The notes under the pieces: generated by a model | Databases searched by the model: none | Seen by the model: only the letters and a program-made list of their open reading frames with translations | Told to the model about the DNA's origin: nothing | Made by a program: the position numbers and the translations under genes | Assembly (NCBI GenBank): GCA_002919265.1 | Contig: PKEY01000077.1 | Coordinates: 1-64,000 of the forward strand | Direction of reading: 5' to 3' | Length of the DNA: 64,000 nucleotides | Source of the DNA: Hyphomicrobiaceae bacterium | GTDB taxonomy: Bacteria > Pseudomonadota > Alphaproteobacteria > Rhizobiales > Hyphomicrobiaceae | In this document: piece by piece, positions 1-64,000 of the stretch | Numbering within the stretch: the first letter of the stretch is position 1 | Layout: every line of letters starts with the position of its first letter

Positions 1-474
1 CACCGTCTCGTGCTGCGTGCTCTGTTTCTTGGCAAGATCGGTCAGTGAACCGGATCCGTCCGCCTCCATCGTGACGACGCGGGCCCCTTTGAGCTCCGCG
101 GCAATGGGCTCGACGCGCGGCACCTTCTCGCTCGGCACGACAATCAGCGTCGGCTCGGCGTCGCGAATGAAATAGTCGAGCTCAGCGGCCGTATAGGCCG
201 TGTTGAGGGGGTTATAGACCGCTCCAACCTTGAGAGTCGCCAGGTAGAGCTGCACGTTGGCGATCGACTTCTCCACCTGCACAAGCACGCGGTCGCCGGG
301 CTTCACGCCGAGTTCGACCAGCGCGTTCGCCATACGAGCGACGTCATCGGCCAAAGCGGCGTAGGACACTTCAGGCCCGCCTGGAATGGAGAAAGCCGTC
401 GCCTGTCCAGCAGCGCGAAAGCGCTCTTCAAGTGCCGCGTAAAGATTTCCTTCGATTGCCATTGGATCTGCCAT
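1..474 (-). CDS. Malonyl-CoA ligase-like acyl-CoA synthetase (MatB-like), N-terminal part
   Basis: The first 158 codons of an AMP-forming acyl-CoA synthetase are visible and the rest lies beyond the left edge. The protein begins MADPMAIEGNLYAALEERF; a second in-frame ATG four codons later is an alternative start. The region containing GVKPGDRVLVQVEKS and GAVYNPLNTAYTAAELDYF is typical of the adenylate-forming fold and closely resembles MatB-type malonyl-CoA ligases (malonate + ATP + CoA to malonyl-CoA), as I know them from rhizobia. The ATP-binding P-loop and the C-terminal domain are not in the window, so substrate assignment is inference from N-terminal similarity. No frameshift is visible. 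The gene next to it on the same strand is an MFS transporter, which could be a carboxylate carrier. Confidence 0.75.
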   Translation of the reverse strand, partial: MADPMAIEGNLYAALEERFRAAGQATAFSIPGGPEVSYAALADDVARMANALVELGVKPGDRVLVQVEKSIANVQLYLATLKVGAVYNPLNTAYTAAELDYFIRDAEPTLIVVPSEKVPRVEPIAAELKGARVVTMEADGSGSLTDLAKKQSTQHETV

Positions 475-606
475 CGGTTGGAGCCTAAGCCGGATAAGCC
501 CGGCCGGAGGTCAGCGCGATAAAACGGCTTTTATTCCCTGGAGGCAAGTCCTGCGGATTGGCGCAGTTCAGCCCAACGGGATATGGGGTTCCGTAAAGCC
601 AAACGT

Positions 607-1890
607 TTAGGGGTTCGCAGGGGCCGGATCGCTCTCGCAGTCGCCTGCGGGTTCGGCGACGGAAACACCTTCTGCGCGCGGGTCCAGCTCGAAGACTGCG
701 GGTGTGGTCTTCGGAACGACGATGAAGTTCTCTTTCCGCTCCGCCGGCAGTTTCGGCCGCAGCTTGACGCGGACCACCATTACGACGGCGATAAGTGAGT
801 GCGCGAGAGCGGAGTGCAGGAACAGGGCCCCGTGTCCGGCGATGCTCATCAGGTAACCGGCCACGAGCGGCCCGATTACGGCGCCGATTGAGAATGTGAG
901 CAATAGGCCGCTCGACACCTCCACGGCACGCTTCTTGTGCACGAGGTCATTCGCGTGGGCAACGCAGAGGGTGTAGATGGGAAAGGCACAGCAACCGTAG
1001 AGCACTGCAAATGGAAAAATCGCCCAGGGGCTGCTGGTGCTGAGAACGTATAGGGCAATTCCCGCGGCTGCTCCCACAATGCCGACCGTGACGAGCAGTG
1101 GGCGACGACCGACGCGATCTGAGAGATACCCGACCGGCCATTGGCTGGCAGCTCCGCCGAGAACGGCGAGTGTCATGAACATCGCGACTTCGGTGAGCGA
1201 AAGGCCAGCGCTACGGCCATAGAGCGGCGCAAGGCTCCAGAACGCACCGTTGGCCACACCAGTGAAGAAGCAGCCAGCGACCGCTGCTGGCGAGACGTTG
1301 ATGAGCCAGCCCAGGCGGAGTTTCGCCGTTGCGGGAGGAGTAGGAGCCGACGTACGCGTCAGCGCCACCGGAACGGCAGCGAGCGAGTAGAGGATGGCCA
1401 CCAGCGAAAACAGCTCGAAGCTGCCTGGCGTGCCCAGTCCCATCATTTGCATACCGAGCGTGACGACGGTCAGGTTCACCACCGTATAGGAGGCCAACAC
1501 ACGCCCCCGTGTCTCCATGGTCGACGCGCCGCACAGCCAGCTCTCGATGCCCATGAAAAGACCGGCGAAGCAGAAGCCATTCAGGGCACGAAGGGCGGAC
1601 CAGAAAAACGGCTCCGTCAAAATCGCATGCAGCAGCGGTGTGATGGTGGCGATGGCGGTGAAGGCGACAAAGGCGCGGATGTGACCGACTCGGGCGATGA
1701 CCTTCGGCGCGAAAAAGCAGCCCAGAACAAGGCCGGCGTAATAGGCGGAGCCCAGAAGACCGATAGCAAGTCGGGAGAAGTGCTCCACGTCCGCGCGCAC
1801 AGGAATGAGGACGTTGAGAAGGCCGTTCCCCATCAAAAGGATCGCGGCGGCGATGAGAAGGGCAGTTACAGGTCTGAGGAGGCCGGCCAT
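607..1890 (-). CDS. MFS transporter, YcaD/CynX-like
   Basis: A 427-residue, strongly hydrophobic protein with about twelve predicted membrane segments, the usual size for a major facilitator. The segment YLSDRVGRRPLLVTVG, between the two six-helix halves, matches the conserved MFS loop (D-R-x-G-R-R). The N-terminus (MAGLLRPVTALLIAAAILL) starts directly in the first helix and the hydrophilic C-terminal tail of about 50 residues is acidic. It resembles YcaD-type carriers, whose substrates are mostly unknown. It ends about 130 bp from the MatB-like gene on the same strand, so a link to malonate or another small carboxylate is possible but unproven. Confidence 0.8.
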   Translation of the reverse strand: MAGLLRPVTALLIAAAILLMGNGLLNVLIPVRADVEHFSRLAIGLLGSAYYAGLVLGCFFAPKVIARVGHIRAFVAFTAIATITPLLHAILTEPFFWSALRALNGFCFAGLFMGIESWLCGASTMETRGRVLASYTVVNLTVVTLGMQMMGLGTPGSFELFSLVAILYSLAAVPVALTRTSAPTPPATAKLRLGWLINVSPAAVAGCFFTGVANGAFWSLAPLYGRSAGLSLTEVAMFMTLAVLGGAASQWPVGYLSDRVGRRPLLVTVGIVGAAAGIALYVLSTSSPWAIFPFAVLYGCCAFPIYTLCVAHANDLVHKKRAVEVSSGLLLTFSIGAVIGPLVAGYLMSIAGHGALFLHSALAHSLIAVVMVVRVKLRPKLPAERKENFIVVPKTTPAVFELDPRAEGVSVAEPAGDCESDPAPANP

Positions 1891-1920
1891 GAAACGTGTG
1901 TGCTCTTCTGCGCAATCCGA

Positions 1921-2331
1921 CTATTTCTTTGCCATACGCATAGCATCCGCCAGGATTTTGGCGTGATCGAATGCAAGGGGCAATTTGCGCCAATCAGCCA
2001 CCCATTGTGCTGAGGCCGCATCATCGCCCGCTTCGGTCTTGTTCGTCCGTACGCGTGTCAAAAAAACCACGGATGCGGTGTGGCCGCGCGGATCGCGATT
2101 TGGGTCGGAGTAGACGCCCACCAGCGTAAGCTTTCCAGCTTTGACGCCAGTTTCTTCCATCAGCTCGCGGCGGCACGCATCCTCGACCGTTTCGCCAATA
2201 TCCACAAAACCGCCGGGTAAGGCGAAATGCCCGCGGAAAGGCTCGTTTTTCCGCTCAATGAGCAAGACTTCCCCGCGGGGGTTGAGTACCACGCAGTCGA
2301 CGGTCAAAAGCGGGGTTTTCGGAGGCGGCAT
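1921..2331 (-). CDS. NUDIX hydrolase
   Basis: A 136-residue single-domain protein with a complete Nudix box: GGFVDIGETVEDACRRELME followed by ETGV fits G-x5-E-x7-R-E-U-x-E-E-x-G-U. The ATG giving MPPPKTPLLTVDCVVLN was chosen over an in-frame TTG two codons upstream. Nudix enzymes hydrolyse nucleoside diphosphates linked to another group, with Mg2+ bound by the two box glutamates. The compact length and the PGGFVDIGE segment are like ADP-ribose or oxidised-nucleotide pyrophosphatases, but the substrate cannot be read from sequence. It lies about 30 bp upstream of the MFS gene and may be cotranscribed with it. Confidence 0.85.
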   Translation of the reverse strand: MPPPKTPLLTVDCVVLNPRGEVLLIERKNEPFRGHFALPGGFVDIGETVEDACRRELMEETGVKAGKLTLVGVYSDPNRDPRGHTASVVFLTRVRTNKTEAGDDAASAQWVADWRKLPLAFDHAKILADAMRMAKK

Positions 2332-2366
2332 TTTCAAGCTGATCCGGAATCACAACGCTCACGCAA

Positions 2367-2389
2367 GACACCCCCGGGGAGTGGGTGTC
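2367..2389. other. Stem-loop between the indolepyruvate oxidoreductase and Nudix genes
   Basis: A 7-bp perfect inverted repeat (GACACCC / GGGTGTC) with a 9-nt loop lies about 55 bp after the stop of the large oxidoreductase gene on the minus strand. No clear T-run follows on either strand, so a factor-independent terminator is only a weak possibility. Confidence 0.3.
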
Positions 2390-2443
2390 GCTTGATGAAT
2401 CGTAACGTTGCGTGAATCGCTGATTGCGTCCAGCTCGACGAAT

Positions 2444-5400
2444 CTATTCGGCAGCGACCTTCACTGGCGCTGGGTTGGTGAAGGCCTGTAGCAGACTCGC
2501 CTCGCGACGCTTGACGGCATTGTAATTCGCGAGCTTAACGTGGCCGAAGCCTTTGATCTCCAGCGGCAATTCGGCAAGGGCAACAGCAGTGCCGTGATTG
2601 CTTTGGTTGAGCCCTGCAGCAATCTCATCCAGAAGACGCTCATAATCAGCGATCATCTGCCGCTCGAGCTTGCGTTCAGCTGAATAGCTGAACACGTCCC
2701 ACTTTGTGCCGCGCAGCTTTTTCCCTTTGGCCAGAAGGCGGAAGACGGGAAGCACCCATTGTCCGAGGCGGATCTTGCGCGGATGGCCGGTCGTCTTGTC
2801 CTTGAAGAACGGGGCGAGAATCGGCGGCGCAAGGTGAAACTCTATAGATCGTACGCCTTCGAATTGCTCTTCGAGCTGACGTTGGAACGTGCCGTCTGTG
2901 AAGAGGCGTGCCACCTCATACTCATCCTTGTAGGCAAGCAGCTTGTGGTAGGCCCGCGCAACGGCGAGGGCCAGACCGGACCGGCCCGGAGCCTTGTCCT
3001 CCTCCACCGCAGCGATCCACGCCACCTTGGCGCGATAGCGGGCCGCCAGCTCCTCGTCTTGGTAGGCTACGAGGTGACGCGCACGGAAATCGACAACTTC
3101 GTCGAGGGTCTCAGCCTCGCGGACGTGCTGATCGACCGGCTTCGCGATACGGTCGACTGCCTCCTTGTTGTGCGCTGTCAGACGCCCGAGGCGGAAGGCC
3201 GCGCGGTTCATCTCCACCGCGGCGCCGTTCAACACGATTGCCTCTTCAATGGCGGCGGCGCCGATGGGCACGTAGCCGAGCTGGTAGGCATAGCCGAGCA
3301 AGAACATATTAGAGGCAATCGAGTCGCCGAAGAGCTTCACCGCATACTCGTGAGCATCGATCGCGTGCAGCGATCCCTTGCGCACCCGGTCAGCAATCGA
3401 CTGCAGTAGCCTGTCGCCCGGGACCACGAGGGACGGATTCCGCGTGAAGTCTCCGGTGATCATCTCGTGGGTGTTGACGACAACTGCGGTCTTATCCGGT
3501 CGGATCGTTTCCAGGATCTTGTTTGACGCCGTAACGACGAGGTCACCGCCCAGAATGAGGTCGGCGTTAGCAACGCCGACGCGAATTGCATGGATATCTT
3601 TCGGAGTCGGAGCCACGCGCATGTGGCACGCAACGGCACCGCCCTTCTGGGCAAGGCCGGTCATGTCGATGCCGCCAAAGCCCTTGCCCTCGATGTGCGC
3701 CGCCTGCCCAAGGATCGCACTGATTGTGACGACGCCCGTGCCGCCCACGCCGGTGACCAGCATCGAGTAGACGCCATTGAGCTCAGGGAGCTTGGGGTCC
3801 GGCATTTCGGCAACAAGCCGATCAAGCTCACTGTCGCCCGAGGCACCCTTCAGCTTCTTCACCTTGGCACCATGGAGGGTGACAAAGCTGGGGCAGAAGC
3901 CTTCCGTGCAGGAAAAATCCTTGTTGCAGGCAGACTGGTCGATTGCGCGCTTGCGCCCGAGCCTGGTTTCCAGCGGAACGACGGCAACGCAGTTCGATTT
4001 GCGGCCGCAATCTCCGCAGCCTTCGCAAACTTCGGGGTTGATGAAAACGCGCTTGTCAGGGTCAGGAAACTCGCCGCGCTTCCGACGGCGGCGTTTTTCG
4101 GCGGCGCAGGTCTGATCGTAAATGAGTGCGGTGACGCCTTCGGTCTCGGCGAGAGATTTTTGAACCGCCATCAGATCGCGGCGGTGGTGGACGGACACTC
4201 CAGCGGGAAGGCTAAGAGCACCTGTGTACTTGTGCGGCTCGTCCGTTACGACTTCTACGCGACGTACGCCTTCGGCGAGAAGCTGGGCCGCGATCTGCGG
4301 TACCGTAATGCTGCCGTCTAGCTTCTGGCCGCCAGTCATGGCTACGGCGTCGTTGTAGAGAATTTTGAACGTGACGTTCACGCCGGCGGCCAACGCAGCC
4401 CGGATAGCCAGGCTGCCCGAGTGAATGTAGGTGCCGTCACCGAGGTTCTGGAAAACGTGCTTCCGCTTCGAGAATGGCGCCTCGCCAATCCAATTGGCGC
4501 CCTCGCCGCCCATCTGAGTGAACCCTTCAGTGGAGCGGTCCATCCACTGGACCATGTAGTGGCAGCCGATGCCAGCGTACGCGCGCATGCCCTCGGGCAC
4601 GACGGTCGACGAATTGTGCGGGCAGCCCGGGCAGAAGTACGGGGTCCTCAAAAAGATTTCCGGCTCGACCGGCCGGTTGCCCTTGAGCTGCTTTAGCTCG
4701 GCCACCTTCGCCTTAATAGCTTCACCGCCAACGTTTTGGCGGATCAGCCGTTCACCGATGGCAACGGCGATGTCAGTTGGCTCAAGCGCGCCTTTGGCCG
4801 GGAAGAGCCACTGTTCATTCTCGTCCTTCTTGCCGATGACCCGCGGCCGGTTCGGCGTGTCGAAAAGCTGCTCCTTGACCTGGGTTTCGATCAGCGAGCG
4901 CTTTTCCTCGACCACCATGATGGTCTCGAGGCCCTGCGCGAAGGCCGCCACACCGCGGGGCTCGAGTGGCCAGACCATGCCGACCTTGTAGAGCCGGATG
5001 CCGAGCTCATTGGCCTTGACCTCGTCGATGCCGAGTTCGTCGAGGGCCTGACGGACGTCGAGATAGCTCTTGCCGGTGGTGATGATGCCCAGCCGCGCCG
5101 ATGGACCACCACTCGTGATGATACGGTCGAGCTTGTTAGCCCGGGCGAAAGCCAGCATCGCGGGCCGCTTGAAGTCGTGTAGCCGCGCTTCCTTTATCAA
5201 TGGGTGGTCGTTGAGCCGGATGTTGAGACCATCCGGCGGCATGCGAAATTCGTCTGCACTGGGGATCTGGACGGCGACACGGTCAATGCGGCCGTCGACC
5301 GTGGCGGTGCTTTCGATGTTGTCCTTCACGCACTTGAGGGCGACCCACACGCCCGCATAGCGTGACAGCGCGAAGCCCAGCAAGCCGTAGTCCAATATTT

Positions 5401-5935
5401 CCTGTACGCCGGCCGGGTTCAGCACGGGAATCATGTAGTCCACCATGGCGAACTCGGACTGGTGCGCGGAGGTGGAGCTTTCGCAGGTGTGGTCGTCGCC
5501 AAGGAGGGCGAGCACGCCGCCGTGCTTCGAAGTTCCGGCGTGGTTGGCATGGCGGAACACGTCACCGGAACGGTCAACCCCGGGCCCCTTGCCGTACCAG
5601 ATGCCGAAGACACCGTCGTACTTGCCTTCGCCTCTTAGCTCAGCTTGCTGGGTGCCCCAGAGGGCCGTGGCGGCGAGGTCCTCGTTGAGGCCCGGATGGA
5701 AAACGATGTTGTGCTTTTCGAGGATGGATCTGGCGCGCTGAAAGGCGCCCTCAAGCCCTGCGATGGGCGATCCCCGATAGCCAGTAACATACCCTGCCGT
5801 ATTGAGCCCAGCCTGTCGGTCGCGAACCTGCTGCATCAGGGCGAGCCGCACGATCGCCTGGGTTCCCGTGAGGATCTGCCATGGTTCGTCGAGATTGTAT
5901 TTGTCGCTCAGGCTGAATGCTGCGCGCTTCGGCAT
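2444..5935 (-). CDS. Indolepyruvate:ferredoxin oxidoreductase, fused alpha-beta type
   Basis: A 1163-residue enzyme that oxidatively decarboxylates aryl-pyruvates (indolepyruvate, phenylpyruvate) to aryl-acetyl-CoA using TPP and Fe-S centres. The N-terminal part is the IorA-like pyrimidine/transketolase region. The TPP-binding part includes FCPGCPHNSS and the GDGTYIHSG segment. A ferredoxin-like cysteine cluster follows (CEGCGDCGRKSNC, then CNKDFSC), and the C-terminal part carries the gamma (IorB-like) GVGGTGVVT motif. Archaeal enzymes use separate IorA and IorB chains; this is the long fused form common in proteobacteria. The start is taken at MPKRAAFSL because the 10 residues before it look non-native. 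In aerobes the product would feed the phenylacetyl-CoA or related route; lower-pathway genes occur at 33.7-35.4 and 41.3-43.6 kb. Confidence 0.92.
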   Translation of the reverse strand: MPKRAAFSLSDKYNLDEPWQILTGTQAIVRLALMQQVRDRQAGLNTAGYVTGYRGSPIAGLEGAFQRARSILEKHNIVFHPGLNEDLAATALWGTQQAELRGEGKYDGVFGIWYGKGPGVDRSGDVFRHANHAGTSKHGGVLALLGDDHTCESSTSAHQSEFAMVDYMIPVLNPAGVQEILDYGLLGFALSRYAGVWVALKCVKDNIESTATVDGRIDRVAVQIPSADEFRMPPDGLNIRLNDHPLIKEARLHDFKRPAMLAFARANKLDRIITSGGPSARLGIITTGKSYLDVRQALDELGIDEVKANELGIRLYKVGMVWPLEPRGVAAFAQGLETIMVVEEKRSLIETQVKEQLFDTPNRPRVIGKKDENEQWLFPAKGALEPTDIAVAIGERLIRQNVGGEAIKAKVAELKQLKGNRPVEPEIFLRTPYFCPGCPHNSSTVVPEGMRAYAGIGCHYMVQWMDRSTEGFTQMGGEGANWIGEAPFSKRKHVFQNLGDGTYIHSGSLAIRAALAAGVNVTFKILYNDAVAMTGGQKLDGSITVPQIAAQLLAEGVRRVEVVTDEPHKYTGALSLPAGVSVHHRRDLMAVQKSLAETEGVTALIYDQTCAAEKRRRRKRGEFPDPDKRVFINPEVCEGCGDCGRKSNCVAVVPLETRLGRKRAIDQSACNKDFSCTEGFCPSFVTLHGAKVKKLKGASGDSELDRLVAEMPDPKLPELNGVYSMLVTGVGGTGVVTISAILGQAAHIEGKGFGGIDMTGLAQKGGAVACHMRVAPTPKDIHAIRVGVANADLILGGDLVVTASNKILETIRPDKTAVVVNTHEMITGDFTRNPSLVVPGDRLLQSIADRVRKGSLHAIDAHEYAVKLFGDSIASNMFLLGYAYQLGYVPIGAAAIEEAIVLNGAAVEMNRAAFRLGRLTAHNKEAVDRIAKPVDQHVREAETLDEVVDFRARHLVAYQDEELAARYRAKVAWIAAVEEDKAPGRSGLALAVARAYHKLLAYKDEYEVARLFTDGTFQRQLEEQFEGVRSIEFHLAPPILAPFFKDKTTGHPRKIRLGQWVLPVFRLLAKGKKLRGTKWDVFSYSAERKLERQMIADYERLLDEIAAGLNQSNHGTAVALAELPLEIKGFGHVKLANYNAVKRREASLLQAFTNPAPVKVAAE

Positions 5936-6137
5936 TAGGGCACCTCGGCTTAGGGCATCGCGCAAATAACGCTGAACCCAACTAGGTCAGCATTGCTGAC
6001 ATAATGCTACGCGAGTGCCGCCGGAAGAGCAAACGCTGGCTCGGTTGCCAGTGTTTCAATACCCAGAATGTTGGTCTGTAGGGGGTGAGTTGCAAGCAAG
6101 TAGGTGTGCAGCGCAACCAGCCTGGGTGCGCAGCCGG

Positions 6138-7187
6138 CTAAGTCAACGCGCGGGCATCGGGCTCACTTCCGAGCATGCGCCGGAAATTGAGGTAGCTGTC
6201 GCGGATACGGCGGGCCTCGGGGAAACTTAAGGCAATTTCGTTGATAAGCTGATCGGTCACTCTGTCGATTTCGGTTGAAAGGCGCGCTGGCAGATCGGTT
6301 ACCATGATTGAAGGTGTGGCTTCGATGGATTGTGCCGCGAGCCGTCCGTGGATCATCGATTCGGATAGCGCCAGATTCATCTGCTCAGCGGCTAAGCCTT
6401 CAATTGCCGCCTGAGCTGATGGGCTGAGGCTCTCCCACACCGGCAGTCGAACGTTGAGGGCAAGTGCGACGCCTTCGCGATAAATGCCTCCGCGGTAGAA
6501 ATGCGTGGCTGCGTCAGGAAGCCCGAGCATCAATGCAGCCACGGGATTTCCCCACTCGATTGCAGCGAGTTGATCCGTGGTGAGCTGATTTGCGAGTTCT
6601 GGGGGTGGGGCCTCCGCAAACTCTGCACCGAGTTGATGTACAAGCCTTCGCCCTAAGCTGCCGCTGACGAAGAGCCGTTTGCCGGCAAGGCTGGAAGTCT
6701 CTTGAAGATCAAAGGTCGTCCACAGCCCAGGCTGAGGGCCTGTATGACCTGCCAATAGCGGTTTCCATCCGTGCTGCGCTGCAAGATCGTCCCATAGCAG
6801 TTGTCCGCCGCCAATGCTCAGCCAAGCCTGATGCTGCATCGGGCTGAGTGCGTAGGAGCCAGGCAGTCCCTCAAGAAATGCTGACGCTATTCCGATAGGC
6901 TGGCAGCCGAACGTCATGTCGGGTTTCGAGCCGGCTTCGCTCGTTTGAATGATTCGAAAATCATCGCCGAGAACTTGCTGCACGCGCAGAGCAAGGCGAC
7001 GGGCGGCATCGGCGAAAACAGGAACGTCATCCGACCAGGCCGCGCCGAAAATCAGCGTCTTGCGGACTCTTGCTACTGCCGGTGCTGCAGGCTCTTCTTC
7101 TGTGGCCGCCAATACAGGGGTGCCCTGGAGCGCAAGCCCTGAACCCGCCGTCACCGTTGTGGCCTTCAAAAAGGTCCTGCGGTCCAT
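6138..7187 (-). CDS. Tat-exported TRAP-type solute-binding protein (DctP family)
   Basis: A 349-residue periplasmic binding protein. The N-terminus MDRRTFLKATTVTAGSGLAL carries a twin-arginine motif (DRRTFLK) and a hydrophobic h-region ending near VLAA. The mature part has DctP-type features, including a central SLAGKRLFVSGSLGRRL region and a long C-terminal helix region typical of TRAP receptors. No DctQ or DctM membrane subunit is next to it, so it is an orphan receptor in this window. It is followed on the same strand by nothing closely spaced and is separated from the oxidoreductase gene by about 200 bp. The ligand is unknown; carboxylates are usual for the family. Confidence 0.72.
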   Translation of the reverse strand: MDRRTFLKATTVTAGSGLALQGTPVLAATEEEPAAPAVARVRKTLIFGAAWSDDVPVFADAARRLALRVQQVLGDDFRIIQTSEAGSKPDMTFGCQPIGIASAFLEGLPGSYALSPMQHQAWLSIGGGQLLWDDLAAQHGWKPLLAGHTGPQPGLWTTFDLQETSSLAGKRLFVSGSLGRRLVHQLGAEFAEAPPPELANQLTTDQLAAIEWGNPVAALMLGLPDAATHFYRGGIYREGVALALNVRLPVWESLSPSAQAAIEGLAAEQMNLALSESMIHGRLAAQSIEATPSIMVTDLPARLSTEIDRVTDQLINEIALSFPEARRIRDSYLNFRRMLGSEPDARALT

Positions 7188-7276
7188 CCCATCCCCCTTG
7201 GCGTAAGACTCCGACGCCTGACTATAGTCATGAAAGCCGAAGGCCGGGCCTCTGACAACGGTCCGTTGGGGCCAAA

Positions 7277-7669
7277 TCAGCGGGATTCGTCCAAGGCTTT
7301 GATGAGATGGAGAAAAACGGTTTTGTCCGTGTAACCCGTAATGCGTCCGACTTCGCGGCCGTCCACCATAACGACGGTGGTTGGAACAATGGTCAGCGGA
7401 CTCGCCAAAGACGCTTCGAGCAAACCTATCTCGTTCACGTCAAGAAATTTGATCGTCAATCTGCCAAAGCGGGCCACCTTTTCGTATGCCGGCAGAATTT
7501 CGCGCCGATATACGCGGCAGTATACGCAGCCTTCGGCTTCGAAAACGATCAGCTCGCGCTTGGGAAGGAAAGCCGCGGAAGGAAGGGATGGCAGCGTCGA
7601 TAGCCAGCCCGCTGTTGCGCCAGCGACTGACGCCACGAAAGTCAAAAAGACCCATCCCTTGGGCGACAC
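7277..7669 (-). CDS. Membrane-anchored thioredoxin-fold protein
   Basis: About 130 residues. A hydrophobic N-terminal segment (GWVFLTFVASVAGATAGWL) would be a signal peptide or anchor. It is followed by a thioredoxin fold with the redox motif CVYC in EAEGCVYCRVYRREI, a cis-proline region IVPTTVVMVDG and a final helix. This looks like a periplasmic thioredoxin or SoxW-like oxidoreductase. I place the start at the GTG preceded by a GGGGGG ribosome-binding run; a GTG 16 codons upstream (7717) keeps the frame but falls inside an inverted repeat and has no good ribosome-binding site. Its partner is unknown. The three-subunit molybdenum hydroxylase lies about 90 bp beyond its start on the same strand. 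Confidence 0.7.
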   Translation of the reverse strand: MSPKGWVFLTFVASVAGATAGWLSTLPSLPSAAFLPKRELIVFEAEGCVYCRVYRREILPAYEKVARFGRLTIKFLDVNEIGLLEASLASPLTIVPTTVVMVDGREVGRITGYTDKTVFLHLIKALDESR

Positions 7670-7696
7670 GTTTCCCCCCAGGCGCTGCCCGATAAT

Positions 7697-7721
7697 CGAG
7701 GTGGTTCGTCGGACCACCTCG
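7697..7721. promoter_or_regulatory. Inverted repeat before the thioredoxin-like gene
   Basis: CGAGGTGGT and ACCACCTCG form a perfect 9-bp inverted repeat with a 7-nt spacer, about 28 nt upstream of the preferred start of the thioredoxin-like gene. It could be an operator or a leader stem-loop. Its position just before a GGGGGG ribosome-binding run favours the shorter start. Confidence 0.35.
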
Positions 7722-7810
7722 TAAACCTACTCTGCCTGATGGGGCGGGGCAGTGTTAGAGTTAATGATTGGTTAAAAGGCACGCTGAAGGGGCGTGCCCT
7801 TGCTCTTCCT

Positions 7811-10129
7811 TCAGAACTTGAGTTTCAGCCTCTTGTCTCCGCGTGCCCGTGCAGCTTCTATTGCGGCCAGCACTCTTGGTGGCGACATCGGCAGCTCGGT
7901 GAAGCGCAGGCCTGTCGCGTCTTCCACCGCGTTCGCGATAGCAGCCAGCGGCGGCACAATAGGCGTCTCGCCGACGCCGCGCACTCCATACGGATGCCGC
8001 GGGTTCGGCACCTCCACGATGACCGTGTCGATCATCGGTAGATCCGAGGCTACTGGCATTCTGTAGTCCAGGAAGCTCGGGTTCTGCAGGCGCCCATCCT
8101 CACCGTAGATGTATTCCTCGTTGAGCGCCCATCCGATTCCTTGCGCGGCGCCGCCCTGGAACTGACCCTCGACATAGCTTGGGTGAATTGCCCGGCCGGC
8201 GTCCTGAATAACCGTGTAGCGGATAACCGAGATCTTGCCCGTCTCCGGATCCACCTCGACGTCAGCGATGTGCGTGCCGAAGGTTGGGGCTGCGCCGTGG
8301 GCTGTCAGTGAGGCGTTGCCGACGATGGGGCCGCCCGTCTTCCCGGCAAGCCGCCCGAGATCGGCAAAGCTAAGCACCAGGTTCTTGCCGGCGTGCTCGC
8401 CCGTCGGCTTCACCAAGCCATCCTCGAAAATGACTTCTTCGAGCGGCAGCTCCCACAGCTTCGCGGCTCTCTCGCGCGCCTGAGCAATGACCTTCCTTGC
8501 GGCTTCGACAACGGCCATGCCGCCGGCGAAAGTCGAGCGGCTACCGCCCGTCAGGAAGTTGAAGCCCAATGAAGCCGTGTCGCCAATCAGCGGGCGGATG
8601 CGCGAGGGATCGATGCCCAACTCCTCGGCCGCCATCATGCAAAGCGAGGCGCGCAACCCGCCGATGTCCGGCGTGCCGGCGACCAGATTGAAGGTGCCAT
8701 CTTCATTGAGCTGGAGCTGAACAGTCGTCTCGCCGCCGACATTGAACCAGAAGCCTGAAGCGACACCGCGGCCCTGATTCGGTCCTAGCGGCGCAGACCA
8801 GTGGGGGTGAGCTTTGGCGGCCTCCAACGTTTCAATGAGCCCGATGGGTCCAAACTTCGGCCCATAAGCCGCCTTCGTGCCCTCCTTCGCCGCGTTTTTC
8901 AGGCGGAAGTCAATCGGGTCCATGCCGATGGCTTTTGCCAGCTCATCGACCACGCTTTCAACCGCATACTCAGAGATGGGCGCTCCTGGCGCGCGATAAG
9001 CCGCGACCTTGGGTCGGTTCGTGACGACGTCGTAGCCGACCGTCTTCACGTTCTCGAGGTCATACGGCGCAAACGCACACATGGCGCCAGGACCGACAGG
9101 CGAGCCCTGGAAGGCACCCGCCTGATACCACAGCTCGGCCTCGCCGGCTGTAATGCACCCATCGTTCTTGGCCCCAATCTTCACGCGCACGGTCGCGCCT
9201 GACGTTGGGCCGGTGGCGCGGAATACCTCATCCCGCGTCATTACCATCTTCACCGGCCGCTTGGCTTTCGCGGAAAGCGCGAGCGCGACCGGCTCGAGGT
9301 AGACAACGGTTTTTCCGCCAAACCCGCCGCCGATCTCGCTCGCGATGACGCGAAGTTTGGAAGCATCCCAGCCCAGCAGACGCGCGCAATGGGCACGCAC
9401 GATCCAGTGGCCTTGCGTCGTCACCCAAAGCTCGGCTTGGCCGTCCTCGGAGACATTGGCAAGGCAGGCGTGCGGTTCGATATAGCCCTGATGAACGGGC
9501 TTGGTCTTGAACTCGCGCTCGATGATGACGTCCGCCTCGGCGAAGCCCTTTTCGACGTCGCCGAGCTTGAATTCGACACGCTTGGCGATGTTGGAGGGCG
9601 TGTTCGGCGCCGGGTCAACGCCGGCTGTGATCATGTTCTCGTGCAGAAGCGGTGCGTCCGGGCGCATCGCTTCGTCGACGTCGAGGACGTGCGGCAGCAC
9701 CTCATACTCGACTTCGATGAGCTTCAGGGCCTGCTTCGCAATGCTGGCGCTGGTGGCCGCGACCGCTGCAACCGCATGGCCTTCGTAAAGGACTTTCTCG
9801 CGGGCCATGATGTTGCGCACGAGATCGCGGTAGTTGATCAGCATTTCGCCTGCCGGCACGAACTCCGACGGCTGATCCGGGAAATCATCGCGCGTGACGA
9901 TAGCCTTCACGCCGGGGAGGGCGGCGGCTTTCGACGTATCAATGCGCTTGATCCGCGCGTGCGGGTAAGGGCTGCGCAGAACTTTTCCGATGAGCTGCCC
10001 GGGCAAATTGTAGTCAGCGCCAAAGCGCGCACGCCCAGTAACCTTGTCGACGCCATCCGGACGAATGGGCCGTGTGCCGATCACTTTCAGGTCAGTAGCG
10101 GCCTCGGCGTTGCGGACTCGTTCCTGCAT
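7811..10129 (-). CDS. Molybdenum hydroxylase large subunit (xanthine dehydrogenase / CoxL family)
   Basis: A 772-residue molybdopterin-binding subunit. It begins with the small hammerhead domain (IRPDGVDKVTGRARFGADY), followed by the Mo-cofactor domain with GGGFGGKT near the middle, YRAPGAP, and near the C-terminus the GVRGVGETPIVPPL segment that supplies the catalytic glutamate. Length is normal for the family. With the 2Fe-2S and FAD subunits immediately upstream in the same orientation it forms a complete three-chain enzyme that hydroxylates an aromatic, heterocyclic or aldehyde carbon. It lacks the CO-dehydrogenase VAYRCSFR active loop, so aerobic CO dehydrogenase is unlikely. The true substrate is not evident; the adjacent TRAP receptor on the opposite strand may bind it. 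Confidence 0.9.
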   Translation of the reverse strand: MQERVRNAEAATDLKVIGTRPIRPDGVDKVTGRARFGADYNLPGQLIGKVLRSPYPHARIKRIDTSKAAALPGVKAIVTRDDFPDQPSEFVPAGEMLINYRDLVRNIMAREKVLYEGHAVAAVAATSASIAKQALKLIEVEYEVLPHVLDVDEAMRPDAPLLHENMITAGVDPAPNTPSNIAKRVEFKLGDVEKGFAEADVIIEREFKTKPVHQGYIEPHACLANVSEDGQAELWVTTQGHWIVRAHCARLLGWDASKLRVIASEIGGGFGGKTVVYLEPVALALSAKAKRPVKMVMTRDEVFRATGPTSGATVRVKIGAKNDGCITAGEAELWYQAGAFQGSPVGPGAMCAFAPYDLENVKTVGYDVVTNRPKVAAYRAPGAPISEYAVESVVDELAKAIGMDPIDFRLKNAAKEGTKAAYGPKFGPIGLIETLEAAKAHPHWSAPLGPNQGRGVASGFWFNVGGETTVQLQLNEDGTFNLVAGTPDIGGLRASLCMMAAEELGIDPSRIRPLIGDTASLGFNFLTGGSRSTFAGGMAVVEAARKVIAQARERAAKLWELPLEEVIFEDGLVKPTGEHAGKNLVLSFADLGRLAGKTGGPIVGNASLTAHGAAPTFGTHIADVEVDPETGKISVIRYTVIQDAGRAIHPSYVEGQFQGGAAQGIGWALNEEYIYGEDGRLQNPSFLDYRMPVASDLPMIDTVIVEVPNPRHPYGVRGVGETPIVPPLAAIANAVEDATGLRFTELPMSPPRVLAAIEAARARGDKRLKLKF

Positions 10130-10132
10130 GGC

Positions 10133-10609
10133 TCAGGCCCTCCTCATCTCGGCGGCTGCGTCCAACACGGCACGAACGATTTTGTCATAGCCCGTGCATC
10201 GGCAGAGATTGCCGGCCAGCCAGTAGCGCACCTCTGTCTCTGTCGGATTGGGATTGCGATCGAGAAGCGCCTTCGCGGCAACGAGAAATCCGGGAGTGCA
10301 GATGCCGCACTGTAGCGCGGCGTGCTCCAGGAACTTCCGCTGCAACGGGTGTAGCTCGTCTCCTCGCGCCATGCCTTCGATGGTCTCGACTGACTTGCCG
10401 TTCGCCTCGACGCCGAGGACGAGGCAGGAGCAGACGAGACGACCATCAAGGATCACGCTGCACGCGCCGCAATCGCCGGTGCCGCATCCTTCCTTCGTGC
10501 CGGTGAGGCCCAACCCGTTACGAAGCACGTCGAGCAGCGTCTCTTCGGTTTCACACAGGGTCTCAACCGGGTCGCCGTTGACTGTGAACGCGATGTGATG
10601 CTTCGCCAT
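10133..10609 (-). CDS. Molybdenum hydroxylase 2Fe-2S subunit
   Basis: A 158-residue iron-sulfur subunit carrying two [2Fe-2S] clusters. The plant-ferredoxin-like N-terminal cluster is in EGCGTGDCGACSVILDG, and the C-terminal helical cluster has QCGICTPGF and GNLCRCTGYDKI. Its length matches the CoxS/HcrC family (about 155-165 residues). It passes electrons from the Mo site of the large subunit to the FAD subunit. It starts one base inside the stop of the FAD-subunit gene (TAATG arrangement) and ends 3 bp before the large subunit, so the order is FAD, Fe-S, Mo subunit in one operon. Confidence 0.95.
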   Translation of the reverse strand: MAKHHIAFTVNGDPVETLCETEETLLDVLRNGLGLTGTKEGCGTGDCGACSVILDGRLVCSCLVLGVEANGKSVETIEGMARGDELHPLQRKFLEHAALQCGICTPGFLVAAKALLDRNPNPTETEVRYWLAGNLCRCTGYDKIVRAVLDAAAEMRRA

Positions 10610-11469
10610 TATCGAGACCTCGCCCGCTCATAAGCCTTCAGTGCTGCGCGGCGCGCCATCACGCCCGCCACCTTAATCCGGAATTCGCGCGTGCCACGCT
10701 TGTCGTCGATTGGCTGGCACGCGGACCTCACCGCTTCCTCGAATCGGGCAAGCGCCTGATCTTCGAGCGAACTTCCGACGAGAGCTTCGGCCGCTTCGGG
10801 CACCAGAAGCGGGCGGGCCGCGACCGCCCCCAGCCCGACGCGCGCTGCCGTGACTTTGCCCTCCTCATTGAGAGTGAGATTAACCCCTGCTCCGACTACT
10901 GCGATGTCCATTTCCGTCCGCGGAATGAAGCGCAGGTAGGCATCAGCCGAACGCGGTGGACGCGGCGGCAAGAAGAACGACACGACGAACTCGCCCTTTT
11001 CCAAGGCCAAGCGGCGCGGGCCCAAAACGACATTCTCGACAGGAAGATCGCGGCGACCGTTCGGGCCGACGACCGTCACCCTGGCGCCAGCCGCAATCAA
11101 AGCGGGCACACTATCTGCCGCCGGTGAAGCGTTGCACAGGTTGCCACCCAGCGTCGCCCGGCCTTGGACTTGCGTTGAGCCGATGAGGTTTGCGGCTTCG
11201 ACGACGCCGGGCCAAACTGTCTTCAGTTCTGGATGCTCCTTCAGCTCCGCACCGGTGACGGCGGCTCCAATCCGAAAGCCACCAGCCTCCCGCTTCACTT
11301 CTCGAAGCTCGGCAATGCGCTTGATGTCGACGAGAAGCTGCGGAGCAATAATGTCGGTTTTGAGCTGGACGAGAAGATCAGTGCCCCCAGCCAGCACGCG
11401 GGCCTCACCCGGTTCATTCGCCAGAAGCGTAACCGCAGCCTCCAGCGTTTCCGGCGCTTCGTAACGCAT
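10609..11469 (-). CDS. Molybdenum hydroxylase FAD-binding subunit
   Basis: A 286-residue CoxM-like flavoprotein. It begins MRYEAPETLEAAVTLL, continues with the FAD pyrophosphate loop VLAGGTDLLVQLK and the second FAD motif ATLGGNLCNASPAADS, and ends in the CO-dehydrogenase flavoprotein C-terminal domain. The ATG preceded by AGAGGA was chosen; a further in-frame ATG lies 7 codons upstream. No 4Fe-4S insert of the 4-hydroxybenzoyl-CoA reductase HcrB type is visible, which argues against that enzyme. It is the first gene of the three-subunit operon and is divergent from the TRAP receptor gene at 11685. Confidence 0.92.
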   Translation of the reverse strand: MRYEAPETLEAAVTLLANEPGEARVLAGGTDLLVQLKTDIIAPQLLVDIKRIAELREVKREAGGFRIGAAVTGAELKEHPELKTVWPGVVEAANLIGSTQVQGRATLGGNLCNASPAADSVPALIAAGARVTVVGPNGRRDLPVENVVLGPRRLALEKGEFVVSFFLPPRPPRSADAYLRFIPRTEMDIAVVGAGVNLTLNEEGKVTAARVGLGAVAARPLLVPEAAEALVGSSLEDQALARFEEAVRSACQPIDDKRGTREFRIKVAGVMARRAALKAYERARSR

Positions 11470-11684
11470 GCGTTTCCTCTGCTGATCCATGGTCGTTTTG
11501 CGCCGTAGCAAATCACACCAAAGCTCATCCGCCAACACGCAAACAGCCGAGCAGATGTGAACGCTGGAGGCTTGACTTCCGCTCGCACGCTACGGGCCGA
11601 TGGTGTAGCTACGATATTGGTGACCACGCCGGTTCGGCGGGCGCCGGGAGAGTGCGTTTTCGACGAGTTGGAGGGTTCGCAGCC

Positions 11685-12734
11685 ATGTCCGTTAGCCGCC
11701 GCACCTTTATTGCCGCTGCCGGAGCCAGCGTCGCTGCTCCCGCGGTGTTGCGCGTGACGAGAGCCCATGCGGCCGAGGTGACGATGAAACTTCACCATTT
11801 CTTGCCCCCGGTTGCCAGCGTGCCCAAGCACATGCTCGAGCCATGGGCGAAGCGCGTAGAAGAAGGAACCGGTGGGCGCCTGAAGATCGAGCTTTACCCG
11901 TCCATGCAACTCGGCGGGACGCCGCCGCAGCTGTACGATCAGGCGAAAGACGGCGTGGTAGATATTGTGTGGACTTTGCCGGGCTACACAGCCGGGCGAT
12001 TCCCATCCACTGAGGTGTTCGAGCTGCCGTTCGTTGCGGCGCGGTCGGCGCGGATCAATGCCCGTGCGGCGCAGGAGTTCGCAGAGGAGCACCTCAAGGA
12101 GGAAACAAAGGACGTCAAGCTCCTTTGCTTCTGGTGTCACGACCACGGGCTCATTCATGCCAAGCGCCAGGTCAAAACGATGGAGGACCTTAAGGGCCTC
12201 AAGCTGCGCTTCCCAACGCGGCTGGCCGGCGAGGGGTTGAAAGCGCTTGGCGCCAGCCCGATTGGCATGCCCGTGCCACAGGTGCCCGAGAGCTTGGCGC
12301 AAGGTGTTATTGATGGCGCGGTTATTCCGTGGGAGGTCGTGCCTTCGATAAAGGTGCACGAGCTGGTGAAATACCACACCGAAATTCCGGGTTCGCCGAC
12401 CTTCTATACGGCGACATTCATGCTTGCCATGAACCGCGCAAAATACGAAAGCCTGCCGGACGATTTGCGGAAGGTTCTCGACGAACAATCCGGTATGGCT
12501 CTGGCGACCGAAGCCGGCAAAATGTTCGATGACATCGGCGCCGAAATTTCGGAAATGGTGAAGAAGCGGGGAAATGTCATTTCCGCAATCAGCGAAGAGG
12601 AAAAGGCGCGCTGGATCGAGGCGACCAAGCCGGTAATCGACAACTGGATCAAAGAGGTTCAGGGTCGAAATATCGACGGGGCGAAATTGCTCGAAGCCGC
12701 GAAAGCGTCGCTTGCCAAATATGAAAAAGCCTGA
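11685..12734 (+). CDS. Tat-exported TRAP transporter solute receptor (DctP family)
   Basis: A 349-residue receptor with a twin-arginine signal (MSVSRRTFIAAAGASVAAPA) and cleavage expected near AHAAEV. The mature protein has the TRAP DctP features KLHHFLPPVASVPKHML, LYPSMQLGGTPPQLYDQAKD and LKLRFPTR (the substrate-clamping arginine lies in this region in characterised members). The ATG giving MSVSRR was chosen over an upstream in-frame start because it gives a clean Tat signal. No DctQ/DctM genes are adjacent. Its divergent position from the molybdenum hydroxylase operon, sharing a 215-bp intergenic region, suggests that it captures the hydroxylase substrate or a related acid. This is inference. 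Confidence 0.85.
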   Translation: MSVSRRTFIAAAGASVAAPAVLRVTRAHAAEVTMKLHHFLPPVASVPKHMLEPWAKRVEEGTGGRLKIELYPSMQLGGTPPQLYDQAKDGVVDIVWTLPGYTAGRFPSTEVFELPFVAARSARINARAAQEFAEEHLKEETKDVKLLCFWCHDHGLIHAKRQVKTMEDLKGLKLRFPTRLAGEGLKALGASPIGMPVPQVPESLAQGVIDGAVIPWEVVPSIKVHELVKYHTEIPGSPTFYTATFMLAMNRAKYESLPDDLRKVLDEQSGMALATEAGKMFDDIGAEISEMVKKRGNVISAISEEEKARWIEATKPVIDNWIKEVQGRNIDGAKLLEAAKASLAKYEKA

Positions 12735-12748
12735 ACGAGGAAAGCGAA

Positions 12749-13039
12749 ATGGCAAAAGGATATTGGATCGGGCACGTAACGGTCACGAATCCGGAGGGAT
12801 ACAAGGAATACGTGGCAGCGAACGCCGAGGCGTTTCGCAAGTATGGCGGCCGATTTCTCGTGCGCGGCGGAAAATACGAAACACGCAGCGGCATCGAGCG
12901 CCAGCGCCATGTCGTGATTGAGTTCGACAGCTACGAACAGGCCAAGGCGTGCTACGATTCGCCGGAATATCAGGCGGCAGCGAAGATCCGTGACGCCAAT
13001 GCGATCGTAGATTTGGTGATCGTGGAGGGGGTGGAATAG
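12749..13039 (+). CDS. DUF1330 family protein
   Basis: A 96-residue protein that matches the DUF1330 dimeric alpha-beta-barrel family: it opens KGYWIGHVTVTNPEGYKEY and contains the conserved GGRFLVRGGKYE and RHVVIEFDSYEQAKACYDSP segments. Family members are small, cytoplasmic and of unknown biochemical role. It starts 14 bp after the TRAP receptor, so the two are probably one transcript, ended by the hairpin at 13056-13084. Confidence 0.9.
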   Translation: MAKGYWIGHVTVTNPEGYKEYVAANAEAFRKYGGRFLVRGGKYETRSGIERQRHVVIEFDSYEQAKACYDSPEYQAAAKIRDANAIVDLVIVEGVE

Positions 13040-13055
13040 CGCCACGCGGGTAACA

Positions 13056-13084
13056 AAAAGGGCCGCTTTTCAGCGGTCCTTTTC
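13056..13084. terminator. Bidirectional intrinsic terminator
   Basis: GGGCCGCT pairs with AGCGGTCC (one G-T pair) around a 4-nt loop, flanked by AAAAA on the left and TTTT on the right. The stem extends through A-T pairs. It lies between the convergent DUF1330 gene and the porin gene and would stop both transcripts. Confidence 0.8.
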
Positions 13085-13111
13085 AGATTTGGACGTGTTA
13101 AAACGCATCAG

Positions 13112-13981
13112 TTACTTCAATGGCTCAGAATAAATCTGGTGGCGGTGGAAGAGATCGACCTTCCAGTTTAAGCCGAGGCGGACGGTGTGGACGTCTGTCT
13201 GGCTATCGAGGTAGGCTCTGACAATTTCATCACAGCAATCTCCTGGTCCAGAATAAGATGCCAGGCGCTTCTTATCATAGCTGGTATAACGGTAATCAAG
13301 CTTCAAGAAGAGATTGTCGTGAAGTTGATGCTCGACACCGCCACCAATGAACCACCCTTTCAGCTTCTTTCCACCTGAAATGTAATCGGAATCGACGAGA
13401 TCCCCCCCGTCATATTCCGCGCCGGCAATTTTCCAGTCGAAATCTGCCTGAGCATAGCCGCCAGACAGATACCACATTGTGCAACAGGCGCGAATAAGGC
13501 CGATACGTGCACCAATCGCCCAACTATCTTTGACTTTTACAGAAAAGCGACTTGAAGCTTCGAAGTCGGCCCAGCCCAGCCAAAGATTTGCCGATCCATC
13601 AGTCTTGAGGTCGCCAAAGGTATAATCACCAAAGATACCAATCAGAAAATTTGGATGGATTAGACGATCATAACCAAGGGTCAATGTGCCCTGAAAACCC
13701 TTGCTGCTGATGCCATCCAGCTTGCTAACAGCTAATTCATCAAGCTCGTAGACGGATGGGGTAACGGGATCCCACTCTTCAGCTCGTGCTTTTAATTCGG
13801 TGGAAGCTATTCCGTAGCCCACAGCAACGCCGAAATAAAGTCCGTGCCAATTGACCTGCGGTGCCGGCGGCGGCAGGTCTTTCACAGAACCATAGCTATA
13901 GCCATCAGCATTGGCGGCCCCAGCGGCCACTATAAGGGCCGCTGCGGTAGCGAGCCCAAGCAAAGCCTTCTTCATCCTCAA
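13112..13981 (-). CDS. Outer-membrane beta-barrel protein (Omp25-like)
   Basis: A 289-residue protein with an N-terminal signal peptide (MRMKKALLGLATAAALIVAA, cleavage near ANADG) and alternating hydrophobic/aromatic strands ending in the last barrel strand region VRLGLNWKVD. The mature N-terminus, with a proline-rich DLPPPAPQ followed by NWHGLYFGVAVGYG, is typical of the small Omp25/Omp31-like surface proteins of Hyphomicrobiales. A 17-residue tail (FHRHQIYSEPLK at the end) after the last strand is atypical, since outer-membrane proteins usually end in an aromatic residue. The coding region is less GC-rich than its neighbours. Six cysteines, unusual for this class, include two adjacent pairs (CC). 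Confidence 0.8.
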   Translation of the reverse strand: MRMKKALLGLATAAALIVAAGAANADGYSYGSVKDLPPPAPQVNWHGLYFGVAVGYGIASTELKARAEEWDPVTPSVYELDELAVSKLDGISSKGFQGTLTLGYDRLIHPNFLIGIFGDYTFGDLKTDGSANLWLGWADFEASSRFSVKVKDSWAIGARIGLIRACCTMWYLSGGYAQADFDWKIAGAEYDGGDLVDSDYISGGKKLKGWFIGGGVEHQLHDNLFLKLDYRYTSYDKKRLASYSGPGDCCDEIVRAYLDSQTDVHTVRLGLNWKVDLFHRHQIYSEPLK

Positions 13982-14071
13982 TCCTCTTTAAATGGTGACG
14001 GCTTGGAATAATTGCGGACGCTCGACCCATCGACCTGGAACAAGGGAACGATTCGCGTGCAATGTCTAGAA

Positions 14072-14092
14072 TGTGCAACTAATAGTTGCACA
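14072..14092. promoter_or_regulatory. Perfect 9-bp inverted repeat upstream of the porin gene
   Basis: TGTGCAACT and AGTTGCACA flank a 3-nt spacer, about 91 bp upstream of the porin start and 51 bp after the folD stop on the same strand. No T-run follows on the minus strand. An operator for the porin gene, or a processing hairpin after folD, are the alternatives. Confidence 0.4.
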
Positions 14093-14142
14093 ACTGTTTC
14101 AAAACTAACACAGATGGCTGTAATGGAGCTTGTGAACGCGGT

Positions 14143-15012
14143 TCACTGAGTTTGAGACTGCGCTGCGCCCACCGTATTCTTCAACAAGCAGGCAATGGTC
14201 ATCGGCCCGACGCCACCCGGGACTGGCGTTATAGCTCCGGCCACCTCTACGGCTTCGTTAAAGGCCACATCACCGACGAGGCGCGGTTGGCCTTCTGAGC
14301 CTTCGATACGGTTGATGCCAACATCGATCACAATGGCACCCGGCTTGATCCAGTCGCCCCGCACCATCTCGGGCCGGCCAACGGCAGCGATGAGGAGGTC
14401 GGCGCGGCGAACTACTGACGGTAGATCGCGAGTGCGGGAGTGGGCAATTGTCACGGTGCAATCTTCGCGCAGGAGAAGCTGCGCGACCGGCTTGCCGACA
14501 ATATTGGAGCGGCCAATGACAACCGCCTCGAGGCCCTTAAGATCAGGTTGCACGGACTTCGCCAATATAATGCAACCTGCCGGTGTGCATGGCACAAGGG
14601 CTGGCTCGCCAGCGGAAAGGTGGCCCACGTTGATGGGATGAAAGCCGTCAACGTCCTTGGCGGGATCGATCGCCTCGATGACTTTGCGGGTGTCGATCTG
14701 CGGCGGCAGCGGAAGCTGAACGAGAATCCCGTGGACGTCGCGCGAACGGTTGAGCTCGTCGATCAGTTTCAAAAGCTGCGCTTCGCTCGTCGTTGCCGGC
14801 AGCTTGTGCTCGAATGACTTCATTCCGGCTTCGACGGTCTGGCGCGCCTTGTTGCGCACGTAGACCTGACTGGCCGGATCGTCACCGACCAGCACAACAG
14901 CGAGGCCCGGGGTGACTCCTTTTTCGCGCTTGAGTGCTTCGACCTCCGCTGCAACAGCCTTCCTAAGCTCTGCCGCAATGGCCTTGCCGTCGATGATCCT
15001 TGCCCGAGCCAT
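14143..15012 (-). CDS. folD: Bifunctional methylenetetrahydrofolate dehydrogenase / cyclohydrolase FolD
   Basis: A 289-residue cytoplasmic enzyme converting 5,10-methylene-THF to 5,10-methenyl-THF and on to 10-formyl-THF. Signature segments are [17 protein letters not shown] (Tyr and catalytic Lys), [24 protein letters not shown] and PGGVGPMTI near the end. The start at [13 protein letters not shown] matches known FolD N-termini; the 17 residues upstream are not conserved. It is 10 bp downstream of the DUF167 gene and probably cotranscribed with yggU and yggT. Confidence 0.97.
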
Positions 15013-15022
15013 TCTTGGATCC

Positions 15023-15382
15023 TCACGCGTTCCTTTTGGGCTTTGCGCCGCCAATCTCCGCAAGTTTGGCCGTCAGTCGCGAAGCTAAACTATCCGAGCT
15101 GCCCGCAACCGTTACGGTCTTCAGGCGAGATTTGCCACCAGCTGTCACCTCGACCGTGCTCTTGGGCACTCCCAGCCAATCAGCCACGAGGCGTTCCAAC
15201 GCTTCATTTGCAGCCCCGCTCTCTGGAATAGCTCGGACGCGTGCTTTCAGGGCTGGCCCTTCTGGCGTCTCTTCCAGCCCGTCGACGGCATCGCGCTGGG
15301 CCCGCGGGGTCAGCCGCACGCGGATCGCGATCCCCGAGGCGACGGGGCGCCAGATCGACTGCTCTGACTTTGAGGTTGTCAC
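15023..15382 (-). CDS. DUF167 family protein (YggU-like)
   Basis: A 119-residue protein of the DUF167/YggU family: [16 protein letters not shown], then [20 protein letters not shown] and [11 protein letters not shown] are the recognised family segments. The molecular role is unknown; members are small cytoplasmic alpha/beta proteins that are very often encoded next to YggT. Its ATG overlaps the stop of yggT by 4 bp, indicating translational coupling. Confidence 0.93.
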
Positions 15383-15678
15383 CCCGCCAAAAGCCCACCG
15401 ATGAGCCAGCCGTGGATCACCACCGAACGGATGAAGAAGATGCCGAGCAACAGCACGACTGGAGACAGGTCAATGCCACCCAGGTCCGGCATGTAGCGGC
15501 GAATGGGTCGAAGCAAGGGTTCCGTCACGGCGTTCAACGCCTGCCAGACCGATCGAACGAACTGGTTGTAAGGATTGATGACGTTGAAGGCGATCAGCCA
15601 CGAGAAGATGACGCTGGCGATAACCACCCAAGTGTAGAGGTTGAGCAAGTAATCGATGAAGAGCAGCAAAGGTATCAT
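15379..15678 (-). CDS. YggT family membrane protein
   Basis: A 99-residue inner-membrane protein with two hydrophobic segments (about residues 5-28 and 70-92). Family hallmarks are the [20 protein letters not shown] region followed by [19 protein letters not shown]. The start [12 protein letters not shown] was chosen because upstream residues are hydrophilic and not conserved. In other bacteria YggT-type proteins have been linked to osmotic or ion stress and to envelope assembly. It is the first gene of the yggT-yggU-folD set. Confidence 0.93.
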
Positions 15679-15831
15679 CGCGGGCGGACCTCCTCGTGTT
15701 CGCTGCCGCAAGGTGTAGACGAACCGGAGCATTGCGGGCAAGCACGGCACGCCCGCGGCGTCACCGTACGGTAACCGAAGGCCTTTCTATAGGGTTGGGC
15801 TGTTGCTGTGTCGCGCATTAACGAGGTTCGC

Positions 15832-15860
15832 TTGACAACCCCCAAGGCCCGCCACTAAAT
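15832..15860 (+). promoter_or_regulatory. Sigma-70-type promoter of the tRNA gene
   Basis: A perfect TTGACA -35 box at 15832-15837 and CTAAAT -10 box at 15855-15860 are separated by 17 bp. Transcription would begin near 15867, about 24 nt before the mature 5' end of tRNA-Ala. Confidence 0.75.
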
Positions 15861-15890
15861 GCCAACTCCCGTGCGCCCAGCTGCGCCGAT

Positions 15891-15966
15891 GGGGCCGTAG
15901 CTCAGATGGGAGAGCGCTGCAATCGCACTGCAGAGGTCAGGGGTTCGATTCCCCTCGGCTCCACCA
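15891..15966 (+). tRNA. tRNA-Ala (anticodon CGC)
   Basis: A complete 76-nt cloverleaf with encoded CCA. The acceptor stem GGGGCCG pairs with CGGCTCC and includes the G3-U70 wobble pair that identifies alanine tRNA. The D arm is GCTC/GAGC, the anticodon stem is CTGCA/TGCAG with loop ATCGCAC, and the T arm is AGGGG-TTCGATT-CCCCT. The anticodon CGC reads GCG. A consensus-like promoter is directly upstream. Confidence 0.97.
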
Positions 15967-15970
15967 AACC

Positions 15971-16903
15971 TCAAGACTCAGCTTGTCCAGAACTGGGTGT
16001 GGCAGCAGCCCGGCTGCGCAACCAACCTGTTTCCCAGCCGATCAGCGCCCGCTTGCGCGTCAAACCCCAGTGATAGCCGCCAAGGCTTCCATCGGCGCGC
16101 AGCACGCGATGACAAGGGACCACGAACGATAGCGGGTTGCGACCGACAGCAGTCCCGACAGCCCGTGACGCGGTCGGACAGCCGAGATGGCGCGCGATAT
16201 CGGAATAGCTCACGGCACAACCCATCGGGATCTTGAGAAGCGTTTCCCAGACGCGCACCTCGAAGTCGGTTCCAATAAGGACGATGCGAACGGGCTGTTC
16301 GGGGGTCCAATTCCGGCAGTCGAAGATCCGCTGGATGTGAGGCATGGTTCGCTCGGGGGCCTCGACGTATCTGGCAAGCGGCCAACGGGCCTTCATTTCT
16401 GCCAACACGTCTTGCCGGTCTTGCCCGGCGTCCTCGTTGACGAACGCTAGCCCAGCAACGCCACGCTCGGTGGCGATGAGCAGAGCTTCTCCGAATGGCG
16501 TGGGGTGAAATCCATAGGCCATCTCGAGCCCCGCGCCGCGACGTTTGAATTCACCAGGCGTCATCGCCTCGTGGCTGACGAAGAGGTCGTGCAGGCGGCT
16601 CGGCCCGGAAAGCCCAACCTGATACGCGCATTCGAGCACGCTCGCAGATCCGGCCAGCAGTTTGCGGGCGTGGTCCGCCGTGATGGCCTGCACGAACTCC
16701 TTGGGACTCAGGCCGCACCAGCGCTTGAAAACCTTTTGGCAGTGAGCGGGACTCAGCCCGAGCTGACGGGCCAGCTGGTCCAGGTCGGGTTGCTCGCTCC
16801 AATTTTGGGAAAGATAGGCGATGGCCCGACGAACGATTTCGTAGTCGCGCGAGGGTTCCGCTTCTCCGGGAACGATCGGGATCGCATTGAGCTGCTGCAA
16901 CAT
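15971..16903 (-). CDS. AraC-type HTH / methylated-DNA-protein-cysteine methyltransferase fusion (Ada-like)
   Basis: A 310-residue protein. The N-terminal third is an AraC-type DNA-binding domain (two helix-turn-helix units around LDQLARQLGLSPAHCQKVF and VLECAYQVGLSGPSRLHD). The C-terminal third is an O6-alkylguanine transferase with active-site PCHRV in FVVPCHRVLRADGSLGGY, preceded by the IPMGCAVSYSDIARHLG segment. The N-terminal zinc/methyl-phosphotriester domain of E. coli Ada is absent, so phosphotriester sensing is not expected. It would repair O6-methylguanine by transferring the alkyl group to its own cysteine and could regulate genes. It lies tail-to-tail with the tRNA gene. Confidence 0.93.
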   Translation of the reverse strand: MLQQLNAIPIVPGEAEPSRDYEIVRRAIAYLSQNWSEQPDLDQLARQLGLSPAHCQKVFKRWCGLSPKEFVQAITADHARKLLAGSASVLECAYQVGLSGPSRLHDLFVSHEAMTPGEFKRRGAGLEMAYGFHPTPFGEALLIATERGVAGLAFVNEDAGQDRQDVLAEMKARWPLARYVEAPERTMPHIQRIFDCRNWTPEQPVRIVLIGTDFEVRVWETLLKIPMGCAVSYSDIARHLGCPTASRAVGTAVGRNPLSFVVPCHRVLRADGSLGGYHWGLTRKRALIGWETGWLRSRAAATPSSGQAES

Positions 16904-16985
16904 GGCAGGTCCTTGCCGTTGCTTCGGTCACTTGAGCCCAAGTAAGCACCGAAGGACCTGATGGCCACCCGATTCTTGGCGTTCC

Positions 16986-17480
16986 TCAGATTCTTGCACC
17001 GCGGGCTTCGATTAACGCGCCCTTTAGGGCCGACGCAAAGTCCCGCCGTTCGTCATCCGTCAGGAACTGGCCAAACAGCAGTTCACGACCCTGGGCGACG
17101 AGCCGGAGCTCGGTGCGTCCGTTGGGCCACTCCTTGAGCAACACGCGGGCCCAGAAAGGATTGAACTCGAATTCTTCCCGTCGACCATCCGGGTGCACCC
17201 TCGTGACAAGGACCTGATCGCGTGTCACGTCTACGAGCTCGAAAGCGCGGCCAGATCGATAATTGAGCCTGAAGGCAATGTAGACCAGCAGAACATCAAG
17301 TCCGAGGAAGCCAAAGATCGGCCAAGCGCCCATCATGAGAAACATCATGCCCAGGGCGAAGCTGAAACCGCCGATCAGGGTCATCAGGATGAGAAACCCG
17401 GTGGGGCTGAGAGAGCGATACGGCGTCAGAATAGCATGAAAGCCCGAATCGGGTTGCGTTAGCGGCTCATTGTCGGTCAT
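16986..17480 (-). CDS. DUF2244 membrane protein
   Basis: A 164-residue protein with two transmembrane segments (about residues 28-51 and 53-70) and a cytoplasmic domain with RTELRLVAQGRELLFGQFL. The N-terminal AILTPYRSLSPTGFLILM stretch is the recognised DUF2244 feature. Members are conserved integral membrane proteins of unknown function in alphaproteobacteria. It is divergent from nth with about 36 bp between the two starts, so they share a promoter region. Confidence 0.88.
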   Translation of the reverse strand: MTDNEPLTQPDSGFHAILTPYRSLSPTGFLILMTLIGGFSFALGMMFLMMGAWPIFGFLGLDVLLVYIAFRLNYRSGRAFELVDVTRDQVLVTRVHPDGRREEFEFNPFWARVLLKEWPNGRTELRLVAQGRELLFGQFLTDDERRDFASALKGALIEARGARI

Positions 17481-17516
17481 GACTCGCCACTCTCAGTTCA
17501 TCTCGAACGGATAACA

Positions 17517-18236
17517 ATGGACGCCAAGGCAAAGTTCTCTCCCACAACACCCGCCAAGGCCAAGTCGACGCGGCGACACACCCGCTCGAAGCTCTCGGCT
17601 GAAACTGTGCGCGAGATCTTTCGCCGCTTTGCGGCGGCCAACCCGGAGCCGAAAAGCGAGCTCGAGTATCATAATCCTTATACGCTGCTCGTTGCCGTTG
17701 TCCTTTCAGCGCAGGCGACGGATGCCGGGGTGAACAAAGCGACCCGGCCTCTGTTCAAAATAGCAGATACACCTGAAAAAATGGTCGCCCTCGGAGAAGA
17801 GCGCCTGCGCGAGGCGATCAAGACAATCGGGCTCTACCGCAACAAGGCGAAGAACGTCATTGCGCTCTCCGAACAGCTTATCAAGGAGTACGGCGGAAAG
17901 GTGCCGCGCAGCCGGGAGGCACTCGAAAAGCTTCCGGGCGTAGGCCGAAAGACCGCAAACGTCGTGCTGAACGTGGCTTTTGGCGAGCCAACCCTGGCCG
18001 TCGATACCCACGTGTTCCGGGTGGCAAACCGGATTGGCCTGGCCAATGGCTCGACGCCACTGGAAGTGGAGCAGCAACTCCTGAAGATCATTCCGGCCGA
18101 CTACGCCAGGAATGCCCATCACTGGCTCATCCTGCACGGCCGGTATGTGTGCAAGGCGAAGAAGCCGGAATGTCCGCGGTGCCTCATTCGAGATCTTTGT
18201 ACGTACGAAGCCAAGACCCTGCCGGCTGAGATGTGA
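17517..18236 (+). CDS. nth: Endonuclease III (Nth)
   Basis: A 239-residue base-excision repair glycosylase/AP lyase acting on oxidised pyrimidines. The helix-hairpin-helix and catalytic lysine are in LEKLPGVGRKTANVVLN, and the catalytic aspartate is in LAVDTHVFRVANRIGL. The C-terminal [4Fe-4S] motif is C-x6-C-x2-C-x5-C (CKAKKPECPRCLIRDLC). A lysine/arginine-rich N-terminal extension of about 30 residues precedes the family core, as is usual in Hyphomicrobiales. Its stop lies 3 bp from that of the convergent GMC oxidoreductase gene. Confidence 0.97.
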   Translation: MDAKAKFSPTTPAKAKSTRRHTRSKLSAETVREIFRRFAAANPEPKSELEYHNPYTLLVAVVLSAQATDAGVNKATRPLFKIADTPEKMVALGEERLREAIKTIGLYRNKAKNVIALSEQLIKEYGGKVPRSREALEKLPGVGRKTANVVLNVAFGEPTLAVDTHVFRVANRIGLANGSTPLEVEQQLLKIIPADYARNAHHWLILHGRYVCKAKKPECPRCLIRDLCTYEAKTLPAEM

Positions 18237-18239
18237 TTC

Positions 18240-19940
18240 TCAAGCCTGAGCCAAAAGTCCCGGGGCAGAAGGTGATGCCGGCGTTGCGACGGGCACAGCT
18301 TCGTCGTGAAACGAAAGCCCGAAGTCCTGAGCCATGTGGAGCATGGCTCGTTCGGCGAGTGCGGTGATTGTGAGCAGCGGATTGACCCCGAGCGAGCGGG
18401 GGATTGCAGCACCATCCATAACGTACAGGCCCGGATAGACGTCGTTCGCGCCAGCGTCTTTGCGGCCGTCGAAAACCTGCCCTTTGTGGTTCACTACCCC
18501 CTCTGTGCGGTCGCGGCCCATGGCGCAGCCTCCGAGGGGGTGTGCTGTTGCGGGCTGATGACCCATCAGCGTGCCGGATAAAGGATTTTTGACGTACTTG
18601 CCACCGACTTCCTCGACGAGCTTCGACAATATCGCATCGAGTCGTTGGTAAACCGGCTCGTCTCTGGCGCCGGGCCAGGAAACCGTAACGCGATCGCCGT
18701 CAAGGACGAGACGGCCGGTGGAAGTGTCATGGGAAACGGCGAAAAACGTTTGAAGCCTTGAGAACGGCCCCTTGTAGACACCGTTGATCAGGCTCTGAAC
18801 GGCACCGAGTAACCGCCCGTTGGGCATGAACAAGACCGGCAAGATTGGCGCAAGGGCGGACGGAAGCACACCTTCCTGGACGGTAAGCTCTTGGGCGAGA
18901 TCGGTAGCATTTCGGAGCTCGACCTGGCCGGAAACGCAGGCGCCGACACATCCCTCGAGTTCGATGCGTGGCGGATAACCTGTGCCGATCGCATTGACCG
19001 GCATGTTCGCGCCGTATCCGAAGGCGATGATATCTCCATTTGCCGAAAATCGTTCGCCGAGCTGTGGCGAAAGAGGAAGGCCCTCAGCGGCTGAGCGCAG
19101 CAGGATTTCCGTCGAACCCAGCGTACCGGCTGCCAAGATGACCATTTCCGCCGTCAATGCAATCTCGCTGGCGTCGCCGTTTGTGCCGTCTAAGCGCCGG
19201 ATACGGACCTGCCAAAGGCCATCCCGGCGGCGCGCGAGGGACCGCACCATCGCTTCCGTAAAAAGATGCGCGCCGTGACGAGCCGCATCCGGAAGATAAG
19301 TCAACGCAACGGTGTTTTTTGCCCCGACGTTGCAACCGCCGCAGCAATCACCGCAGCGGGTGCAAGCCGGTTGCGCAATTCCGGCAACGTTGATGTTTTC
19401 CTCAAAACTGACGACCACCGTTGGCGCGATTGGTTCGGCGCCAACCGCGCGGGCCGCTGCAGAAAGAGCTTTAAATTTCAGGTGTTCCGCAGCTTTCGGA
19501 TCGCTGGCTGGCCGAAGCCAGCGCCTTGCGCGCCGGAATCCTTCCGCGAGAAAATCGTCTTGCGCCATCTGGCCGGGCCAGACTTCATCGGCAAACACCC
19601 GCGGATCCGGCTCCAGCGCGACTCCCGCGTTGACCAGCGAGCCTCCGCCGAGGCCGCAGCCGACCAACACGTGCATGTCGTCACCGAGGCGAACGTCATA
19701 AAGCGCCGTCTCTCGGCCCATGTTCATTCGCCGGCCGCGTACTTGGAGCTCGTTTCGCAAATCCGGAAAACGCGTGGGAAATTCGCCGGTCAGAAACTCG
19801 CGTCCGCGTTCGAGAACGGCTACGCGCTTGCCGGCGCGTGCCAGGCGTGACGCAGCAACGCCGCCTCCATAGCCCGAGCCCACGACAATGACGTCATAGT
19901 GATCCTGCCGCTGATCCAGACTGCGAGCGAGCCGCGCCAT
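18240..19940 (-). CDS. GMC-type FAD oxidoreductase (cholesterol-oxidase-like) with CxxCxxCxxxC motif
   Basis: A 566-residue flavoprotein. The FAD-binding Rossmann motif is at the N-terminus (DVIVVGSGYGGGVAASRLA) followed by VGCGLGGGSLVNAGV. The C-terminal GMC domain contains THPLGG-like ATAHPLGGCAMG, and PRSLGVNPLLTITALAERA closes the fold. The active-site region and length fit the cholesterol-oxidase-like branch (bacterial sterol or alcohol oxidases). Residues 193-203 read CTRCGDCCGGC, a ferredoxin-like C-x2-C-x2-C-x3-C arrangement, which is not a feature of classical GMC oxidases. No secretion signal is seen. The substrate is not evident. Confidence 0.85.
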   Translation of the reverse strand: MARLARSLDQRQDHYDVIVVGSGYGGGVAASRLARAGKRVAVLERGREFLTGEFPTRFPDLRNELQVRGRRMNMGRETALYDVRLGDDMHVLVGCGLGGGSLVNAGVALEPDPRVFADEVWPGQMAQDDFLAEGFRRARRWLRPASDPKAAEHLKFKALSAAARAVGAEPIAPTVVVSFEENINVAGIAQPACTRCGDCCGGCNVGAKNTVALTYLPDAARHGAHLFTEAMVRSLARRRDGLWQVRIRRLDGTNGDASEIALTAEMVILAAGTLGSTEILLRSAAEGLPLSPQLGERFSANGDIIAFGYGANMPVNAIGTGYPPRIELEGCVGACVSGQVELRNATDLAQELTVQEGVLPSALAPILPVLFMPNGRLLGAVQSLINGVYKGPFSRLQTFFAVSHDTSTGRLVLDGDRVTVSWPGARDEPVYQRLDAILSKLVEEVGGKYVKNPLSGTLMGHQPATAHPLGGCAMGRDRTEGVVNHKGQVFDGRKDAGANDVYPGLYVMDGAAIPRSLGVNPLLTITALAERAMLHMAQDFGLSFHDEAVPVATPASPSAPGLLAQA

Positions 19941-20050
19941 GCCTAAACCACCTTGCTGGAATTCGCGATGACCACCTCGATAGCACGTTGGCAGACGTTG
20001 TCCTTTGACTGACTTCCTATCGAGGTGAATGGTTCCGGTGGATAAGTTGG

Positions 20051-21013
20051 TTATCTGAAAATGTAGGGCACCTCGTAACTCAAATTGCCGTTCGCCAGGG
20101 CCGGGGGCGGCACCGGAAACTTTGCGCTCCGAACAGCCGAAAGGGCAGCTTCATCCAGGACCTTCTGGCCGCTGGACCGCGAGATTCGAGCTTCGCGCAC
20201 CTCACCCGACTGGCCAACAGTGAAGCTGATTCGGACGGTACCGCGCACGCCCGCAGTCGCGCGCGGCTTTCTGCGGGCGAGGGTTTCGATGATCGTCTTC
20301 GCGTATTCGTTGGCGATGCCGGCGCTGGCGGCCGCGGCCTGCTGGCCGGAAGTGTCTATTGCGTCGATGCCGCGCGCGGCAGCGCCGCCCTCGTCAGATG
20401 CCTCGCTGGCTTCCGAGGCGCGGGAAGGATCGGCCGCTTCGGGTTGGCTTTCTGGTTGCTGTTTGTCTTCGGGTTCCGGCTCTTGTGGAATCGGATGGTC
20501 CGGAGCCTTGTCGGCAACTGCCAACGCGATTTCCGCGGGCTCCGGCGGCGGCTCTTCCGGTTTTGCTTCAGGAATAATGAGGTCCGGCTTCGGACCAGGG
20601 CTTTGCGTTTCTGCTTCAGATTGAATCGGCTTCTGGTCGAGTGTGGCGATGCTGGCTTCGGATGGCGTTGATCCCGGCACAGAATGATCGACTCGCTCGG
20701 GCGGCGCAGGCGTGGATTCGTTGCCTGAAACTCGGCTCTCCAGCGCCTTGGCCGACACGATCTCGACGGCGATAGCCTCAAGCTCCTGGCCACCTGCCCC
20801 GACGGGGCCCCGCTCAAAGTGCCAGCTGACGATCAGAAGAATGAGCGCATGGGCGGAGAATGCTGCGGCGAAGCTCAGCGACCATAACCTGCGCTGGGCG
20901 CTTTTCGGCATGCCTTCCGCAGCCGAAAAATCGATCGATACAGCCTCGGGTGCTGGTGGTAGCTCCACCGAATCCTGCTGGCCGCCAGCAGTTTGATGAT
21001 TCGGCTCGCTCAT
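20051..21013 (-). CDS. TonB-family energy transducer
   Basis: A 320-residue protein. After a cytoplasmic N-terminus of about 45 residues there is one transmembrane segment (LSFAAAFSAHALILLIVSW, with the conserved-type His in the helix). A long proline/glutamate-rich periplasmic spacer (about residues 90-205) follows, and then a C-terminal TonB box-binding domain (GVRGTVRISFTVGQSGEVRE, with VLDEAALSAVRSAKFP and a final YEVPYIFR). It would couple the proton motive force through ExbB/ExbD to outer-membrane receptors. No exbB, exbD or receptor gene is in the window. Confidence 0.9.
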   Translation of the reverse strand: MSEPNHQTAGGQQDSVELPPAPEAVSIDFSAAEGMPKSAQRRLWSLSFAAAFSAHALILLIVSWHFERGPVGAGGQELEAIAVEIVSAKALESRVSGNESTPAPPERVDHSVPGSTPSEASIATLDQKPIQSEAETQSPGPKPDLIIPEAKPEEPPPEPAEIALAVADKAPDHPIPQEPEPEDKQQPESQPEAADPSRASEASEASDEGGAAARGIDAIDTSGQQAAAASAGIANEYAKTIIETLARRKPRATAGVRGTVRISFTVGQSGEVREARISRSSGQKVLDEAALSAVRSAKFPVPPPALANGNLSYEVPYIFR

Positions 21014-21131
21014 TCCTTGTTCCGGAACAATCCACAGCTTACACGAGTTGCGCGAGGCAATCTATACCATCAACTGCCCATCTGTCGTGACGCTTTGGGC
21101 AGCATGTCACACAACAATCGTCCAGCGCGTT

Positions 21132-21989
21132 CTAGCTCGCCGCTCTGCTGTCTGAATAGGTCGCGCTCAGGCGCTGGGCGGCGTCGTGCATGATCGGGAC
21201 GAACGATAGCGCTTCCTGAATGGAGATACGCGCAGCCGGTGCAGATACGGCTATCCCGCCGACGACCTGCCCCGATTTCGCAATGACTGGGACGGATACA
21301 CACACGACGCCCTCGATGAATTCCTCGTCATCGATGCCGATGCGCGTGCGATTGATCCGCTCGAGTGCTTCGTTGAGTTTCACTGGGTCGGTAATTGTCC
21401 GGGTCGTCAGCCGCGTTAGTGGCATGCTGGCGATGGCAGCTGCGCGCTCGTGCGCCGGCAGCAATGCGAGCAGCAATTTCCCGATAGCCGTACAATGTGC
21501 AGGAACGCGACTACCTGCCTCAAAACGTAGCGCAAGAGGCCATTTCGCTTCCACGCGGTCGAGATAAACGACCTCAGAACCCACAAGAACCCCGAAATTG
21601 CACGTTTCTCCGGTCTTTTCTGAAACAGAGCGCAGGATGGCGTGGCGACGGCTCCGCGGAGCGGCGGTTGCCAATGTGGAAAGGGCCAGTGAGATGAGCC
21701 GCGGCCCCTCGATCAGACCACGTTTTAGCGGTTCCCTGGCGAGATAGCCCATTTCGGCTAGCATCGTTGTGATGCGATGGGCCGTTGGTTTGGTAAGGCC
21801 GCATGTGCGTACCAGATCGGTCATGGTGAGTGGTTGCTTGGCGTTGGCGATCGCCTCCAGAATGGCAAACGCCTTCCCCATTGCTCCGAGATGAACGGTG
21901 TCATTCGATGCTGACGCCCGACGAGCCGCCTGATCCCGCTCCTCCTCTCCTGCCGGCGTCTGCAGGTTTGTCTCGGTGCTCTCGGTCAT
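21132..21989 (-). CDS. IclR-family transcriptional regulator
   Basis: A 285-residue regulator. The N-terminal winged helix-turn-helix is at about residues 35-85 (AFAILEAIANAKQPLTMTDL, then LTKPTAHRITTML). The C-terminal IclR effector domain has ARRSRRHAILRSVSEKTGETC-like sequence and ends with GGIAVSAPAARIS. The start MTESTETN was chosen over an ATG five codons upstream. It is divergent from the OYE/aldehyde dehydrogenase genes, and the inverted repeat at 22168-22194 between them is the likely operator. The effector is unknown; IclR proteins typically sense small aromatic or organic acids. Confidence 0.9.
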   Translation of the reverse strand: MTESTETNLQTPAGEEERDQAARRASASNDTVHLGAMGKAFAILEAIANAKQPLTMTDLVRTCGLTKPTAHRITTMLAEMGYLAREPLKRGLIEGPRLISLALSTLATAAPRSRRHAILRSVSEKTGETCNFGVLVGSEVVYLDRVEAKWPLALRFEAGSRVPAHCTAIGKLLLALLPAHERAAAIASMPLTRLTTRTITDPVKLNEALERINRTRIGIDDEEFIEGVVCVSVPVIAKSGQVVGGIAVSAPAARISIQEALSFVPIMHDAAQRLSATYSDSRAAS

Positions 21990-22167
21990 GGCGCGACCTT
22001 CCATCTCTCGAATAACGGAACTATGCGGCGGAAATTGCGGGCAATCAACGCAACCGTCAGATTGCTGTGATCTGGATCAATAGCCGGCGTTCGTGCTCCG
22101 GCACCGATTGTTGGGTTGGCAGTTGATCTTTGGAGACTTCTTAGCTGAACACTAAACAAATTTTGAT

Positions 22168-22194
22168 TGTTCGAAAGTATTGATCCTTCGAACA
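22168..22194. promoter_or_regulatory. Putative IclR operator
   Basis: TGTTCGAA and TTCGAACA form a perfect 8-bp inverted repeat with an 11-nt spacer, in the intergenic region shared by the IclR gene and the OYE gene, 57 bp before the OYE start. Each arm also contains the self-complementary TTCGAA. The position fits control of both divergent units; assignment to this regulator is inference. Confidence 0.55.
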
Positions 22195-22250
22195 TCAGGT
22201 TCTAGTTTCCCGCCCCACAAGGTACCGTTTCCCCAGATCAGGATCCCGCG

Positions 22251-23372
22251 ATGTCAAACAGCAAACTGTTTTCGCCAACGCGTCTCCGCGGTCTCGAACT
22301 CGACAACCGCATCGTCGTCGCTCCCATGTGCCAGTACTCGGCCGTAAATGGTTCGGCCACGGATTGGCACATGATGCACATCGGGACGCTAACGAACTCC
22401 GGTGCCGGGTTGTTCATTATTGAGGCTACCGGTGTCGAGCTTGCGGGCCGCATTAGCCCCGGCTGCCTTTCCCTCGCCTCGGACGAGAACGAGCAGGCGC
22501 TCAAGCGGGTGATCGACTCGTGCCGCAAGTACGGCTCGGCCAAGATTGGCATTCAGCTCGGCCACGCTGGTCGCAAGGCGTCGACTCATCGGCCGTGGGA
22601 AGGCTCGCCGCCAGGGGGCCCGCTGGGGCCATCGGAAGGCGCGTGGCAGACGAAGGCCCCTTCAGCCATTCCGTTCAACGAAGGCTGGCATGTGCCGAAG
22701 GCGCTGACATCGCAGGAGATCGAGGAACTGATCCAGGCGTTCGTCGATGCGGCCCGCCGCGCCGATCGCATCGGCATCGACCTCATCGAGCTACATGGCG
22801 CTCACGGCTACCTCATCAACCAGTTCCTCTCGCCGCTGTCGAACAAGCGGGAGGATGAGTGGGGCGGCAGCCTCGAGAACCGCATGCGCTTCCCGCTTGA
22901 GGTGTTCAAGGCCGTGCGCGCGGTATGGCCGGAGGAGAAGCCGCTTGGCATCCGCATCTCGGCTGTCGAGTGGGTCGATGGCGGCTGGTCCATCGAGGAT
23001 TCCATCGAGTTTGCGAAGCGGCTCAAGGATCTCGGCTGCGACTTCATCGACGTCTCTTCTGGCGGCAATGATCCGCGCGCCCGCATCCCCCTCGGGCCGG
23101 GTTATCAGGTCCCGTTCGCGGAGCAGATCAAGAAAGCCGTCGGTATTCCGGTAATGGCGGTCGGCTTGATCACCGAGGCGCAGCAAGCCGAAAGTATCAT
23201 CGCTGAAGGCAGGGCCGATTTCGTCGCCATCGCGAGGGCATTCCTCGACAACCCACATTGGGCTTGGCATGCTGCCTACCGTTTGGGTACGCAGCCAAAA
23301 TGGCCCAACCAGTATCGTCGGGTTGGACCAGACCTCTGGCCTCCTGCTAAACAGTATGCGGCGTCCGCCTGA
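22251..23372 (+). CDS. NADH:flavin oxidoreductase, Old Yellow Enzyme family
   Basis: A 373-residue FMN-dependent TIM-barrel ene-reductase of the YqjM-like class. It begins KLFSPTRLRGLELDNRIVVA and carries PMCQYSA (the cysteine that tunes FMN potential in this subclass), QLGHAGRKA (FMN contact His) and ELHGAHGYLINQFLSP. The C-terminal FMN phosphate segment is near VAVGLITEAQQAESI and RADFVAIARAFL. Length is typical. It would reduce alpha,beta-unsaturated carbonyls with NAD(P)H. It is followed 114 bp later by an aldehyde dehydrogenase on the same strand, which suggests a catabolic pair under IclR control. Confidence 0.93.
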   Translation: MSNSKLFSPTRLRGLELDNRIVVAPMCQYSAVNGSATDWHMMHIGTLTNSGAGLFIIEATGVELAGRISPGCLSLASDENEQALKRVIDSCRKYGSAKIGIQLGHAGRKASTHRPWEGSPPGGPLGPSEGAWQTKAPSAIPFNEGWHVPKALTSQEIEELIQAFVDAARRADRIGIDLIELHGAHGYLINQFLSPLSNKREDEWGGSLENRMRFPLEVFKAVRAVWPEEKPLGIRISAVEWVDGGWSIEDSIEFAKRLKDLGCDFIDVSSGGNDPRARIPLGPGYQVPFAEQIKKAVGIPVMAVGLITEAQQAESIIAEGRADFVAIARAFLDNPHWAWHAAYRLGTQPKWPNQYRRVGPDLWPPAKQYAASA

Positions 23373-23486
23373 GACGACGGTCGACAGCTACGGACGCTCG
23401 CGCCAAAGGCGGTGGCAGATGACACCGTGGCGGAGGCGCGAGCTTCTAATTGAGTGGGGCGAAGTTAAACATCGGAAAGAAAACTT

Positions 23487-24917
23487 ATGTACGAGAATCT
23501 CAGCCTCTACATCGATGGTAAGTTCACGTCGGGCGATAGCGGGGTTACGTCCGACGTCATCAATCCCGCGAACGACACGGTTCTGGCCAAGCTTCCGCAT
23601 GCCAAGAAGGCCGAGCTCGACGCCGCGCTCGCGGCAGCCGACAAAGGCTTCAAGGAGTGGAAGCGCGTTTCGGCCTATGAGCGCGCGAAGATCCTGCGCA
23701 AGGCTGCCGACCTCATTCGTGAGCGCACCGAAGACATTGCGAAGGTGCTCACACAGGAGCAGGGCAAGATCTTGATCGAGGCCCGGCTCGAGGTTCAGGG
23801 CGCTGCGGACATCACGGACTGGTTTGCGGAGGAAGGTCGCCGCGCTTACGGCCGCATCATCCCGGCTCGCGCCGAGGGCGTGCGCAACATGGTCATCATG
23901 GAGCCGATTGGCCCGGTGGCCGGCTTCGCGCCGTGGAACTTCCCGGTGACGCAGGCCGTGCGCAAGATCGCGGCAGCGCTCGCGGCGGGTTGCTCGATCA
24001 TCATCAAGTGCCCTGAGGAGACGCCAGGTTCACCGCTCGCTCTTGTTCGCTGCTTCCACGATGCGGGCGTTCCTCCGGGCGTCATCAATCTCGTCTATGG
24101 CACCCCGGCAGAGATCTCGGAGTACCTCATCCCGTCTCCGATCATCCGCAAGATCTCGTTCACCGGCTCGGTGCCGGTCGGCAAGCATCTCAATGCGCTT
24201 GCGGCCGCCCACATGAAGCGGGCCACCATGGAGCTCGGCGGTCATGCGCCCGTGCTCGTCTACGACGACGTGGACGTCGAGTATGTGGCCAAGCTGATGG
24301 CGGCGATGAAGTACCGCAACGCCGGCCAGGTCTGCATCTCGCCGACGCGTTTCTTCCTGCAAGAGAAGATCTACGACAAGTTCGTGGCCCAGTTCACGGA
24401 TCTCGCCAAGAACATCAAGGTCGGCGACGGTATGGACCCCACCAGCAAGATGGGTCCGCTCGCCAATGCTCGGCGGGTGAATGCCATCGAGCAGTTCGTG
24501 CAGGATGCGGTGGAGAAGGGTGCCCAGGTCGCTACGGGCGGCAAGCGCATCGGCAATCAGGGCAACTTCTTCGAGCCGACCGTGCTGACCGACGTGCCCG
24601 ACAACGCCCGCATCATGAACGAGGAGCCGTTCGGCCCCGTCGCCGTGATGCTGCGCTTCAAGGACACGGAGGAAGTGCTGCCGCGGGCCAACAAGCTGCC
24701 CTACGGCCTTGCCAGCTACGCCTTCACGCGGAATGGCAAGACGGCGGCGCAGATCGCGGACGCGCTCGAGAGCGGCATGGTCACCATCAACCACCACGGC
24801 CTTGCGCTGCCCGAGACGCCGTTCGGCGGCATCAAGGACTCCGGCTTCGGCCACGAGGGCGGGACGGAAGGCTTGCTGGTCTACATGCAGCCGAAGTTCG
24901 TGAGCTACATGGGCTAG
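23487..24917 (+). CDS. NAD(P)-dependent aldehyde dehydrogenase, succinate-semialdehyde dehydrogenase-like
   Basis: A 476-residue ALDH. The N-terminal oligomerisation and NAD-binding domain includes GFAPWNFPVTQAVRKIA. The general-base glutamate is in MELGGHAPVLVYDD, and the catalytic cysteine in NAGQVCISPTRFF. GPVAVMLRF and the C-terminal PFGGIKDSGFGHEGG fit the SSADH/GabD-type subfamily. It oxidises an aldehyde, probably a semialdehyde, to the acid. It is the second gene after the OYE enzyme and is closed by the intrinsic terminator at 24943. Subfamily assignment is by similarity and the true substrate is unproven. Confidence 0.92.
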   Translation: MYENLSLYIDGKFTSGDSGVTSDVINPANDTVLAKLPHAKKAELDAALAAADKGFKEWKRVSAYERAKILRKAADLIRERTEDIAKVLTQEQGKILIEARLEVQGAADITDWFAEEGRRAYGRIIPARAEGVRNMVIMEPIGPVAGFAPWNFPVTQAVRKIAAALAAGCSIIIKCPEETPGSPLALVRCFHDAGVPPGVINLVYGTPAEISEYLIPSPIIRKISFTGSVPVGKHLNALAAAHMKRATMELGGHAPVLVYDDVDVEYVAKLMAAMKYRNAGQVCISPTRFFLQEKIYDKFVAQFTDLAKNIKVGDGMDPTSKMGPLANARRVNAIEQFVQDAVEKGAQVATGGKRIGNQGNFFEPTVLTDVPDNARIMNEEPFGPVAVMLRFKDTEEVLPRANKLPYGLASYAFTRNGKTAAQIADALESGMVTINHHGLALPETPFGGIKDSGFGHEGGTEGLLVYMQPKFVSYMG

Positions 24918-24942
24918 AGGCACTGGTAGCCGCGCAGAAAAA

Positions 24943-24978
24943 GAAGAGGCAGGTCCGAAAGGCCTGCCTCTTTCATTT
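24943..24978 (+). terminator. Intrinsic terminator after the aldehyde dehydrogenase
   Basis: AAGAGGCAGG pairs with CCTGCCTCTT as a perfect 10-bp stem; the short loop contains a further CC-GAAA-GG pairing. The stem is followed by TTTCATTTTT. It ends the OYE-ALDH transcript, and the A-rich 5' side could also stop the convergent decarboxylase genes. Confidence 0.85.
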
Positions 24979-25023
24979 TTGACGGGAAGCTGCGCGTCAA
25001 GCAGCGACGACAGTCGTTTCCGA

Positions 25024-25632
25024 CTACGGATTTTCCAAACCCAACGCCACCCTGAAGCGGTGGGCGATGGTACCCCCGTCCTTCTCAGGCAGTCGCCACG
25101 GATCCTCGGACAACGCGATCTTTGCGACGGCGAACGCGGGACCCTGCCCCTTGAACAGGAATTCGGCCAGCTCGTCGACCTTCCCTTGCTCCGTCACCAG
25201 CATCGTGCGCTCGATGCCGAATCCGCGAGCCACGGCGCAGAGGTCAACTTTGTTGCCAGTGAGACCAGACTGGCGGCCAGTTTCACCAAAGTGCTCATTG
25301 TCGAGCACCAAAATCGAAAGGTTCTGCGGATTCTGATCGGCGACGACGCCGAGGGAGCCAATGCCCATCAGCATCTCACCGTCACCGGTCAGCGCCAGCA
25401 CGCGGCGCGAGGGTTGCGCGAGGGCAAGGCCCAGAGCGGTCGGAACCGCGAGACCCATGCCGCCCCACGAGTAAAGGTACTCAGGGCTGTCGCCCGAGGC
25501 GAAGGTGTCCCACGTGGGGCTCCCCAGACCAGGAACAACGAGGGTATTGCCGCGGCGCTTCAGCAATTCGGCGACGAAGGGGCGGCGCTGGATCTTGTTC
25601 GACCCGGATGTGGCGGTAGCGTTCGTGCTCAT
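25024..25632 (-). CDS. Thiamine-pyrophosphate enzyme, C-terminal (beta) subunit, sulfopyruvate/phosphonopyruvate-decarboxylase-like
   Basis: A 202-residue TPP-binding subunit. The TPP/Mg2+ motif begins LTGDGEMLMGIGSLGVVADQ (GDG followed about 27 residues later by DNEHFGETG). GMGLAVPTALGLALAQP, before it, is the usual preceding loop. It is half of a split decarboxylase whose other half is the next upstream gene; the ATG overlaps that gene's stop by 4 bp (ATGA). This arrangement resembles ComD/ComE sulfopyruvate decarboxylase and phosphonopyruvate decarboxylase, but no coenzyme-M or phosphonate genes are nearby, so the substrate is open. Confidence 0.85.
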   Translation of the reverse strand: MSTNATATSGSNKIQRRPFVAELLKRRGNTLVVPGLGSPTWDTFASGDSPEYLYSWGGMGLAVPTALGLALAQPSRRVLALTGDGEMLMGIGSLGVVADQNPQNLSILVLDNEHFGETGRQSGLTGNKVDLCAVARGFGIERTMLVTEQGKVDELAEFLFKGQGPAFAVAKIALSEDPWRLPEKDGGTIAHRFRVALGLENP

Positions 25633-26153
25633 TTCTGTCCGAATCCCTTGGCGCCGATGACACGCTGGCTGACCAGAACGGCGGCGGAGAGCCGCCCATG
25701 GAAGGCAAGGTCGGCGGCTGCCGCAAAGGTCTCGCCAACCTCGGAGGCCTTGTCGACTGGGAAACAGCGGACGCCCATGGCTTCCAGCACCGGGCGCGTG
25801 CCTTGGCCCATCGGCACCTGCCATGGATTGAATTCACCCCACTGGCCGCGCATGGTCACGAGCATCAGGCAGGGCGCGCGAAATGCAGCGGGAAGCCCCA
25901 GAGCATTGATGCAGTTGCCGACGCCCGAGGACTGCATGGCGATCATCGCGCGCTCGCCGCCGAGCCAGCAGCCGGTCGCGATGCCGATGCCTTCCTCCTC
26001 GGTCGTAAGGGTCACGAGCCGGTGGGCCGGATCGGCCTTCACCAGGTTGAGAAGCTGTGTAAGCCCCCCGTCGGGAATGGTGCAAACGGTACGGATGTTT
26101 CGCGCCTTCATTTCGCGAAACACATCCGCCGACCAGTGTTCGGAAGAAGCCAT
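25629..26153 (-). CDS. Thiamine-pyrophosphate enzyme, N-terminal (alpha) subunit, sulfopyruvate-decarboxylase-like
   Basis: A 174-residue pyrimidine-binding subunit of a split TPP enzyme. The segment LTTEEEGIGIATGCWLGGER contains the conserved glutamate that activates the TPP aminopyrimidine, and MQSSGVGNCINAL follows, as in ComD-like and phosphonopyruvate decarboxylase-like proteins. It is encoded immediately before the TPP-binding subunit. Together they would make an alpha/beta decarboxylase of about 376 residues, the length of single-chain relatives. Regulation is not evident, and the upstream neighbour (matrixin) is closed by its own terminator. Confidence 0.83.
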   Translation of the reverse strand: MASSEHWSADVFREMKARNIRTVCTIPDGGLTQLLNLVKADPAHRLVTLTTEEEGIGIATGCWLGGERAMIAMQSSGVGNCINALGLPAAFRAPCLMLVTMRGQWGEFNPWQVPMGQGTRPVLEAMGVRCFPVDKASEVGETFAAAADLAFHGRLSAAVLVSQRVIGAKGFGQK

Positions 26154-26181
26154 GTGATCACGCTCTGGGCTGGGTAAAATA

Positions 26182-26212
26182 GAAAAGGCGAGGGATTAAC
26201 TCACCCTCGCCT
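26182..26212 (-). terminator. Intrinsic terminator after the matrixin gene
   Basis: AGGCGAGGG and CCCTCGCCT form a perfect 9-bp stem with a 9-nt loop. Read on the minus strand the stem is followed by TTTCTATTTT. It separates the matrixin gene from the decarboxylase subunits downstream on the same strand. Confidence 0.85.
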
Positions 26213-26241
26213 CCCAAGGTCAAGTTTCAGAAACGTATAGC

Positions 26242-26976
26242 TTATCTGCGTACAGTAGCTGACGCGGAGTGGACATGCGGGTGGGCAGGACCATTCGAAG
26301 GAGCCTTCCGCAACCCGTAAAGAAGTCCGACGCCTTCGATATCACCCGGCTGGAGCGTCCGGAACTTCTCTTGATAGCGGTGGTGCATCAGCTGGCCGGT
26401 TGAGGGGGGGTGGTCGAGCCCAATCGCGTGCCCGATCTCATGCGCCGCGGCGTAGCGGATGTCGTAGACTTCGAGATTGCCGTCAAAGCCAATCTTCCAG
26501 CGCTGTTCAGGATTGAAGCAGATGAGCGATTGTTCAATTGGCCGGGGCTCCTCGGTCCCCGGTTTGTATGCGACGTTCGTGAAGGCCCGGCCGCGCGGCT
26601 CGAGCTGGGCGCCGATCAGGATGCCTGCCTTGCTGGGATCATCTATCTCGGTGAAGGTGATGTTCGCGACCTCTTCCCACATGTCGAAGGCCGCGCGGAT
26701 TTCCTGACGGAAGGCCTCGCGGGCAATATTCGACTTCTCGAGAAGAGGGTCGATCGGCCCCATGACCCGGCAATTGATGGCGTCTGGCGTTTCGGTTCTG
26801 GTGCGTACAAAGGCGTAAGTGACTTTGGTCGCCTTTGGCTCGCCTTCCCAGGTGTTCCAAACGACCTGCTCACCGTTGAGCTTGAGGAGGCGGAACCCGA
26901 ACAAACCTTGCGCGTTCACGGTGCCGAAGGCCGTGACCAAGGTCGTGATCGACGCGAGGATAAGTAACTTCCTCAA
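26242..26976 (-). CDS. Secreted matrixin-family zinc metalloprotease
   Basis: A 244-residue protein with a signal peptide (RKLLILASITTLVTAFG, cleavage near VNAQG). The catalytic zinc motif is HEIGHAIGLDH (H-E-x2-H-x2-G-x2-H), followed by a methionine turn in STGQLMHHRYQ. This is the reprolysin/matrixin arrangement of metzincins. The start codon is TTG, preceded by GGGGGGA at good spacing, and gives a clean signal peptide. No propeptide cysteine switch is obvious; a single Cys lies early (NCRVMG). A small number of alphaproteobacteria carry such proteins; the target is unknown. Confidence 0.87.
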   Translation of the reverse strand: MRKLLILASITTLVTAFGTVNAQGLFGFRLLKLNGEQVVWNTWEGEPKATKVTYAFVRTRTETPDAINCRVMGPIDPLLEKSNIAREAFRQEIRAAFDMWEEVANITFTEIDDPSKAGILIGAQLEPRGRAFTNVAYKPGTEEPRPIEQSLICFNPEQRWKIGFDGNLEVYDIRYAAAHEIGHAIGLDHPPSTGQLMHHRYQEKFRTLQPGDIEGVGLLYGLRKAPSNGPAHPHVHSASATVRR

Positions 26977-27230
26977 TTGATCCCCCCAAGTTGCGGCGAA
27001 AAGTGGAGATCTAAGCCCGATAGCGAAGTCGGGCTGCCTGTGTTTACGTGAAGGGCGGCTCTACAACAAATCCTAGGGTTGCGAGGCGCTGCGGGTCAAT
27101 CCGTGATTGGTTCCAGCGACGCACAGCCGCGCGTTTCAGAGCTCTGTGCAAAATAGTGAGACCCCGCCAGTCTCGGAAGACGTGGCCGCCAAGCCGTTTT
27201 GCCAGGGCAGCCACGCGTTTTGGATGTAGC

Positions 27231-28340
27231 TTAGGCCGTCAGCCGCTCGAGCTCCTCGAGGATGGCGCTACCCATCTCGGAGGTGCCGACCTCCCGCATA
27301 TTCGGTTGCATGATGTCGGCGGTGCGCAAACCGCGCGCCAGGGTGTTGGAAATCGCCTGGTCAAGCAGGTCCGCCTCCCGGACCATGTCGAACGAGTAGC
27401 GCAGGGCCATGCCGAAGCTGGCAATGGTGGCGATCGGGTTGGCCTTATTCTGCCCAGCGATGTCAGGCGCAGAGCCGTGGACGGGCTCATACAGGGCCTT
27501 CCGACGACCATTCTCATCCGGCGCGCCGAGAGATGCTGACGGCAGCATCCCGAGCGAACCCGTCAGCATAGCGGCCTCGTCGGAGAGGATGTCGCCGAAC
27601 AAGTTATCGCAGACGATCACATCGAACTGCTTGGGATTGCGCACCAGCTGCATGGCGCAGTTGTCCGCGAGGATGTGGTGCAGCTCGACCCCCTGGCCGT
27701 ACTTCTTGTGCGTCTCGGTGACCACCTGGTTCCAGAGCACGCCCGTTTTCATCACGTTCCGCTTTTCGGCGGAGTGCACCTTGCCCTTGCGCTTGCGGGC
27801 GAGGTCAAAGGCGACGAGCGCGATACGTTCAATCTCGTGCGTCGTGTAGATCGTCGTATCGACGGCGCGCTTTTCACCGTTCTCTAGCGTGACGATCTCC
27901 TTCGGCTCGCCGAAGTAGGTGCCACCGGTGAGTTCGCGCAGAATTAGGATATCGAGGCCTTCCACATACTCGCGCTTCAGCGTCGATGCCTCGGCTAGCG
28001 CCGGATAGCAGATAGCCGGCCGCAGGTTAGCGAAGAGGTCGAGCTCCCGCCGCAAACGAAGAAGGCCGGCTTCGGGACGGATCTCATACGGAACATTGTC
28101 CCACTTCGGGCCGCCAACCGAGCCGAACAAAACGGCGTCCGCTTGCTTGGCCTTGGCCAGCGTCTCGTCCGTCAGCGGGGTGCCGTATTTGTCGATGGCG
28201 GCGCCGCCGACGAGATCGGTCGTGACCTCGAATTTGGCTTTGCTTTTCTTATTGAAGAAAGCGAGCAGCCGCTCGACCTCGGCCATCACCTCGACGCCAA
28301 TTCCATCGCCGGGCAGCAACAGCAAATTGAACGTGGACAT
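27231..28340 (-). CDS. leuB: 3-isopropylmalate dehydrogenase (LeuB)
   Basis: A 369-residue NAD-dependent oxidative decarboxylase of leucine biosynthesis. Signatures are [19 protein letters not shown] at the N-terminus, GSVGGPKWD, the substrate arginines in [16 protein letters not shown], and the C-terminal [20 protein letters not shown]. Its length is close to the proteobacterial family norm (about 360-370). It stands alone, with no leuC or leuD adjacent. Downstream on the minus strand I see no obvious terminator before the matrixin gene. Confidence 0.97.
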
Positions 28341-28425
28341 TCGCGTGTATCCGTCTCCTGGGAGGTTTCCGCGCGATTGCTAGCTTGCCGAGGCGGTGGG
28401 CGCAAGCCGTGTATGCCTTGCGCAA

Positions 28426-28458
28426 TATAAAGCCCTCCCTGGAGCGAACAGGGAGGGC
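28426..28458 (-). terminator. Intrinsic terminator after the SMP-30 gene
   Basis: GCCCTCCCTG and CAGGGAGGGC form a perfect 10-bp stem with a 7-nt loop. Read on the minus strand it is followed by TTTATATT. It lies 23 bp beyond the stop of the SMP-30 gene. Confidence 0.8.
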
Positions 28459-28480
28459 CGAGCCAAAATGCTTGGCGCAA

Positions 28481-29626
28481 TCAGGTGATGTGAGCGCCAC
28501 GCGTCTCGACGTAAACGGCGTATAGCGACTGGCTCGCCGTCATGAAGAGCCGGTTGCGCTTGCTGCCGCCGAAGCAGACGTTTGAGCAGATTTCGGGCAG
28601 ACGAATTTGGCCGATCCGCGTGCCATCAGGTGCGAAAATGTGAACGCCGTCATAGCCATCGCCCACCCAGCCGGCGCTCGACCAGATGTTCCCCTCTTCA
28701 TCGCAGCGGATGCCGTCGGCCAAGCCTGTCTTGCCGTCCCATTCCATGCTGGCGAAGGTTCTGGGATTTTTCAGCTTGGTGCCATCGACGTCGTAGACCC
28801 AAATCTGGCTCTTGGCTTCGGGATAATGGGTCATGCCGGTGTCGGCGACATAAAGCTTCGTGTAGTCGGGGGAGAAGCAGAGGCCGTTCGGCTTGTAGGG
28901 TTCGTCGGCCACTTTCGTGATTTCGCCCGTTTGAGCATCGATCCGATAGATTGCCTCCTTCTGAATCGGGCTTGCACTATTGGCGCTTTCAGGCAGACGG
29001 TTGCCTTCATATTCCACCAGCGAGCCGTAGCCCGGGTCAGTGAACCAGATCGAACCGTCATTCGGATGGACGACGACGTCATTGGGTGCGTTAAGCTCCT
29101 TGCCGTCGTACTTGTCCGCCAGCACGGTGACCTTGCCATTGTGCTCATAGCGAACGACCTTCCGCGTGCCGTGCTGGCAGGCGATCTGCCGACCTTCAAA
29201 ATCGAACGTGTTGCCGTTGCTGTTGCCGGCCGGATAACGGAAGCGGCGGCTCACATGGCCATCTTCCTCGAGCCAACGGAGATTTTCGTCGTTGGGGATG
29301 TCACTCCAGACGAGATAGCGGCCGACGCCGTTCCACGCCGGGCCTTCTGCCCAGAGCGTACCAGTGTAGAGGCGCATGATGGGCGTATTGCCGAGCTTCG
29401 CCTTGAAGCGCTTGTCGAGCACCACGACATCAGGATCCGGGTAGCGCACCGGCGGTGCATCCGGGCCGAAATTGCGCGCGAAAGCATCCTTGGACATTGA
29501 CGTCAACGCGGCGAGCCCGGCAGCTGCCGTGAGAAATCCGCGCCGGCTGAGCTCCGCGTGGCGTTGCTCTGGCGTGCGGATCGGTTTCGCGAGGTCGATG
29601 AATTTGTGAAGCTGAACACGAGACAT
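28481..29626 (-). CDS. Tat-exported SMP-30/gluconolactonase-like beta-propeller protein
   Basis: A 381-residue protein. A twin-arginine signal lies about 25 residues into the chain (ELSRRGFLTAAAGLAALTSM). The mature domain is an SMP-30/gluconolactonase propeller: GPAWNGVGRYLVWSDIPND (metal-binding Glu region), NAPNDVVVHPNDGSIWFTDP, and KPNGLCFSPDYTKLYVADTG. The start MSRVQLHKF was chosen; an in-frame start 37 codons upstream gives an unconvincing sequence. It would be a periplasmic Ca2+/Zn2+-dependent lactonase. It is divergent from the CoA-transferase genes. Confidence 0.9.
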   Translation of the reverse strand: MSRVQLHKFIDLAKPIRTPEQRHAELSRRGFLTAAAGLAALTSMSKDAFARNFGPDAPPVRYPDPDVVVLDKRFKAKLGNTPIMRLYTGTLWAEGPAWNGVGRYLVWSDIPNDENLRWLEEDGHVSRRFRYPAGNSNGNTFDFEGRQIACQHGTRKVVRYEHNGKVTVLADKYDGKELNAPNDVVVHPNDGSIWFTDPGYGSLVEYEGNRLPESANSASPIQKEAIYRIDAQTGEITKVADEPYKPNGLCFSPDYTKLYVADTGMTHYPEAKSQIWVYDVDGTKLKNPRTFASMEWDGKTGLADGIRCDEEGNIWSSAGWVGDGYDGVHIFAPDGTRIGQIRLPEICSNVCFGGSKRNRLFMTASQSLYAVYVETRGAHIT

Positions 29627-29825
29627 TGCCTGGTTTCCTCCAACGTTATCGAACGTTTGTTTCCTCAGGCTGCTGACGGCTTTGGGCCCGCCAGCACATG
29701 CAAGCGCCCGTTTCGGCAAGGTATGCCGCCGATGCAATGCGCTGCAGACGTCTGCACAACTCTCGCGACTTGTGCAGCTACATGGCTCGGGTCAAAGTAT
29801 GGCGCTGTTAGGGAAGGAGCAGCCG

Positions 29826-30653
29826 ATGCACACAGGCGCGAACGTGATTGAGCTCGAAGAGCTCGTTTCGCGAATACCCGACGGAGCCAGTGTCGCAATC
29901 CCGCCGGATTACTCTGGCTGCGCGATGGAGGCGGTGAAGGCTCTCATTCGGCGCGGCTGCCGGAATCTGCATTTGATTGGCGTCCCGAGTGGCGGATTTC
30001 AGGCGGATTGGCTGATCGGCGCCGGTTGTGTTGCCAGCGTCGAAGCGGCTGCGATGACGCTAAATGAATTCGGTACGCCGCCTCGGTTTGCGGAGGCCAT
30101 CCGCGAGGGGCTCATCGTGATGAAGGATGCAACGTGCCCGGCCATTCATGCCGGATTACAGGCGGCGGAGAAGGGCATCCCTTTCATGCCGCTGCGCGGA
30201 ATTCTGGGCTCGGACCTGCTGAAGTATCGGCCCGACTGGAAAGTCATCAACAATCCTTACGCTGAGGGTGACGATCCCATTGTTCTCCTTCCCGCGATCA
30301 AGCCGGATGTTGCTCTGTTTCACGCCTGGGCAGCGGATCGGGAAGGCAACGTTTGGATTGGCGTGCGCCGCGAGCTGATGCTGATGGCCCACGCGGCGCG
30401 CACGACGCTCGTTACGGTCGAGCGGGTCGAGGACAGAAATTTCCTGACCGACGATGCGATGGCGGCGGGAACGATTCCGGCACTTTACATTTCGGCCATT
30501 TCGGTCGTGCCCGGGGGAGCGCGGCCCATTGGTCTCCCGGGAGCCTACCCGGCCGATCGGGCAAAGCTTGCGGCCTATGTGGAAGCAGCGCGGACAGCGG
30601 AAGGTTTCGAGCGCTGGGCCGACGAAGAGATCTTTGCGAAGGTGCCGGCATGA
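29826..30653 (+). CDS. Class I CoA-transferase subunit A (IpdA/GctA-like)
   Basis: A 275-residue subunit. The N-terminus ELEELVSRIPDGASVAIPPD and the HLIGVPSGGFQADWLIGAG segment are typical of the glutaconate/3-oxoacid CoA-transferase alpha family. GGGARPIGLPGAYPAD-like sequence closes the domain. The ATG is preceded by GGGAAGGAG at 6-7 nt, which decides the start; an ATG nine codons upstream is less well placed. It overlaps the next gene by 4 bp (ATGA), so the two subunits are translationally coupled. The substrate cannot be fixed from sequence. Confidence 0.85.
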   Translation: MHTGANVIELEELVSRIPDGASVAIPPDYSGCAMEAVKALIRRGCRNLHLIGVPSGGFQADWLIGAGCVASVEAAAMTLNEFGTPPRFAEAIREGLIVMKDATCPAIHAGLQAAEKGIPFMPLRGILGSDLLKYRPDWKVINNPYAEGDDPIVLLPAIKPDVALFHAWAADREGNVWIGVRRELMLMAHAARTTLVTVERVEDRNFLTDDAMAAGTIPALYISAISVVPGGARPIGLPGAYPADRAKLAAYVEAARTAEGFERWADEEIFAKVPA

Positions 30654-31399
30654 CTTCCATGGATGCCAGCATCAGTCGCGCGGAGATCATGATCGGCGCG
30701 ATCACTCGCATGCTGCAGGGACTGCGCCATGTGGCGGTGGGAAATAGCTCACCTATTCCGGGCTCGGCGGCATTGTTGGCCCGCGCGCTTTCCGGAGGCC
30801 GTTTGCGCGTGTCGCTCCTGGGAAGCCGCAAGCACAATGCTTTTACCGACGGCGGACGCGAATTGTTCGATTGCGCTGCCCAGGGTCGCATCGACGCCTT
30901 CTTTCTGTCTGGCGGTCAGATCGATGGCCAAGCCAATATCAATCTTGTCGGGCTTGGCGATTACCCGCAAAGCAAAGTGCGTTTCCCGGGCTCTTTTGGG
31001 TCAGCCTACCTTTATCATCTGATCCCGCGCGTCATTCTTTTCCGGGAAGAACACACGCCACGCACCCTGGTGCCGAATGTCGATTTCATCAGTGCCGCTG
31101 GCACATCTCCGGAGAATGAATATCGGCCCGGCGGGCCGTATGCGCTCGTCACCGGCCTTTGCGTTTTCATGTTCGACAAGGAAAAGCGGCAATTCCGTCT
31201 GCAGAGCACCCATCCCGGGGTCACCAGTGATGATGTAAGGGAGGCGACAGGCTTCGACTACATCGCTCCCGAGACTGTGCCGACGACAGAACCGCTCGCA
31301 GCGAATGAATTGACTTTGCTACGAACCGAGGTGGCCAGGCAGGTCGCGGAAACCTATCCAGGATTTGCTGCCAAGACGTGGGGTGTCGAAAACGGATAA
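30650..31399 (+). CDS. Class I CoA-transferase subunit B (IpdB/GctB-like)
   Basis: A 249-residue beta subunit paired with the preceding gene. The N-terminal MIGAITRMLQGLRHVAVGN region and the FLSGGQIDGQANINLVG segment belong to the family. The C-terminal LQSTHPGVTSDDVREATGF is close to the IpdB-type hydrolase branch described for actinobacterial sterol degradation. The position normally occupied by the catalytic glutamate in CoA-transferases appears to read GGQID, so it may be a hydrolase or a CoA-transferase with altered chemistry; a structural alignment would decide this. Confidence 0.8.
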   Translation: MTSMDASISRAEIMIGAITRMLQGLRHVAVGNSSPIPGSAALLARALSGGRLRVSLLGSRKHNAFTDGGRELFDCAAQGRIDAFFLSGGQIDGQANINLVGLGDYPQSKVRFPGSFGSAYLYHLIPRVILFREEHTPRTLVPNVDFISAAGTSPENEYRPGGPYALVTGLCVFMFDKEKRQFRLQSTHPGVTSDDVREATGFDYIAPETVPTTEPLAANELTLLRTEVARQVAETYPGFAAKTWGVENG

Positions 31400-31473
31400 T
31401 CAGTAACCGGATAATAACCAAGTTTGCGCATGATGCGGCAATGTACTGCCGATAGGGGGCAAAGGACCGTGTC

Positions 31474-31962
31474 ATGCGTAGTTTTTCATTCAAGGCCCAT
31501 CCTCGTCATTTCGCCAATCATCTTCCCGGTTATCGGAGTTTTCATCAGCTTCTTTCGCGAGTTGTTGGGTGTGTCGCTGTTTGTTTCGGCGTAAGCGGCT
31601 GCGCAGTTTCAGCAGCGCCTCCACCCCAGGAGACTGTCGCGGTTCCTCCAAAGAAAATCATCGCCATTCCAAGGCCTCCCGCAAGGCTGCTGGCGCGTGA
31701 ACATGCTCCGAAATGCATGAATGCGACCGAGGAGCCTGGGAAAACAGCGGCAACCCAAAATGAGGAGGAGAAAGGCGCCAACCCCGCGGAAAGTACTCCA
31801 TCCGTCGAACAGCTTACGGCATCGCTCAATCGTCGGGAACGCGAGCGCGATTGCTACCGCGACGCGGAGCATCGCGTTCGGGCCAAGCTCACGAAGCTCC
31901 AGACGTCCGTGCGGGAAACGTTGCGCGCCGTTGATGAGCTGAACAAGTCGATGGAGGAGTGA
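31474..31962 (+). CDS. Putative lipoprotein, hypothetical
   Basis: A 162-residue protein with no recognised domain. Residues 30-43 (VVGCVAVCFGVSGC) form a hydrophobic stretch ending in a possible lipobox (V-S-G-C), so it is probably an exported lipoprotein, although the 29-residue basic lead is long; an internal start cannot be excluded. The middle is proline- and glutamate-rich, and the C-terminal 50 residues are charged and helical (RRERERDCYRDAEHRVRAKL), suggesting a coiled coil. It stands alone between the CoA-transferase and aldolase genes. Confidence 0.55.
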   Translation: MRSFSFKAHPRHFANHLPGYRSFHQLLSRVVGCVAVCFGVSGCAVSAAPPPQETVAVPPKKIIAIPRPPARLLAREHAPKCMNATEEPGKTAATQNEEEKGANPAESTPSVEQLTASLNRRERERDCYRDAEHRVRAKLTKLQTSVRETLRAVDELNKSMEE

Positions 31963-32046
31963 GCGAGATCGCAAAATCGCTTCCCTATTGCACAAGTGAG
32001 GCGCTTGCTTTCTCATGCTCGTCAAACAACGAGCAGGGGAAATTGC

Positions 32047-32829
32047 ATGCAGATTTTTCGGAACCCGGCGCGCGAACGGCTACAGAATGGGGAGTTGGCA
32101 CTTGGGATCGGGCTGCGGCAGGCCCGAACTGTCGACATTGCGCCGGCAATGAAGGCGGTCGGGTTCGACTGGCTGTTCATCGATCTCGAGCACGGGGCCA
32201 TGGAGCTGGATACGGCCGTGCAAATATCGGTTGCGGCACTGGCCGCGGGAATTTCGCCTCTCGTTCGCGTGCCAAAGGGACGCTACGATCTTGCGGCGCG
32301 GGCGCTTGATGGCGGTGCGTTTGGCATCGTCATGCCGCACGTCGATACAGCGGATGAGGCCCGGGAAATCGTCAACCAATTGAAGTATCCGCCGGTCGGG
32401 CATCGGTCCATTGCCGGCGCCATGCCGCATTTTGGTTTTCAGAGCGTTCCCCTGGCTGATGCGGCTGCCGCGGTGAACAGCAATATGCTCATCGTGGCAA
32501 TGCTTGAAACTCCCCAGGCGATCGCCAATGCCGAAGCCATTGCCGCCGTGCCGGGGATCGACGTGCTGCTGATTGGAACCAACGATCTGACCTCTGAGAT
32601 GGGTATTCCCGGCGCGCTGATGCACGAGCGGGTCGCAGAAGCCTACCAGACGATGGTGGCGGCCTGCCGGAAACACGGCAAGTGGCCGGGCATGGGAGGC
32701 GTCTACTCCGAGGAAGGCCTGCGGCACTATATCGGCATCGGTGCCCAAATGATCCTGTGCGGCAGCGACTTGAGCCTGATGATGAGTGCCGGTTCTGCGC
32801 GCACGAAATACTTGCGGGAGCTCGGATAG
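32047..32829 (+). CDS. HpcH/HpaI-family class II aldolase
   Basis: A 260-residue TIM-barrel aldolase. The segment FDWLFIDLEHGAMELDT, the ALDGGAFGIVMPHVDTADEA metal-site region and AMLETPQAIANAEAIAA with the metal-ligand glutamate match the HpaI/GarL family (cleavage of 2-keto-4-hydroxy acids to pyruvate or a related product plus aldehyde). Length is typical (250-260). The ATG is preceded by GCAGGGGA at suitable spacing, which gives a start 17 codons inside the longest open frame. Downstream it converges on the VOC-family gene. Confidence 0.9.
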   Translation: MQIFRNPARERLQNGELALGIGLRQARTVDIAPAMKAVGFDWLFIDLEHGAMELDTAVQISVAALAAGISPLVRVPKGRYDLAARALDGGAFGIVMPHVDTADEAREIVNQLKYPPVGHRSIAGAMPHFGFQSVPLADAAAAVNSNMLIVAMLETPQAIANAEAIAAVPGIDVLLIGTNDLTSEMGIPGALMHERVAEAYQTMVAACRKHGKWPGMGGVYSEEGLRHYIGIGAQMILCGSDLSLMMSAGSARTKYLRELG

Positions 32830-32849
32830 CTGAGTTCCCAAAAGCTCCG

Positions 32850-33404
32850 CTACCTTTCACCCCGTTCGTTCGGCCGGGAAAGCGCCTCGATCGCATCGGC
32901 GAGGTGCTCATCGGTGATGTTGTAGGCGCCGCGGGCAACACGGATTTTGTGGGCTTCACGCAGGACATCCACGTGCGTGTAGCCCGCGGGCGGCTCGAAC
33001 TTGTAGCAAGCCAACTCCAGCAACTGGCCTAGGGGATCGCGGAAATAGAGCGAATACATAAAGCCGCGATCCACCTCGCCGGAGTTGGCAAAGCCGCGTT
33101 CACGCAACCGCGCCGCCGCCTGCGTGTACGTGGCGCGCGAGACCATGAAGGCAATATGGTGTACGTTGCCCACGTTTGTGGGGTTCGGCGTACGATCCGG
33201 CTTCCAGGATTCATTTGTGAAGACGGTGATCAGGCGGCCGTCGCCGGGGTCGAAGTAAAGATGGTTCTGGTCGGGCGCGTCGAGATTCGGCTGCTCGAAA
33301 ACCAGGGGCATCCCGAGCACGCCTTCCCAGAAGTCGATCGACGTCTGACGATCAGCTCCGACGAGCGTGATGTGATGCACGCCCTGTGTCTGCACGCGCC
33401 GCAT
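32850..33404 (-). CDS. VOC-family (glyoxalase/dioxygenase fold) protein
   Basis: A 184-residue protein with two beta-alpha-beta-beta-beta modules of the vicinal oxygen chelate fold. The N-terminal GVHHITLVGADRQTSIDFWE carries a candidate metal histidine, and VGNVHHIAFMVSRATYTQAA carries the second-half histidine. YSLYFRDPLGQLLELA contains a Glu in the position of the fourth ligand. This resembles extradiol dioxygenases and glyoxalase-type proteins, but the substrate is unknown. It converges with the aldolase gene, with 20 bp between the stops. Confidence 0.85.
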   Translation of the reverse strand: MRRVQTQGVHHITLVGADRQTSIDFWEGVLGMPLVFEQPNLDAPDQNHLYFDPGDGRLITVFTNESWKPDRTPNPTNVGNVHHIAFMVSRATYTQAAARLRERGFANSGEVDRGFMYSLYFRDPLGQLLELACYKFEPPAGYTHVDVLREAHKIRVARGAYNITDEHLADAIEALSRPNERGER

Positions 33405-33429
33405 TGAAGAGCTCCGCTGCTAGAGTAGT

Positions 33430-33654
33430 TCACGCCGAAGCGTCAGGCTTTCTTTTTCGCTCTGCTTCGAATTCCTTCTCGAGACTGCGCTCGAGTTCAA
33501 CCAGATCCTCTGGAAGAGGCATACCATAGGCCTTCAGCTCGTTCAGCTTACGCAAGATGACGAGATAGATCTCGTGCCGGTCTTCCGGCTGCTGTTCATT
33601 CTCCATCTGCGTAAGCAGAAGCCCGAGTTCCGCTTTCACATCCTCAAAGGCCAT
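33430..33654 (-). CDS. Small hypothetical helical protein
   Basis: A 74-residue protein, start ATG preceded by AAGGA at about 7 nt (MAFEDVKAELGLLLTQM). It is entirely charged/leucine-rich and predicted helical, with repeated E/K/R patterns (ELERSLEKEFEAERKRK) suggesting a short coiled coil. No family recognised. The palindromic site at 33683-33698 is about 30 bp upstream of its start, so it may belong to the same control as the thiolase region. Confidence 0.65.
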   Translation of the reverse strand: MAFEDVKAELGLLLTQMENEQQPEDRHEIYLVILRKLNELKAYGMPLPEDLVELERSLEKEFEAERKRKPDASA

Positions 33655-33682
33655 GGCTGATCCTTTCCGCAATCCCTTGCGA

Positions 33683-33698
33683 GTTTACCCAGGTAAAC
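33683..33698. promoter_or_regulatory. Palindromic site GTTTACC-CA-GGTAAAC
   Basis: A perfect 7-bp inverted repeat with a 2-bp spacer lies between the thiolase gene (downstream end) and the small helical gene (upstream). A very similar sequence, ATTACCCAGGTGAAC, is at about 41073-41087 upstream of the enoyl-CoA hydratase and S8 peptidase genes. The shared core TTACCCAGGT-x-AAC could be one regulator's binding site, possibly of TetR or GntR type; this is inference. Confidence 0.4.
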
Positions 33699-33744
33699 GC
33701 GCGAGGGCTGCAGCAGTCGCAACGTCATGACCGAAGGAGCTGGC

Positions 33745-34947
33745 TTACGCGGCCTCGAGCAGGAGACTGATGCCCTGCCCAACGCCGATGCACATGGTGC
33801 AGAGCGCGCGTTTGACCTTCCGCTCCTGAAGCTCGATGGCAGCTGTCAGTGCAAGGCGCGCGCCTGACATGCCAAGCGGGTGACCCAGCGCAATTGCGCC
33901 TCCGTTCGGGTTCACGTGCTCCGCGTCGTCGGGAAGGCCGAGCTGCCGGGTAACCGCCAATGCCTGAGCGGCGAAGGCTTCGTTGAGCTCGATGAGGTCG
34001 AAATCCGAGATTTTCAGGCCAAGCCGCTCCATGAGTTTGCGCGTCGCGGGTGCCGGGCCGATGCCCATAATCCGGGGCGGCACGCCGGCGGTCGCTGTGG
34101 CGACAACCTTGGCCAGTGGCTTCAATCCATACTTCTCGACGGCAGCATCGGAGGCGACAAGCAGGGCCGCCGCGCCGTCGTTGACGCCGGATGCATTGCC
34201 CGCTGTCACGGTGCCGCCCGGGCGGAAAGGCGTTGGTAGGGCGGCAAGCTTCTCCAGCGTGGTCTCACGCGGGTGCTCGTCCTTATCGACGATTATGGGA
34301 TCGCCCTTCCGCTGGGGGATTGAGACCGGCGCGATCTCCTTTGCCAATCGGCCATTTTTCTGGGCTGCTGCCGCCCGCATCTGGGAGCGATAGGCGAAGG
34401 CGTCCTGATCCGCGCGCGAAACCGAAAACTCCTCGGCCACATTCTCGGCGGTCTCCGGCATGGAATCGACGCCGTAAGCTTCCTTCATGCGTGGGTTGAT
34501 GAACCGCCAGCCGATAGTCGTGTCAAAGATCTCAGCCTGCCGCGAAAAGGCTTCGGTCGCTTTGCCCATGACGAACGGGGCCCGCGACATGCTTTCGACG
34601 CCGCCGGCGATGATGACCTCTGCCTCGCCCGTGCGGATGGCCCGAGCCGCTTGAGACAGGGCTTCCAACCCAGATCCGCACAACCGATTGACGGTTACGC
34701 CGGGGATGTCTGTCGGTAACCCGGCAAGCAGCGCCGACATGCGCGCCACGTTGCGGTTGTCCTCACCGGCCTGATTGGCGCAGCCGAAAATGACGTCGTC
34801 GATAGCCGTGGCAGGAACGCTCGATACGCGCGCCATGAGTTCGCGAATAACGTGCGCGCCAAGATCATCAGGGCGCACACTCGACAGACTGCCGCCATAC
34901 CGCCCGATCGGTGTACGAACTCCGGCGACAAGATAGGCTGGGCGCAT
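33745..34947 (-). CDS. pcaF: 3-oxoadipyl-CoA thiolase
   Basis: A thiolase of about 400 residues. The nucleophilic cysteine is in VNRLCGSGLEALSQAA, with a second site at CTMCIGVGQG and the histidine motif GGAIALGHPLGMSG. The segment RFINPRMKEAYGVDSMPETA is characteristic of 3-oxoadipyl-CoA thiolases (PcaF/PaaJ) and is absent from most acetoacetyl-CoA thiolases. It would cleave 3-oxoadipyl-CoA to succinyl-CoA and acetyl-CoA, the last step of phenylacetate or beta-ketoadipate degradation. Two adjacent ATGs could start; the second is better spaced from GGAG. It sits about 17 bp from the paaI gene. Confidence 0.92.
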   Translation of the reverse strand: MRPAYLVAGVRTPIGRYGGSLSSVRPDDLGAHVIRELMARVSSVPATAIDDVIFGCANQAGEDNRNVARMSALLAGLPTDIPGVTVNRLCGSGLEALSQAARAIRTGEAEVIIAGGVESMSRAPFVMGKATEAFSRQAEIFDTTIGWRFINPRMKEAYGVDSMPETAENVAEEFSVSRADQDAFAYRSQMRAAAAQKNGRLAKEIAPVSIPQRKGDPIIVDKDEHPRETTLEKLAALPTPFRPGGTVTAGNASGVNDGAAALLVASDAAVEKYGLKPLAKVVATATAGVPPRIMGIGPAPATRKLMERLGLKISDFDLIELNEAFAAQALAVTRQLGLPDDAEHVNPNGGAIALGHPLGMSGARLALTAAIELQERKVKRALCTMCIGVGQGISLLLEAA

Positions 34948-34964
34948 CATTTCACTCCGATTTG

Positions 34965-35399
34965 TTACGAAAGAATAGTTCCGAGGATCGTTCGCGAATG
35001 GCCGCGAAATTCGGCGATGACTGTGCCGTCGTCAGTTCGGACGGTGACGTCGTAGATACCGCTGCGCTCGCCGCGATGGCGTTCCTGCGCCTCGGCAATG
35101 AGCCGCATGCCAACACGCGCCGGCGTAATGAATGTCACTGAGCAGTGTTGAGCGACCGTGCGCTGGCCGTGGGAATTGCAGGCATAACCGAAAGCGCTAT
35201 CAGCCAGCGTGAAGATAAGGCCGCCGTGGCACGTCCCATGTCCGTTGGTCATGTTTTCGCGGACGAGCATCGCTACACGCGCAAAACCGGGCCCAGAGTC
35301 GAGCAATTCCATGTCGAGCCCACGGCTGGCATTGTCCTCTGCCAAAAGGGCCTCAACGCAGCGGCGAGCGAAAGCTATGGCGTCCGGGCTTTCGTCCAT
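34965..35399 (-). CDS. paaI: Phenylacetyl-CoA-pathway thioesterase PaaI
   Basis: A 144-residue hotdog-fold thioesterase. The active-site helix segment NGHGTCHGGLIFTLADSAFG with its aspartate, and the following ACNSHGQRTVAQHCSVTFI, match hydroxyphenylacetyl-CoA thioesterase PaaI. The start MDESPDAIAF was chosen because upstream residues are not conserved. PaaI releases CoA from dead-end intermediates and protects the pathway. It is directly upstream of the 3-oxoadipyl-CoA thiolase, in the same direction; other paa genes are at 41.3-43.6 kb, and the ring epoxidase genes are not in the window. Confidence 0.93.
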   Translation of the reverse strand: MDESPDAIAFARRCVEALLAEDNASRGLDMELLDSGPGFARVAMLVRENMTNGHGTCHGGLIFTLADSAFGYACNSHGQRTVAQHCSVTFITPARVGMRLIAEAQERHRGERSGIYDVTVRTDDGTVIAEFRGHSRTILGTILS

Positions 35400-35450
35400 T
35401 GCAGGCGCATTCCTTACTTTGAACCCGAGAGAGGTTCGGGGTCTGGGCAA

Positions 35451-35467
35451 GTGATAGGAGCTATCAC
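35451..35467. promoter_or_regulatory. Palindrome upstream of paaI
   Basis: GTGATAG-GAG-CTATCAC, a perfect 7-bp inverted repeat with 3-nt spacer, is 52-68 bp upstream of the paaI start, where an operator would be expected. The regulator is unknown. Confidence 0.5.
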
Positions 35468-35540
35468 GCCTCGTGTGCAAGCCTGCCGGGCCGAAGCTCA
35501 TACTCTAGAGACAATCAGCTCCGCTTTTGCTGTAGAGCGC

Positions 35541-36170
35541 CTACTGGAGCGCGGAACGCCAGGCTTCCATCAGCTTTCGCGCGTCCTCCTGCGTCTGATC
35601 GGCCGACTTTCCGGGCTTGTAGAGGGTCGAACCGATGCCAAAGCCGGCGGCCCCGGCTGCCAAGTAGGCCGCCATGTTCTGAGCGCCGATACCCCCGACG
35701 GGCAGTAGCCGAACGGAAGCGGGCAGCACCGCCCGCAGCGCTTTCACAACAGCCGGTGAAATTGCTTCAGCAGGAAACAGCTTCAGCGCATCGGCTCCGG
35801 CCGCTAAGGCAGCGAATGCCTCAGTCGGTGTGGCGACGCCTGGAACGCATGCGAGACCGCGCTTTTTGGAAGCAGCGATCACGGCTGGATCGGAGTGCGG
35901 CATGACGATGAGCCGGCCTCCCGCTTGCGCGACTTCATCTACAGCCGCCGGCGAAAGCACCGTTCCCGCTCCGATCAACGCTTGGTCTCCAAAGCGATTG
36001 GCCAGAATGCGTATCGAGTCGTAGGGATCCGGCGAATTGAGGGGAACCTCGATAATGCGAAGACCCTCCTCGATGAGCGCACTTCCGATCGCTTCGCATT
36101 CCGCGGGTGTGATCCCCCGGAGGATCGCCACGAGGGGGCATTCAGAAAGGGCAGTATCCAAGTCGATCAT
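35541..36170 (-). CDS. dgoA: 2-dehydro-3-deoxy-6-phosphogalactonate aldolase
   Basis: A 209-residue KDPG/KDPGal-type class I aldolase. SECPLVAILRGITPAECEAI contains the conserved Glu region, GAGTVLSPAAVDEVAQAGG, and the Schiff-base lysine is in GADALKLFPAE. The short length and the 4-bp overlap with the galactonokinase gene (ATGA) identify it as DgoA of the De Ley-Doudoroff galactonate route (KDPGal to pyruvate and glyceraldehyde-3-phosphate) rather than KDPG aldolase. It ends about 140 bp before paaI's upstream region. Confidence 0.93.
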   Translation of the reverse strand: MIDLDTALSECPLVAILRGITPAECEAIGSALIEEGLRIIEVPLNSPDPYDSIRILANRFGDQALIGAGTVLSPAAVDEVAQAGGRLIVMPHSDPAVIAASKKRGLACVPGVATPTEAFAALAAGADALKLFPAEAISPAVVKALRAVLPASVRLLPVGGIGAQNMAAYLAAGAAGFGIGSTLYKPGKSADQTQEDARKLMEAWRSALQ

Positions 36171-37096
36171 CCTGCCGACTCCAATAGTCCAGCGGCCTGG
36201 GCAATCCGCAAATGTCCGGCGACAACACTACGCTCAGGGCCGCGGTTCCAGACCAATCCAAGCGCATTCGCCGCTTTGCCATAGCGGTCCGTCAGCTCAT
36301 TGCTTCCAAAGATCGTGATGGTCTGACCCGGCCGCGCTGCGGCCAGGATCTCTGCGCCGATCAATAGGCCGGAGAGGTAGTCCGGCAACTCTTCGCCTGG
36401 CAGCAGGTGGAACAGGCCCAATGTGCGGACGCTGAAAAGCTGGTGGAGAAGAGCGCCAGCAGAGGCGGCACCTTGCCTTCGGGCAGCCTCGACGCCTTTT
36501 AGAAAACCCTCTCCTTTCGGTTGGCCATCTTTCATCAGGCGCCCGAGAATCGTGTGATTTTTCAGGGCGCCGTAAACTTCCCCGGTCATGTAGGTGGAAA
36601 AACCGGTAATCGTGCCGTTCTCCACGGTCACCCATTTTGAGTGGGTTCCTGGAAGCACGAATGTGGTGCGCTCTGAGGGATTGGAGGCCATTGCCCCGAT
36701 GATTTGCGCTTCCTCTCCGCGCATGACGTCTGGGGCTTCACCGGGCGGCACATGATCTAATCCGGGGACGAGATGAACCGCACCGAGACCTTCTACGTCG
36801 AATTTGATTAGCGCCGCGGCGATGTCTCCGATACTCGCTGGACAACGCACATAAGGCGCCTCGACCCATCCCTGTCGGCTGCCGATCATGCCCGACATGA
36901 TGACGGTCAGCGGCCCGTGCTCTTCGAGCCAGCGCCCGACGGCATTCCTCAGAACATCGGCGAAATTGCCGTCTTTGACGGCCAGGATGCCGCTGGGCTG
37001 CTCGACCTCATCGAGAACAATGCCTCGGGAATTGGCGAGATAGGCGCGGAAATTGGTCGTGCCCCAGTCGACAGCAATCAAGCGCGGTTCCGGCAT
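36167..37096 (-). CDS. dgoK: 2-dehydro-3-deoxygalactonokinase
   Basis: A 309-residue kinase. It opens PRLIAVDWGTTNFRAYL with an ASKHA-like phosphate loop, and has MSGMIGSRQGWVEAPY and FVLPGTHSKWV, hallmarks of DgoK. It phosphorylates 2-dehydro-3-deoxy-galactonate at C6 before cleavage by DgoA. It is cotranscribed with dgoA (4-bp overlap). No galactonate transporter, dehydratase or regulator is adjacent. The upstream DNA (37097-37250) contains a long stem-loop that probably belongs to the preceding gene. Confidence 0.95.
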   Translation of the reverse strand: MPEPRLIAVDWGTTNFRAYLANSRGIVLDEVEQPSGILAVKDGNFADVLRNAVGRWLEEHGPLTVIMSGMIGSRQGWVEAPYVRCPASIGDIAAALIKFDVEGLGAVHLVPGLDHVPPGEAPDVMRGEEAQIIGAMASNPSERTTFVLPGTHSKWVTVENGTITGFSTYMTGEVYGALKNHTILGRLMKDGQPKGEGFLKGVEAARRQGAASAGALLHQLFSVRTLGLFHLLPGEELPDYLSGLLIGAEILAAARPGQTITIFGSNELTDRYGKAANALGLVWNRGPERSVVAGHLRIAQAAGLLESAG

Positions 37097-37214
37097 AAGA
37101 GGAAGACTATCAGGACTTCTGGTTTCGTCCCTCTATAGCGCCGGATGACCCCGCGCGCATCCGGTACCTTCCATTTTACTAGGGCGCAGCAGGCGCTCAC
37201 GACGGTAAGTTTGC

Positions 37215-37243
37215 GCGTGCAGCCGGTTAGATCGGCTGCACGC
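37215..37243 (-). terminator. 11-bp perfect stem-loop after the repeat-protein gene
   Basis: GCGTGCAGCCG and CGGCTGCACGC pair perfectly around a 7-nt loop, 7 bp after the stop of the repeat-containing gene. No T-run follows on the minus strand (the plus strand has TTTAG), so termination may be weak or the stem may stabilise the 3' end of the operon transcript. Confidence 0.5.
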
Positions 37244-37250
37244 TTTAGCT

Positions 37251-37982
37251 TCAGGCTTGGCCGGCAGCTGCGGAAATCATCACTTCTTCCGAGAAGTGCT
37301 CGCTTCCGGCTTCGTTGATGTACCGCCGCAGGCCTTTGACGAAATCGATAAGCTCCAGCTGAACGATCGTTGCGCTCACCGAGTCGTCACTGCAAAGCCG
37401 ATGCATGGCGTGCATTGCGGCTTCGCTGGTGTAGCCCCAGATTGTCTTGAACGTCGCACCTGCAGCCTCGTCGTTGCCGGCAACCCGATAGGTGCCGCCA
37501 TACCGCACGCCCTTGAGCTCGGCATCACCGGACATACGACCTTCGCTGAGGAGAATTTCTCGCGTTGCGAGCCAGCCGGTGAAATCCTCTGCGTCCGTCA
37601 CACGATAGCGCCACGTCACGACGACGGGCGAAATCATGATGCGCTTTTTCAGAAGCTCTTCTGCGTAGGCCCCCAGCATGTAGGGGTTAAACGGAACGCT
37701 GAGACCGGTTCTTACCTGAAAATTGACGGGCTCAGCGCGTGGCTGGGCGCCTTCGGCTCCACGCGTCATATAATTCGAAAACGGAACACTCAAACCCGTA
37801 CGAACCTGAAAATTGACTGATTCGGCAGACGGCGCTTCAGAACCCACCCGTTCAATCATGTAGTTCGAAAATGGAACGCTCAGACCGGTGCGAACCTGGA
37901 AATTGATAGGTTGTGCTTCCGGCGTTGGCACAATAGCAGCCGCCTGGAACTGTCGCGCAAGCCTCTCGCGATAGGAAGTCAT
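37251..37982 (-). CDS. Repeat-containing putative RiPP precursor fused to a C-terminal domain
   Basis: A 243-residue protein with no family I recognise. Residues 26-42, 56-72 and 86-102 are near-identical copies of [I/V]NFQVRTGLSVPF-x-x-YM, spaced exactly 30 residues apart. The linkers between copies are variable and rich in Ala, Glu, Gly and Pro. Repeats 1 and 2 have SN before YM; repeat 3 has NP. The C-terminal 140 residues (from about 103) are a mixed alpha/beta, apparently globular region with RIMISPVVVTWRYRVTDAED and a helix-rich middle, resembling a small dimeric alpha-beta fold. The ATG is preceded by a strong GAGGAGG ribosome-binding site. It is the last gene of the S8 peptidase-radical SAM-PqqD operon, 79 bp after the PqqD gene. 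I infer a multi-core precursor whose repeats are modified by the radical SAM enzyme; this is unproven. Confidence 0.6.
   Translation of the reverse strand: MTSYRERLARQFQAAAIVPTPEAQPINFQVRTGLSVPFSNYMIERVGSEAPSAESVNFQVRTGLSVPFSNYMTRGAEGAQPRAEPVNFQVRTGLSVPFNPYMLGAYAEELLKKRIMISPVVVTWRYRVTDAEDFTGWLATREILLSEGRMSGDAELKGVRYGGTYRVAGNDEAAGATFKTIWGYTSEAAMHAMHRLCSDDSVSATIVQLELIDFVKGLRRYINEAGSEHFSEEVMISAAAGQA
37677..37907 (-). repeat. Three 90-bp-spaced coding repeats in the putative precursor gene
   Basis: Repeat 1 is at 37857-37907, repeat 2 at 37767-37817 and repeat 3 at 37677-37727, each 51 bp with 39 bp between them. Repeats 1 and 2 differ at 8 synonymous positions out of 17 codons but by only one conservative residue (Ile/Val). 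Repeat 3 changes two further codons (SN to NP). High synonymous divergence with constant protein sequence shows selection on the peptide rather than a recent duplication. Confidence 0.95.
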
Positions 37983-38061
37983 GACCCCTCCTCAATCTGT
38001 CTGCATGGTGGATCTTTTTTTCATGGGCGCTTCAGACGCGCCTCTTGCATCGCGCAGTCGT

Positions 38062-38349
38062 TCATTCGACGGCGCTGATGATGTTGCGGTTCAGGAGCTC
38101 GGTGAAACCGGAATGAAACTGCGCTTTCGCCTTGTCCCGACCGATCTTCGGCCCGACAGTTGCAACGTAGTCCGCTTCGATCTGTTGAAATGGCCGCCCA
38201 TCGCACAGTTCGACGATGAACCAGGCACTAGCGTTGAGGTCGTAGATTTCCGGATCGTCAGGCGTGAACGCATAGCAGCGCCCCCACTCCTCGAACCGCC
38301 TCAACACGACGTTATTCGCTTTCGCGTAGCAGCCGTTCCGGGAGAGCAC
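38062..38349 (-). CDS. PqqD-like peptide chaperone (RiPP recognition element)
   Basis: A 95-residue protein. It reads through FEEWGRCYAFTPDDPEIYDL, then LNASAWFIVELCDGRPFQQI with the characteristic LCDGR of PqqD proteins, and ends with FTELLNRNIISAVE (helical C-terminus). PqqD-type proteins bind the leader peptide of a radical-SAM-modified substrate and present it to the enzyme. The start is GTG preceded by GAAGGAG at 9 nt; this lies inside the 3' end of the radical SAM gene (38-bp overlap, different frame). It is not seen in databases I know under this exact context. The arrangement rSAM-PqqD-precursor is the order of classical PQQ-like RiPP loci. Confidence 0.8.
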   Translation of the reverse strand: MLSRNGCYAKANNVVLRRFEEWGRCYAFTPDDPEIYDLNASAWFIVELCDGRPFQQIEADYVATVGPKIGRDKAKAQFHSGFTELLNRNIISAVE

Positions 38350-39358
38350 GGAGGTCCACTCCTTCGTTGGTGTGCACACAATAGGGATCTGGTGCCGACC
38401 AGCGGCCGTGGAAGGCGTATGCCGTTGCGCGACAGCCGCCGAAAGTGCCCTGGGTCGCTGAGCATTCCGGGCACGCTTTTTCGACCGCGTTAGAGCGCAG
38501 CTCGCGGTAAAGCGGATGGTTCCAGGTTTCGACGAATGGCGTTTCGAGAATATTCCCGTAATTGACGTACTCGCGCAAATACGGGCAGCCAATGGAATCG
38601 CCGTGTGGGCTGACGGCAGCGTTCTGCCAACAGCAATTTCCGTCGCGCGGATGCCAAGACTGCATGAGCTGCACGCCCGGCGGAACTTTGAGGCTGTGCA
38701 GGGCACTCATCATCTCATCAAGGGAAAGCGACAGCTCAGCCCAATTCCGCTTCGCGCGTCCGAGAGGGTAAAGCCGCAGAATACCGACCTGGTCGCAACT
38801 AAGCTCGGCGGCGAGATCGAGATAGCGCTGCAGATGCTGATAGTTCTTTCGCGAAAGTATGCCGAGGATGGTAACTTTCAGGCCGGCCGCAAGGGCATTG
38901 CGGATGCCGTTGATAGCGGCATCAAAACTGCCCGGGGTGCCAGTTAACTCGTCCTGTATTTCGGGAATGGCAGCGAAGAGATCGACATATAGACGACCGA
39001 CGCCGAATGTCTTGAGACGTTCGGCGCGTGCGGCATCGATCAGCGTGCCATGCGTCCGAATGGCGACATAGAGGCGCCGATTGCAATGGGCCAGGATTTC
39101 TTCGAAATCTGCCCTATGGAAGGGCTCGCCACCTTCAAAGAATATGTGCAAGAAATCTTCTGCGACGAGTTGATCGATAAAGCCCTTCCATTGCTCGGTC
39201 GTGAGCTCCGGGCGCTTGCTTGAGCCGCAGTCTGCGTAGCAAAGCATGCAGTCCATGCTGCAAGTTTGAGTGACGCAGATTGTCAATTTGAAAGGCTTTT
39301 CAAGCTTGGGGACGCGCTGGGGTGCAGCCACGTTCCCAATGCGAACGATTTCGTTCAC
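38312..39358 (-). CDS. Radical SAM/SPASM-domain enzyme
   Basis: A 348-residue enzyme. The radical SAM [4Fe-4S] motif is CSMDCMLC (C33, C37, C40; C-x3-C-x2-C), followed by GGEP (76-79) for SAM binding. The C-terminal SPASM region has cysteines near 242, 243, 258, 296, 299, 309 and 327, including CPECSATQGTFGGC, which would bind auxiliary Fe-S clusters. SPASM enzymes install cross-links or other C-C, C-S or C-N bonds in peptides. The GTG start overlaps the TGA of the upstream peptidase gene (GTGA), so translation is coupled; a longer in-frame ATG upstream lies inside the peptidase gene and was rejected. Confidence 0.88.
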   Translation of the reverse strand: MNEIVRIGNVAAPQRVPKLEKPFKLTICVTQTCSMDCMLCYADCGSSKRPELTTEQWKGFIDQLVAEDFLHIFFEGGEPFHRADFEEILAHCNRRLYVAIRTHGTLIDAARAERLKTFGVGRLYVDLFAAIPEIQDELTGTPGSFDAAINGIRNALAAGLKVTILGILSRKNYQHLQRYLDLAAELSCDQVGILRLYPLGRAKRNWAELSLSLDEMMSALHSLKVPPGVQLMQSWHPRDGNCCWQNAAVSPHGDSIGCPYLREYVNYGNILETPFVETWNHPLYRELRSNAVEKACPECSATQGTFGGCRATAYAFHGRWSAPDPYCVHTNEGVDLRALPERLLRESE

Positions 39359-40938
39359 GCCGCCACCTTTTCCATTGAATGCCGCAAAGTGATCGGACCA
39401 TAGCCGAAACGCGGGTCCCACATCGTCCTTCGATCAGGTGGGCAAAGGCACTGGGCCCAATGCTCCTGGTCGTAAGGTTGTTCCGCGGGAATTTGCTGCA
39501 TCTGAAGCGCCACCAGGCCCGAGGTCAGCGCCGCGGCAACGCTTGTTCCGCTGGATTCGGCGAAGCCCGATGATTTTGAACGCGCGCCCCAAATTCGATG
39601 ACCGGGTGCTGTCACAAGAGGCGCTCTGAAATTGGACCACGGCAGTGGCCCGAGACTGGAAAAAGGAAAAGGCGCTACAGCTTCCTTTCGGAGGTGATCG
39701 TACGCGCCGACGACAATTGCTCCCGGAGCACCTGAAAGACAGGAAAGCGTTGACGTAGGATGGCTGGGATAAAGCGTTGAACGGTTCCCTGGCCCATCAT
39801 CTCGCTCGAGCCAAGCGTGCAACACTGCCACCCCACTGGTTTCGGTCGCGGCGCACCGAACGGTGAAAACGACCTCGTCGGAGTCATTGGGCCACGCAGA
39901 TTTCGGGAAGAATGGCGGATGCAGTAGGATGCGTGCGCGAGAGAGGGGATCTCGGGCATTCGGCACATGATCGGCGATGCCGATACGGACATCCCCCAAC
40001 TTGATGCTGTGTGTCTGGCCGGGAGAGATCGTTTGCGAAAGCGGCGTGCCATGCAATTCGAGGCCAATTAAGATGGGTGCTTTGGCGCGGTACCAGATTT
40101 CCAGTTTGTTTTGCGTAAGATCGGTGCGGAACATCCGCCAGGCAAATGAGAGCGGCTGACCCGGCTCGACGACCCCGCTGAAATGCCCTTCCTCCAAGCC
40201 AGCGTTGCCAGCGCTGATTACGACAGCGCAGGGAAAACGGTCGAAACGCGCACGAGCCAGAACTTGGGATATTTTCTGCTCGACAGGCGATTTCCCGTCA
40301 TGGGCTCCGGCATAAGCACCGATACTGAGGTTGATGACGAGCCCGCGCGCACGAATTCTCCGCGCACGATCGTAGATGTATTCGAGGGCAGAACTAATCT
40401 GCTCGGCTTCGTCGTAGTTGCGCCAGCCCGACCAAGTAGGTTCCGCCTCTGGTCTCCATGAGATCCAGGTTGGCGTGCCGCGCTCATCTTCCTCCTTCCA
40501 ATGATGGTCGAGGAGGCCGACTTGCACAGCGATCAACTCGGCTGCAGGCGCGACACCACGGAATCCGGCAATTGCGCTGCCGGCTGCAGCAGAGGCGATA
40601 AAAGTGCCGTGGGCGCCCTGACCTACACCGGCGCGGCCGAAATAATTGGCGTGTGGATCGTAGACTTTATCAACCGGCTCTCGGGATTGGCGCTCCTCCG
40701 CGATTGTGATCAAGCGGTCGATCTCATCACCATCGAACTCACGGCCTGTATTTTGATCCCAGAGATAGCGAAATCGCGATCTGCCGCTGGCAAGGTCTCG
40801 AAAACACGAATGCAGGATGTCGAAGCCGTAGTCGACGAATCCGATCGCGACCCCGCGCCCGTCAAGGCCGGTCTCCAGCGGTGGCACCCCTAGGTGGTAG
40901 AGAGCACGTGCGTTGAAGGATTGCGCACGGTTTGCCAT
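39355..40938 (-). CDS. Cytoplasmic subtilisin-like (S8) peptidase
   Basis: A 527-residue S8-family serine protease. The catalytic triad is Asp36 (FVDYGFDILHS), His110 (GAHGTFIASAAAG) and Ser466 (SGTSVAAALTSG), with the oxyanion-hole region VVISAGNAGLEEG. A roughly 180-residue insertion between His and Ser contains a beta-rich domain (LSFAWRMFRTDLTQN, HAWLERDDG). No signal peptide or propeptide is seen. The ATG giving MANRAQSF follows GGAG at 7 nt and is preferred to one six codons upstream. As the first gene of the operon, before the radical SAM, PqqD and repeat-protein genes, it is the likely maturation protease that cuts the modified peptide from its precursor. This role is inferred from context. 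Confidence 0.88.
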   Translation of the reverse strand: MANRAQSFNARALYHLGVPPLETGLDGRGVAIGFVDYGFDILHSCFRDLASGRSRFRYLWDQNTGREFDGDEIDRLITIAEERQSREPVDKVYDPHANYFGRAGVGQGAHGTFIASAAAGSAIAGFRGVAPAAELIAVQVGLLDHHWKEEDERGTPTWISWRPEAEPTWSGWRNYDEAEQISSALEYIYDRARRIRARGLVINLSIGAYAGAHDGKSPVEQKISQVLARARFDRFPCAVVISAGNAGLEEGHFSGVVEPGQPLSFAWRMFRTDLTQNKLEIWYRAKAPILIGLELHGTPLSQTISPGQTHSIKLGDVRIGIADHVPNARDPLSRARILLHPPFFPKSAWPNDSDEVVFTVRCAATETSGVAVLHAWLERDDGPGNRSTLYPSHPTSTLSCLSGAPGAIVVGAYDHLRKEAVAPFPFSSLGPLPWSNFRAPLVTAPGHRIWGARSKSSGFAESSGTSVAAALTSGLVALQMQQIPAEQPYDQEHWAQCLCPPDRRTMWDPRFGYGPITLRHSMEKVAA

Positions 40939-41303
40939 TGGCGAGCTCCGGGACAAGCTGAAGCCCGAGCGGCCTTGGCCGTGTTCTTGGGGAGGACCTC
41001 AGCCGCTCGGGGTACGCACTACTTCAGCGGCCGGGATGTTAATCATTAACGAGAGGTTAACGCCCCCAGGCAATTACCCAGGTGAACAAGCTTGACCAGC
41101 GTGGCACAAGCCTTCGTCTTATCCTGTCACGATCCGCATCGATCTGCCCATCAGATCTTTTCGTATCAATCGAGACAGTCAGATATGCGGCCGCGGGTGA
41201 GTAGCCATTCTCCGAACGGCTTGCGATGACCCACGACGCGCCCTACGCTCGCGGCGTGTAGCCGTTATTGCTCTCGGCGGCTGTCATCTCGATCGAGGAG
41301 TTC
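40939..41303. promoter_or_regulatory. Divergent intergenic region with palindrome GTTAATCATTAAC
   Basis: This 365-bp gap separates the peptidase operon (leftward) from the enoyl-CoA hydratase (rightward). It contains GTTAAT-C-ATTAAC at 41038-41050, a further GTTAAC at 41056, and TTACCCAGGTGAAC at 41074-41087, which resembles the palindrome at 33683. I see no reading frame likely to encode a protein and no clear -35/-10 pair; promoters for both directions must lie here. Confidence 0.5.
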
Positions 41304-42074
41304 ATGTCAGTTGTCCTTGCCGAGCGCCCGGCAGAGGGCGTCTTGCTGTTGCGCATCAATCGCCCCGAGGCGCGCAATGCGCTCAACATGGAAGTGCGTC
41401 GCGCGCTGGCCGCCGAACTTGTTGCGGCGGCTGAGGATTCAAGCGTTCGCGCTGCCGTCATCACAGGGAACGAAAAGGCTTTCGCTGCCGGCGCCGATTT
41501 GCGGGAGATGCGAGACCTCGGGCCCATCGAGGCCATGCAGCGTGGCACCCATAAGCTTTGGGACCAGATTGCAGCATTTCCCAAGCCCCTGATTGCGGCA
41601 GTGAACGGTTTTGCTTTGGGCGGCGGCTGTGAGCTCGCCCTACATTGCGACATCATCATCGCTGGCGAGGGAGCAAAGTTCGGCCAGCCGGAGGTGAAAG
41701 TCGGCATTTTGCCGGGTGGCTCAGGGACCCAGCGGCTGGTCCGTGCGATTGGCAAATACAAGGCAATGCTGATGATCCTGACAGGAGAGATCATCGACGC
41801 ACGAGAGGCGAGCGAAATGGGTCTGATCAGCCGGGTGGTTCCCGACGATCAGGTTGTCGACCACGCCGTGCAAATGGCTGCAAACATCGCAAAGCTCGCG
41901 CCAATCGCAGTCGAGCTCGCGAAGGAGGCTGTGTTGGCCGGTCAAGACGCATCGCTTGCCACCGGCCTTAGCCTGGAGCGAAAGGCGTTGTGGCTGGCCT
42001 TCGCGACTGAGGACAAGCGGGAGGGGATGACCGCTTTCCTCGAAAAGCGTTCGCCGAACTTCAAGGGAAAATAG
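41304..42074 (+). CDS. Enoyl-CoA hydratase (PaaF/PaaG-like)
   Basis: A 256-residue crotonase-fold hydratase. The oxyanion-hole segment is AFAAGADLREM, and both catalytic glutamates are present: Glu110 (NGFALGGGCELALHCD) and Glu130 (FGQPEVKVGILPGG). It would hydrate 2,3-enoyl-CoA to 3-hydroxyacyl-CoA. It starts at ATG after GAGGAG, and its stop is 2 bp before the paaH start, so the two form an operon consistent with the phenylacetate lower pathway (PaaF) or general beta-oxidation. The exact substrate is open. Confidence 0.9.
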   Translation: MSVVLAERPAEGVLLLRINRPEARNALNMEVRRALAAELVAAAEDSSVRAAVITGNEKAFAAGADLREMRDLGPIEAMQRGTHKLWDQIAAFPKPLIAAVNGFALGGGCELALHCDIIIAGEGAKFGQPEVKVGILPGGSGTQRLVRAIGKYKAMLMILTGEIIDAREASEMGLISRVVPDDQVVDHAVQMAANIAKLAPIAVELAKEAVLAGQDASLATGLSLERKALWLAFATEDKREGMTAFLEKRSPNFKGK

Positions 42075-42076
42075 GC

Positions 42077-43612
42077 ATGGCTCTGGACCCCAATCGCGAA
42101 GATTTCGTCATCGGCGTCATTGGCACCGGTGCCATGGGTCGCGGCATCATGCAGGTCGCTGCGCAAGGCGGCATGCGCGTCGTGGCGTACGACGAGAAAG
42201 CGGGCGCAGCGGAGTCGGCGGTCCAGGAGATCAGGCGGGCGCTCAATGGGCTGGTGGAAAAAGGGCGACTGGAAAAGAATGAAGCTGACGCTGCGGTCGC
42301 TCGGATCACCATTGCGGAGGGCATTCCGCAGGTCGCAGCTGCGGCCGATGTCATTATCGAGGCGATTATCGAGCGGCTGGACGTCAAGCAGAACCTTTTC
42401 GAAACGCTCGATGATCTCACCAAAGAGGATTGCATCCTCGCTTCCAACACATCGTCGCTGCCGGTCACGGCCATTGCGGCCCGCTGCAAGCGCCCCGAGC
42501 GCGTGGCCGGGATGCATTTCTTCAATCCCGTGCCACTGATGAAGCTGGTGGAAGTCGTCCCGGGACTGAAGACATCGCCGTGGGTCACGGAGGCTTTGAC
42601 GGTCATCGCGCGACGGATGACCCGCGTTCCGGTGGTCTGCAAAGATAGTCCGGGCTTCATCGTCAATCACATCGGGCGCGCCTATGTGCCGGAGGCTGCG
42701 CGGATCGTGGCGGAGGGCATTGCCGAGCCGGCGGACGTTGATCGCATCATGACGGAAGCCGTCGGCATGCGGATGGGACCGTTCACGCTCCTCGATCTCA
42801 TCGGAGCCGACGTGTCGGTCTCCGTCATGGAGAGCCTTTGGAACCAGTTCTATTGCGAGCCTATGTACGCGCCCCATCCGATCCTGAAGGCGCGTGTGTC
42901 GGGTGGGCTTTATGGCCGGAAGACCGGAGCGGGCTGGTACGCGTATGAGGATGGCAAGCGTGTCGAACCACCGCGGCCCGAGCTGCCCACGGCTCGTCCG
43001 TCGTCTGTCTGGGTTAGCCCCCGTCATCCAGGCGAAAGCGCGAAGGCAATTGCGTTGTTGCAACGTCTCGGCGCAACTATTGAGGATGGAGACAGGCCGA
43101 GTCCCAACGCTCTTTGCATTGTGACGCCGACGAGTGGGGATTGCGCCAGCGAGATTGTTCAGCAGGAGCTGGACCCGAAAAGGACGGTTGCCCTCGACAC
43201 ATCCTTCAATTTCGAAAAGCACCGCACAGTGATGGTGCCGCCAGGAATTGATCCGGCGGTGCGTGATGCTGCGCACGGGCTTTTTGGCTCCGACGGTGCC
43301 GGTGTGAGCGTCATCAACGACAGCCCGGGGTTCGTCGCGCCCCGCATTGTCGCGCACATCATCAACATCGGCTGCCAGATTGCGCAGCAGAAGATCGCGT
43401 CGCCGGCGGATATCGATCTCGGGGCAAAGCTGGGCCTGTCTTATCCCTTCGGCCCGCTGGAGTGGGGCGACCAGCTCGGAGCTTCGTGGGTGTTGGAAAT
43501 CCTGGAAGAGCTTGAGAGCTTCTACAACGAGCCGCGCTATCGCCCGTCGCCCTGGCTCAAACGACGGGCATGGCTCAATCTTCCTCTCGCGACGCCGGAT
43601 GGGCGTGGCTAA
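42077..43612 (+). CDS. paaH: 3-hydroxyacyl-CoA dehydrogenase (PaaH-like)
   Basis: A 511-residue enzyme. The N-terminal Rossmann motif is IGVIGTGAMGRGIMQVAAQG (NAD), with the catalytic His in RVAGMHFFNPVPLMKLVEVV and the substrate region SPGFIVNHIGRAYVPEA. A second copy of the C-terminal 3HCDH domain (SPGFVAPRIVAHIINI; FGPLEWGDQLG) gives the usual length of PaaH-type proteins (about 475-510). It oxidises 3-hydroxyadipyl-CoA or a related ester, the step before the 3-oxoadipyl-CoA thiolase encoded at 33745. It is 2 bp downstream of the hydratase gene. Confidence 0.92.
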   Translation: MALDPNREDFVIGVIGTGAMGRGIMQVAAQGGMRVVAYDEKAGAAESAVQEIRRALNGLVEKGRLEKNEADAAVARITIAEGIPQVAAAADVIIEAIIERLDVKQNLFETLDDLTKEDCILASNTSSLPVTAIAARCKRPERVAGMHFFNPVPLMKLVEVVPGLKTSPWVTEALTVIARRMTRVPVVCKDSPGFIVNHIGRAYVPEAARIVAEGIAEPADVDRIMTEAVGMRMGPFTLLDLIGADVSVSVMESLWNQFYCEPMYAPHPILKARVSGGLYGRKTGAGWYAYEDGKRVEPPRPELPTARPSSVWVSPRHPGESAKAIALLQRLGATIEDGDRPSPNALCIVTPTSGDCASEIVQQELDPKRTVALDTSFNFEKHRTVMVPPGIDPAVRDAAHGLFGSDGAGVSVINDSPGFVAPRIVAHIINIGCQIAQQKIASPADIDLGAKLGLSYPFGPLEWGDQLGASWVLEILEELESFYNEPRYRPSPWLKRRAWLNLPLATPDGRG

Positions 43613-43659
43613 GCCCCTGTGTTTATCGAACCGGCGCAATTCTGGATTAGAAGCGCGAA

Positions 43660-44739
43660 ATGAGAGCTGATTGGCGGCAGCAGCTTTTGGGAGCTGGCCC
43701 TGTGCTAGGCCGCTTGCTGCTGACGCTTACCGTCGGAATCGTCGGAGGTCTGATTTTCTTCCTCCTTGGGCTTCCGGCGGCTTGGCTTTCCGGCCCGGCC
43801 GTATCTGTTGCCGGCGCGAGCATTGCGGGCCTGCAGCTTTCGATACCCAATCCCGTGCGTCAGGCCGCCTTCATCTTCCTGGGGTCGACCATGGGCTCGG
43901 CAATGACGCCGGAAACACTTGCCCTTATGGCGCGCTGGCCAATCAGCATCGCAGGGCTCGCGGCCTGCGTGATCGGGATCATGATCTGCTGCAGCGCCTA
44001 CCTGCAGTACGTCCACGGATATGATCGCATTACTGCGCGGCTCGCTTCGGTCCCTGGGGCACTCCCGTACGTCTTGGCGTTGGCTGCGGAAAGCCGGGGT
44101 GATCAGTATCGCATCACCATTATTCAGATTTTCCGGCTCGCAGCGCTGCTGATCTTTCTCCCAAGTGTGCTGGCATTGTTCGGCTACACCGCAGAGTCGG
44201 CCCCTCCGGAACACCACGCTGCGCCTGTGCGGCTGACAGAAGTTGTGCTGATGCTCTTGGGCGGCGCGGCAGGTGCCTACGTATTCACGCGGATCAAGGC
44301 CCCTGCGGCCAGTTTGTTTGGATCGATGGTCGGCGCAGGCCTCCTCTATGCGACTGGCACGCTTTCCTCGCCCATTCCGGATTGGCTTCTGTTGCCGGGG
44401 TTCGTCGTCATTGGTGCGACAGTTGGCACCAATTTCAGCGGCATCGATCGCTATCTTATTTTCGATACGTTGCTGGCGAGCATCGGAAGTCTTCTGGTGG
44501 GGGCTGCTGTCGCGTTCGTATTCGCCGTGCCGATTGCGTGGCTCCTTGGTCTGACCGTTGCGCAACTGTGGCTCGCGTACTCTCCGGGTGGCGTTGACGT
44601 CATGACGATCATGGCCATGGCGCTGGGTCTTGATCCGGCTTTCGTGGGCGGACATCACGTGGCGCGCTTCATAGGGCTCGGCTTCATCGTGCCCATATGG
44701 CTCAGGATCGGTATGCCTCGCCAAGAGCGTGATCAGTGA
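43660..44739 (+). CDS. AbrB-type membrane protein (often mislabelled ammonia monooxygenase)
   Basis: A 359-residue integral membrane protein with about ten hydrophobic segments in two similar halves (GRLLLTLTVGIVGGLIFFLL and FVVIGATVGTNFSGIDRYLI). The PAAWLSGPAVSVAGASIAGL and the VDVMTIMAMALGLDPAFVGGHHVAR motifs are the AbrB family's. Databases often label this family ammonia monooxygenase, but there is no relation to the AmoABC enzyme; a regulator/transporter role is only suggested. It starts 47 bp after paaH and ends at a bidirectional terminator. Confidence 0.88.
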   Translation: MRADWRQQLLGAGPVLGRLLLTLTVGIVGGLIFFLLGLPAAWLSGPAVSVAGASIAGLQLSIPNPVRQAAFIFLGSTMGSAMTPETLALMARWPISIAGLAACVIGIMICCSAYLQYVHGYDRITARLASVPGALPYVLALAAESRGDQYRITIIQIFRLAALLIFLPSVLALFGYTAESAPPEHHAAPVRLTEVVLMLLGGAAGAYVFTRIKAPAASLFGSMVGAGLLYATGTLSSPIPDWLLLPGFVVIGATVGTNFSGIDRYLIFDTLLASIGSLLVGAAVAFVFAVPIAWLLGLTVAQLWLAYSPGGVDVMTIMAMALGLDPAFVGGHHVARFIGLGFIVPIWLRIGMPRQERDQ

Positions 44740-44746
44740 AAAAAGA

Positions 44747-44776
44747 AAACCGCTCTCCCAATTGAGAGAGCGGTTT
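44747..44776. terminator. Bidirectional intrinsic terminator
   Basis: AAACCGCTCTC pairs with GAGAGCGGTTT as an 11-bp stem with an 8-nt loop. A run of A's before it serves the minus strand and TTTC after it the plus strand. It sits between the convergent AbrB-type gene and sucC. Confidence 0.85.
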
Positions 44777-44802
44777 CTGATACCGTTCTTTGCCGGCGCT
44801 CG

Positions 44803-46002
44803 TTATGCGGCGCGCTTCACTTCAGCGGTGATCTTCTGAGCAGCGTCGGCGAGATCGTCGGCCGGAATGATCTTCAGGCTGCTCTCAGCCAAGATTTTCT
44901 TACCAAGATCCACGTTCGTGCCTTCAAGGCGCACGACAAGCGGGACCTTGATCTCCATCTCGCGCGCCGCCGCCACGACACCTTCGGCGATGATGTCACA
45001 CCGCATGATGCCGCCGAAGATGTTGACGAGAATGCCTTCCACCGCCGGGTCGGAGAGAATGATCTTGAAGGCCGCCTGCACCTTCTCCTTGGAGGCACCG
45101 CCGCCGACATCGAGGAAGTTCGCGGGCTCCGCGCCGTACAGCTTGATGATATCCATGGTCGCCATGGCGAGGCCGGCACCGTTCACCATGCAACCGATGT
45201 TGCCATCGAGCTTGACGTAAGAGAGGTCATACTTCGATGCCTCGACCTCCATTGGATCTTCTTCGTCGAGGTCGCGAAGCTCCTGGATGTCCTTGTGCCG
45301 GAACAGGGCGTTGGAGTCGAAGTTGAACTTGGCGTCGAGGCACAGCAGCTTGCCGTCCTTGGTGAGGATCAGCGGGTTGACCTCGAGCAAGCTCATGTCC
45401 TTCTCGACGAAGAGCCTGTAGAGATCGCCAACCATCTTCACGCACTGATTGACCTGATCACCTGTCAGGCCGAGCGCGAAAGCGATTTTCCGTCCATGGA
45501 AGGGGGAATAGCCAGTCGCCGGGTCGATGGAGAGTGTGAAGATTTTTTCAGGCGTCTCGTGCGCGACCTGTTCGATGTCCATGCCGCCGGCCTGCGAGGC
45601 GATGAACGCGATGCGGCTGGTGCCACGGTCGACGAGAGCCGACAGATAGAGCTCGCGGTCGATTTCGGAGCCATTCTCGATGTAGAGTCGTTTGACGACT
45701 CGTCCCGCGGGACCGGTCTGAACGGTCACGAGCGTATTGCCGAGCATTTGCTCAGCGTACGTGCGCACCTCGTCGATGGACTTGGCAAGGCGAACGCCGC
45801 CCTTTTCACCCGCCGCAGGCTCCTTGAACTTGCCCTTGCCGCGCCCACCAGCATGGATCTGCGCTTTCACGACCCACACAGGGCCTGGGAGCTTCTGCGC
45901 GGCGGCCACCGCTTCTTCGACCGTGAATGCCGGGTAACCGATTGGCGTCGGCACCCCATACTGCCGAAACAGCTCCTTGGCCTGATACTCGTGGATGTTC
46001 AT
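44803..46002 (-). CDS. sucC: Succinate-CoA ligase beta subunit (SucC)
   Basis: A 399-residue ADP/GDP-forming beta subunit. [20 protein letters not shown] is the classic ATP-grasp start, with [18 protein letters not shown], the nucleotide-binding [20 protein letters not shown], and [16 protein letters not shown]; the CoA-ligase domain ends with [22 protein letters not shown]. The sequence follows SucC more closely than the malate-thiokinase subunit MtkA. It is usually followed by sucD; here the gene ends the leftward unit and a terminator follows, so the alpha subunit must be encoded elsewhere. OsmC and RidA genes lie between it and mdh. Confidence 0.96.
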
Positions 46003-46108
46003 TGGCAGCTTCCTGTTGAATGCGACGGGTGAAGGCCTTTCGGCTCAATTCGACCGCGCAGCCTGTTGGTCATGGCCATAGGCTGCGCGGCCTGCACCAT
46101 AGTGCAGA

Positions 46109-46492
46109 CTATGAAGTCCTTTGGGCAATGGCCTCGATTTCGACCCGCGCCCCAAGCGGCAACGCGGCAACCTGCACGGTGGAACGGGCCGGGAAGGGCT
46201 CGACCATGTACTGCGCGTAGACCTCATTCATGGCCTTAAAGTCAGCCATGTCCGTCAAGAAGACGGTGGTCTTCACGATGTGCTCGAAGCCGAGGCCGGC
46301 AGCGTTCAGCACCTTCTTTAGGTTCTCAAGGCACTGCCGGGTCTGCGTGCCCACGTCACCTTCGACCAGTTTGCCGGTCTCTCCATCGAGGTGGACCTGG
46401 CCAGACACGTAAACGAATTGCCCCGTGTCGATAGCTAGAGAGTAAGGTCCGACCGCCTTGAGTGGCGGAGCTTCGATGGCCTTCTTGCTCAT
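46109..46492 (-). CDS. RidA-family imine/enamine deaminase
   Basis: A 127-residue protein of the YjgF/RidA family. APPLKAVGPYSLAIDTGQFV, VYVSGQVHLD, LKKVLNAAGLGFEHIVKTTV and the C-terminal LPLGARVEIEAIAQ are standard, with the substrate-arginine in FPARSTVQVAALP. RidA hydrolyses reactive enamines and imines released by PLP enzymes. It lies between sucC and the OsmC gene in a leftward set; the role there is unclear. Confidence 0.95.
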   Translation of the reverse strand: MSKKAIEAPPLKAVGPYSLAIDTGQFVYVSGQVHLDGETGKLVEGDVGTQTRQCLENLKKVLNAAGLGFEHIVKTTVFLTDMADFKAMNEVYAQYMVEPFPARSTVQVAALPLGARVEIEAIAQRTS

Positions 46493-46531
46493 TGGCTCGC
46501 TAAACTCCCAGTGCTTCAGCCGCCCAAAGCA

Positions 46532-46957
46532 TTACGCTTCGAGCTTTGCGTCCATCGTGATGTTCGCCTTGAGAACCTTGGAAACCGGGCAGCCCTCTTT
46601 TGCAGCCTGGGCCGCTTTTTCGAACGCGGCCTGATCCGCGCCAGGGACCTTCGCAACGACGTTGAGGTGAACCGCGGTGATTGCGAAGCCGGCGTCCTGC
46701 TTCTCCATGGTCACCGTCGCTTCGGTCTTGATGCTCTCCGGCTTCAGCCCGACGTTGGTGAGCTGAGCAGAAAGCGCCATGGAGAAGCAGCCAGCGTGAG
46801 CTGCAGCGATCAGCTCCTCGGGGTTCGTGCCGACCCCGTTCTCGAAGCGCGTGCTGAAGGAGTACTGCGCGTTCGACAAAAGGCCGCTTCCGGTCGAAAT
46901 GGTTCCTTTGCCGCCCTTGAGCTCGCCCTGCCATTCGGCTGACGCGGTACGTTTCAT
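46532..46957 (-). CDS. OsmC-family organic hydroperoxide reductase
   Basis: A 141-residue thiol peroxidase. The first cysteine is in [13 protein letters not shown] ([10 protein letters not shown]) and the second in [16 protein letters not shown], the pair needed for organic hydroperoxide reduction. [13 protein letters not shown] is the usual segment preceding the first site. OsmC rather than Ohr is suggested by length and sequence. It is 40 bp upstream of ridA and 46 bp downstream of mdh on the same strand. Confidence 0.93.
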
Positions 46958-47003
46958 GGCAATCCTCCTTCAGCGCTGCGGTTGATCCCCCCCAAAGAAT
47001 GGA

Positions 47004-48080
<1,077 letters not shown>

Positions 48081-48148
48081 TTAGCCGGAAATAGCCGCTC
48101 ATTCAAGGCGCGAACGGCTTGGAAGAATGTCTAGTGGCGCAATGCTGA

Positions 48149-49270
48149 TCAGCTGGCGGGCAAAGGCTGGTGTGCCCTGAAGGTGTTCCGCGCGGAAAGA
48201 TAGGCCTCCGAGCGCATTTCCATCAGACGGGAGACCGTGCGCTCAAAAAGATCCGCGCCATCTCCCTCGACATAGAGCCGGTCGGGTTCTGCCTCAGCGG
48301 AGGCGATAAGGCAGACGCGGTTATCGTAAAGCGTGTCGATGAGGTTGATGAAGCGCCTCGCCTCGTTGCGGCGGTGTGGTCCGAGGATCGGGATTCGTTC
48401 GAGAAGAAGCGTATGGAAATTGCGGGCGATTTGCAGGTAATCGACTGCGCCGAGCGGCTTCTCGCAAAGGTCGGCAAAAGCAAAGCGCGCCACGCCCATG
48501 GCGGCCTGCGGCACATGAAGTGTTCGACCTTTCACGACGAGGTTTTTCTGCTCGCCCTTGGGCTGGCCAGTCAGCCGCAGCCATATGCGGTCAAGCTCCG
48601 CCTGCGCAGCCTCGTCCGCCGGCGTGAAGTAGAGGCGCTCGCCGTTGAGTTTTTCGAGGCGGAAGTCCTTTGCGGCCGCCAGCTCCAGGATGTCCATGTT
48701 ATCTTCGATGAGGTCCACGAACGGAAGGAAGAGCTGGCGGTTAAGGCCGTTCTTGTAGAGATCCTGGGGTGCAGAGTTGGACGTTGCCACAACGACGACG
48801 TCGTTCTCAAACAGCGCTTTGAACAACCGCCCAAGGATCATCGCGTCCGCGATGTCCGTCACATGCAGTTCGTCGAAACAGAGAAGGCGCGCTTCGTTGG
48901 CGACTTGCCGGGCGACAAGAGGAATAGGGTCGCCGCTGTCCTTTTTCCGCGCGATCGCAATGCGATCATGAACGTCGGCCATGAAAGCATGAAAGTGGGC
49001 TCTGCGTTTCGGCTCAAGTGAAATGCTGGAGTGGAAGATGTCCATCAGCATTGTCTTTCCACGGCCGACGGCGCCATGAATGTAAAGCCCGCGAGGACGC
49101 TCTTGGCTTGAGCCAGAGAAGAGGCTGAACAGCCCTTTCCGGGGTCGCCAGCGAGCCAGCGCATTCGCGAGCGCATCAAGCTTTTCCGCAGCCGCAAGCT
49201 GCGCCGCGTCCAGCTCAATGGCGCCGCTATCCACGAGGTCGCGATAGCGTTTAAGAGGTCCTTCGCTCAT
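48149..49270 (-). CDS. zapE: Cell-division ATPase ZapE (AFG1 family)
   Basis: A 373-residue AFG1/ZapE ATPase. The Walker A motif is GLYIHGAVGRGKTMLMDIFH, and Walker B is LLCFDELHVTDIADA. The AAA arginine region includes LFKALFENDVVVVATSN. ZapE is associated with the division ring and, in mitochondria (AFG1), with degradation of respiratory-complex subunits. Length is typical. It starts after a 180-bp gap from the GNAT gene and is divergent from it. Confidence 0.93.
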   Translation of the reverse strand: MSEGPLKRYRDLVDSGAIELDAAQLAAAEKLDALANALARWRPRKGLFSLFSGSSQERPRGLYIHGAVGRGKTMLMDIFHSSISLEPKRRAHFHAFMADVHDRIAIARKKDSGDPIPLVARQVANEARLLCFDELHVTDIADAMILGRLFKALFENDVVVVATSNSAPQDLYKNGLNRQLFLPFVDLIEDNMDILELAAAKDFRLEKLNGERLYFTPADEAAQAELDRIWLRLTGQPKGEQKNLVVKGRTLHVPQAAMGVARFAFADLCEKPLGAVDYLQIARNFHTLLLERIPILGPHRRNEARRFINLIDTLYDNRVCLIASAEAEPDRLYVEGDGADLFERTVSRLMEMRSEAYLSARNTFRAHQPLPAS

Positions 49271-49457
49271 GGCAGGTGGGGGCTAGCCTGCTGATCTTTC
49301 CTGGTCAAGTGCGGAGCGTTCTGCATGACCCCTCCACAATTGTCATAAGAGCCATGACTTGCTGATCCAGGCGGATATACGCATATTTGTGCATTGCAAC
49401 AAACCCGGGCGGCAGACCTGGGATCTTGTGTCTCATCACCAGAGCGGAGGCTTGATC

Positions 49458-50033
49458 ATGAGCGAACTGCCGATCTGGGGAGGAATAATCAGGAAGCTAT
49501 GGCCGACAGAAGTCGGCAAGTTTCGCGAGCATTTGCTGCGCCTCGACCCAGAGAGCAGGAGAATGCGGTTTGCACACGCCGTCTCCGATGTCTTTATCGA
49601 AGACTACGCAAACCGGATGCACCATATGGGCAGTATCGTTTACGGCTATTTCGAAGGTCCGCATCTACGCGCAGCGGCAGAGCTGAGAAAGCTCAGCGCT
49701 GTATGGGGTGAAGAGGCAGAGGCCGCGTTTTCCGTCGAGAAAGATTGGCAGGGAAAAGGCATCGGGACGGCCCTAATGGGGCGAGTTATCCGCGCTGCGC
49801 GCAATCGCGGTGTGAAGCGGCTTTATATGAGCTGCCTAGCCGAGAATGCGAAAATGCAAACCATAGCCCGTAAGCACAACGCGATGCTGCGGTATGAATA
49901 TGGTGAAGTTTACGGAGAGATCGTGCCGCAAGGCCCGTCGTACTTCTCGCTCTTCGAGGAAGAAGTCGAGGATCGAATGGGTCTGATGCTCGCCGTGCTT
50001 GATATTCAGAATTGGGCTGCAAGAGCAGCGTAA
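49458..50033 (+). CDS. GNAT-family N-acetyltransferase
   Basis: A 191-residue acetyltransferase. The acetyl-CoA loop is VEKDWQGKGIGTALMGRVI (Q/R-x-x-G-x-G/A motif). The N-terminal half, with HLLRLDPESRRMRFAHAVSD, is like GNAT proteins found beside respiration genes. The start is the ATG after GGAGG at 7 nt; an earlier ATG 33 codons upstream gives a non-native N-terminus. The acceptor is unknown. Confidence 0.88.
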   Translation: MSELPIWGGIIRKLWPTEVGKFREHLLRLDPESRRMRFAHAVSDVFIEDYANRMHHMGSIVYGYFEGPHLRAAAELRKLSAVWGEEAEAAFSVEKDWQGKGIGTALMGRVIRAARNRGVKRLYMSCLAENAKMQTIARKHNAMLRYEYGEVYGEIVPQGPSYFSLFEEEVEDRMGLMLAVLDIQNWAARAA

Positions 50034-50091
50034 GACACTGCCGCAGCTTCAAGGGCTGCGGCCCGTGATACGAGTTCACGTCGCGGATTTC

Positions 50092-50265
50092 CTAAGCCGG
50101 TTCGAAGTACCGAGACCAACCATCAGGCGAGATCTGGCCTGCTACAATCTCGCAGGCACTTTGCTCGGGGATGAAGTGTATGCAAGCTTCGCACTTCTCG
50201 CCGGCGCGCGGTTCTTCCTGATAAAGTGCCTCGTCCTTCGGCACCTTCGTTTTTAGCTCTGCCAT
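50092..50265 (-). CDS. HiPIP-like small protein missing the fourth cysteine
   Basis: A 57-residue open frame, below usual size cut-offs, starting MAELKTKVPKDEALYQEEP with GGGAG at 8 nt before the ATG. Cysteines are at 25, 28 and 38 (GEKCEACIHFIPEQSACEIV) and the tail is VAGQISPDGWSRYF. This follows the high-potential iron-sulfur protein pattern C-x2-C-x9-C with a final G-W segment, where a fourth cysteine is expected; here it is serine (GWS). It may bind a 3Cys-1X cluster, use another ligand, or be a degraded gene; none can be chosen by sight. Confidence 0.6.
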   Translation of the reverse strand: MAELKTKVPKDEALYQEEPRAGEKCEACIHFIPEQSACEIVAGQISPDGWSRYFEPA

Positions 50266-50636
50266 TTTCAGCTCCCGTATGAGCAGTTGACGCGTGAACC
50301 GTCGAACTGGCGTTGAGCTCTGTCACTCGGGTGCGTCAGCACGTGAACCAGTTCGCTGCAGTTCAGCACCAATGAACGCATCTGTGAGTTTTGCGTTCTG
50401 GCAGGCGAGGGCTCGCTCCATCAAAGGCGAGCGTTAGACGACCAGGTTCGTTTTCTATCTCTTTCTCTTTCGATAACCCATTAAAGAGGCTTGGAAATGA
50501 TGATTTCCCGCAACAGTTATAAAGAAAAGAATGGGTATTTCGGGATTAATTAAAGATCATGTGTCAACAAATCTAAATCGATTGCACATGCTCGCAGTGT
50601 TCGAATCGATTCGATCTAACAGAGGGAGAAAGACAA
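50266..50636. promoter_or_regulatory. 371-bp intergenic region with palindrome TCGAATCGATTCGA
   Basis: No coding frame is evident between the HiPIP-like gene and the histone-like gene. A perfect 14-bp palindrome TCGAATCGATTCGA is at 50601-50614, 23 bp before the histone-like ATG; it could be an operator. The start of that gene is preceded by AGAGGGAGAAAG. Confidence 0.4.
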
Positions 50637-50852
50637 ATGGCTAGAACACCAGCTACGAAGAAGGCTCCAGCCAAGAAGGCTCCAGCGAAGAAGGCGCCGG
50701 CTAAGAAGGCTACGGCCAAGACCAGCGCCAAGACGGCTGCGAAGAAGACAGCGTCTGCCAAAGCACCTGCGAAGCGGCGTGCTCCGGCTAAGAAGGCAGC
50801 GGCAAAGAAAACGGCTGCCAAGAAAACCGCAAAGGAGAAGAAGGCAGCTTAA
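50637..50852 (+). CDS. Histone H1-like lysine/alanine-rich nucleoid protein
   Basis: A 71-residue protein, nearly all Ala, Lys, Pro and Thr (MARTPATKKAPAKKAPAKKA at its start, ending AKEKKAA). It belongs to the AlgP/HU-extension-like or histone H1-like low-complexity class that compacts DNA. The first part is a tandem repeat of the unit KKAPA. No other domain is present, so it may act as an independent nucleoid protein or be an accessory domain. Codon use is typical and it has a good ribosome-binding site. Confidence 0.85.
   Translation: MARTPATKKAPAKKAPAKKAPAKKATAKTSAKTAAKKTASAKAPAKRRAPAKKAAAKKTAAKKTAKEKKAA
50658..50717 (+). repeat. Four tandem 15-bp coding repeats
   Basis: Four consecutive units of AAGAAGGCNCCNGCN (one altered to AC) encode KKAPA/KKATA within the histone-like gene. 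Units are almost identical at the nucleotide level, so copy number could change by slippage. Confidence 0.9.
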
Positions 50853-51022
50853 ATCAGACGTTGATCAACCAGCTTTCCTGGCCGGGCACCGGGACAAAGG
50901 TTGGACCAACAGTGTGATGGCAATGAGTAGCGCCGAATTACGGGCCGGAGATGGGTTGAACGAATCTCTCCGGTCCATATTTTGTAACTGCGAAGGCCGC
51001 CGACCGGTGATGGTTTAATCGG

Positions 51023-51802
51023 TCAGACGCGCCGCTCGACCATCAGCTTCTTCAATTCGGCGATTGCCTTGGCAGGATTGAGCCCCTTGGGGCACGCCTT
51101 GGCGCAATTCAAAATCGTGTGGCACCGATAGAGCCGGAAGGGATCTTCCAGATTATCGAGCCTTTCTCCGGTCGCCTCGTCACGTGAATCGATGATCCAC
51201 CTGTAGGCCTGCAGCAGGATAGCCGGGCCGAGGTAACGGTCCGAATTCCACCAGTAGCTCGGGCACGACGTCGAGCAGCAGGCGCAGAGAATGCACTCAT
51301 AAAGCCCGTCGAGCTTCTCGCGATCTTCGCGCGACTGCCGCCACTCTTTGGCCGGCGTTGGCGTGTACGTCTTCAGCCAGGGCTCGATGGAGCGATGCTG
51401 CGCGTAGAAGTGCGTCAGGTCAGGGACGAGGTCCTTGATGACCGGCATATGCGGCAGCGGATAGATGGTGACGGGGCCCTTGTAGTCGTCGAGGCTCTTG
51501 AGACAAGCGAGCCCGTTGGTGCCACAGATGTTCATGGCGCACGAGCCGCAGATACCTTCGCGGCAGGAGCGGCGAAACGTCAGAGTAGAGTCGATTTCGT
51601 TCTTAATCTTGATGAGGGCGTCGAGCACCATCGGACCGCACTTCGAGCGGTCGATCCAGTACGTGTCGAGGCGAGGGTTCTTTCCGTCTTCAGGATTCCA
51701 GCGGTAAACCCGGATCTCTCTCCAATCACCTGATCCGGTCGGCTGATTCCAGGTCTTGCCAGGTTCGACCTTCGAGTTTTTCGGCAGCGTCAGCTGGACC
51801 AT
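51023..51802 (-). CDS. sdhB: Succinate dehydrogenase iron-sulfur subunit (SdhB)
   Basis: A 259-residue subunit with the [2Fe-2S] site in [21 protein letters not shown], the 4Fe-4S site in [17 protein letters not shown], and the 3Fe-4S site in [17 protein letters not shown]. It passes electrons from SdhA to quinone through SdhC/D. It is separated from sdhA by a 223-residue hypothetical gene and by a terminator, an unusual split of the sdhCDAB operon. Its own promoter must lie in 51803-51945 or upstream of the hypothetical gene. Confidence 0.97.
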
Positions 51803-51945
51803 CGCCCCTTAGTCCCTTCTTGCCTCGACGAGGAGACACCTCGCATTCCACGCCCGAAATGGGCGCTTGTGACCTCGCCTGTCAACAGGTCTTATAGTTG
51901 CAGTAGACGGAATGGTGCCTCGCGTTGGATGCAAACCGCCGCGCA

Positions 51946-52617
51946 TTAGGCGGCCGCACAGCGCCGCAACTCGCGAACAAGCATCATTAGCTGATCGGCG
52001 ATCGCGAGACCAGTCTCGACCAAGGTCTTGAGGCTTGCGCGCTGGGCAATCAGGGCGTTGAGACGTTCTTGCTGCTCTCCGAAACCGAAGAACACTTCCT
52101 CGGGCGCTTCGATTTCGCCTTCCTCCATGGCGGACATCACATCGAAGCTGCTCTGCGTGGCGAGGACGAGCATCGAGGCGATCTCGTTGATGGATTGCTG
52201 ATAGATGCGCGCTGCGTCGGCATCCACACGCGGCCCGTGAACGCCGAATTTCAGTGGTGGTGACATGCCTGCGCGCCCCTCGCCCGCGAAGAGCTTTGGA
52301 TAGCGCTGAAAGCGGCGGAAGATCTCTCGCAGGCCGGTGCAGCATGTTTCGAGATCCCGGAGGGCTGCTGCGGCCTTGCGTTTCGGACGTGGTGCATCCG
52401 GTGCATGGTCTTGCGCCACCCAATTCACGGCGGCGATCGAAGAAATGGCTCCTAGAGCGGCAATCGCTGGCAGAACGACAGCGAAAGGATCGGGCGCGAT
52501 GCGCGTATCCTCTTCGGTGTAGGCCGAAGTCTTGGTGGCGAGAATTGTCAATGTATTGCTCGCTTCATTGTTGGTGCCCGGCGAAGCAATACGGAGAGAT
52601 GCCGGACGTCTCCCCAA
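51946..52617 (-). CDS. Hypothetical protein between sdhA and sdhB
   Basis: A 223-residue protein of no recognised family. It contains one probable membrane segment (PFAVVLPAIAALGAISSIAA), followed by a soluble helical part; the C-terminus contains QQERLNALIAQRASLKTLVE and LMMLVRELRRC, a likely coiled coil. The start codon is TTG at 52617 and is uncertain. A longer minus-strand frame at 51809-52423 looks like a shadow. It lies where sdhB normally follows sdhA and on the same strand, after the terminator at 52710. Whether it is linked to complex II assembly is unknown. Confidence 0.5.
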   Translation of the reverse strand: MGRRPASLRIASPGTNNEASNTLTILATKTSAYTEEDTRIAPDPFAVVLPAIAALGAISSIAAVNWVAQDHAPDAPRPKRKAAAALRDLETCCTGLREIFRRFQRYPKLFAGEGRAGMSPPLKFGVHGPRVDADAARIYQQSINEIASMLVLATQSSFDVMSAMEEGEIEAPEEVFFGFGEQQERLNALIAQRASLKTLVETGLAIADQLMMLVRELRRCAAA

Positions 52618-52709
52618 ATGGGTGATTCGATTTGGCCGGATGGTCTTACACGCTGGCCGGCATCACAATTGCGGGGAAGTGACAGTTCGGTGCAATTGAG
52701 CGTGGCCTC

Positions 52710-52743
52710 AAAAAGAAATGGCGGCCCTGGAGCCGCCATTTCT
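52710..52743 (-). terminator. Intrinsic terminator after sdhA
   Basis: AGAAATGGCGGC pairs perfectly with GCCGCCATTTCT (12 bp, 6-nt loop). Read on the minus strand it is followed by TTTTT. It would end the sdhCDA transcript 28 bp after the sdhA stop, before the hypothetical gene and sdhB. Confidence 0.88.
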
Positions 52744-52771
52744 AATAAGCCGCGTGCGTCGCGAGCCTCAC

Positions 52772-54625
52772 TCAATACACGCGCGCCTTTGGTTCGATGT
52801 AGCTCACCTCGTTGGTCAGCGTGTAGGTGTGAACCGGCCGATAATCGAGCTTCACCGTCTTCTTCTCGTAATCGGCCCAGGCCAGCGAGTGCTTCATCCA
52901 GTTGGCGTCGTCGCGGTTGGGGTAGTCCTCGCGCGCATGGGCTCCGCGGCTCTCCTTACGGTTTTCCGCGCTGACTACGGTGACAGCTGCCTGAGCGATT
53001 AGGTTGTCGTACTCCAGTGTCTCGATGAGATCGGAGTTCCAGATGAGCGAGCGGTCGGAGACCTTGATGTCCTCCGACATCTTCCAGATCTCCATGATCT
53101 TCTGGACGCCCTCGGCAAGGACCGGCCCGTCGCGGAAGACGGCGCAGTTGCTCTGCATCGTCTTCTGCATCTGCAGCCGCAGCGTGGCCGTCGGGGTCGA
53201 GCCCGAAGCATGGCGGAACTTGTCGAGCCGCGACAGAGCCAGGTCGGTGGCATCGGCCGGGAGATCGGGATGCGCAGTACCGCGCTCGATCGTCTCGGCG
53301 CAACGCAATGCAGCGGCCCGGCCGAACACGACAAGGTCAATCAGCGAGTTGGAGCCGAGACGGTTCGCGCCGTGCACGGAAACGCACGCGGCCTCGCCAA
53401 TCGCCATGAGGCCCGGCACCACGTGATCCGGGTTTCCATCTTTCAGCGTGACGACCTCGCCGTGATAGTTGGTCGGGATGCCGCCCATGTTGTAGTGAAC
53501 CGTGGGGATCACGGGGATGGGCTGACGTCGGACGTCCACGCCAGCGAAGATCTTCGCGCTCTCGGTAATGCCCGGCAGGCGCTCCGCGAGAATCTTTGGA
53601 TCGAGGTGGTCGAGGTGGAGATAGATGTGATCCTTCTCCGGCCCGACGCCGCGACCCTCGCGGATTTCGATGGTCATCGATCGCGAGACCACGTCACGCG
53701 AGGCAAGATCCTTGGCGTGCGGCGCGTACCGCTCCATGAACCGCTCGCCTTCGGAATTCGTGAGATAGCCGCCTTCGCCGCGAGCGCCCTCGGTGATCAG
53801 AACGCCGGCGCCATAGATGCCGGTCGGGTGGAACTGCACGAACTCCATGTCCTGCAGCGGCAGGCCGGCGCGCAGCACCATCGCGTTGCCGTCGCCCGTG
53901 CAGGTGTGGGCTGAGGTGCAGGAGAAGTAGACGCGTCCATAGCCGCCGGTTGCGAGGATCGTCTTCTTCGCGCGGAAGCGATGGATCGTGCCATCCTCAA
54001 GGCAAAGGGCGACGACGCCGCGGCACGCGCCCTCCTGGTCCATTATCAGGTCGAGGGCGAAGTATTCGATGAAGAATTCCGCGGAATAACGCAGCGCTTG
54101 GCCATAGAGCGTGTGCAGCATCGCGTGGCCGGTGCGGTCGGCTGCGGCGCACGTGCGTTGCGCGGGCGGCCCTTCGCCGTAGTGCGTGGTCATGCCGCCG
54201 AACGGCCGCTGGTAAATTCGTCCGTCCTCGGTGCGGCTGAACGGCACGCCGAAGTGCTCGAGCTCATACACGGCCTCCGGCGCATTCCGGCACAGGTACT
54301 CGATGGCATCCTGATCGCCGAGCCAGTCGCTGCCCTTTACGGTGTCGTACATGTGCCAGCGCCAGTCGTCCGGCCCCATATTTCCAAGTGCAGCGGCAAC
54401 GCCGCCTTGAGCAGCCACCGTGTGAGAGCGGGTCGGAAATACCTTCGTCACGCAGGCCGTCCTGAGGCCTGCCTGCGCAGCGCCCAGCGTCGCACGAAGG
54501 CCCGCGCCACCGGCGCCAACAACCACGACGTCGTAGGTATGATCAGTAATCGGATAGGCTCTGCCTGTGATCGCGGGTTTGGCGATTCCGGCCGTCCCCG
54601 CCGCCTTGCCATTCGTCTCAGCCAT
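52772..54625 (-). CDS. sdhA: Succinate dehydrogenase flavoprotein subunit (SdhA)
   Basis: A 617-residue flavoprotein. The FAD motif [17 protein letters not shown], the covalent-FAD histidine in [17 protein letters not shown], and active-site [20 protein letters not shown] and [15 protein letters not shown] are all present. It oxidises succinate to fumarate at complex II. Its start overlaps the sdhD stop by one base (TGATG), and sdhC-sdhD-sdhA is the order. Confidence 0.98.
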
Positions 54626-55011
54626 CAGAATGCCACCCCAAAACTCAGCTTCAGCACTGCGTAGATGCTCGCCAGCCCGATGATGGCAGCGAAGAACGTG
54701 TTCAGCATCAGCAGAGCAATCTTGGTGCCCTCGGTATGTACGTAATCCTCGATGATGACCTGCATCCCGAGGCGCATATGCACGACGCCCGCCAGAATGA
54801 AGAGGGCGAGCAGGATGGAAACGATCGGATTCCCGAGTGTCGCGACCGCGGTCTCGTAATCAGCTCCCCCGGTCTTCAGCGCGATCCAGATCACGAACGG
54901 CAAAAGCAGCAACAGCGCCACCGAGGTCAGGCGCTGGCGCCAGAAGTGTTCGGTGCCGTCCTTGGCCGAGCCGAGCCGGCGCACATTTTTTAGAGGGGTG
55001 CGCATCGCCAT
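54625..55011 (-). CDS. sdhD: Succinate dehydrogenase hydrophobic anchor subunit (SdhD)
   Basis: A 128-residue membrane anchor with three hydrophobic segments. The segment [20 protein letters not shown] carries the haem-ligand His and the quinone-site Tyr region typical of SdhD. The N-terminus contains [20 protein letters not shown] before the first helix. It anchors SdhA/B to the membrane with SdhC. Confidence 0.96.
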
Positions 55012-55012
55012 G

Positions 55013-55429
55013 TTACTGCCCTCCGCCTAGCAGGATGACGGCCCAAAGCAGGATGGTCAGAGTCACGGAGCCGATGATGGTGCTCCAGGAGAGTGTATCG
55101 ACCGTCTTGAGATCGAAGCCGCGCCCAGTGTCCCAGATAAGGTGCCTGATACCGCCCAGTGCATGATGGATCAGCGCCCAGGTGTAGCCGAATAATATCA
55201 GCCGTCCGATGATGGAGCCGAAGAACCAATTGGCCGTCGCGAACTGTTCCGGACCCATGGCTGCGGCCAACAGCCACCAGGCTAGAAGCAATGTTCCAAA
55301 ATAAAGGGCTGCGCCAGTAATACGATGGACGATCGACATCAACATGCTGATCGTCATCGTGTAGATCTGCAAATGGGGTGATAGCGGCCGCTCGGTTCGC
55401 GGCAGCCCCCGAGCCTTCGCCTCAGCCAT
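55013..55429 (-). CDS. sdhC: Succinate dehydrogenase cytochrome b556 subunit (SdhC)
   Basis: A 138-residue anchor with three membrane segments. RPLSPHLQIYTMTISMLMSI with the following SIVHRITGAALYFGTL is the conserved SdhC signature, and HHALGGIRHLIWDTG supplies the haem-ligand His. The start MAEAKARGLPR was chosen over an upstream frame that is not conserved. It is the first gene of sdhCDA; the start of the mesaconyl-CoA hydratase gene lies upstream on the same strand. Confidence 0.96.
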   Translation of the reverse strand: MAEAKARGLPRTERPLSPHLQIYTMTISMLMSIVHRITGAALYFGTLLLAWWLLAAAMGPEQFATANWFFGSIIGRLILFGYTWALIHHALGGIRHLIWDTGRGFDLKTVDTLSWSTIIGSVTLTILLWAVILLGGGQ

Positions 55430-55535
55430 GCGACTCTCCTCGTGGAGCATAGTTTGCCGGCCGCGTTGTAGCGCGCGTTCGCCAATGCAGCAATGATCTG
55501 ATCGGCTGCATAGCAGCGCAGCGGCCTCCGAATAA

Positions 55536-56594
55536 CTAGCGCGGCAGCAAAACCCAGGCGTCCAAATCAAGGACGACGCCGTCTTCGTAGTTCCCGTCTG
55601 TCTTCTTATAGGGAAAGTGTGCCGCCGAGCGGTTCTTTACGGCGACAAGGCGGATGCGGAGTGCCCCAAGATCATTTCGATGCGGCAGCTCCGCCTTTTC
55701 CAATACTTCCGACCACGCGTAGATGGTGTCGCCCGCGAAACATGGCGCGACGTGGCGGCCACCGTTGATGGCTGCCAAATGGTACGCGTTAGCCAGGCCA
55801 TTGAATGAGAGGGCGCGCGCTAGCGAAATCACCACGCCGCCGTAAATGAGCCGGCGGCCGAACCGACCGGCGCTCTCCGTGTGCTGGTTGAAGTGGACGC
55901 GGGCGGTGTTCTGGTAGAGGCGGGTTGCAATCTGGTGCTCTGCCTCTTCGATCGTCATACCATCGATGTGATCGATCCGCTCGCCCACCTCGTAGTCGTT
56001 CCAGAAATATGGGGAGCCAGCGAGCGCCGTATCGTAATACTGCCGGTGAATCTTCGGCAGGTCGTGTCCTAACGCGTCCGGGGCCACGCGCTGGGGCAAG
56101 TTAGGCACGTGCGGCTCGGGGGCCGGCGCAGCTTTATCGCGCTTCCGGACCATCACCCAGCGGGCATACTCCAGCACGGTGTTGCCATCCTGGTTCAGCC
56201 CGCGGGAGCGGACATAGACGACGCCAGTCTCCTTGTTGGAATTTTCCTTGAGACCGATCACCTCCGATACGGCGGTAAGCGTGTCGCCCGGATAGACCGG
56301 CGCCACGAAGCGGCAATCGGCATAGCCCAGATTGGCAACCGCGTTTAGCGAAATGTCCGGAACGGTCTTTCCGAAGATCGTGTGAAAGACGAGCAAGTCG
56401 TCAATCGGGGCGCGTGGATAGCCGAGAGCACGGGCGAAGGCGTCGGAAGACTGCACGGCAAACCGCGCGCCATAAAGAGATGCGTAGAGCGCTACGTCGC
56501 CTTCGGTTAGCGTCCGCGGGGTTGCGTGCTGGATGACCTGCCCCAGCGAAAAGTCCTCAAAAAAGTTGCCGGCGGTGGCCTTTGTCTTCGCCAT
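55536..56594 (-). CDS. mch: Mesaconyl-CoA hydratase (beta-methylmalyl-CoA dehydratase)
   Basis: A 352-residue tandem MaoC/hotdog protein. The first half contains ASLYGARFAVQSSDAFARAL and FHTIFGKTVPDISLNAVAN, and the second half carries VHFNQHTESAGRFGRRLIYG. The length (about 345-355) and arrangement are those of Mch of the ethylmalonyl-CoA pathway, which reversibly hydrates mesaconyl-C1-CoA to (2R,3S)-beta-methylmalyl-CoA. ATG after GAGG at 8 nt was chosen. It is the second gene of a leftward pair behind a CitE-like lyase gene that would act on the next intermediate. Confidence 0.88.
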   Translation of the reverse strand: MAKTKATAGNFFEDFSLGQVIQHATPRTLTEGDVALYASLYGARFAVQSSDAFARALGYPRAPIDDLLVFHTIFGKTVPDISLNAVANLGYADCRFVAPVYPGDTLTAVSEVIGLKENSNKETGVVYVRSRGLNQDGNTVLEYARWVMVRKRDKAAPAPEPHVPNLPQRVAPDALGHDLPKIHRQYYDTALAGSPYFWNDYEVGERIDHIDGMTIEEAEHQIATRLYQNTARVHFNQHTESAGRFGRRLIYGGVVISLARALSFNGLANAYHLAAINGGRHVAPCFAGDTIYAWSEVLEKAELPHRNDLGALRIRLVAVKNRSAAHFPYKKTDGNYEDGVVLDLDAWVLLPR

Positions 56595-56630
56595 TACGAG
56601 CACCTCGAGATCTCAAAGTAATCCAGCAGC

Positions 56631-57503
56631 TCAGCTCTTTGCCGCAATCGCTTCGGCTAACGCGACGGTGCGTTGGGCCATCTGACGATGCAGCAGCTCC
56701 ACCATGCGGCCATCGACGGTAATGGCGCCTTTGCCTTGGTTCTCTGGCTGTTCGAAGGCGGCGATGATCTTGCGCGCCCAGGCAACCTCTTCTTCGGTCG
56801 GGGAGAAGATTTCATTGGCTGGCGCGATTTGATCGGGATGAATGAGCGTCTTGCCATCCATGCCGAGCTGCCGCCCTTGTTGGCATTCCCGGCGGAACCC
56901 TTCTAAGTCGCGGAACGCGTTATAGACGCCGTCGAGTACGTCGATCCCGAACGCGCGAGCGGCTGTCACGGCGGCGGAAAGCCAGAACAGTGCGGCTGTG
57001 CGGTTCTCGTCGAGCGCGGCTCGTGTCTCCTTCACCAGGTCGTTCGTTCCCAGAACGAAGCAGGAGAGGCGGGTCACCGGATCCTCAGCAGCTGCGGCAA
57101 TTTCCCGCAGGTTAAGGATGGCGAGCGGGGTCTCGATCATCGCCCAAACGCGCGTCTTCTCAGGCGCGGGGGCGAGAGCTTGGCCCACAGTTATCAGCTG
57201 GGATGGCGACGACACTTTCGGCACCAGGATCGCATCGGGAGCAACCTCGGCAGCGCGCGCTAGGTCTGTCAGTCCCCACGGTGTGTCGAGGCCGTTGATA
57301 CGGACCACGAGCTCGCGGTTGCCATAACCGCCGCCCGCAACGGCTGCCATCACCTGATCTCTGGCCAGATCCTTGGCCTCGGGGGCGACAGCGTCTTCAA
57401 GGTCGAAAATTACAACGTCGGCGGCCAGCGTTTTGGCTTTCTCCAGGGTCCGGGCATTCGAACCGGGCATATAAAGCGCGCTACGGCGGGGCCGAATGGC
57501 CAT
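56631..57503 (-). CDS. CitE-like malyl-CoA lyase / (3S)-malyl-CoA thioesterase
   Basis: A 290-residue TIM-barrel protein of the CitE/HpcH family. RPRRSALYMPGSNARTLEKA, DVVIFDLEDAVAPEAKDLAR (metal Asp/Glu), AMIETPLAILNLREIA and GMDGKTLIHPDQI are the family segments. Its length is nearer the Mcl2 thioesterase (about 285) than the 318-residue Mcl1 lyase. It lies 36 bp upstream of mch, so it probably cleaves or hydrolyses malyl-CoA or beta-methylmalyl-CoA in the ethylmalonyl-CoA pathway. Biochemical test would separate the alternatives. Confidence 0.82.
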   Translation of the reverse strand: MAIRPRRSALYMPGSNARTLEKAKTLAADVVIFDLEDAVAPEAKDLARDQVMAAVAGGGYGNRELVVRINGLDTPWGLTDLARAAEVAPDAILVPKVSSPSQLITVGQALAPAPEKTRVWAMIETPLAILNLREIAAAAEDPVTRLSCFVLGTNDLVKETRAALDENRTAALFWLSAAVTAARAFGIDVLDGVYNAFRDLEGFRRECQQGRQLGMDGKTLIHPDQIAPANEIFSPTEEEVAWARKIIAAFEQPENQGKGAITVDGRMVELLHRQMAQRTVALAEAIAAKS

Positions 57504-57644
57504 CAGGCATCTCCCGTATGAATCAACTGTGCTGGAGGGAAACTAGTGTACTGGTGCCGCATCGGGAATCCGACGTTTGCCTGCCTTGGCGTTTCAGCTT
57601 AACACCGGATCAGGCCACGCTTGGGAAGAGCTCTTCGAGAAACA

Positions 57645-58829
57645 ATGGTCGATAAGCAAAAGGACGTCGTGATCGTGGGCGGCGCTGTCGTCGGCTGCGC
57701 AACTGCCTATTACCTCGTGCAATCTGGCGTACCCGGTGAGCGCATTGCCGTTGTCGAGCGGGACCCTTCTTTTGCGACATGCAGCACGGCGCGTTCGGCG
57801 GGTGGGTTGCGCCAACAGTTCTCTACTCCCGAGAACATCGCGATGTCCCAGGTCACGCTGGACCTGATCCGGAATTTGAAAGAACGCTTCGGCCCTGACG
57901 CCGATGTCGGCTTTCGCGAGCAGGGCTACCTCATCCTTGCCTCCGATAGCGGCAGCTCGATCTTGAAATCGAACGTTGAGACCCAGCGCGAACGCGGTGC
58001 GGATATCGTGTTGCTCAGTGCTGAGGAGCTGGCCGCGCGCTTTCCCTGGCTCGCAATTGATGGGCTAGCGTGTGGCAGCTTCGGCCAATCAGGTGAAGGG
58101 TGGCTCGATCCGGTCAGCCTGACGGATCTGTTTCGGAGAGCGGCGAGGGCTGCCGGTGTCGAATACATCCACGACACCGTCACAGCCATGGAGGTGAGCG
58201 ACAATGCGGTGCAATGCGTCGTGCTCGCGAGCGGTCGTCGCATTACCTGCGGAGCCGTCGTGAATGCGGCGGGGCCTTCGGCGGGAATGGTCGCGGCGCT
58301 CGCTGGCATTCAGCTGCCGGTGGAGGCTCGCAAGCGGTACATCTACGTGCTCGATTGCCGAGAAGCGACGCAGGAGCTGAGGCGAGCGCCGCTTACTGCC
58401 GATCCAACGGGCGTGTGGTTCCGTCCTGAAGGTCAGCTTTTCATTTGCGGGCTGTCACCCGAAGAGGAAAACGAGCCGCCGGCCGAGGATCTCGACTACA
58501 TAGACCATGCTTTTTTTGAAGAAGAGATTTGGCCGAAGCTTGCTGCCCGCGTTCCCGTCTTCGAGTCGGTGAAGGTCGTGAATGCGTGGGCCGGTTTCTA
58601 CGACTACAATACGCTAGACCAGAATGCCGTGATTGGGCCGCATCCGGAGGTGCGGAATTTTTACTTCGCCAACGGCTTTTCCGGCCACGGCTTGCAGCAG
58701 GCGGCAGCCGCTGGTCGCGCCGTTTCCGAGCTGATCGTGCACGGCGCATTTCAGACTCTCGACCTGACGCGTTTCGGCTATGCCCGCATCGCAGAGGGCC
58801 GGCCGCTTCGCGAATTGAATGTCATTTGA
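57645..58829 (+). CDS. FAD-dependent D-amino acid/amine oxidase-like dehydrogenase (DAO family)
   Basis: A 394-residue flavoprotein. The FAD motif is VVIVGGAVVGCATAYYLVQS, followed by STARSAGGLRQQFSTPENIA, and the C-terminus has YFANGFSGHGLQQAAAAGRA, a flavin contact seen in sarcosine/glycine oxidase-like DAO enzymes. The start MVDKQKDV was chosen over a frame 8 codons upstream. The substrate is probably an N-methylated or secondary amino acid, by similarity. A pyridoxal kinase gene begins 9 bp after its stop in the same direction. Confidence 0.88.
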   Translation: MVDKQKDVVIVGGAVVGCATAYYLVQSGVPGERIAVVERDPSFATCSTARSAGGLRQQFSTPENIAMSQVTLDLIRNLKERFGPDADVGFREQGYLILASDSGSSILKSNVETQRERGADIVLLSAEELAARFPWLAIDGLACGSFGQSGEGWLDPVSLTDLFRRAARAAGVEYIHDTVTAMEVSDNAVQCVVLASGRRITCGAVVNAAGPSAGMVAALAGIQLPVEARKRYIYVLDCREATQELRRAPLTADPTGVWFRPEGQLFICGLSPEEENEPPAEDLDYIDHAFFEEEIWPKLAARVPVFESVKVVNAWAGFYDYNTLDQNAVIGPHPEVRNFYFANGFSGHGLQQAAAAGRAVSELIVHGAFQTLDLTRFGYARIAEGRPLRELNVI

Positions 58830-58838
58830 TTGAGCCAC

Positions 58839-59669
58839 ATGGCCCGAGTACTGGCTATCTCCTCGCAAGTCGCCCGCGGGCATATTGGGCTTTCAGCGGT
58901 CGTTCCCGCGCTTCAGCGGCTCGGCCACGAGGTTTGGCCGCTTCCTACCATTCTGCTGTCCAACCATCCGGGGCATCCGCACGCGGCGGGCATGCGGATC
59001 GATCCTGCCGTGCTCGAGGAGATGGTGGATGCCCTAGAGCGGAACGGTTGGCTCGGCGAGGTGGATGCCGTCATAACGGGTTACCTTCCGAGCCCGGAGC
59101 ACGTGCAGTTTTCGGCGTCGGTCATCCGCCGTCTGAGAGGAACCAAAGACGTTCTCTATCTCTGCGATCCGGTGCTCGGCGATGAGCCGGAAGGCGTCTA
59201 CATTGACCCGCATGCTGCTGGCGCCATTCTCGAGGAACTTGTGCCCTGTGCGGACGTTTTGACGCCTAATCGCTTCGAGCTGCAGTGGTTGGCGGAGAAA
59301 CAGGCGGAGACGCCGGATGACTTGGTTGGGCTGGCGGCGACGTTGAAGGTTCCCCGCGTTGTTGTCACTTCAGCCTTCAGGCACGACGGTTTGATCAGCA
59401 CCCTCCTGATTGGCGCGGATGGCAGATACTCCTGTTCCGCGCCCTATCGCGAACCTGTCCCGCACGGTACGGGAGATTTCTTTGCTGGGCTCATGCTCGG
59501 CCATCAGCTCAATGACAGGTCTGCCGTCGAGGCAATGGCCTTGGCGGCGGCGGGGCTCGATCACGCGTTGTCCTTCAGTGAATCGCGCGACGAGCTACAA
59601 CTCGTCGCCTCGCAGGCGGCATGGGCCGCTCCCGATCCGCTCCCGGTCAGGCCGTGGGAGGGGGAGTAG
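58839..59669 (+). CDS. pdxY: Pyridoxal kinase (PdxY/PdxK)
   Basis: A 276-residue ribokinase-like kinase. AISSQVARGHIGLSAVVPAL, YLCDPVLGDEPEGVYID, and VPHGTGDFFAGLMLGHQL with the GTGD catalytic motif match pyridoxal kinases. It phosphorylates pyridoxal (and analogues) in the PLP salvage path. The ATG of MARVLAIS is preferred to an upstream TTG that gives two extra residues. It ends 24 bp before the carbonic anhydrase gene. Confidence 0.93.
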   Translation: MARVLAISSQVARGHIGLSAVVPALQRLGHEVWPLPTILLSNHPGHPHAAGMRIDPAVLEEMVDALERNGWLGEVDAVITGYLPSPEHVQFSASVIRRLRGTKDVLYLCDPVLGDEPEGVYIDPHAAGAILEELVPCADVLTPNRFELQWLAEKQAETPDDLVGLAATLKVPRVVVTSAFRHDGLISTLLIGADGRYSCSAPYREPVPHGTGDFFAGLMLGHQLNDRSAVEAMALAAAGLDHALSFSESRDELQLVASQAAWAAPDPLPVRPWEGE

Positions 59670-59693
59670 GTTTCTTTTCAATCGAGAAGCGCC

Positions 59694-60332
59694 ATGATGT
59701 TGTTTCCGGAACACCTGGCTGACCGCTATCGCCGCTTCAAGTACCGGCATTTCGCGCCGAACCTCGATTACTACGAGGAGCTGGCGCGCAACGGTCAAAA
59801 TCCGGACGTCATGATCGTGAGCTGCTGCGACAGCCGGGTCGATCCGGAGACCATTTTCAGTGCAATGCCCGGCGAGCTGTTCGTTGTCCGTAACGTGGCC
59901 AACATCGTCCCGCCTTACGAGACCGACGGGCGTTATCACGGCGTGAGTGCCGCTCTTGAGTTCGCCGCGCTCAATCTGCGCGTGAAGCATATCGTCGTGA
60001 TGGGCCACTCGGGCTGCGGCGGCATCAGAGCCTGCCTTGAACAGTCGGCGGCCCGGCAGTCAGAAGCCCAGTTCATCTCGAACTGGATGTCGATCCTGGA
60101 GGAGGGGCGGCAGAAGGTTCTTCAGGCGGGGGCGGGCCGGAGCATTCCCGAGCTGCGCACCGAGCTCGAACGTGTCGGGATCAAGATCTCCCTGCGCAAC
60201 TTGCGCAGTTTCCCCTGCGTCAAGACGCTTGAAAGCAAGGGCCGGCTTCATCTCCACGGGGCCTATTTCGACATAGCGACTGGCAGTCTTTTCGTTCTCA
60301 ACGAGGCGACTGACGAGTTCGTGCCAATCTGA
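59694..60332 (+). CDS. Beta-class carbonic anhydrase
   Basis: A 212-residue zinc enzyme hydrating CO2. The zinc ligands are in MIVSCCDSRVDPETIF (Cys with the Asp/Arg dyad) and in VMGHSGCGGIRACLEQ (His and Cys). NVANIVPPYETDGRYHGVSA matches the beta-CA core. The start could be either of two adjacent ATGs. It is likely cotranscribed with pdxY. Downstream, the 280 bp before the histidine kinase gene hold no obvious gene. Confidence 0.95.
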   Translation: MMLFPEHLADRYRRFKYRHFAPNLDYYEELARNGQNPDVMIVSCCDSRVDPETIFSAMPGELFVVRNVANIVPPYETDGRYHGVSAALEFAALNLRVKHIVVMGHSGCGGIRACLEQSAARQSEAQFISNWMSILEEGRQKVLQAGAGRSIPELRTELERVGIKISLRNLRSFPCVKTLESKGRLHLHGAYFDIATGSLFVLNEATDEFVPI

Positions 60333-60611
60333 TCGGCGCTCATAACAGAGCTGCACTTTCTACACTCTGCTGAAAAGCTGATAATCGACTTGAAAAACTG
60401 CGGTGGGCGCACGATGTCGCAGTCTCCTGACGTTTGAGAGCGCGGCCGTTAGGGTGATTGCTCAGTAGGCACACGTTAAGCAAGGACGAGCAGCCGACTG
60501 TACTGCTGAGCTTCACGTGTAATTCTAAGTCGCTACGCCAAGTCGGGGAAAAGGGAGGGCGAGGGATCACCCAGCACCATCCACAACTTGTCGTTGTGAA
60601 ATTCTGCGAAT

Positions 60612-62585
60612 ATGGCTGTGCATGCGAGGGCTACGGCCCACGAACGTGGCGGTCGAGGCGCGCAGACTGTGACAGCGGCTGAAGAATTTGCCCAAGGACG
60701 TGATCGAGCTGCGCTGGAGCTTGAGGTGCGGGAGCTGCGGGAGCGGCTTGTTGTGGCCGAACAGCAGCTCAACGCCCTTATCGACGGTCATGCCGGCTCC
60801 GCGCGTGACGTCGCTCGCATGGACGGAGTCGGTGCGAAACAATTTCAATCGTCTGCGCTATCGCGCGAGGTTTTCCAGACATTTGTCGAGCAAATGCGAG
60901 ATGGCGCGTTGCTGGTGAATAGCGCAGGAACGATCCGTTATTGCAATGAGGCGTTCGCTAGCATTTTGGGAATCCCGCGCTCAGAGCTGCTGAATCGAAA
61001 TATCGGCCAGTTTTTGGTGGGCAACGCCGAGCGCCAGCTAAGACGCATTCTCGAATCGGAAAACGATTGGGTCGAGACCAGTCTCAGGGCCGGCTCGGGG
61101 CACTCAATACCTGTCACAATTACTTCGACGCCGCCCATGTCCTCGAATGGCGAGATGGTAATTGGCCTCGTCACTACTGATCAGAGGCGCCAGGAATTGC
61201 GGCTTCGGCACGAAGCCATGGTGCAGGCTTCGAAAGACGCCATCTACGTGCTTTCGCCGGATTTCCAGATCGAGACGTGGAATCGCGGCGCCGAGACGAT
61301 CTACGGCTATGCACCTTCGGAAGCGATTGGCAAATCGGAGCGCGATCTCTGCCCGCAATCCGAAATACCCGCACTAGAGGATCTCGTCCGCCAGGTACAA
61401 GAGAAGGGAGCTGCCGTCACGATCGACGCAGTTCGCAAGCGAAAAGACGGCTCAAAGATCCGGCTTCTCTATTCTCTGACACCCATTCGAGAAATCGAAG
61501 GCCGGACGATGGGATATGCCGTAGTCGCTCATGATGTCACCGAACGCGAGCGCGCGGCCCGCCAGCTACGCGAGGCCGTTGCCCGAACGGCGCTCGCGCT
61601 CGAAGCGGGGCGCATGGGCACTTTCGAAATGGATTTCGAAACAAAGCAATGTAGCTGGTCCGAGCAGGTCTACGGCATTTTCGGCCTCGACAGTCGGAAT
61701 TACCAACCGACGCTGGAAAACAGTCTTGGAATCATCCATCCAGACGATCGCGAACTGCTGCGGGATGCGATTGAACAAGCGCAGAGAGGAAACCCGCTCG
61801 AAGTTGAACTGCGTGTGCGCCACGCCGACGGTCGGTACATCTGGGTGCAGAGCCGTGGTTTGGTCCGCTTCGACGCCCAGGGCACGCCACGGGCGCTCTT
61901 TGGCGTCATCAGCGATATAACGGAACGCAAGGAGGCCGAACGACGGCAGCAGCTGCTCGTTGGTGAGCTAAATCATAGAGTTAGGAATACGCTCGCCACT
62001 GTTCAGGCGATCGCCAGCCAGACCTTAAGGCGTGCCAGGAGCCCGGCCGAGTTTGTTCCAAGTTTCACGGAACGCATCCAGGCGCTATCCCGCGCGCACA
62101 CCTTGCTTACGCGGTCGGCATGGCAGGGCACAGATCTCGACTCGCTTATCCGCGAGCAGCTGATCCTTGGCGGCTCGGATCGAATCCATGCCGGCGGTCC
62201 GCCCGTAACGCTGGAGCCGCAGGCCGCGCTTCAGCTCGCTTTGGTATTGCACGAGCTCGGCACGAATGCTCGCAAGTACGGATCGCTGTCCGTTCCCGAG
62301 GGCACCGTTTCGGTCGAGTGGACAATCGAGCAAACCGAAACCGGCCAGATCCTTCATCTGACGTGGGTTGAGCGCGGCGGACCTCCTGTGACACCGCCCG
62401 AATCTACGGGTTTCGGTACGCTGTTGATCGAGCGGTCATTGCAGCAGGGCCAAGGCGGTACGTCACGTATTTCGTATGACCCTGAGGGACTGACGTGCAC
62501 GATCCGCCTGCCGCTACCGCAGCCGGACCTGCTTCTCGGTTCGCCGGCACGATCTGCGCTGAACGAGACGCCGGTTGAGAGTTAA
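60612..62585 (+). CDS. PAS-domain sensor histidine kinase of the HWE family
   Basis: A 657-residue kinase, soluble, without transmembrane segments. An N-terminal coiled-coil (VRELRERLVVAEQQLNALI) is followed by at least three PAS domains at about residues 90-200, 205-330 and 335-450. The C-terminal HWE catalytic module has LNHRVRNTLATVQAIASQTL (phosphoacceptor H-box), HELGTNARKYGSLSVP (N-box) and TWVERGGPPVTPPESTGFG with the WxE and G motifs. HWE kinases are common in Hyphomicrobiales and often respond to light, redox or stress. No response regulator is adjacent. The start is the first ATG; an internal alternative cannot be excluded. Confidence 0.92.
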   Translation: MAVHARATAHERGGRGAQTVTAAEEFAQGRDRAALELEVRELRERLVVAEQQLNALIDGHAGSARDVARMDGVGAKQFQSSALSREVFQTFVEQMRDGALLVNSAGTIRYCNEAFASILGIPRSELLNRNIGQFLVGNAERQLRRILESENDWVETSLRAGSGHSIPVTITSTPPMSSNGEMVIGLVTTDQRRQELRLRHEAMVQASKDAIYVLSPDFQIETWNRGAETIYGYAPSEAIGKSERDLCPQSEIPALEDLVRQVQEKGAAVTIDAVRKRKDGSKIRLLYSLTPIREIEGRTMGYAVVAHDVTERERAARQLREAVARTALALEAGRMGTFEMDFETKQCSWSEQVYGIFGLDSRNYQPTLENSLGIIHPDDRELLRDAIEQAQRGNPLEVELRVRHADGRYIWVQSRGLVRFDAQGTPRALFGVISDITERKEAERRQQLLVGELNHRVRNTLATVQAIASQTLRRARSPAEFVPSFTERIQALSRAHTLLTRSAWQGTDLDSLIREQLILGGSDRIHAGGPPVTLEPQAALQLALVLHELGTNARKYGSLSVPEGTVSVEWTIEQTETGQILHLTWVERGGPPVTPPESTGFGTLLIERSLQQGQGGTSRISYDPEGLTCTIRLPLPQPDLLLGSPARSALNETPVES

Positions 62586-62651
62586 GGCGTTTCAATTGAA
62601 ACGCGCAGGACCGCACGTCCCAGCCCGCGCTAGGCCGAAAATCGAGCGCCG

Positions 62652-64000
62652 CTACATCCCTTGGTAATTCGGACCACCACCGCCCTCGGGCGGCACCCAA
62701 TTGATGTTCTGGCTGGGGTCCTTGATATCGCAGGTTTTGCAGTGGACGCAGTTCTGCGCGTTGATCTGGAAGCGCGGCCTGCCGTTTTCGTCGGTGACGA
62801 CCTCGTACACGCCAGCCGGGCAATAACGTTGGGCCGGCTCAGCGTACTCCGGCAGGTTCACCGCGATTGGAATGCTCGGATCCTTGAGGACGAGATGGAC
62901 CGGCTGATCTTCCTCGTGGTTCGTTCCCGAAAATGAGACGTTCGTCAGCTTGTCGAACGTCAGAATGCCGTCTGGCTTCGGATATTCAATCTTCTTGGAT
63001 TCGGATGCCTTCTTCAGGCAGGCGTAGTCCGGTTTGCCGTGGCGCAGCGTGTAGCCAAGCCCAATGCCGGGAAGAATGGTGTTGAGCCACATATCGACAC
63101 CACCCAGCGCGATACCCGCGAAGGTGCCGAACCGCGACCACATCGGCTTCACATTTCGGACCGGGCGAAGGTCGCGGGCAATCGGGCCGGTGCGAACAGC
63201 GTGCTCGTAGGAATCGAGCGTGTCGTGCGCGCGGCCCTGTCTGAGCGCCTCGGCGACAGCGTCGGCAGCATGTATGCCGGAAAGAATGGCGTTGTGGCTG
63301 CCCTTGATGCGCGGAACGTTGACCATTCCGGCCGCGCAGCCCAACAGCGCGCCGCCTGGGAAGACGAGCTTCGGGAGTGACTGCCAGCCGCCTTCCGTGA
63401 TGGCGCGCGCGCCATAGGCGATCCGCTTGCCGCCCTCCAGGTGTACGCGGATCGCCGGGTGTGTCTTGAACCGCTGAAATTCGTCGTACGGCGAGAGATA
63501 CGGATTTTCGTAGTTGAGATGCACCACGAAGCCGACAGCGACCAGGTTCTCGCCGTAGTGATAAAGGAAGGACCCGCCGCCGGTACGGTTATCGAGAGGC
63601 CAGCCAAACGTGTGCTGGACGAGACCCGGGCGGTGCCGCTCGGGCCTGACCTCCCACAGCTCCTTGATGCCGATGCCGTATTTCTGCGGTTCGCGCCCAG
63701 CGCGCAGATCGTAGTTCTTGATGAGCTGCTTGGTGAGAGAGCCGTGCGCGCCCTCGGCGATGAGCGTGTACTTGCCGCGCAGCTCCATGCCGCGGGTGAA
63801 CGTGTCCTTCGGTTTCCCGTCCCGGCCAACGCCCATGTCACCTGTGGCAACGCCGATCACGGCTCCGTTTTCGTCCCTCAAGATCTCGGTCGCAGCGAAC
63901 CCCGGATAGACTTCGACACCCAACTCCGCCGCCTGCTCGCCGAGCCAGCGAACGAGATCACCGAGGCTGACGATGTAATTGCCGTGATTGTTCATCAACG
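62652..64000 (-). CDS. Electron-transfer flavoprotein:ubiquinone oxidoreductase, C-terminal part
   Basis: The C-terminal 449 codons of ETF-QO, open to the right edge; the N-terminal FAD motif is outside the window. Visible parts are the middle of the FAD domain (EGAHGSLTKQLIKNYDL) and the ubiquinone/4Fe-4S region with CPAGVYEVVTDENGRPRF and NCVHCKTCDIKDPSQN (the C-x2-C-x2-C ferredoxin-like site), ending PPEGGGGPNYQGM. It passes electrons from acyl-CoA dehydrogenases via ETF to ubiquinone, in line with the acyl-CoA genes of this window. It converges on the histidine kinase gene. Confidence 0.95.
   Translation of the reverse strand, partial: LMNNHGNYIVSLGDLVRWLGEQAAELGVEVYPGFAATEILRDENGAVIGVATGDMGVGRDGKPKDTFTRGMELRGKYTLIAEGAHGSLTKQLIKNYDLRAGREPQKYGIGIKELWEVRPERHRPGLVQHTFGWPLDNRTGGGSFLYHYGENLVAVGFVVHLNYENPYLSPYDEFQRFKTHPAIRVHLEGGKRIAYGARAITEGGWQSLPKLVFPGGALLGCAAGMVNVPRIKGSHNAILSGIHAADAVAEALRQGRAHDTLDSYEHAVRTGPIARDLRPVRNVKPMWSRFGTFAGIALGGVDMWLNTILPGIGLGYTLRHGKPDYACLKKASESKKIEYPKPDGILTFDKLTNVSFSGTNHEEDQPVHLVLKDPSIPIAVNLPEYAEPAQRYCPAGVYEVVTDENGRPRFQINAQNCVHCKTCDIKDPSQNINWVPPEGGGGPNYQGM

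Follow-up and report, generated by a model that had tools for sequence, protein, structure and literature searches.

A candidate RiPP-type maturation operon encoding an S8 protease, a radical SAM/SPASM enzyme, a PqqD-like protein and a repeat-containing precursor

A 64,000-nucleotide stretch of Hyphomicrobiaceae DNA (the window) raises the question of what a subtilisin-type protease, a radical SAM/SPASM enzyme, a PqqD-like protein and a protein with three short repeats might do together. Their genes lie on the minus strand as a single compact operon (Table 1): the GTG start of the radical SAM gene (39358) overlaps the stop codon of the S8 gene, as GTGA, and the PqqD-like gene starts with GTG (38349) inside the radical SAM gene, with an overlap of 38 nt at the end of the latter. 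An earlier note on this DNA had described four leftward genes in one operon, and the positions, strand and overlaps bear this out. We read the locus as a RiPP-type maturation operon of which the repeat protein is the likely substrate, and give this reading a probability of about 0.58. As first proposed, the reading holds in part: the radical SAM enzyme, a PqqD-like gene and a short motif recur in all 23 loci described below, but the three cores and the S8 protease are not universal. The pathway looks like one that none of the family libraries searched has named.

Table 1. Features of the operon and of the encoded precursor in the window
Feature	Position	Strand	Evidence
S8 (subtilisin-type) serine protease, 527 aa	39355..40938	-	PF00082 3.7e-21; triad alignment
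Radical SAM/SPASM enzyme, 348 aa	38312..39358	-	PF04055, PF13186; alignment A4; tree
PqqD-like protein, putative peptide binder, 95 aa	38062..38349	-	PF05402 2.4e-4, below gathering score
Putative precursor: leader, three cores, C-terminal domain; 243 aa	37251..37982	-	no Pfam/NCBIfam family
Ribosome-binding-like site GAGGAGGGG, 5' of precursor start	37985..37993	-	sequence
Leader, residues 1-24 (inferred); modelled helix 3-13	37911..37982	-	AlphaFold2; constant spacing of the motif in relatives
Core repeat 1, INFQVRTGLSVPFSNYM, residues 26-42	37857..37907	-	
Core repeat 2, VNFQVRTGLSVPFSNYM, residues 56-72	37767..37817	-	
Core repeat 3, VNFQVRTGLSVPFNPYM, residues 86-102	37677..37727	-	
C-terminal alpha/beta domain, ~residues 118-237, modelled ferredoxin-like fold (dimeric barrel, NIPSNAP/ABM type)	37272..37631	-	models, Foldseek

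The radical SAM enzyme of the window matches the Pfam families Radical_SAM (1.3e-18) and SPASM (2.4e-8), and both its CX3CX2C motif and its SPASM domain are present and the former is intact. Of its 62 NCBIfam matches, none of the 25 best was over the cut-off of its model. The PqqD-like protein scores 21.8 bits against PF05402 (gathering score 23.4) and aligns with 19 relatives at 24-81% identity; the two relatives tested against NCBIfam, L016 and L028, matched no model. In the S8 protease, Asp36, His110 and Ser466, previously named as the catalytic residues, are invariant across eight aligned S8 proteins including that of the window. The protease is predicted to be cytoplasmic (no signal peptide is seen by eye). 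An anti-phage reading was considered and rejected, as the PADLOC matches (pVip, subtilase, PycC and IetS) look like generic superfamily hits.

The putative precursor contains three 17-residue repeats, which start at residues 26, 56 and 86; they lack Cys and Trp, as the earlier note had claimed. The changes between the repeats at the DNA level are mostly silent (pS 0.54-0.73, pN 0.03-0.15), so the repeated peptide appears to be kept by selection. The protein belongs to no Pfam or NCBIfam family, and searches against PDB sequences (up to E 1) and against plasmids gave no match. In the AlphaFold2 model, which is of low confidence, the leader forms a helix, the cores are disordered and the C-terminal domain is folded. 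With this domain, all nine Foldseek matches with E <=0.001 were NIPSNAP protein chains, followed by ABM-type oxygenases. A Pfam search of ten precursors did not match NIPSNAP/ABM (L015 and L083 gave only matches to other families, below the cut-off), and the predicted likeness would be one of fold only.

The radical SAM enzyme belongs to a family from which 23 loci were assembled, from Alphaproteobacteria, a Burkholderiaceae MAG and Actinomycetota. In 23/23 the enzyme is accompanied by a PqqD-like gene and by a protein that bears the motif [VL]R[TS]. A contig scan with two strict peptide patterns supplied 19 members, a lower bound given the strictness of the patterns; 45 of its 64 loci lay outside the radical SAM family and were dropped. 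Whole-genome searches, with the query genome counted, gave 3/103, 4/397, 2/385, 1/2 and 1/396. Most precursors were located by the motif, which is independent evidence mainly for G268/G290, whose precursors were found by a precursor profile, and for L083 and L094, which were recovered later via radical SAM and S8 profiles and both fit the family pattern. The gene calls were greedy and include shadow ORFs; identities relied on here were checked by Pfam or profiles unless given as 'by reading'. In the tree, two Paenibacillus radical SAM enzymes (L033/L034; 32% identity) fall outside the family; they served as outgroup and are not counted, and the family support of 100/100 rests on this single outgroup of two near-identical rows.

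The core consensus is roughly [VILM]xx[QEDHV][VL]R[TS][GSED]. The triplet [VL]R[TS] begins at residue 27-33 in 22/23 loci; among measured precursors it does so in 21 of 22, compared with 2 of 116 control ORFs, while L013, assessed separately, has it at residue 31. L094 carries a second triplet at residue 15, outside the position filter, and in L031, where there is no ATG, the position was counted from the first residue after the stop. From this fixed distance and the model, the precursor would comprise a short leader, helical in form, and a core. A single core is found in 20/23 loci, three in the window and one relative, and five in another, which suggests that one core is the usual state and that three or five represent an expansion. 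The three cores stressed in the earlier note are thus present in the window but not basic to the family; likewise, absence of the repeats from homologues of the operon had been named as evidence against peptide maturation, and there the motif is kept while the repetition is not, an outcome mostly favourable to the peptide reading. The placement of the cores before a globular domain, which had been called unusual, is seen in 18/23 precursors, where the domain is modelled as a NIPSNAP/ABM-like barrel; in the other five loci the precursor is a peptide of ~50 residues without it.

This recurring domain bears on the strongest alternative, in which the repeat protein is matured in the manner of QhpC: the modified tail would remain attached to the NIPSNAP/ABM-like domain and serve there as an integral cofactor, with the S8 protease trimming no more than the leader. 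The retention of the domain in most precursors and the consistent Foldseek matches fit such a protein, as does the Qhp system itself, in which the substrate is an enzyme subunit from which a subtilisin-like protease removes a 28-residue leader (PMC7876137). However, the five short precursors have no domain to carry a cofactor, expansion to three and five cores looks like multiplication of a product, and QhpD (TIGR03906) is over its cut-off in 0/10 genomes, that of the window among them (weaker matches occur in 9/10, compared with 12/14 control genomes). We regard this alternative as unlikely.

Somewhat less probable again is that [VL]R[TS] serves as a grip for the SPASM enzyme or the PqqD-like protein, with the change made on neighbouring residues or by another enzyme. 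CX3CX2C is found in 16 of 20 aligned radical SAM enzymes and also in L013, L083 and L094; the remaining four, all actinobacterial, lack it and form one clade (support 100/100), yet retain the partner and the motif, so the triplet might be what is held and not what is altered. A second radical SAM gene adjoins L030 (PF04055 5.4e-20; B12-binding only below the cut-off), and L028 and L029 have a close look-alike of its product by reading. The residues flanking the triplet vary widely, which suits a grip; against this, wherever the cysteines are intact (19 loci) the triplet is the sole invariant part of the core, as a substrate residue would look. A three-residue cyclophane was considered and rejected, because the position two residues beyond the core Phe/Tyr varies (N, P, G, D and others). 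That the radical SAM enzyme has a small-molecule substrate, such as a tetrapyrrole, and the repeat protein an unrelated role is very improbable: NirJ2 and AhbD do stand beside MftC among its best NCBIfam scores (best 25 of 62), but far below cut-off (NirJ2, 139.6 versus 500 bits), the PqqD-like gene and motif protein accompany it at each of the 23 loci, and the Paenibacillus enzymes, one of which (L033) precedes a gene that by eye reads like a siroheme decarboxylase, lie outside the family.

Under the preferred reading of peptide maturation, the PqqD-like protein would hold the N-terminal helix of the precursor as a leader and hand the chain to the radical SAM/SPASM enzyme, which would act radically on each core; in the window this would mean three events per chain. 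Because [VL]R[TS] is strictly kept, the altered residue should be sought first at its Val/Leu, Arg or Ser/Thr. The S8 protease could then cut the chain in the cytoplasm, freeing the cores or removing the leader. In 11/23 loci an S8 gene is found no more than 8 kb away (one, L019, is doubtful, with a weak match of 2e-13 on the opposite strand); it is absent from this range in 12/23, and the contigs of four loci (L018, L023, L025 and L031) end early. The protease is therefore accessory or replaced in trans, and proteolysis could be a step common to all loci only if supplied in trans. Of the four genes whose co-occurrence the earlier note proposed to check, the other three are found together in all 23 loci.

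The neighbouring genes suggest possible later steps. Two close relatives and a Roseomonas locus have an EamA transporter that could export a product, and a nitroreductase in the same two relatives could finish it; the window has neither. Some of the five short-precursor loci have tailoring and export genes nearby, in line with a peptide pathway: cupin-like genes (L028 and L031), an MFS gene (L028), a methyltransferase gene (L031), an EamA gene (L019) and the second radical SAM gene (L030). Within 8 kb, a class III cyclase occurs in 15/23 loci (that of L019, at 20.8 of 21.9 bits, is below the Pfam cut-off and doubtful) and a CRP-type regulator in 7/23; the neighbour profiles were built partly from counted loci, whose matches are thus guaranteed (8 for S8, 6 for the cyclase, 4 for CRP and 2 for EamA). 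The chance products for linkage, 8e-15 for the cyclase (8 genomes) and 2e-10 for CRP (6 genomes), are overstated, as they treat related loci as independent and cover link-positive genomes only, leaving outside G000, G097, four actinobacterial genomes and, for CRP, also Bradyrhizobium. Many other loci have a cyclase-AAA protein of class III and a CRP-type receptor nearby, so a cyclic-nucleotide signal is probably linked either to expression of the pathway or to what it makes. The cyclase, CRP, nitroreductase and EamA neighbours of relatives, like the cysteine-less actinobacterial enzymes, go beyond the earlier note. A fuller picture is tentative and, taken whole, rather doubtful: the S8, radical SAM and PqqD-like proteins would make a modified [VL]R[TS] peptide, from a precursor that also serves as a NIPSNAP/ABM-fold protein, within a cyclic-nucleotide circuit in which the cyclase-AAA and CRP receptor sense or answer it; the actinobacterial enzyme would have turned into a SPASM scaffold without radical activity, presenting the motif to other tailoring enzymes.

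If the preferred reading is true, the locus adds a radical SAM peptide family in which the conserved motif is free of Cys, Trp and all other aromatic residues, and the reaction would probably be unusual. The family would then offer a natural series from one to five cores with easily tested chemistry, and a peptide pathway repeatedly linked to genes of cyclic-nucleotide signalling. It would also allow active enzymes to be compared with naturally cysteine-less ones that share their motif.

Among known systems, PQQ and mycofactocin maturation each bring together a radical SAM enzyme of the SPASM type, a small partner of the PqqD type and a precursor made by the ribosome. The window has a putative counterpart of each of these components (PqqE/PqqD/PqqA; MftC), but its enzyme scores 137.8 bits against MftC (TIGR03962, cut-off 265) and 112.5 bits against PqqE (TIGR02109, cut-off 381.35). 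We know of no core in PQQ or mycofactocin precursors related to that of the window, and the folded C-terminal domain, repeated cores, S8 neighbour and, near relatives, the cyclase also differ. The linked cyclases recall the TOMM kinase/cyclase model TIGR03903, with a strong match in L023, and seven of them score 362.6-608.4 bits, all below the cut-off of 705.75. Of two unlinked control cyclases, L096 (494.7 bits) outscored five of the six linked cyclases scored alongside it and L098 (183.4 bits) fell below all; the L096 score indicates that a TIGR03903 match does not mark linkage, and a TOMM link was rejected. The Qhp system (QhpD, QhpE and QhpC), put forward earlier as the nearest analogue, shares a radical SAM enzyme and a cytoplasmic subtilisin-like protease (PMC7876137). 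It stands as an analogy only, given the QhpD scores above; the window S8 protease does not match the QhpE model (that of L083 reaches 24.7 of 165 bits), and, unlike Qhp, the window system has cores without Cys and a PqqD-like partner. The TVG system (TvgA/TvgB) is alike in pairing a radical SAM/SPASM enzyme with a precursor bearing a repeated short motif, and in the section of the description compared the enzyme acts on this Val-containing motif with a change of -2 Da (PMC9062424). The motif there is TVGG, compared with QVRTG here, and a set of S8, PqqD and cyclase genes does not appear in that section (PMC9062424).

The S8 protease, the radical SAM/SPASM enzyme (rSAM), the PqqD-like protein and the repeat protein that an earlier note had read as a candidate RiPP system lie exactly where it had placed them on the reverse strand of the window. 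The S8 stop codon and the rSAM start codon share the sequence GTGA, the PqqD-like gene overlaps the end of the rSAM gene by 38 nt, and a gap of 79 nt separates it from the precursor (repeat-protein) gene, which has a strong ribosome-type site. The G+C content across window positions 37000-40499 (0.56-0.59 per kb) is slightly lower than in most of the surroundings (about 0.60-0.62). Pfam gave clear support for the S8, Radical_SAM and SPASM domains, a PqqD match that falls below the gathering score and no match in the repeat protein. No NCBIfam model scored above its cut-off for the four proteins; among the best 25 of 62 matches for the rSAM, the top scores were those of NirJ2 (139.6 bits, cut-off 500), MftC (137.8, cut-off 265) and AhbD (130.5, cut-off 500). 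The precursor does carry three 17-residue repeats, spaced 30 apart, and the differences between them are mostly silent changes.

Relatives of the system were gathered from other genomes (loci numbered L0xx). Precursor searches returned matches in three of 103 genomes of the taxonomic family and four of 397 of the order; the order-level search brought in two genomes of a single genus that carry distant one-core versions, among them that of Bradyrhizobium sp. CSA112 (the contig of L016). A scan with five rSAMs against one genome per species (84,980 species) gave 64 loci. Nineteen of these, L014-L032 (at least 44% identity), were taken as the rSAM family, and L033-L077 were left out. The window, L013 (genome G290), L083 (from a class-wide rSAM search) and L094 (from an S8 search) bring the family to 23 loci, the last two having been found independently of the precursor motif. 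In the rSAM tree the family splits from the sole outgroup, two Paenibacillus rows, with support of 100/100, and the multi-core loci (the window, L014 and L015) form one group (92/78). L094 is a second, complete set in Roseomonas nepalensis, in addition to the short-peptide locus L019, and the sister MAG PRO8 holds a one-core set (L024) alongside the three-core L014.

The expectation that the four genes would co-occur held in part: a protein with the [VL]R[TS] core triplet is present in 23/23 loci, the motif itself having been used to locate the precursor in most of them (including all five short-peptide loci, L019 and L028-L031), but an S8 gene lies within 8 kb of the rSAM in only 11/23, the L019 hit being doubtful. 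The triplet starts at residue 27-33 in 21 of the 22 precursors measured (some start codons were chosen by hand) and at residue 19 in L025, compared with residue 27-33 in two of 116 control ORFs from the window; in L013 it stands at residue 31. There are three cores in the window and L014 precursors, five in L015 and one in the other 20. Eighteen precursors have a C-terminal domain after the core region; it is highly divergent in the two Elioraea loci. The remaining five (L019, L028-L031) are peptides of 51-56 residues.

The AlphaFold2 model of the window precursor (low confidence; mean pLDDT of 56.7) has a helix at residues 3-13, disorder at 17-103 and a predicted beta-alpha-beta-beta-alpha-alpha-beta domain at 120-236. 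Its top Foldseek matches include SnoaB, LsrG and IsdG, none of which reaches E <=0.001. The model of the one-core Bradyrhizobium precursor is somewhat better (mean pLDDT of 67.7) and has nine matches at E <=0.001, all chains of four NIPSNAP entries (best E 2.5e-4; TM to target 0.63-0.73 over the nine), with ABM-type oxygenases ranking after them. No Pfam sequence match above the cut-off was found in the 10 precursors tested.

The S8 catalytic triad is invariant across eight aligned proteins. The PqqD-like proteins can be aligned over their length (24-81% identity to that of the window), and two tested relatives matched no NCBIfam model. Of 20 aligned rSAMs, 16 retain the complete radical-SAM motif CX3CX2C, as do those of L013, L083 and L094, making 19/23. 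The four enzymes that lack it are all of the actinobacterial members, a single clade (100/100) that retains EGGEP and five invariant cysteines in the C-terminal half; their short precursors are near-identical around QVRTSKYAL[FL]PEPKD. Because these enzymes lack CX3CX2C, the conserved [VL]R[TS] triplet could be a grip and not the site of the change. The actinobacterial clusters (L028-L031) each combine the cysteine-less rSAM homologue with a PqqD-like gene and a peptide of about 50 residues. A second rSAM, with best matches to B12-type models below the cut-off, adjoins the family rSAM in L030; an rSAM look-alike was identified by reading in L028 and L029. According to Pfam, both L028 and L031 also encode a cupin-like protein, accompanied by an MFS protein in the former and by a methyltransferase in the latter.

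Coordinates of the operon and of features in related loci
Feature	Position	Remarks
Four-gene operon	window:37251-40938, - strand	
Nitroreductase	L014:5521-6198; L006 (= L015):5653-6390	64% identity between the two; flanks multi-core operon
EamA transporter	L014:10481-11452; L006:10573-11745	49% identity between the two; flanks multi-core operon
Putative metalloprotease	L025:8012-8776	After precursor; HEIGHVLG by eye; Peptidase_M8 16.9 bits, cut-off 21
One-core set	L024:1354-9790	With cyclase, CRP and S8
Second set	L094:1748-9553	Cyclase-AAA, S8, rSAM, PqqD-like, one-core precursor, CRP-type regulator

The other neighbours, with Pfam identities checked for sampled loci, vary between lineages. 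Within 8 kb of the rSAM there is a class III cyclase in 15/23 loci (the L019 hit is doubtful), a CRP-type regulator in 7/23 and an EamA transporter in 3/23. In two of 10 genomes searched for class III cyclases (E <=1e-6), G871 and G865, the single cyclase adjoins this system, and the other eight hold two to 38; CRP-type genes number five to 24 per genome (eight genomes). The window, L014 and L015 are without a linked cyclase or CRP gene. In L014 and L015 a nitroreductase gene precedes the S8 gene and an EamA gene follows the precursor. The window genome (94.8% complete) gave only weak partial matches to these two proteins, with no close match, and the genes flanking the window operon read like those of L014; the window copy has therefore most likely lost both genes. 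No S8 gene is near in L025, where the putative metalloprotease may be a replacement.

Taken together, the gene content and the motif suggest that the system works like a RiPP pathway. The PqqD-like protein would bind the leader of the precursor, the rSAM would make a radical change at the core and the S8 protease would cut the chain, each of these catalytic steps being one that we infer; the lineage-specific neighbours might serve in export or signalling. What the sequences show directly is the layout of the operon, its recurrence, the place of the motif in the chain and the surplus of silent changes between the repeats, together with a predicted fold. Among the matches listed from the open-licence literature we recognised no description of this gene set, although one may be in print elsewhere. 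Membership tests ruled out the PQQ and mycofactocin systems. They likewise place the operon outside the Qhp system, the nearest analogue proposed in the earlier note, and Qhp stands instead as a precedent for an rSAM paired with a cytoplasmic subtilisin-like protease (PMC7876137, in extract). TvgB offers a useful precedent for repeated action: this SPASM enzyme acts more than once on a short motif that contains Val (PMC9062424, in extract; further rSAM clusters are in its supplement).
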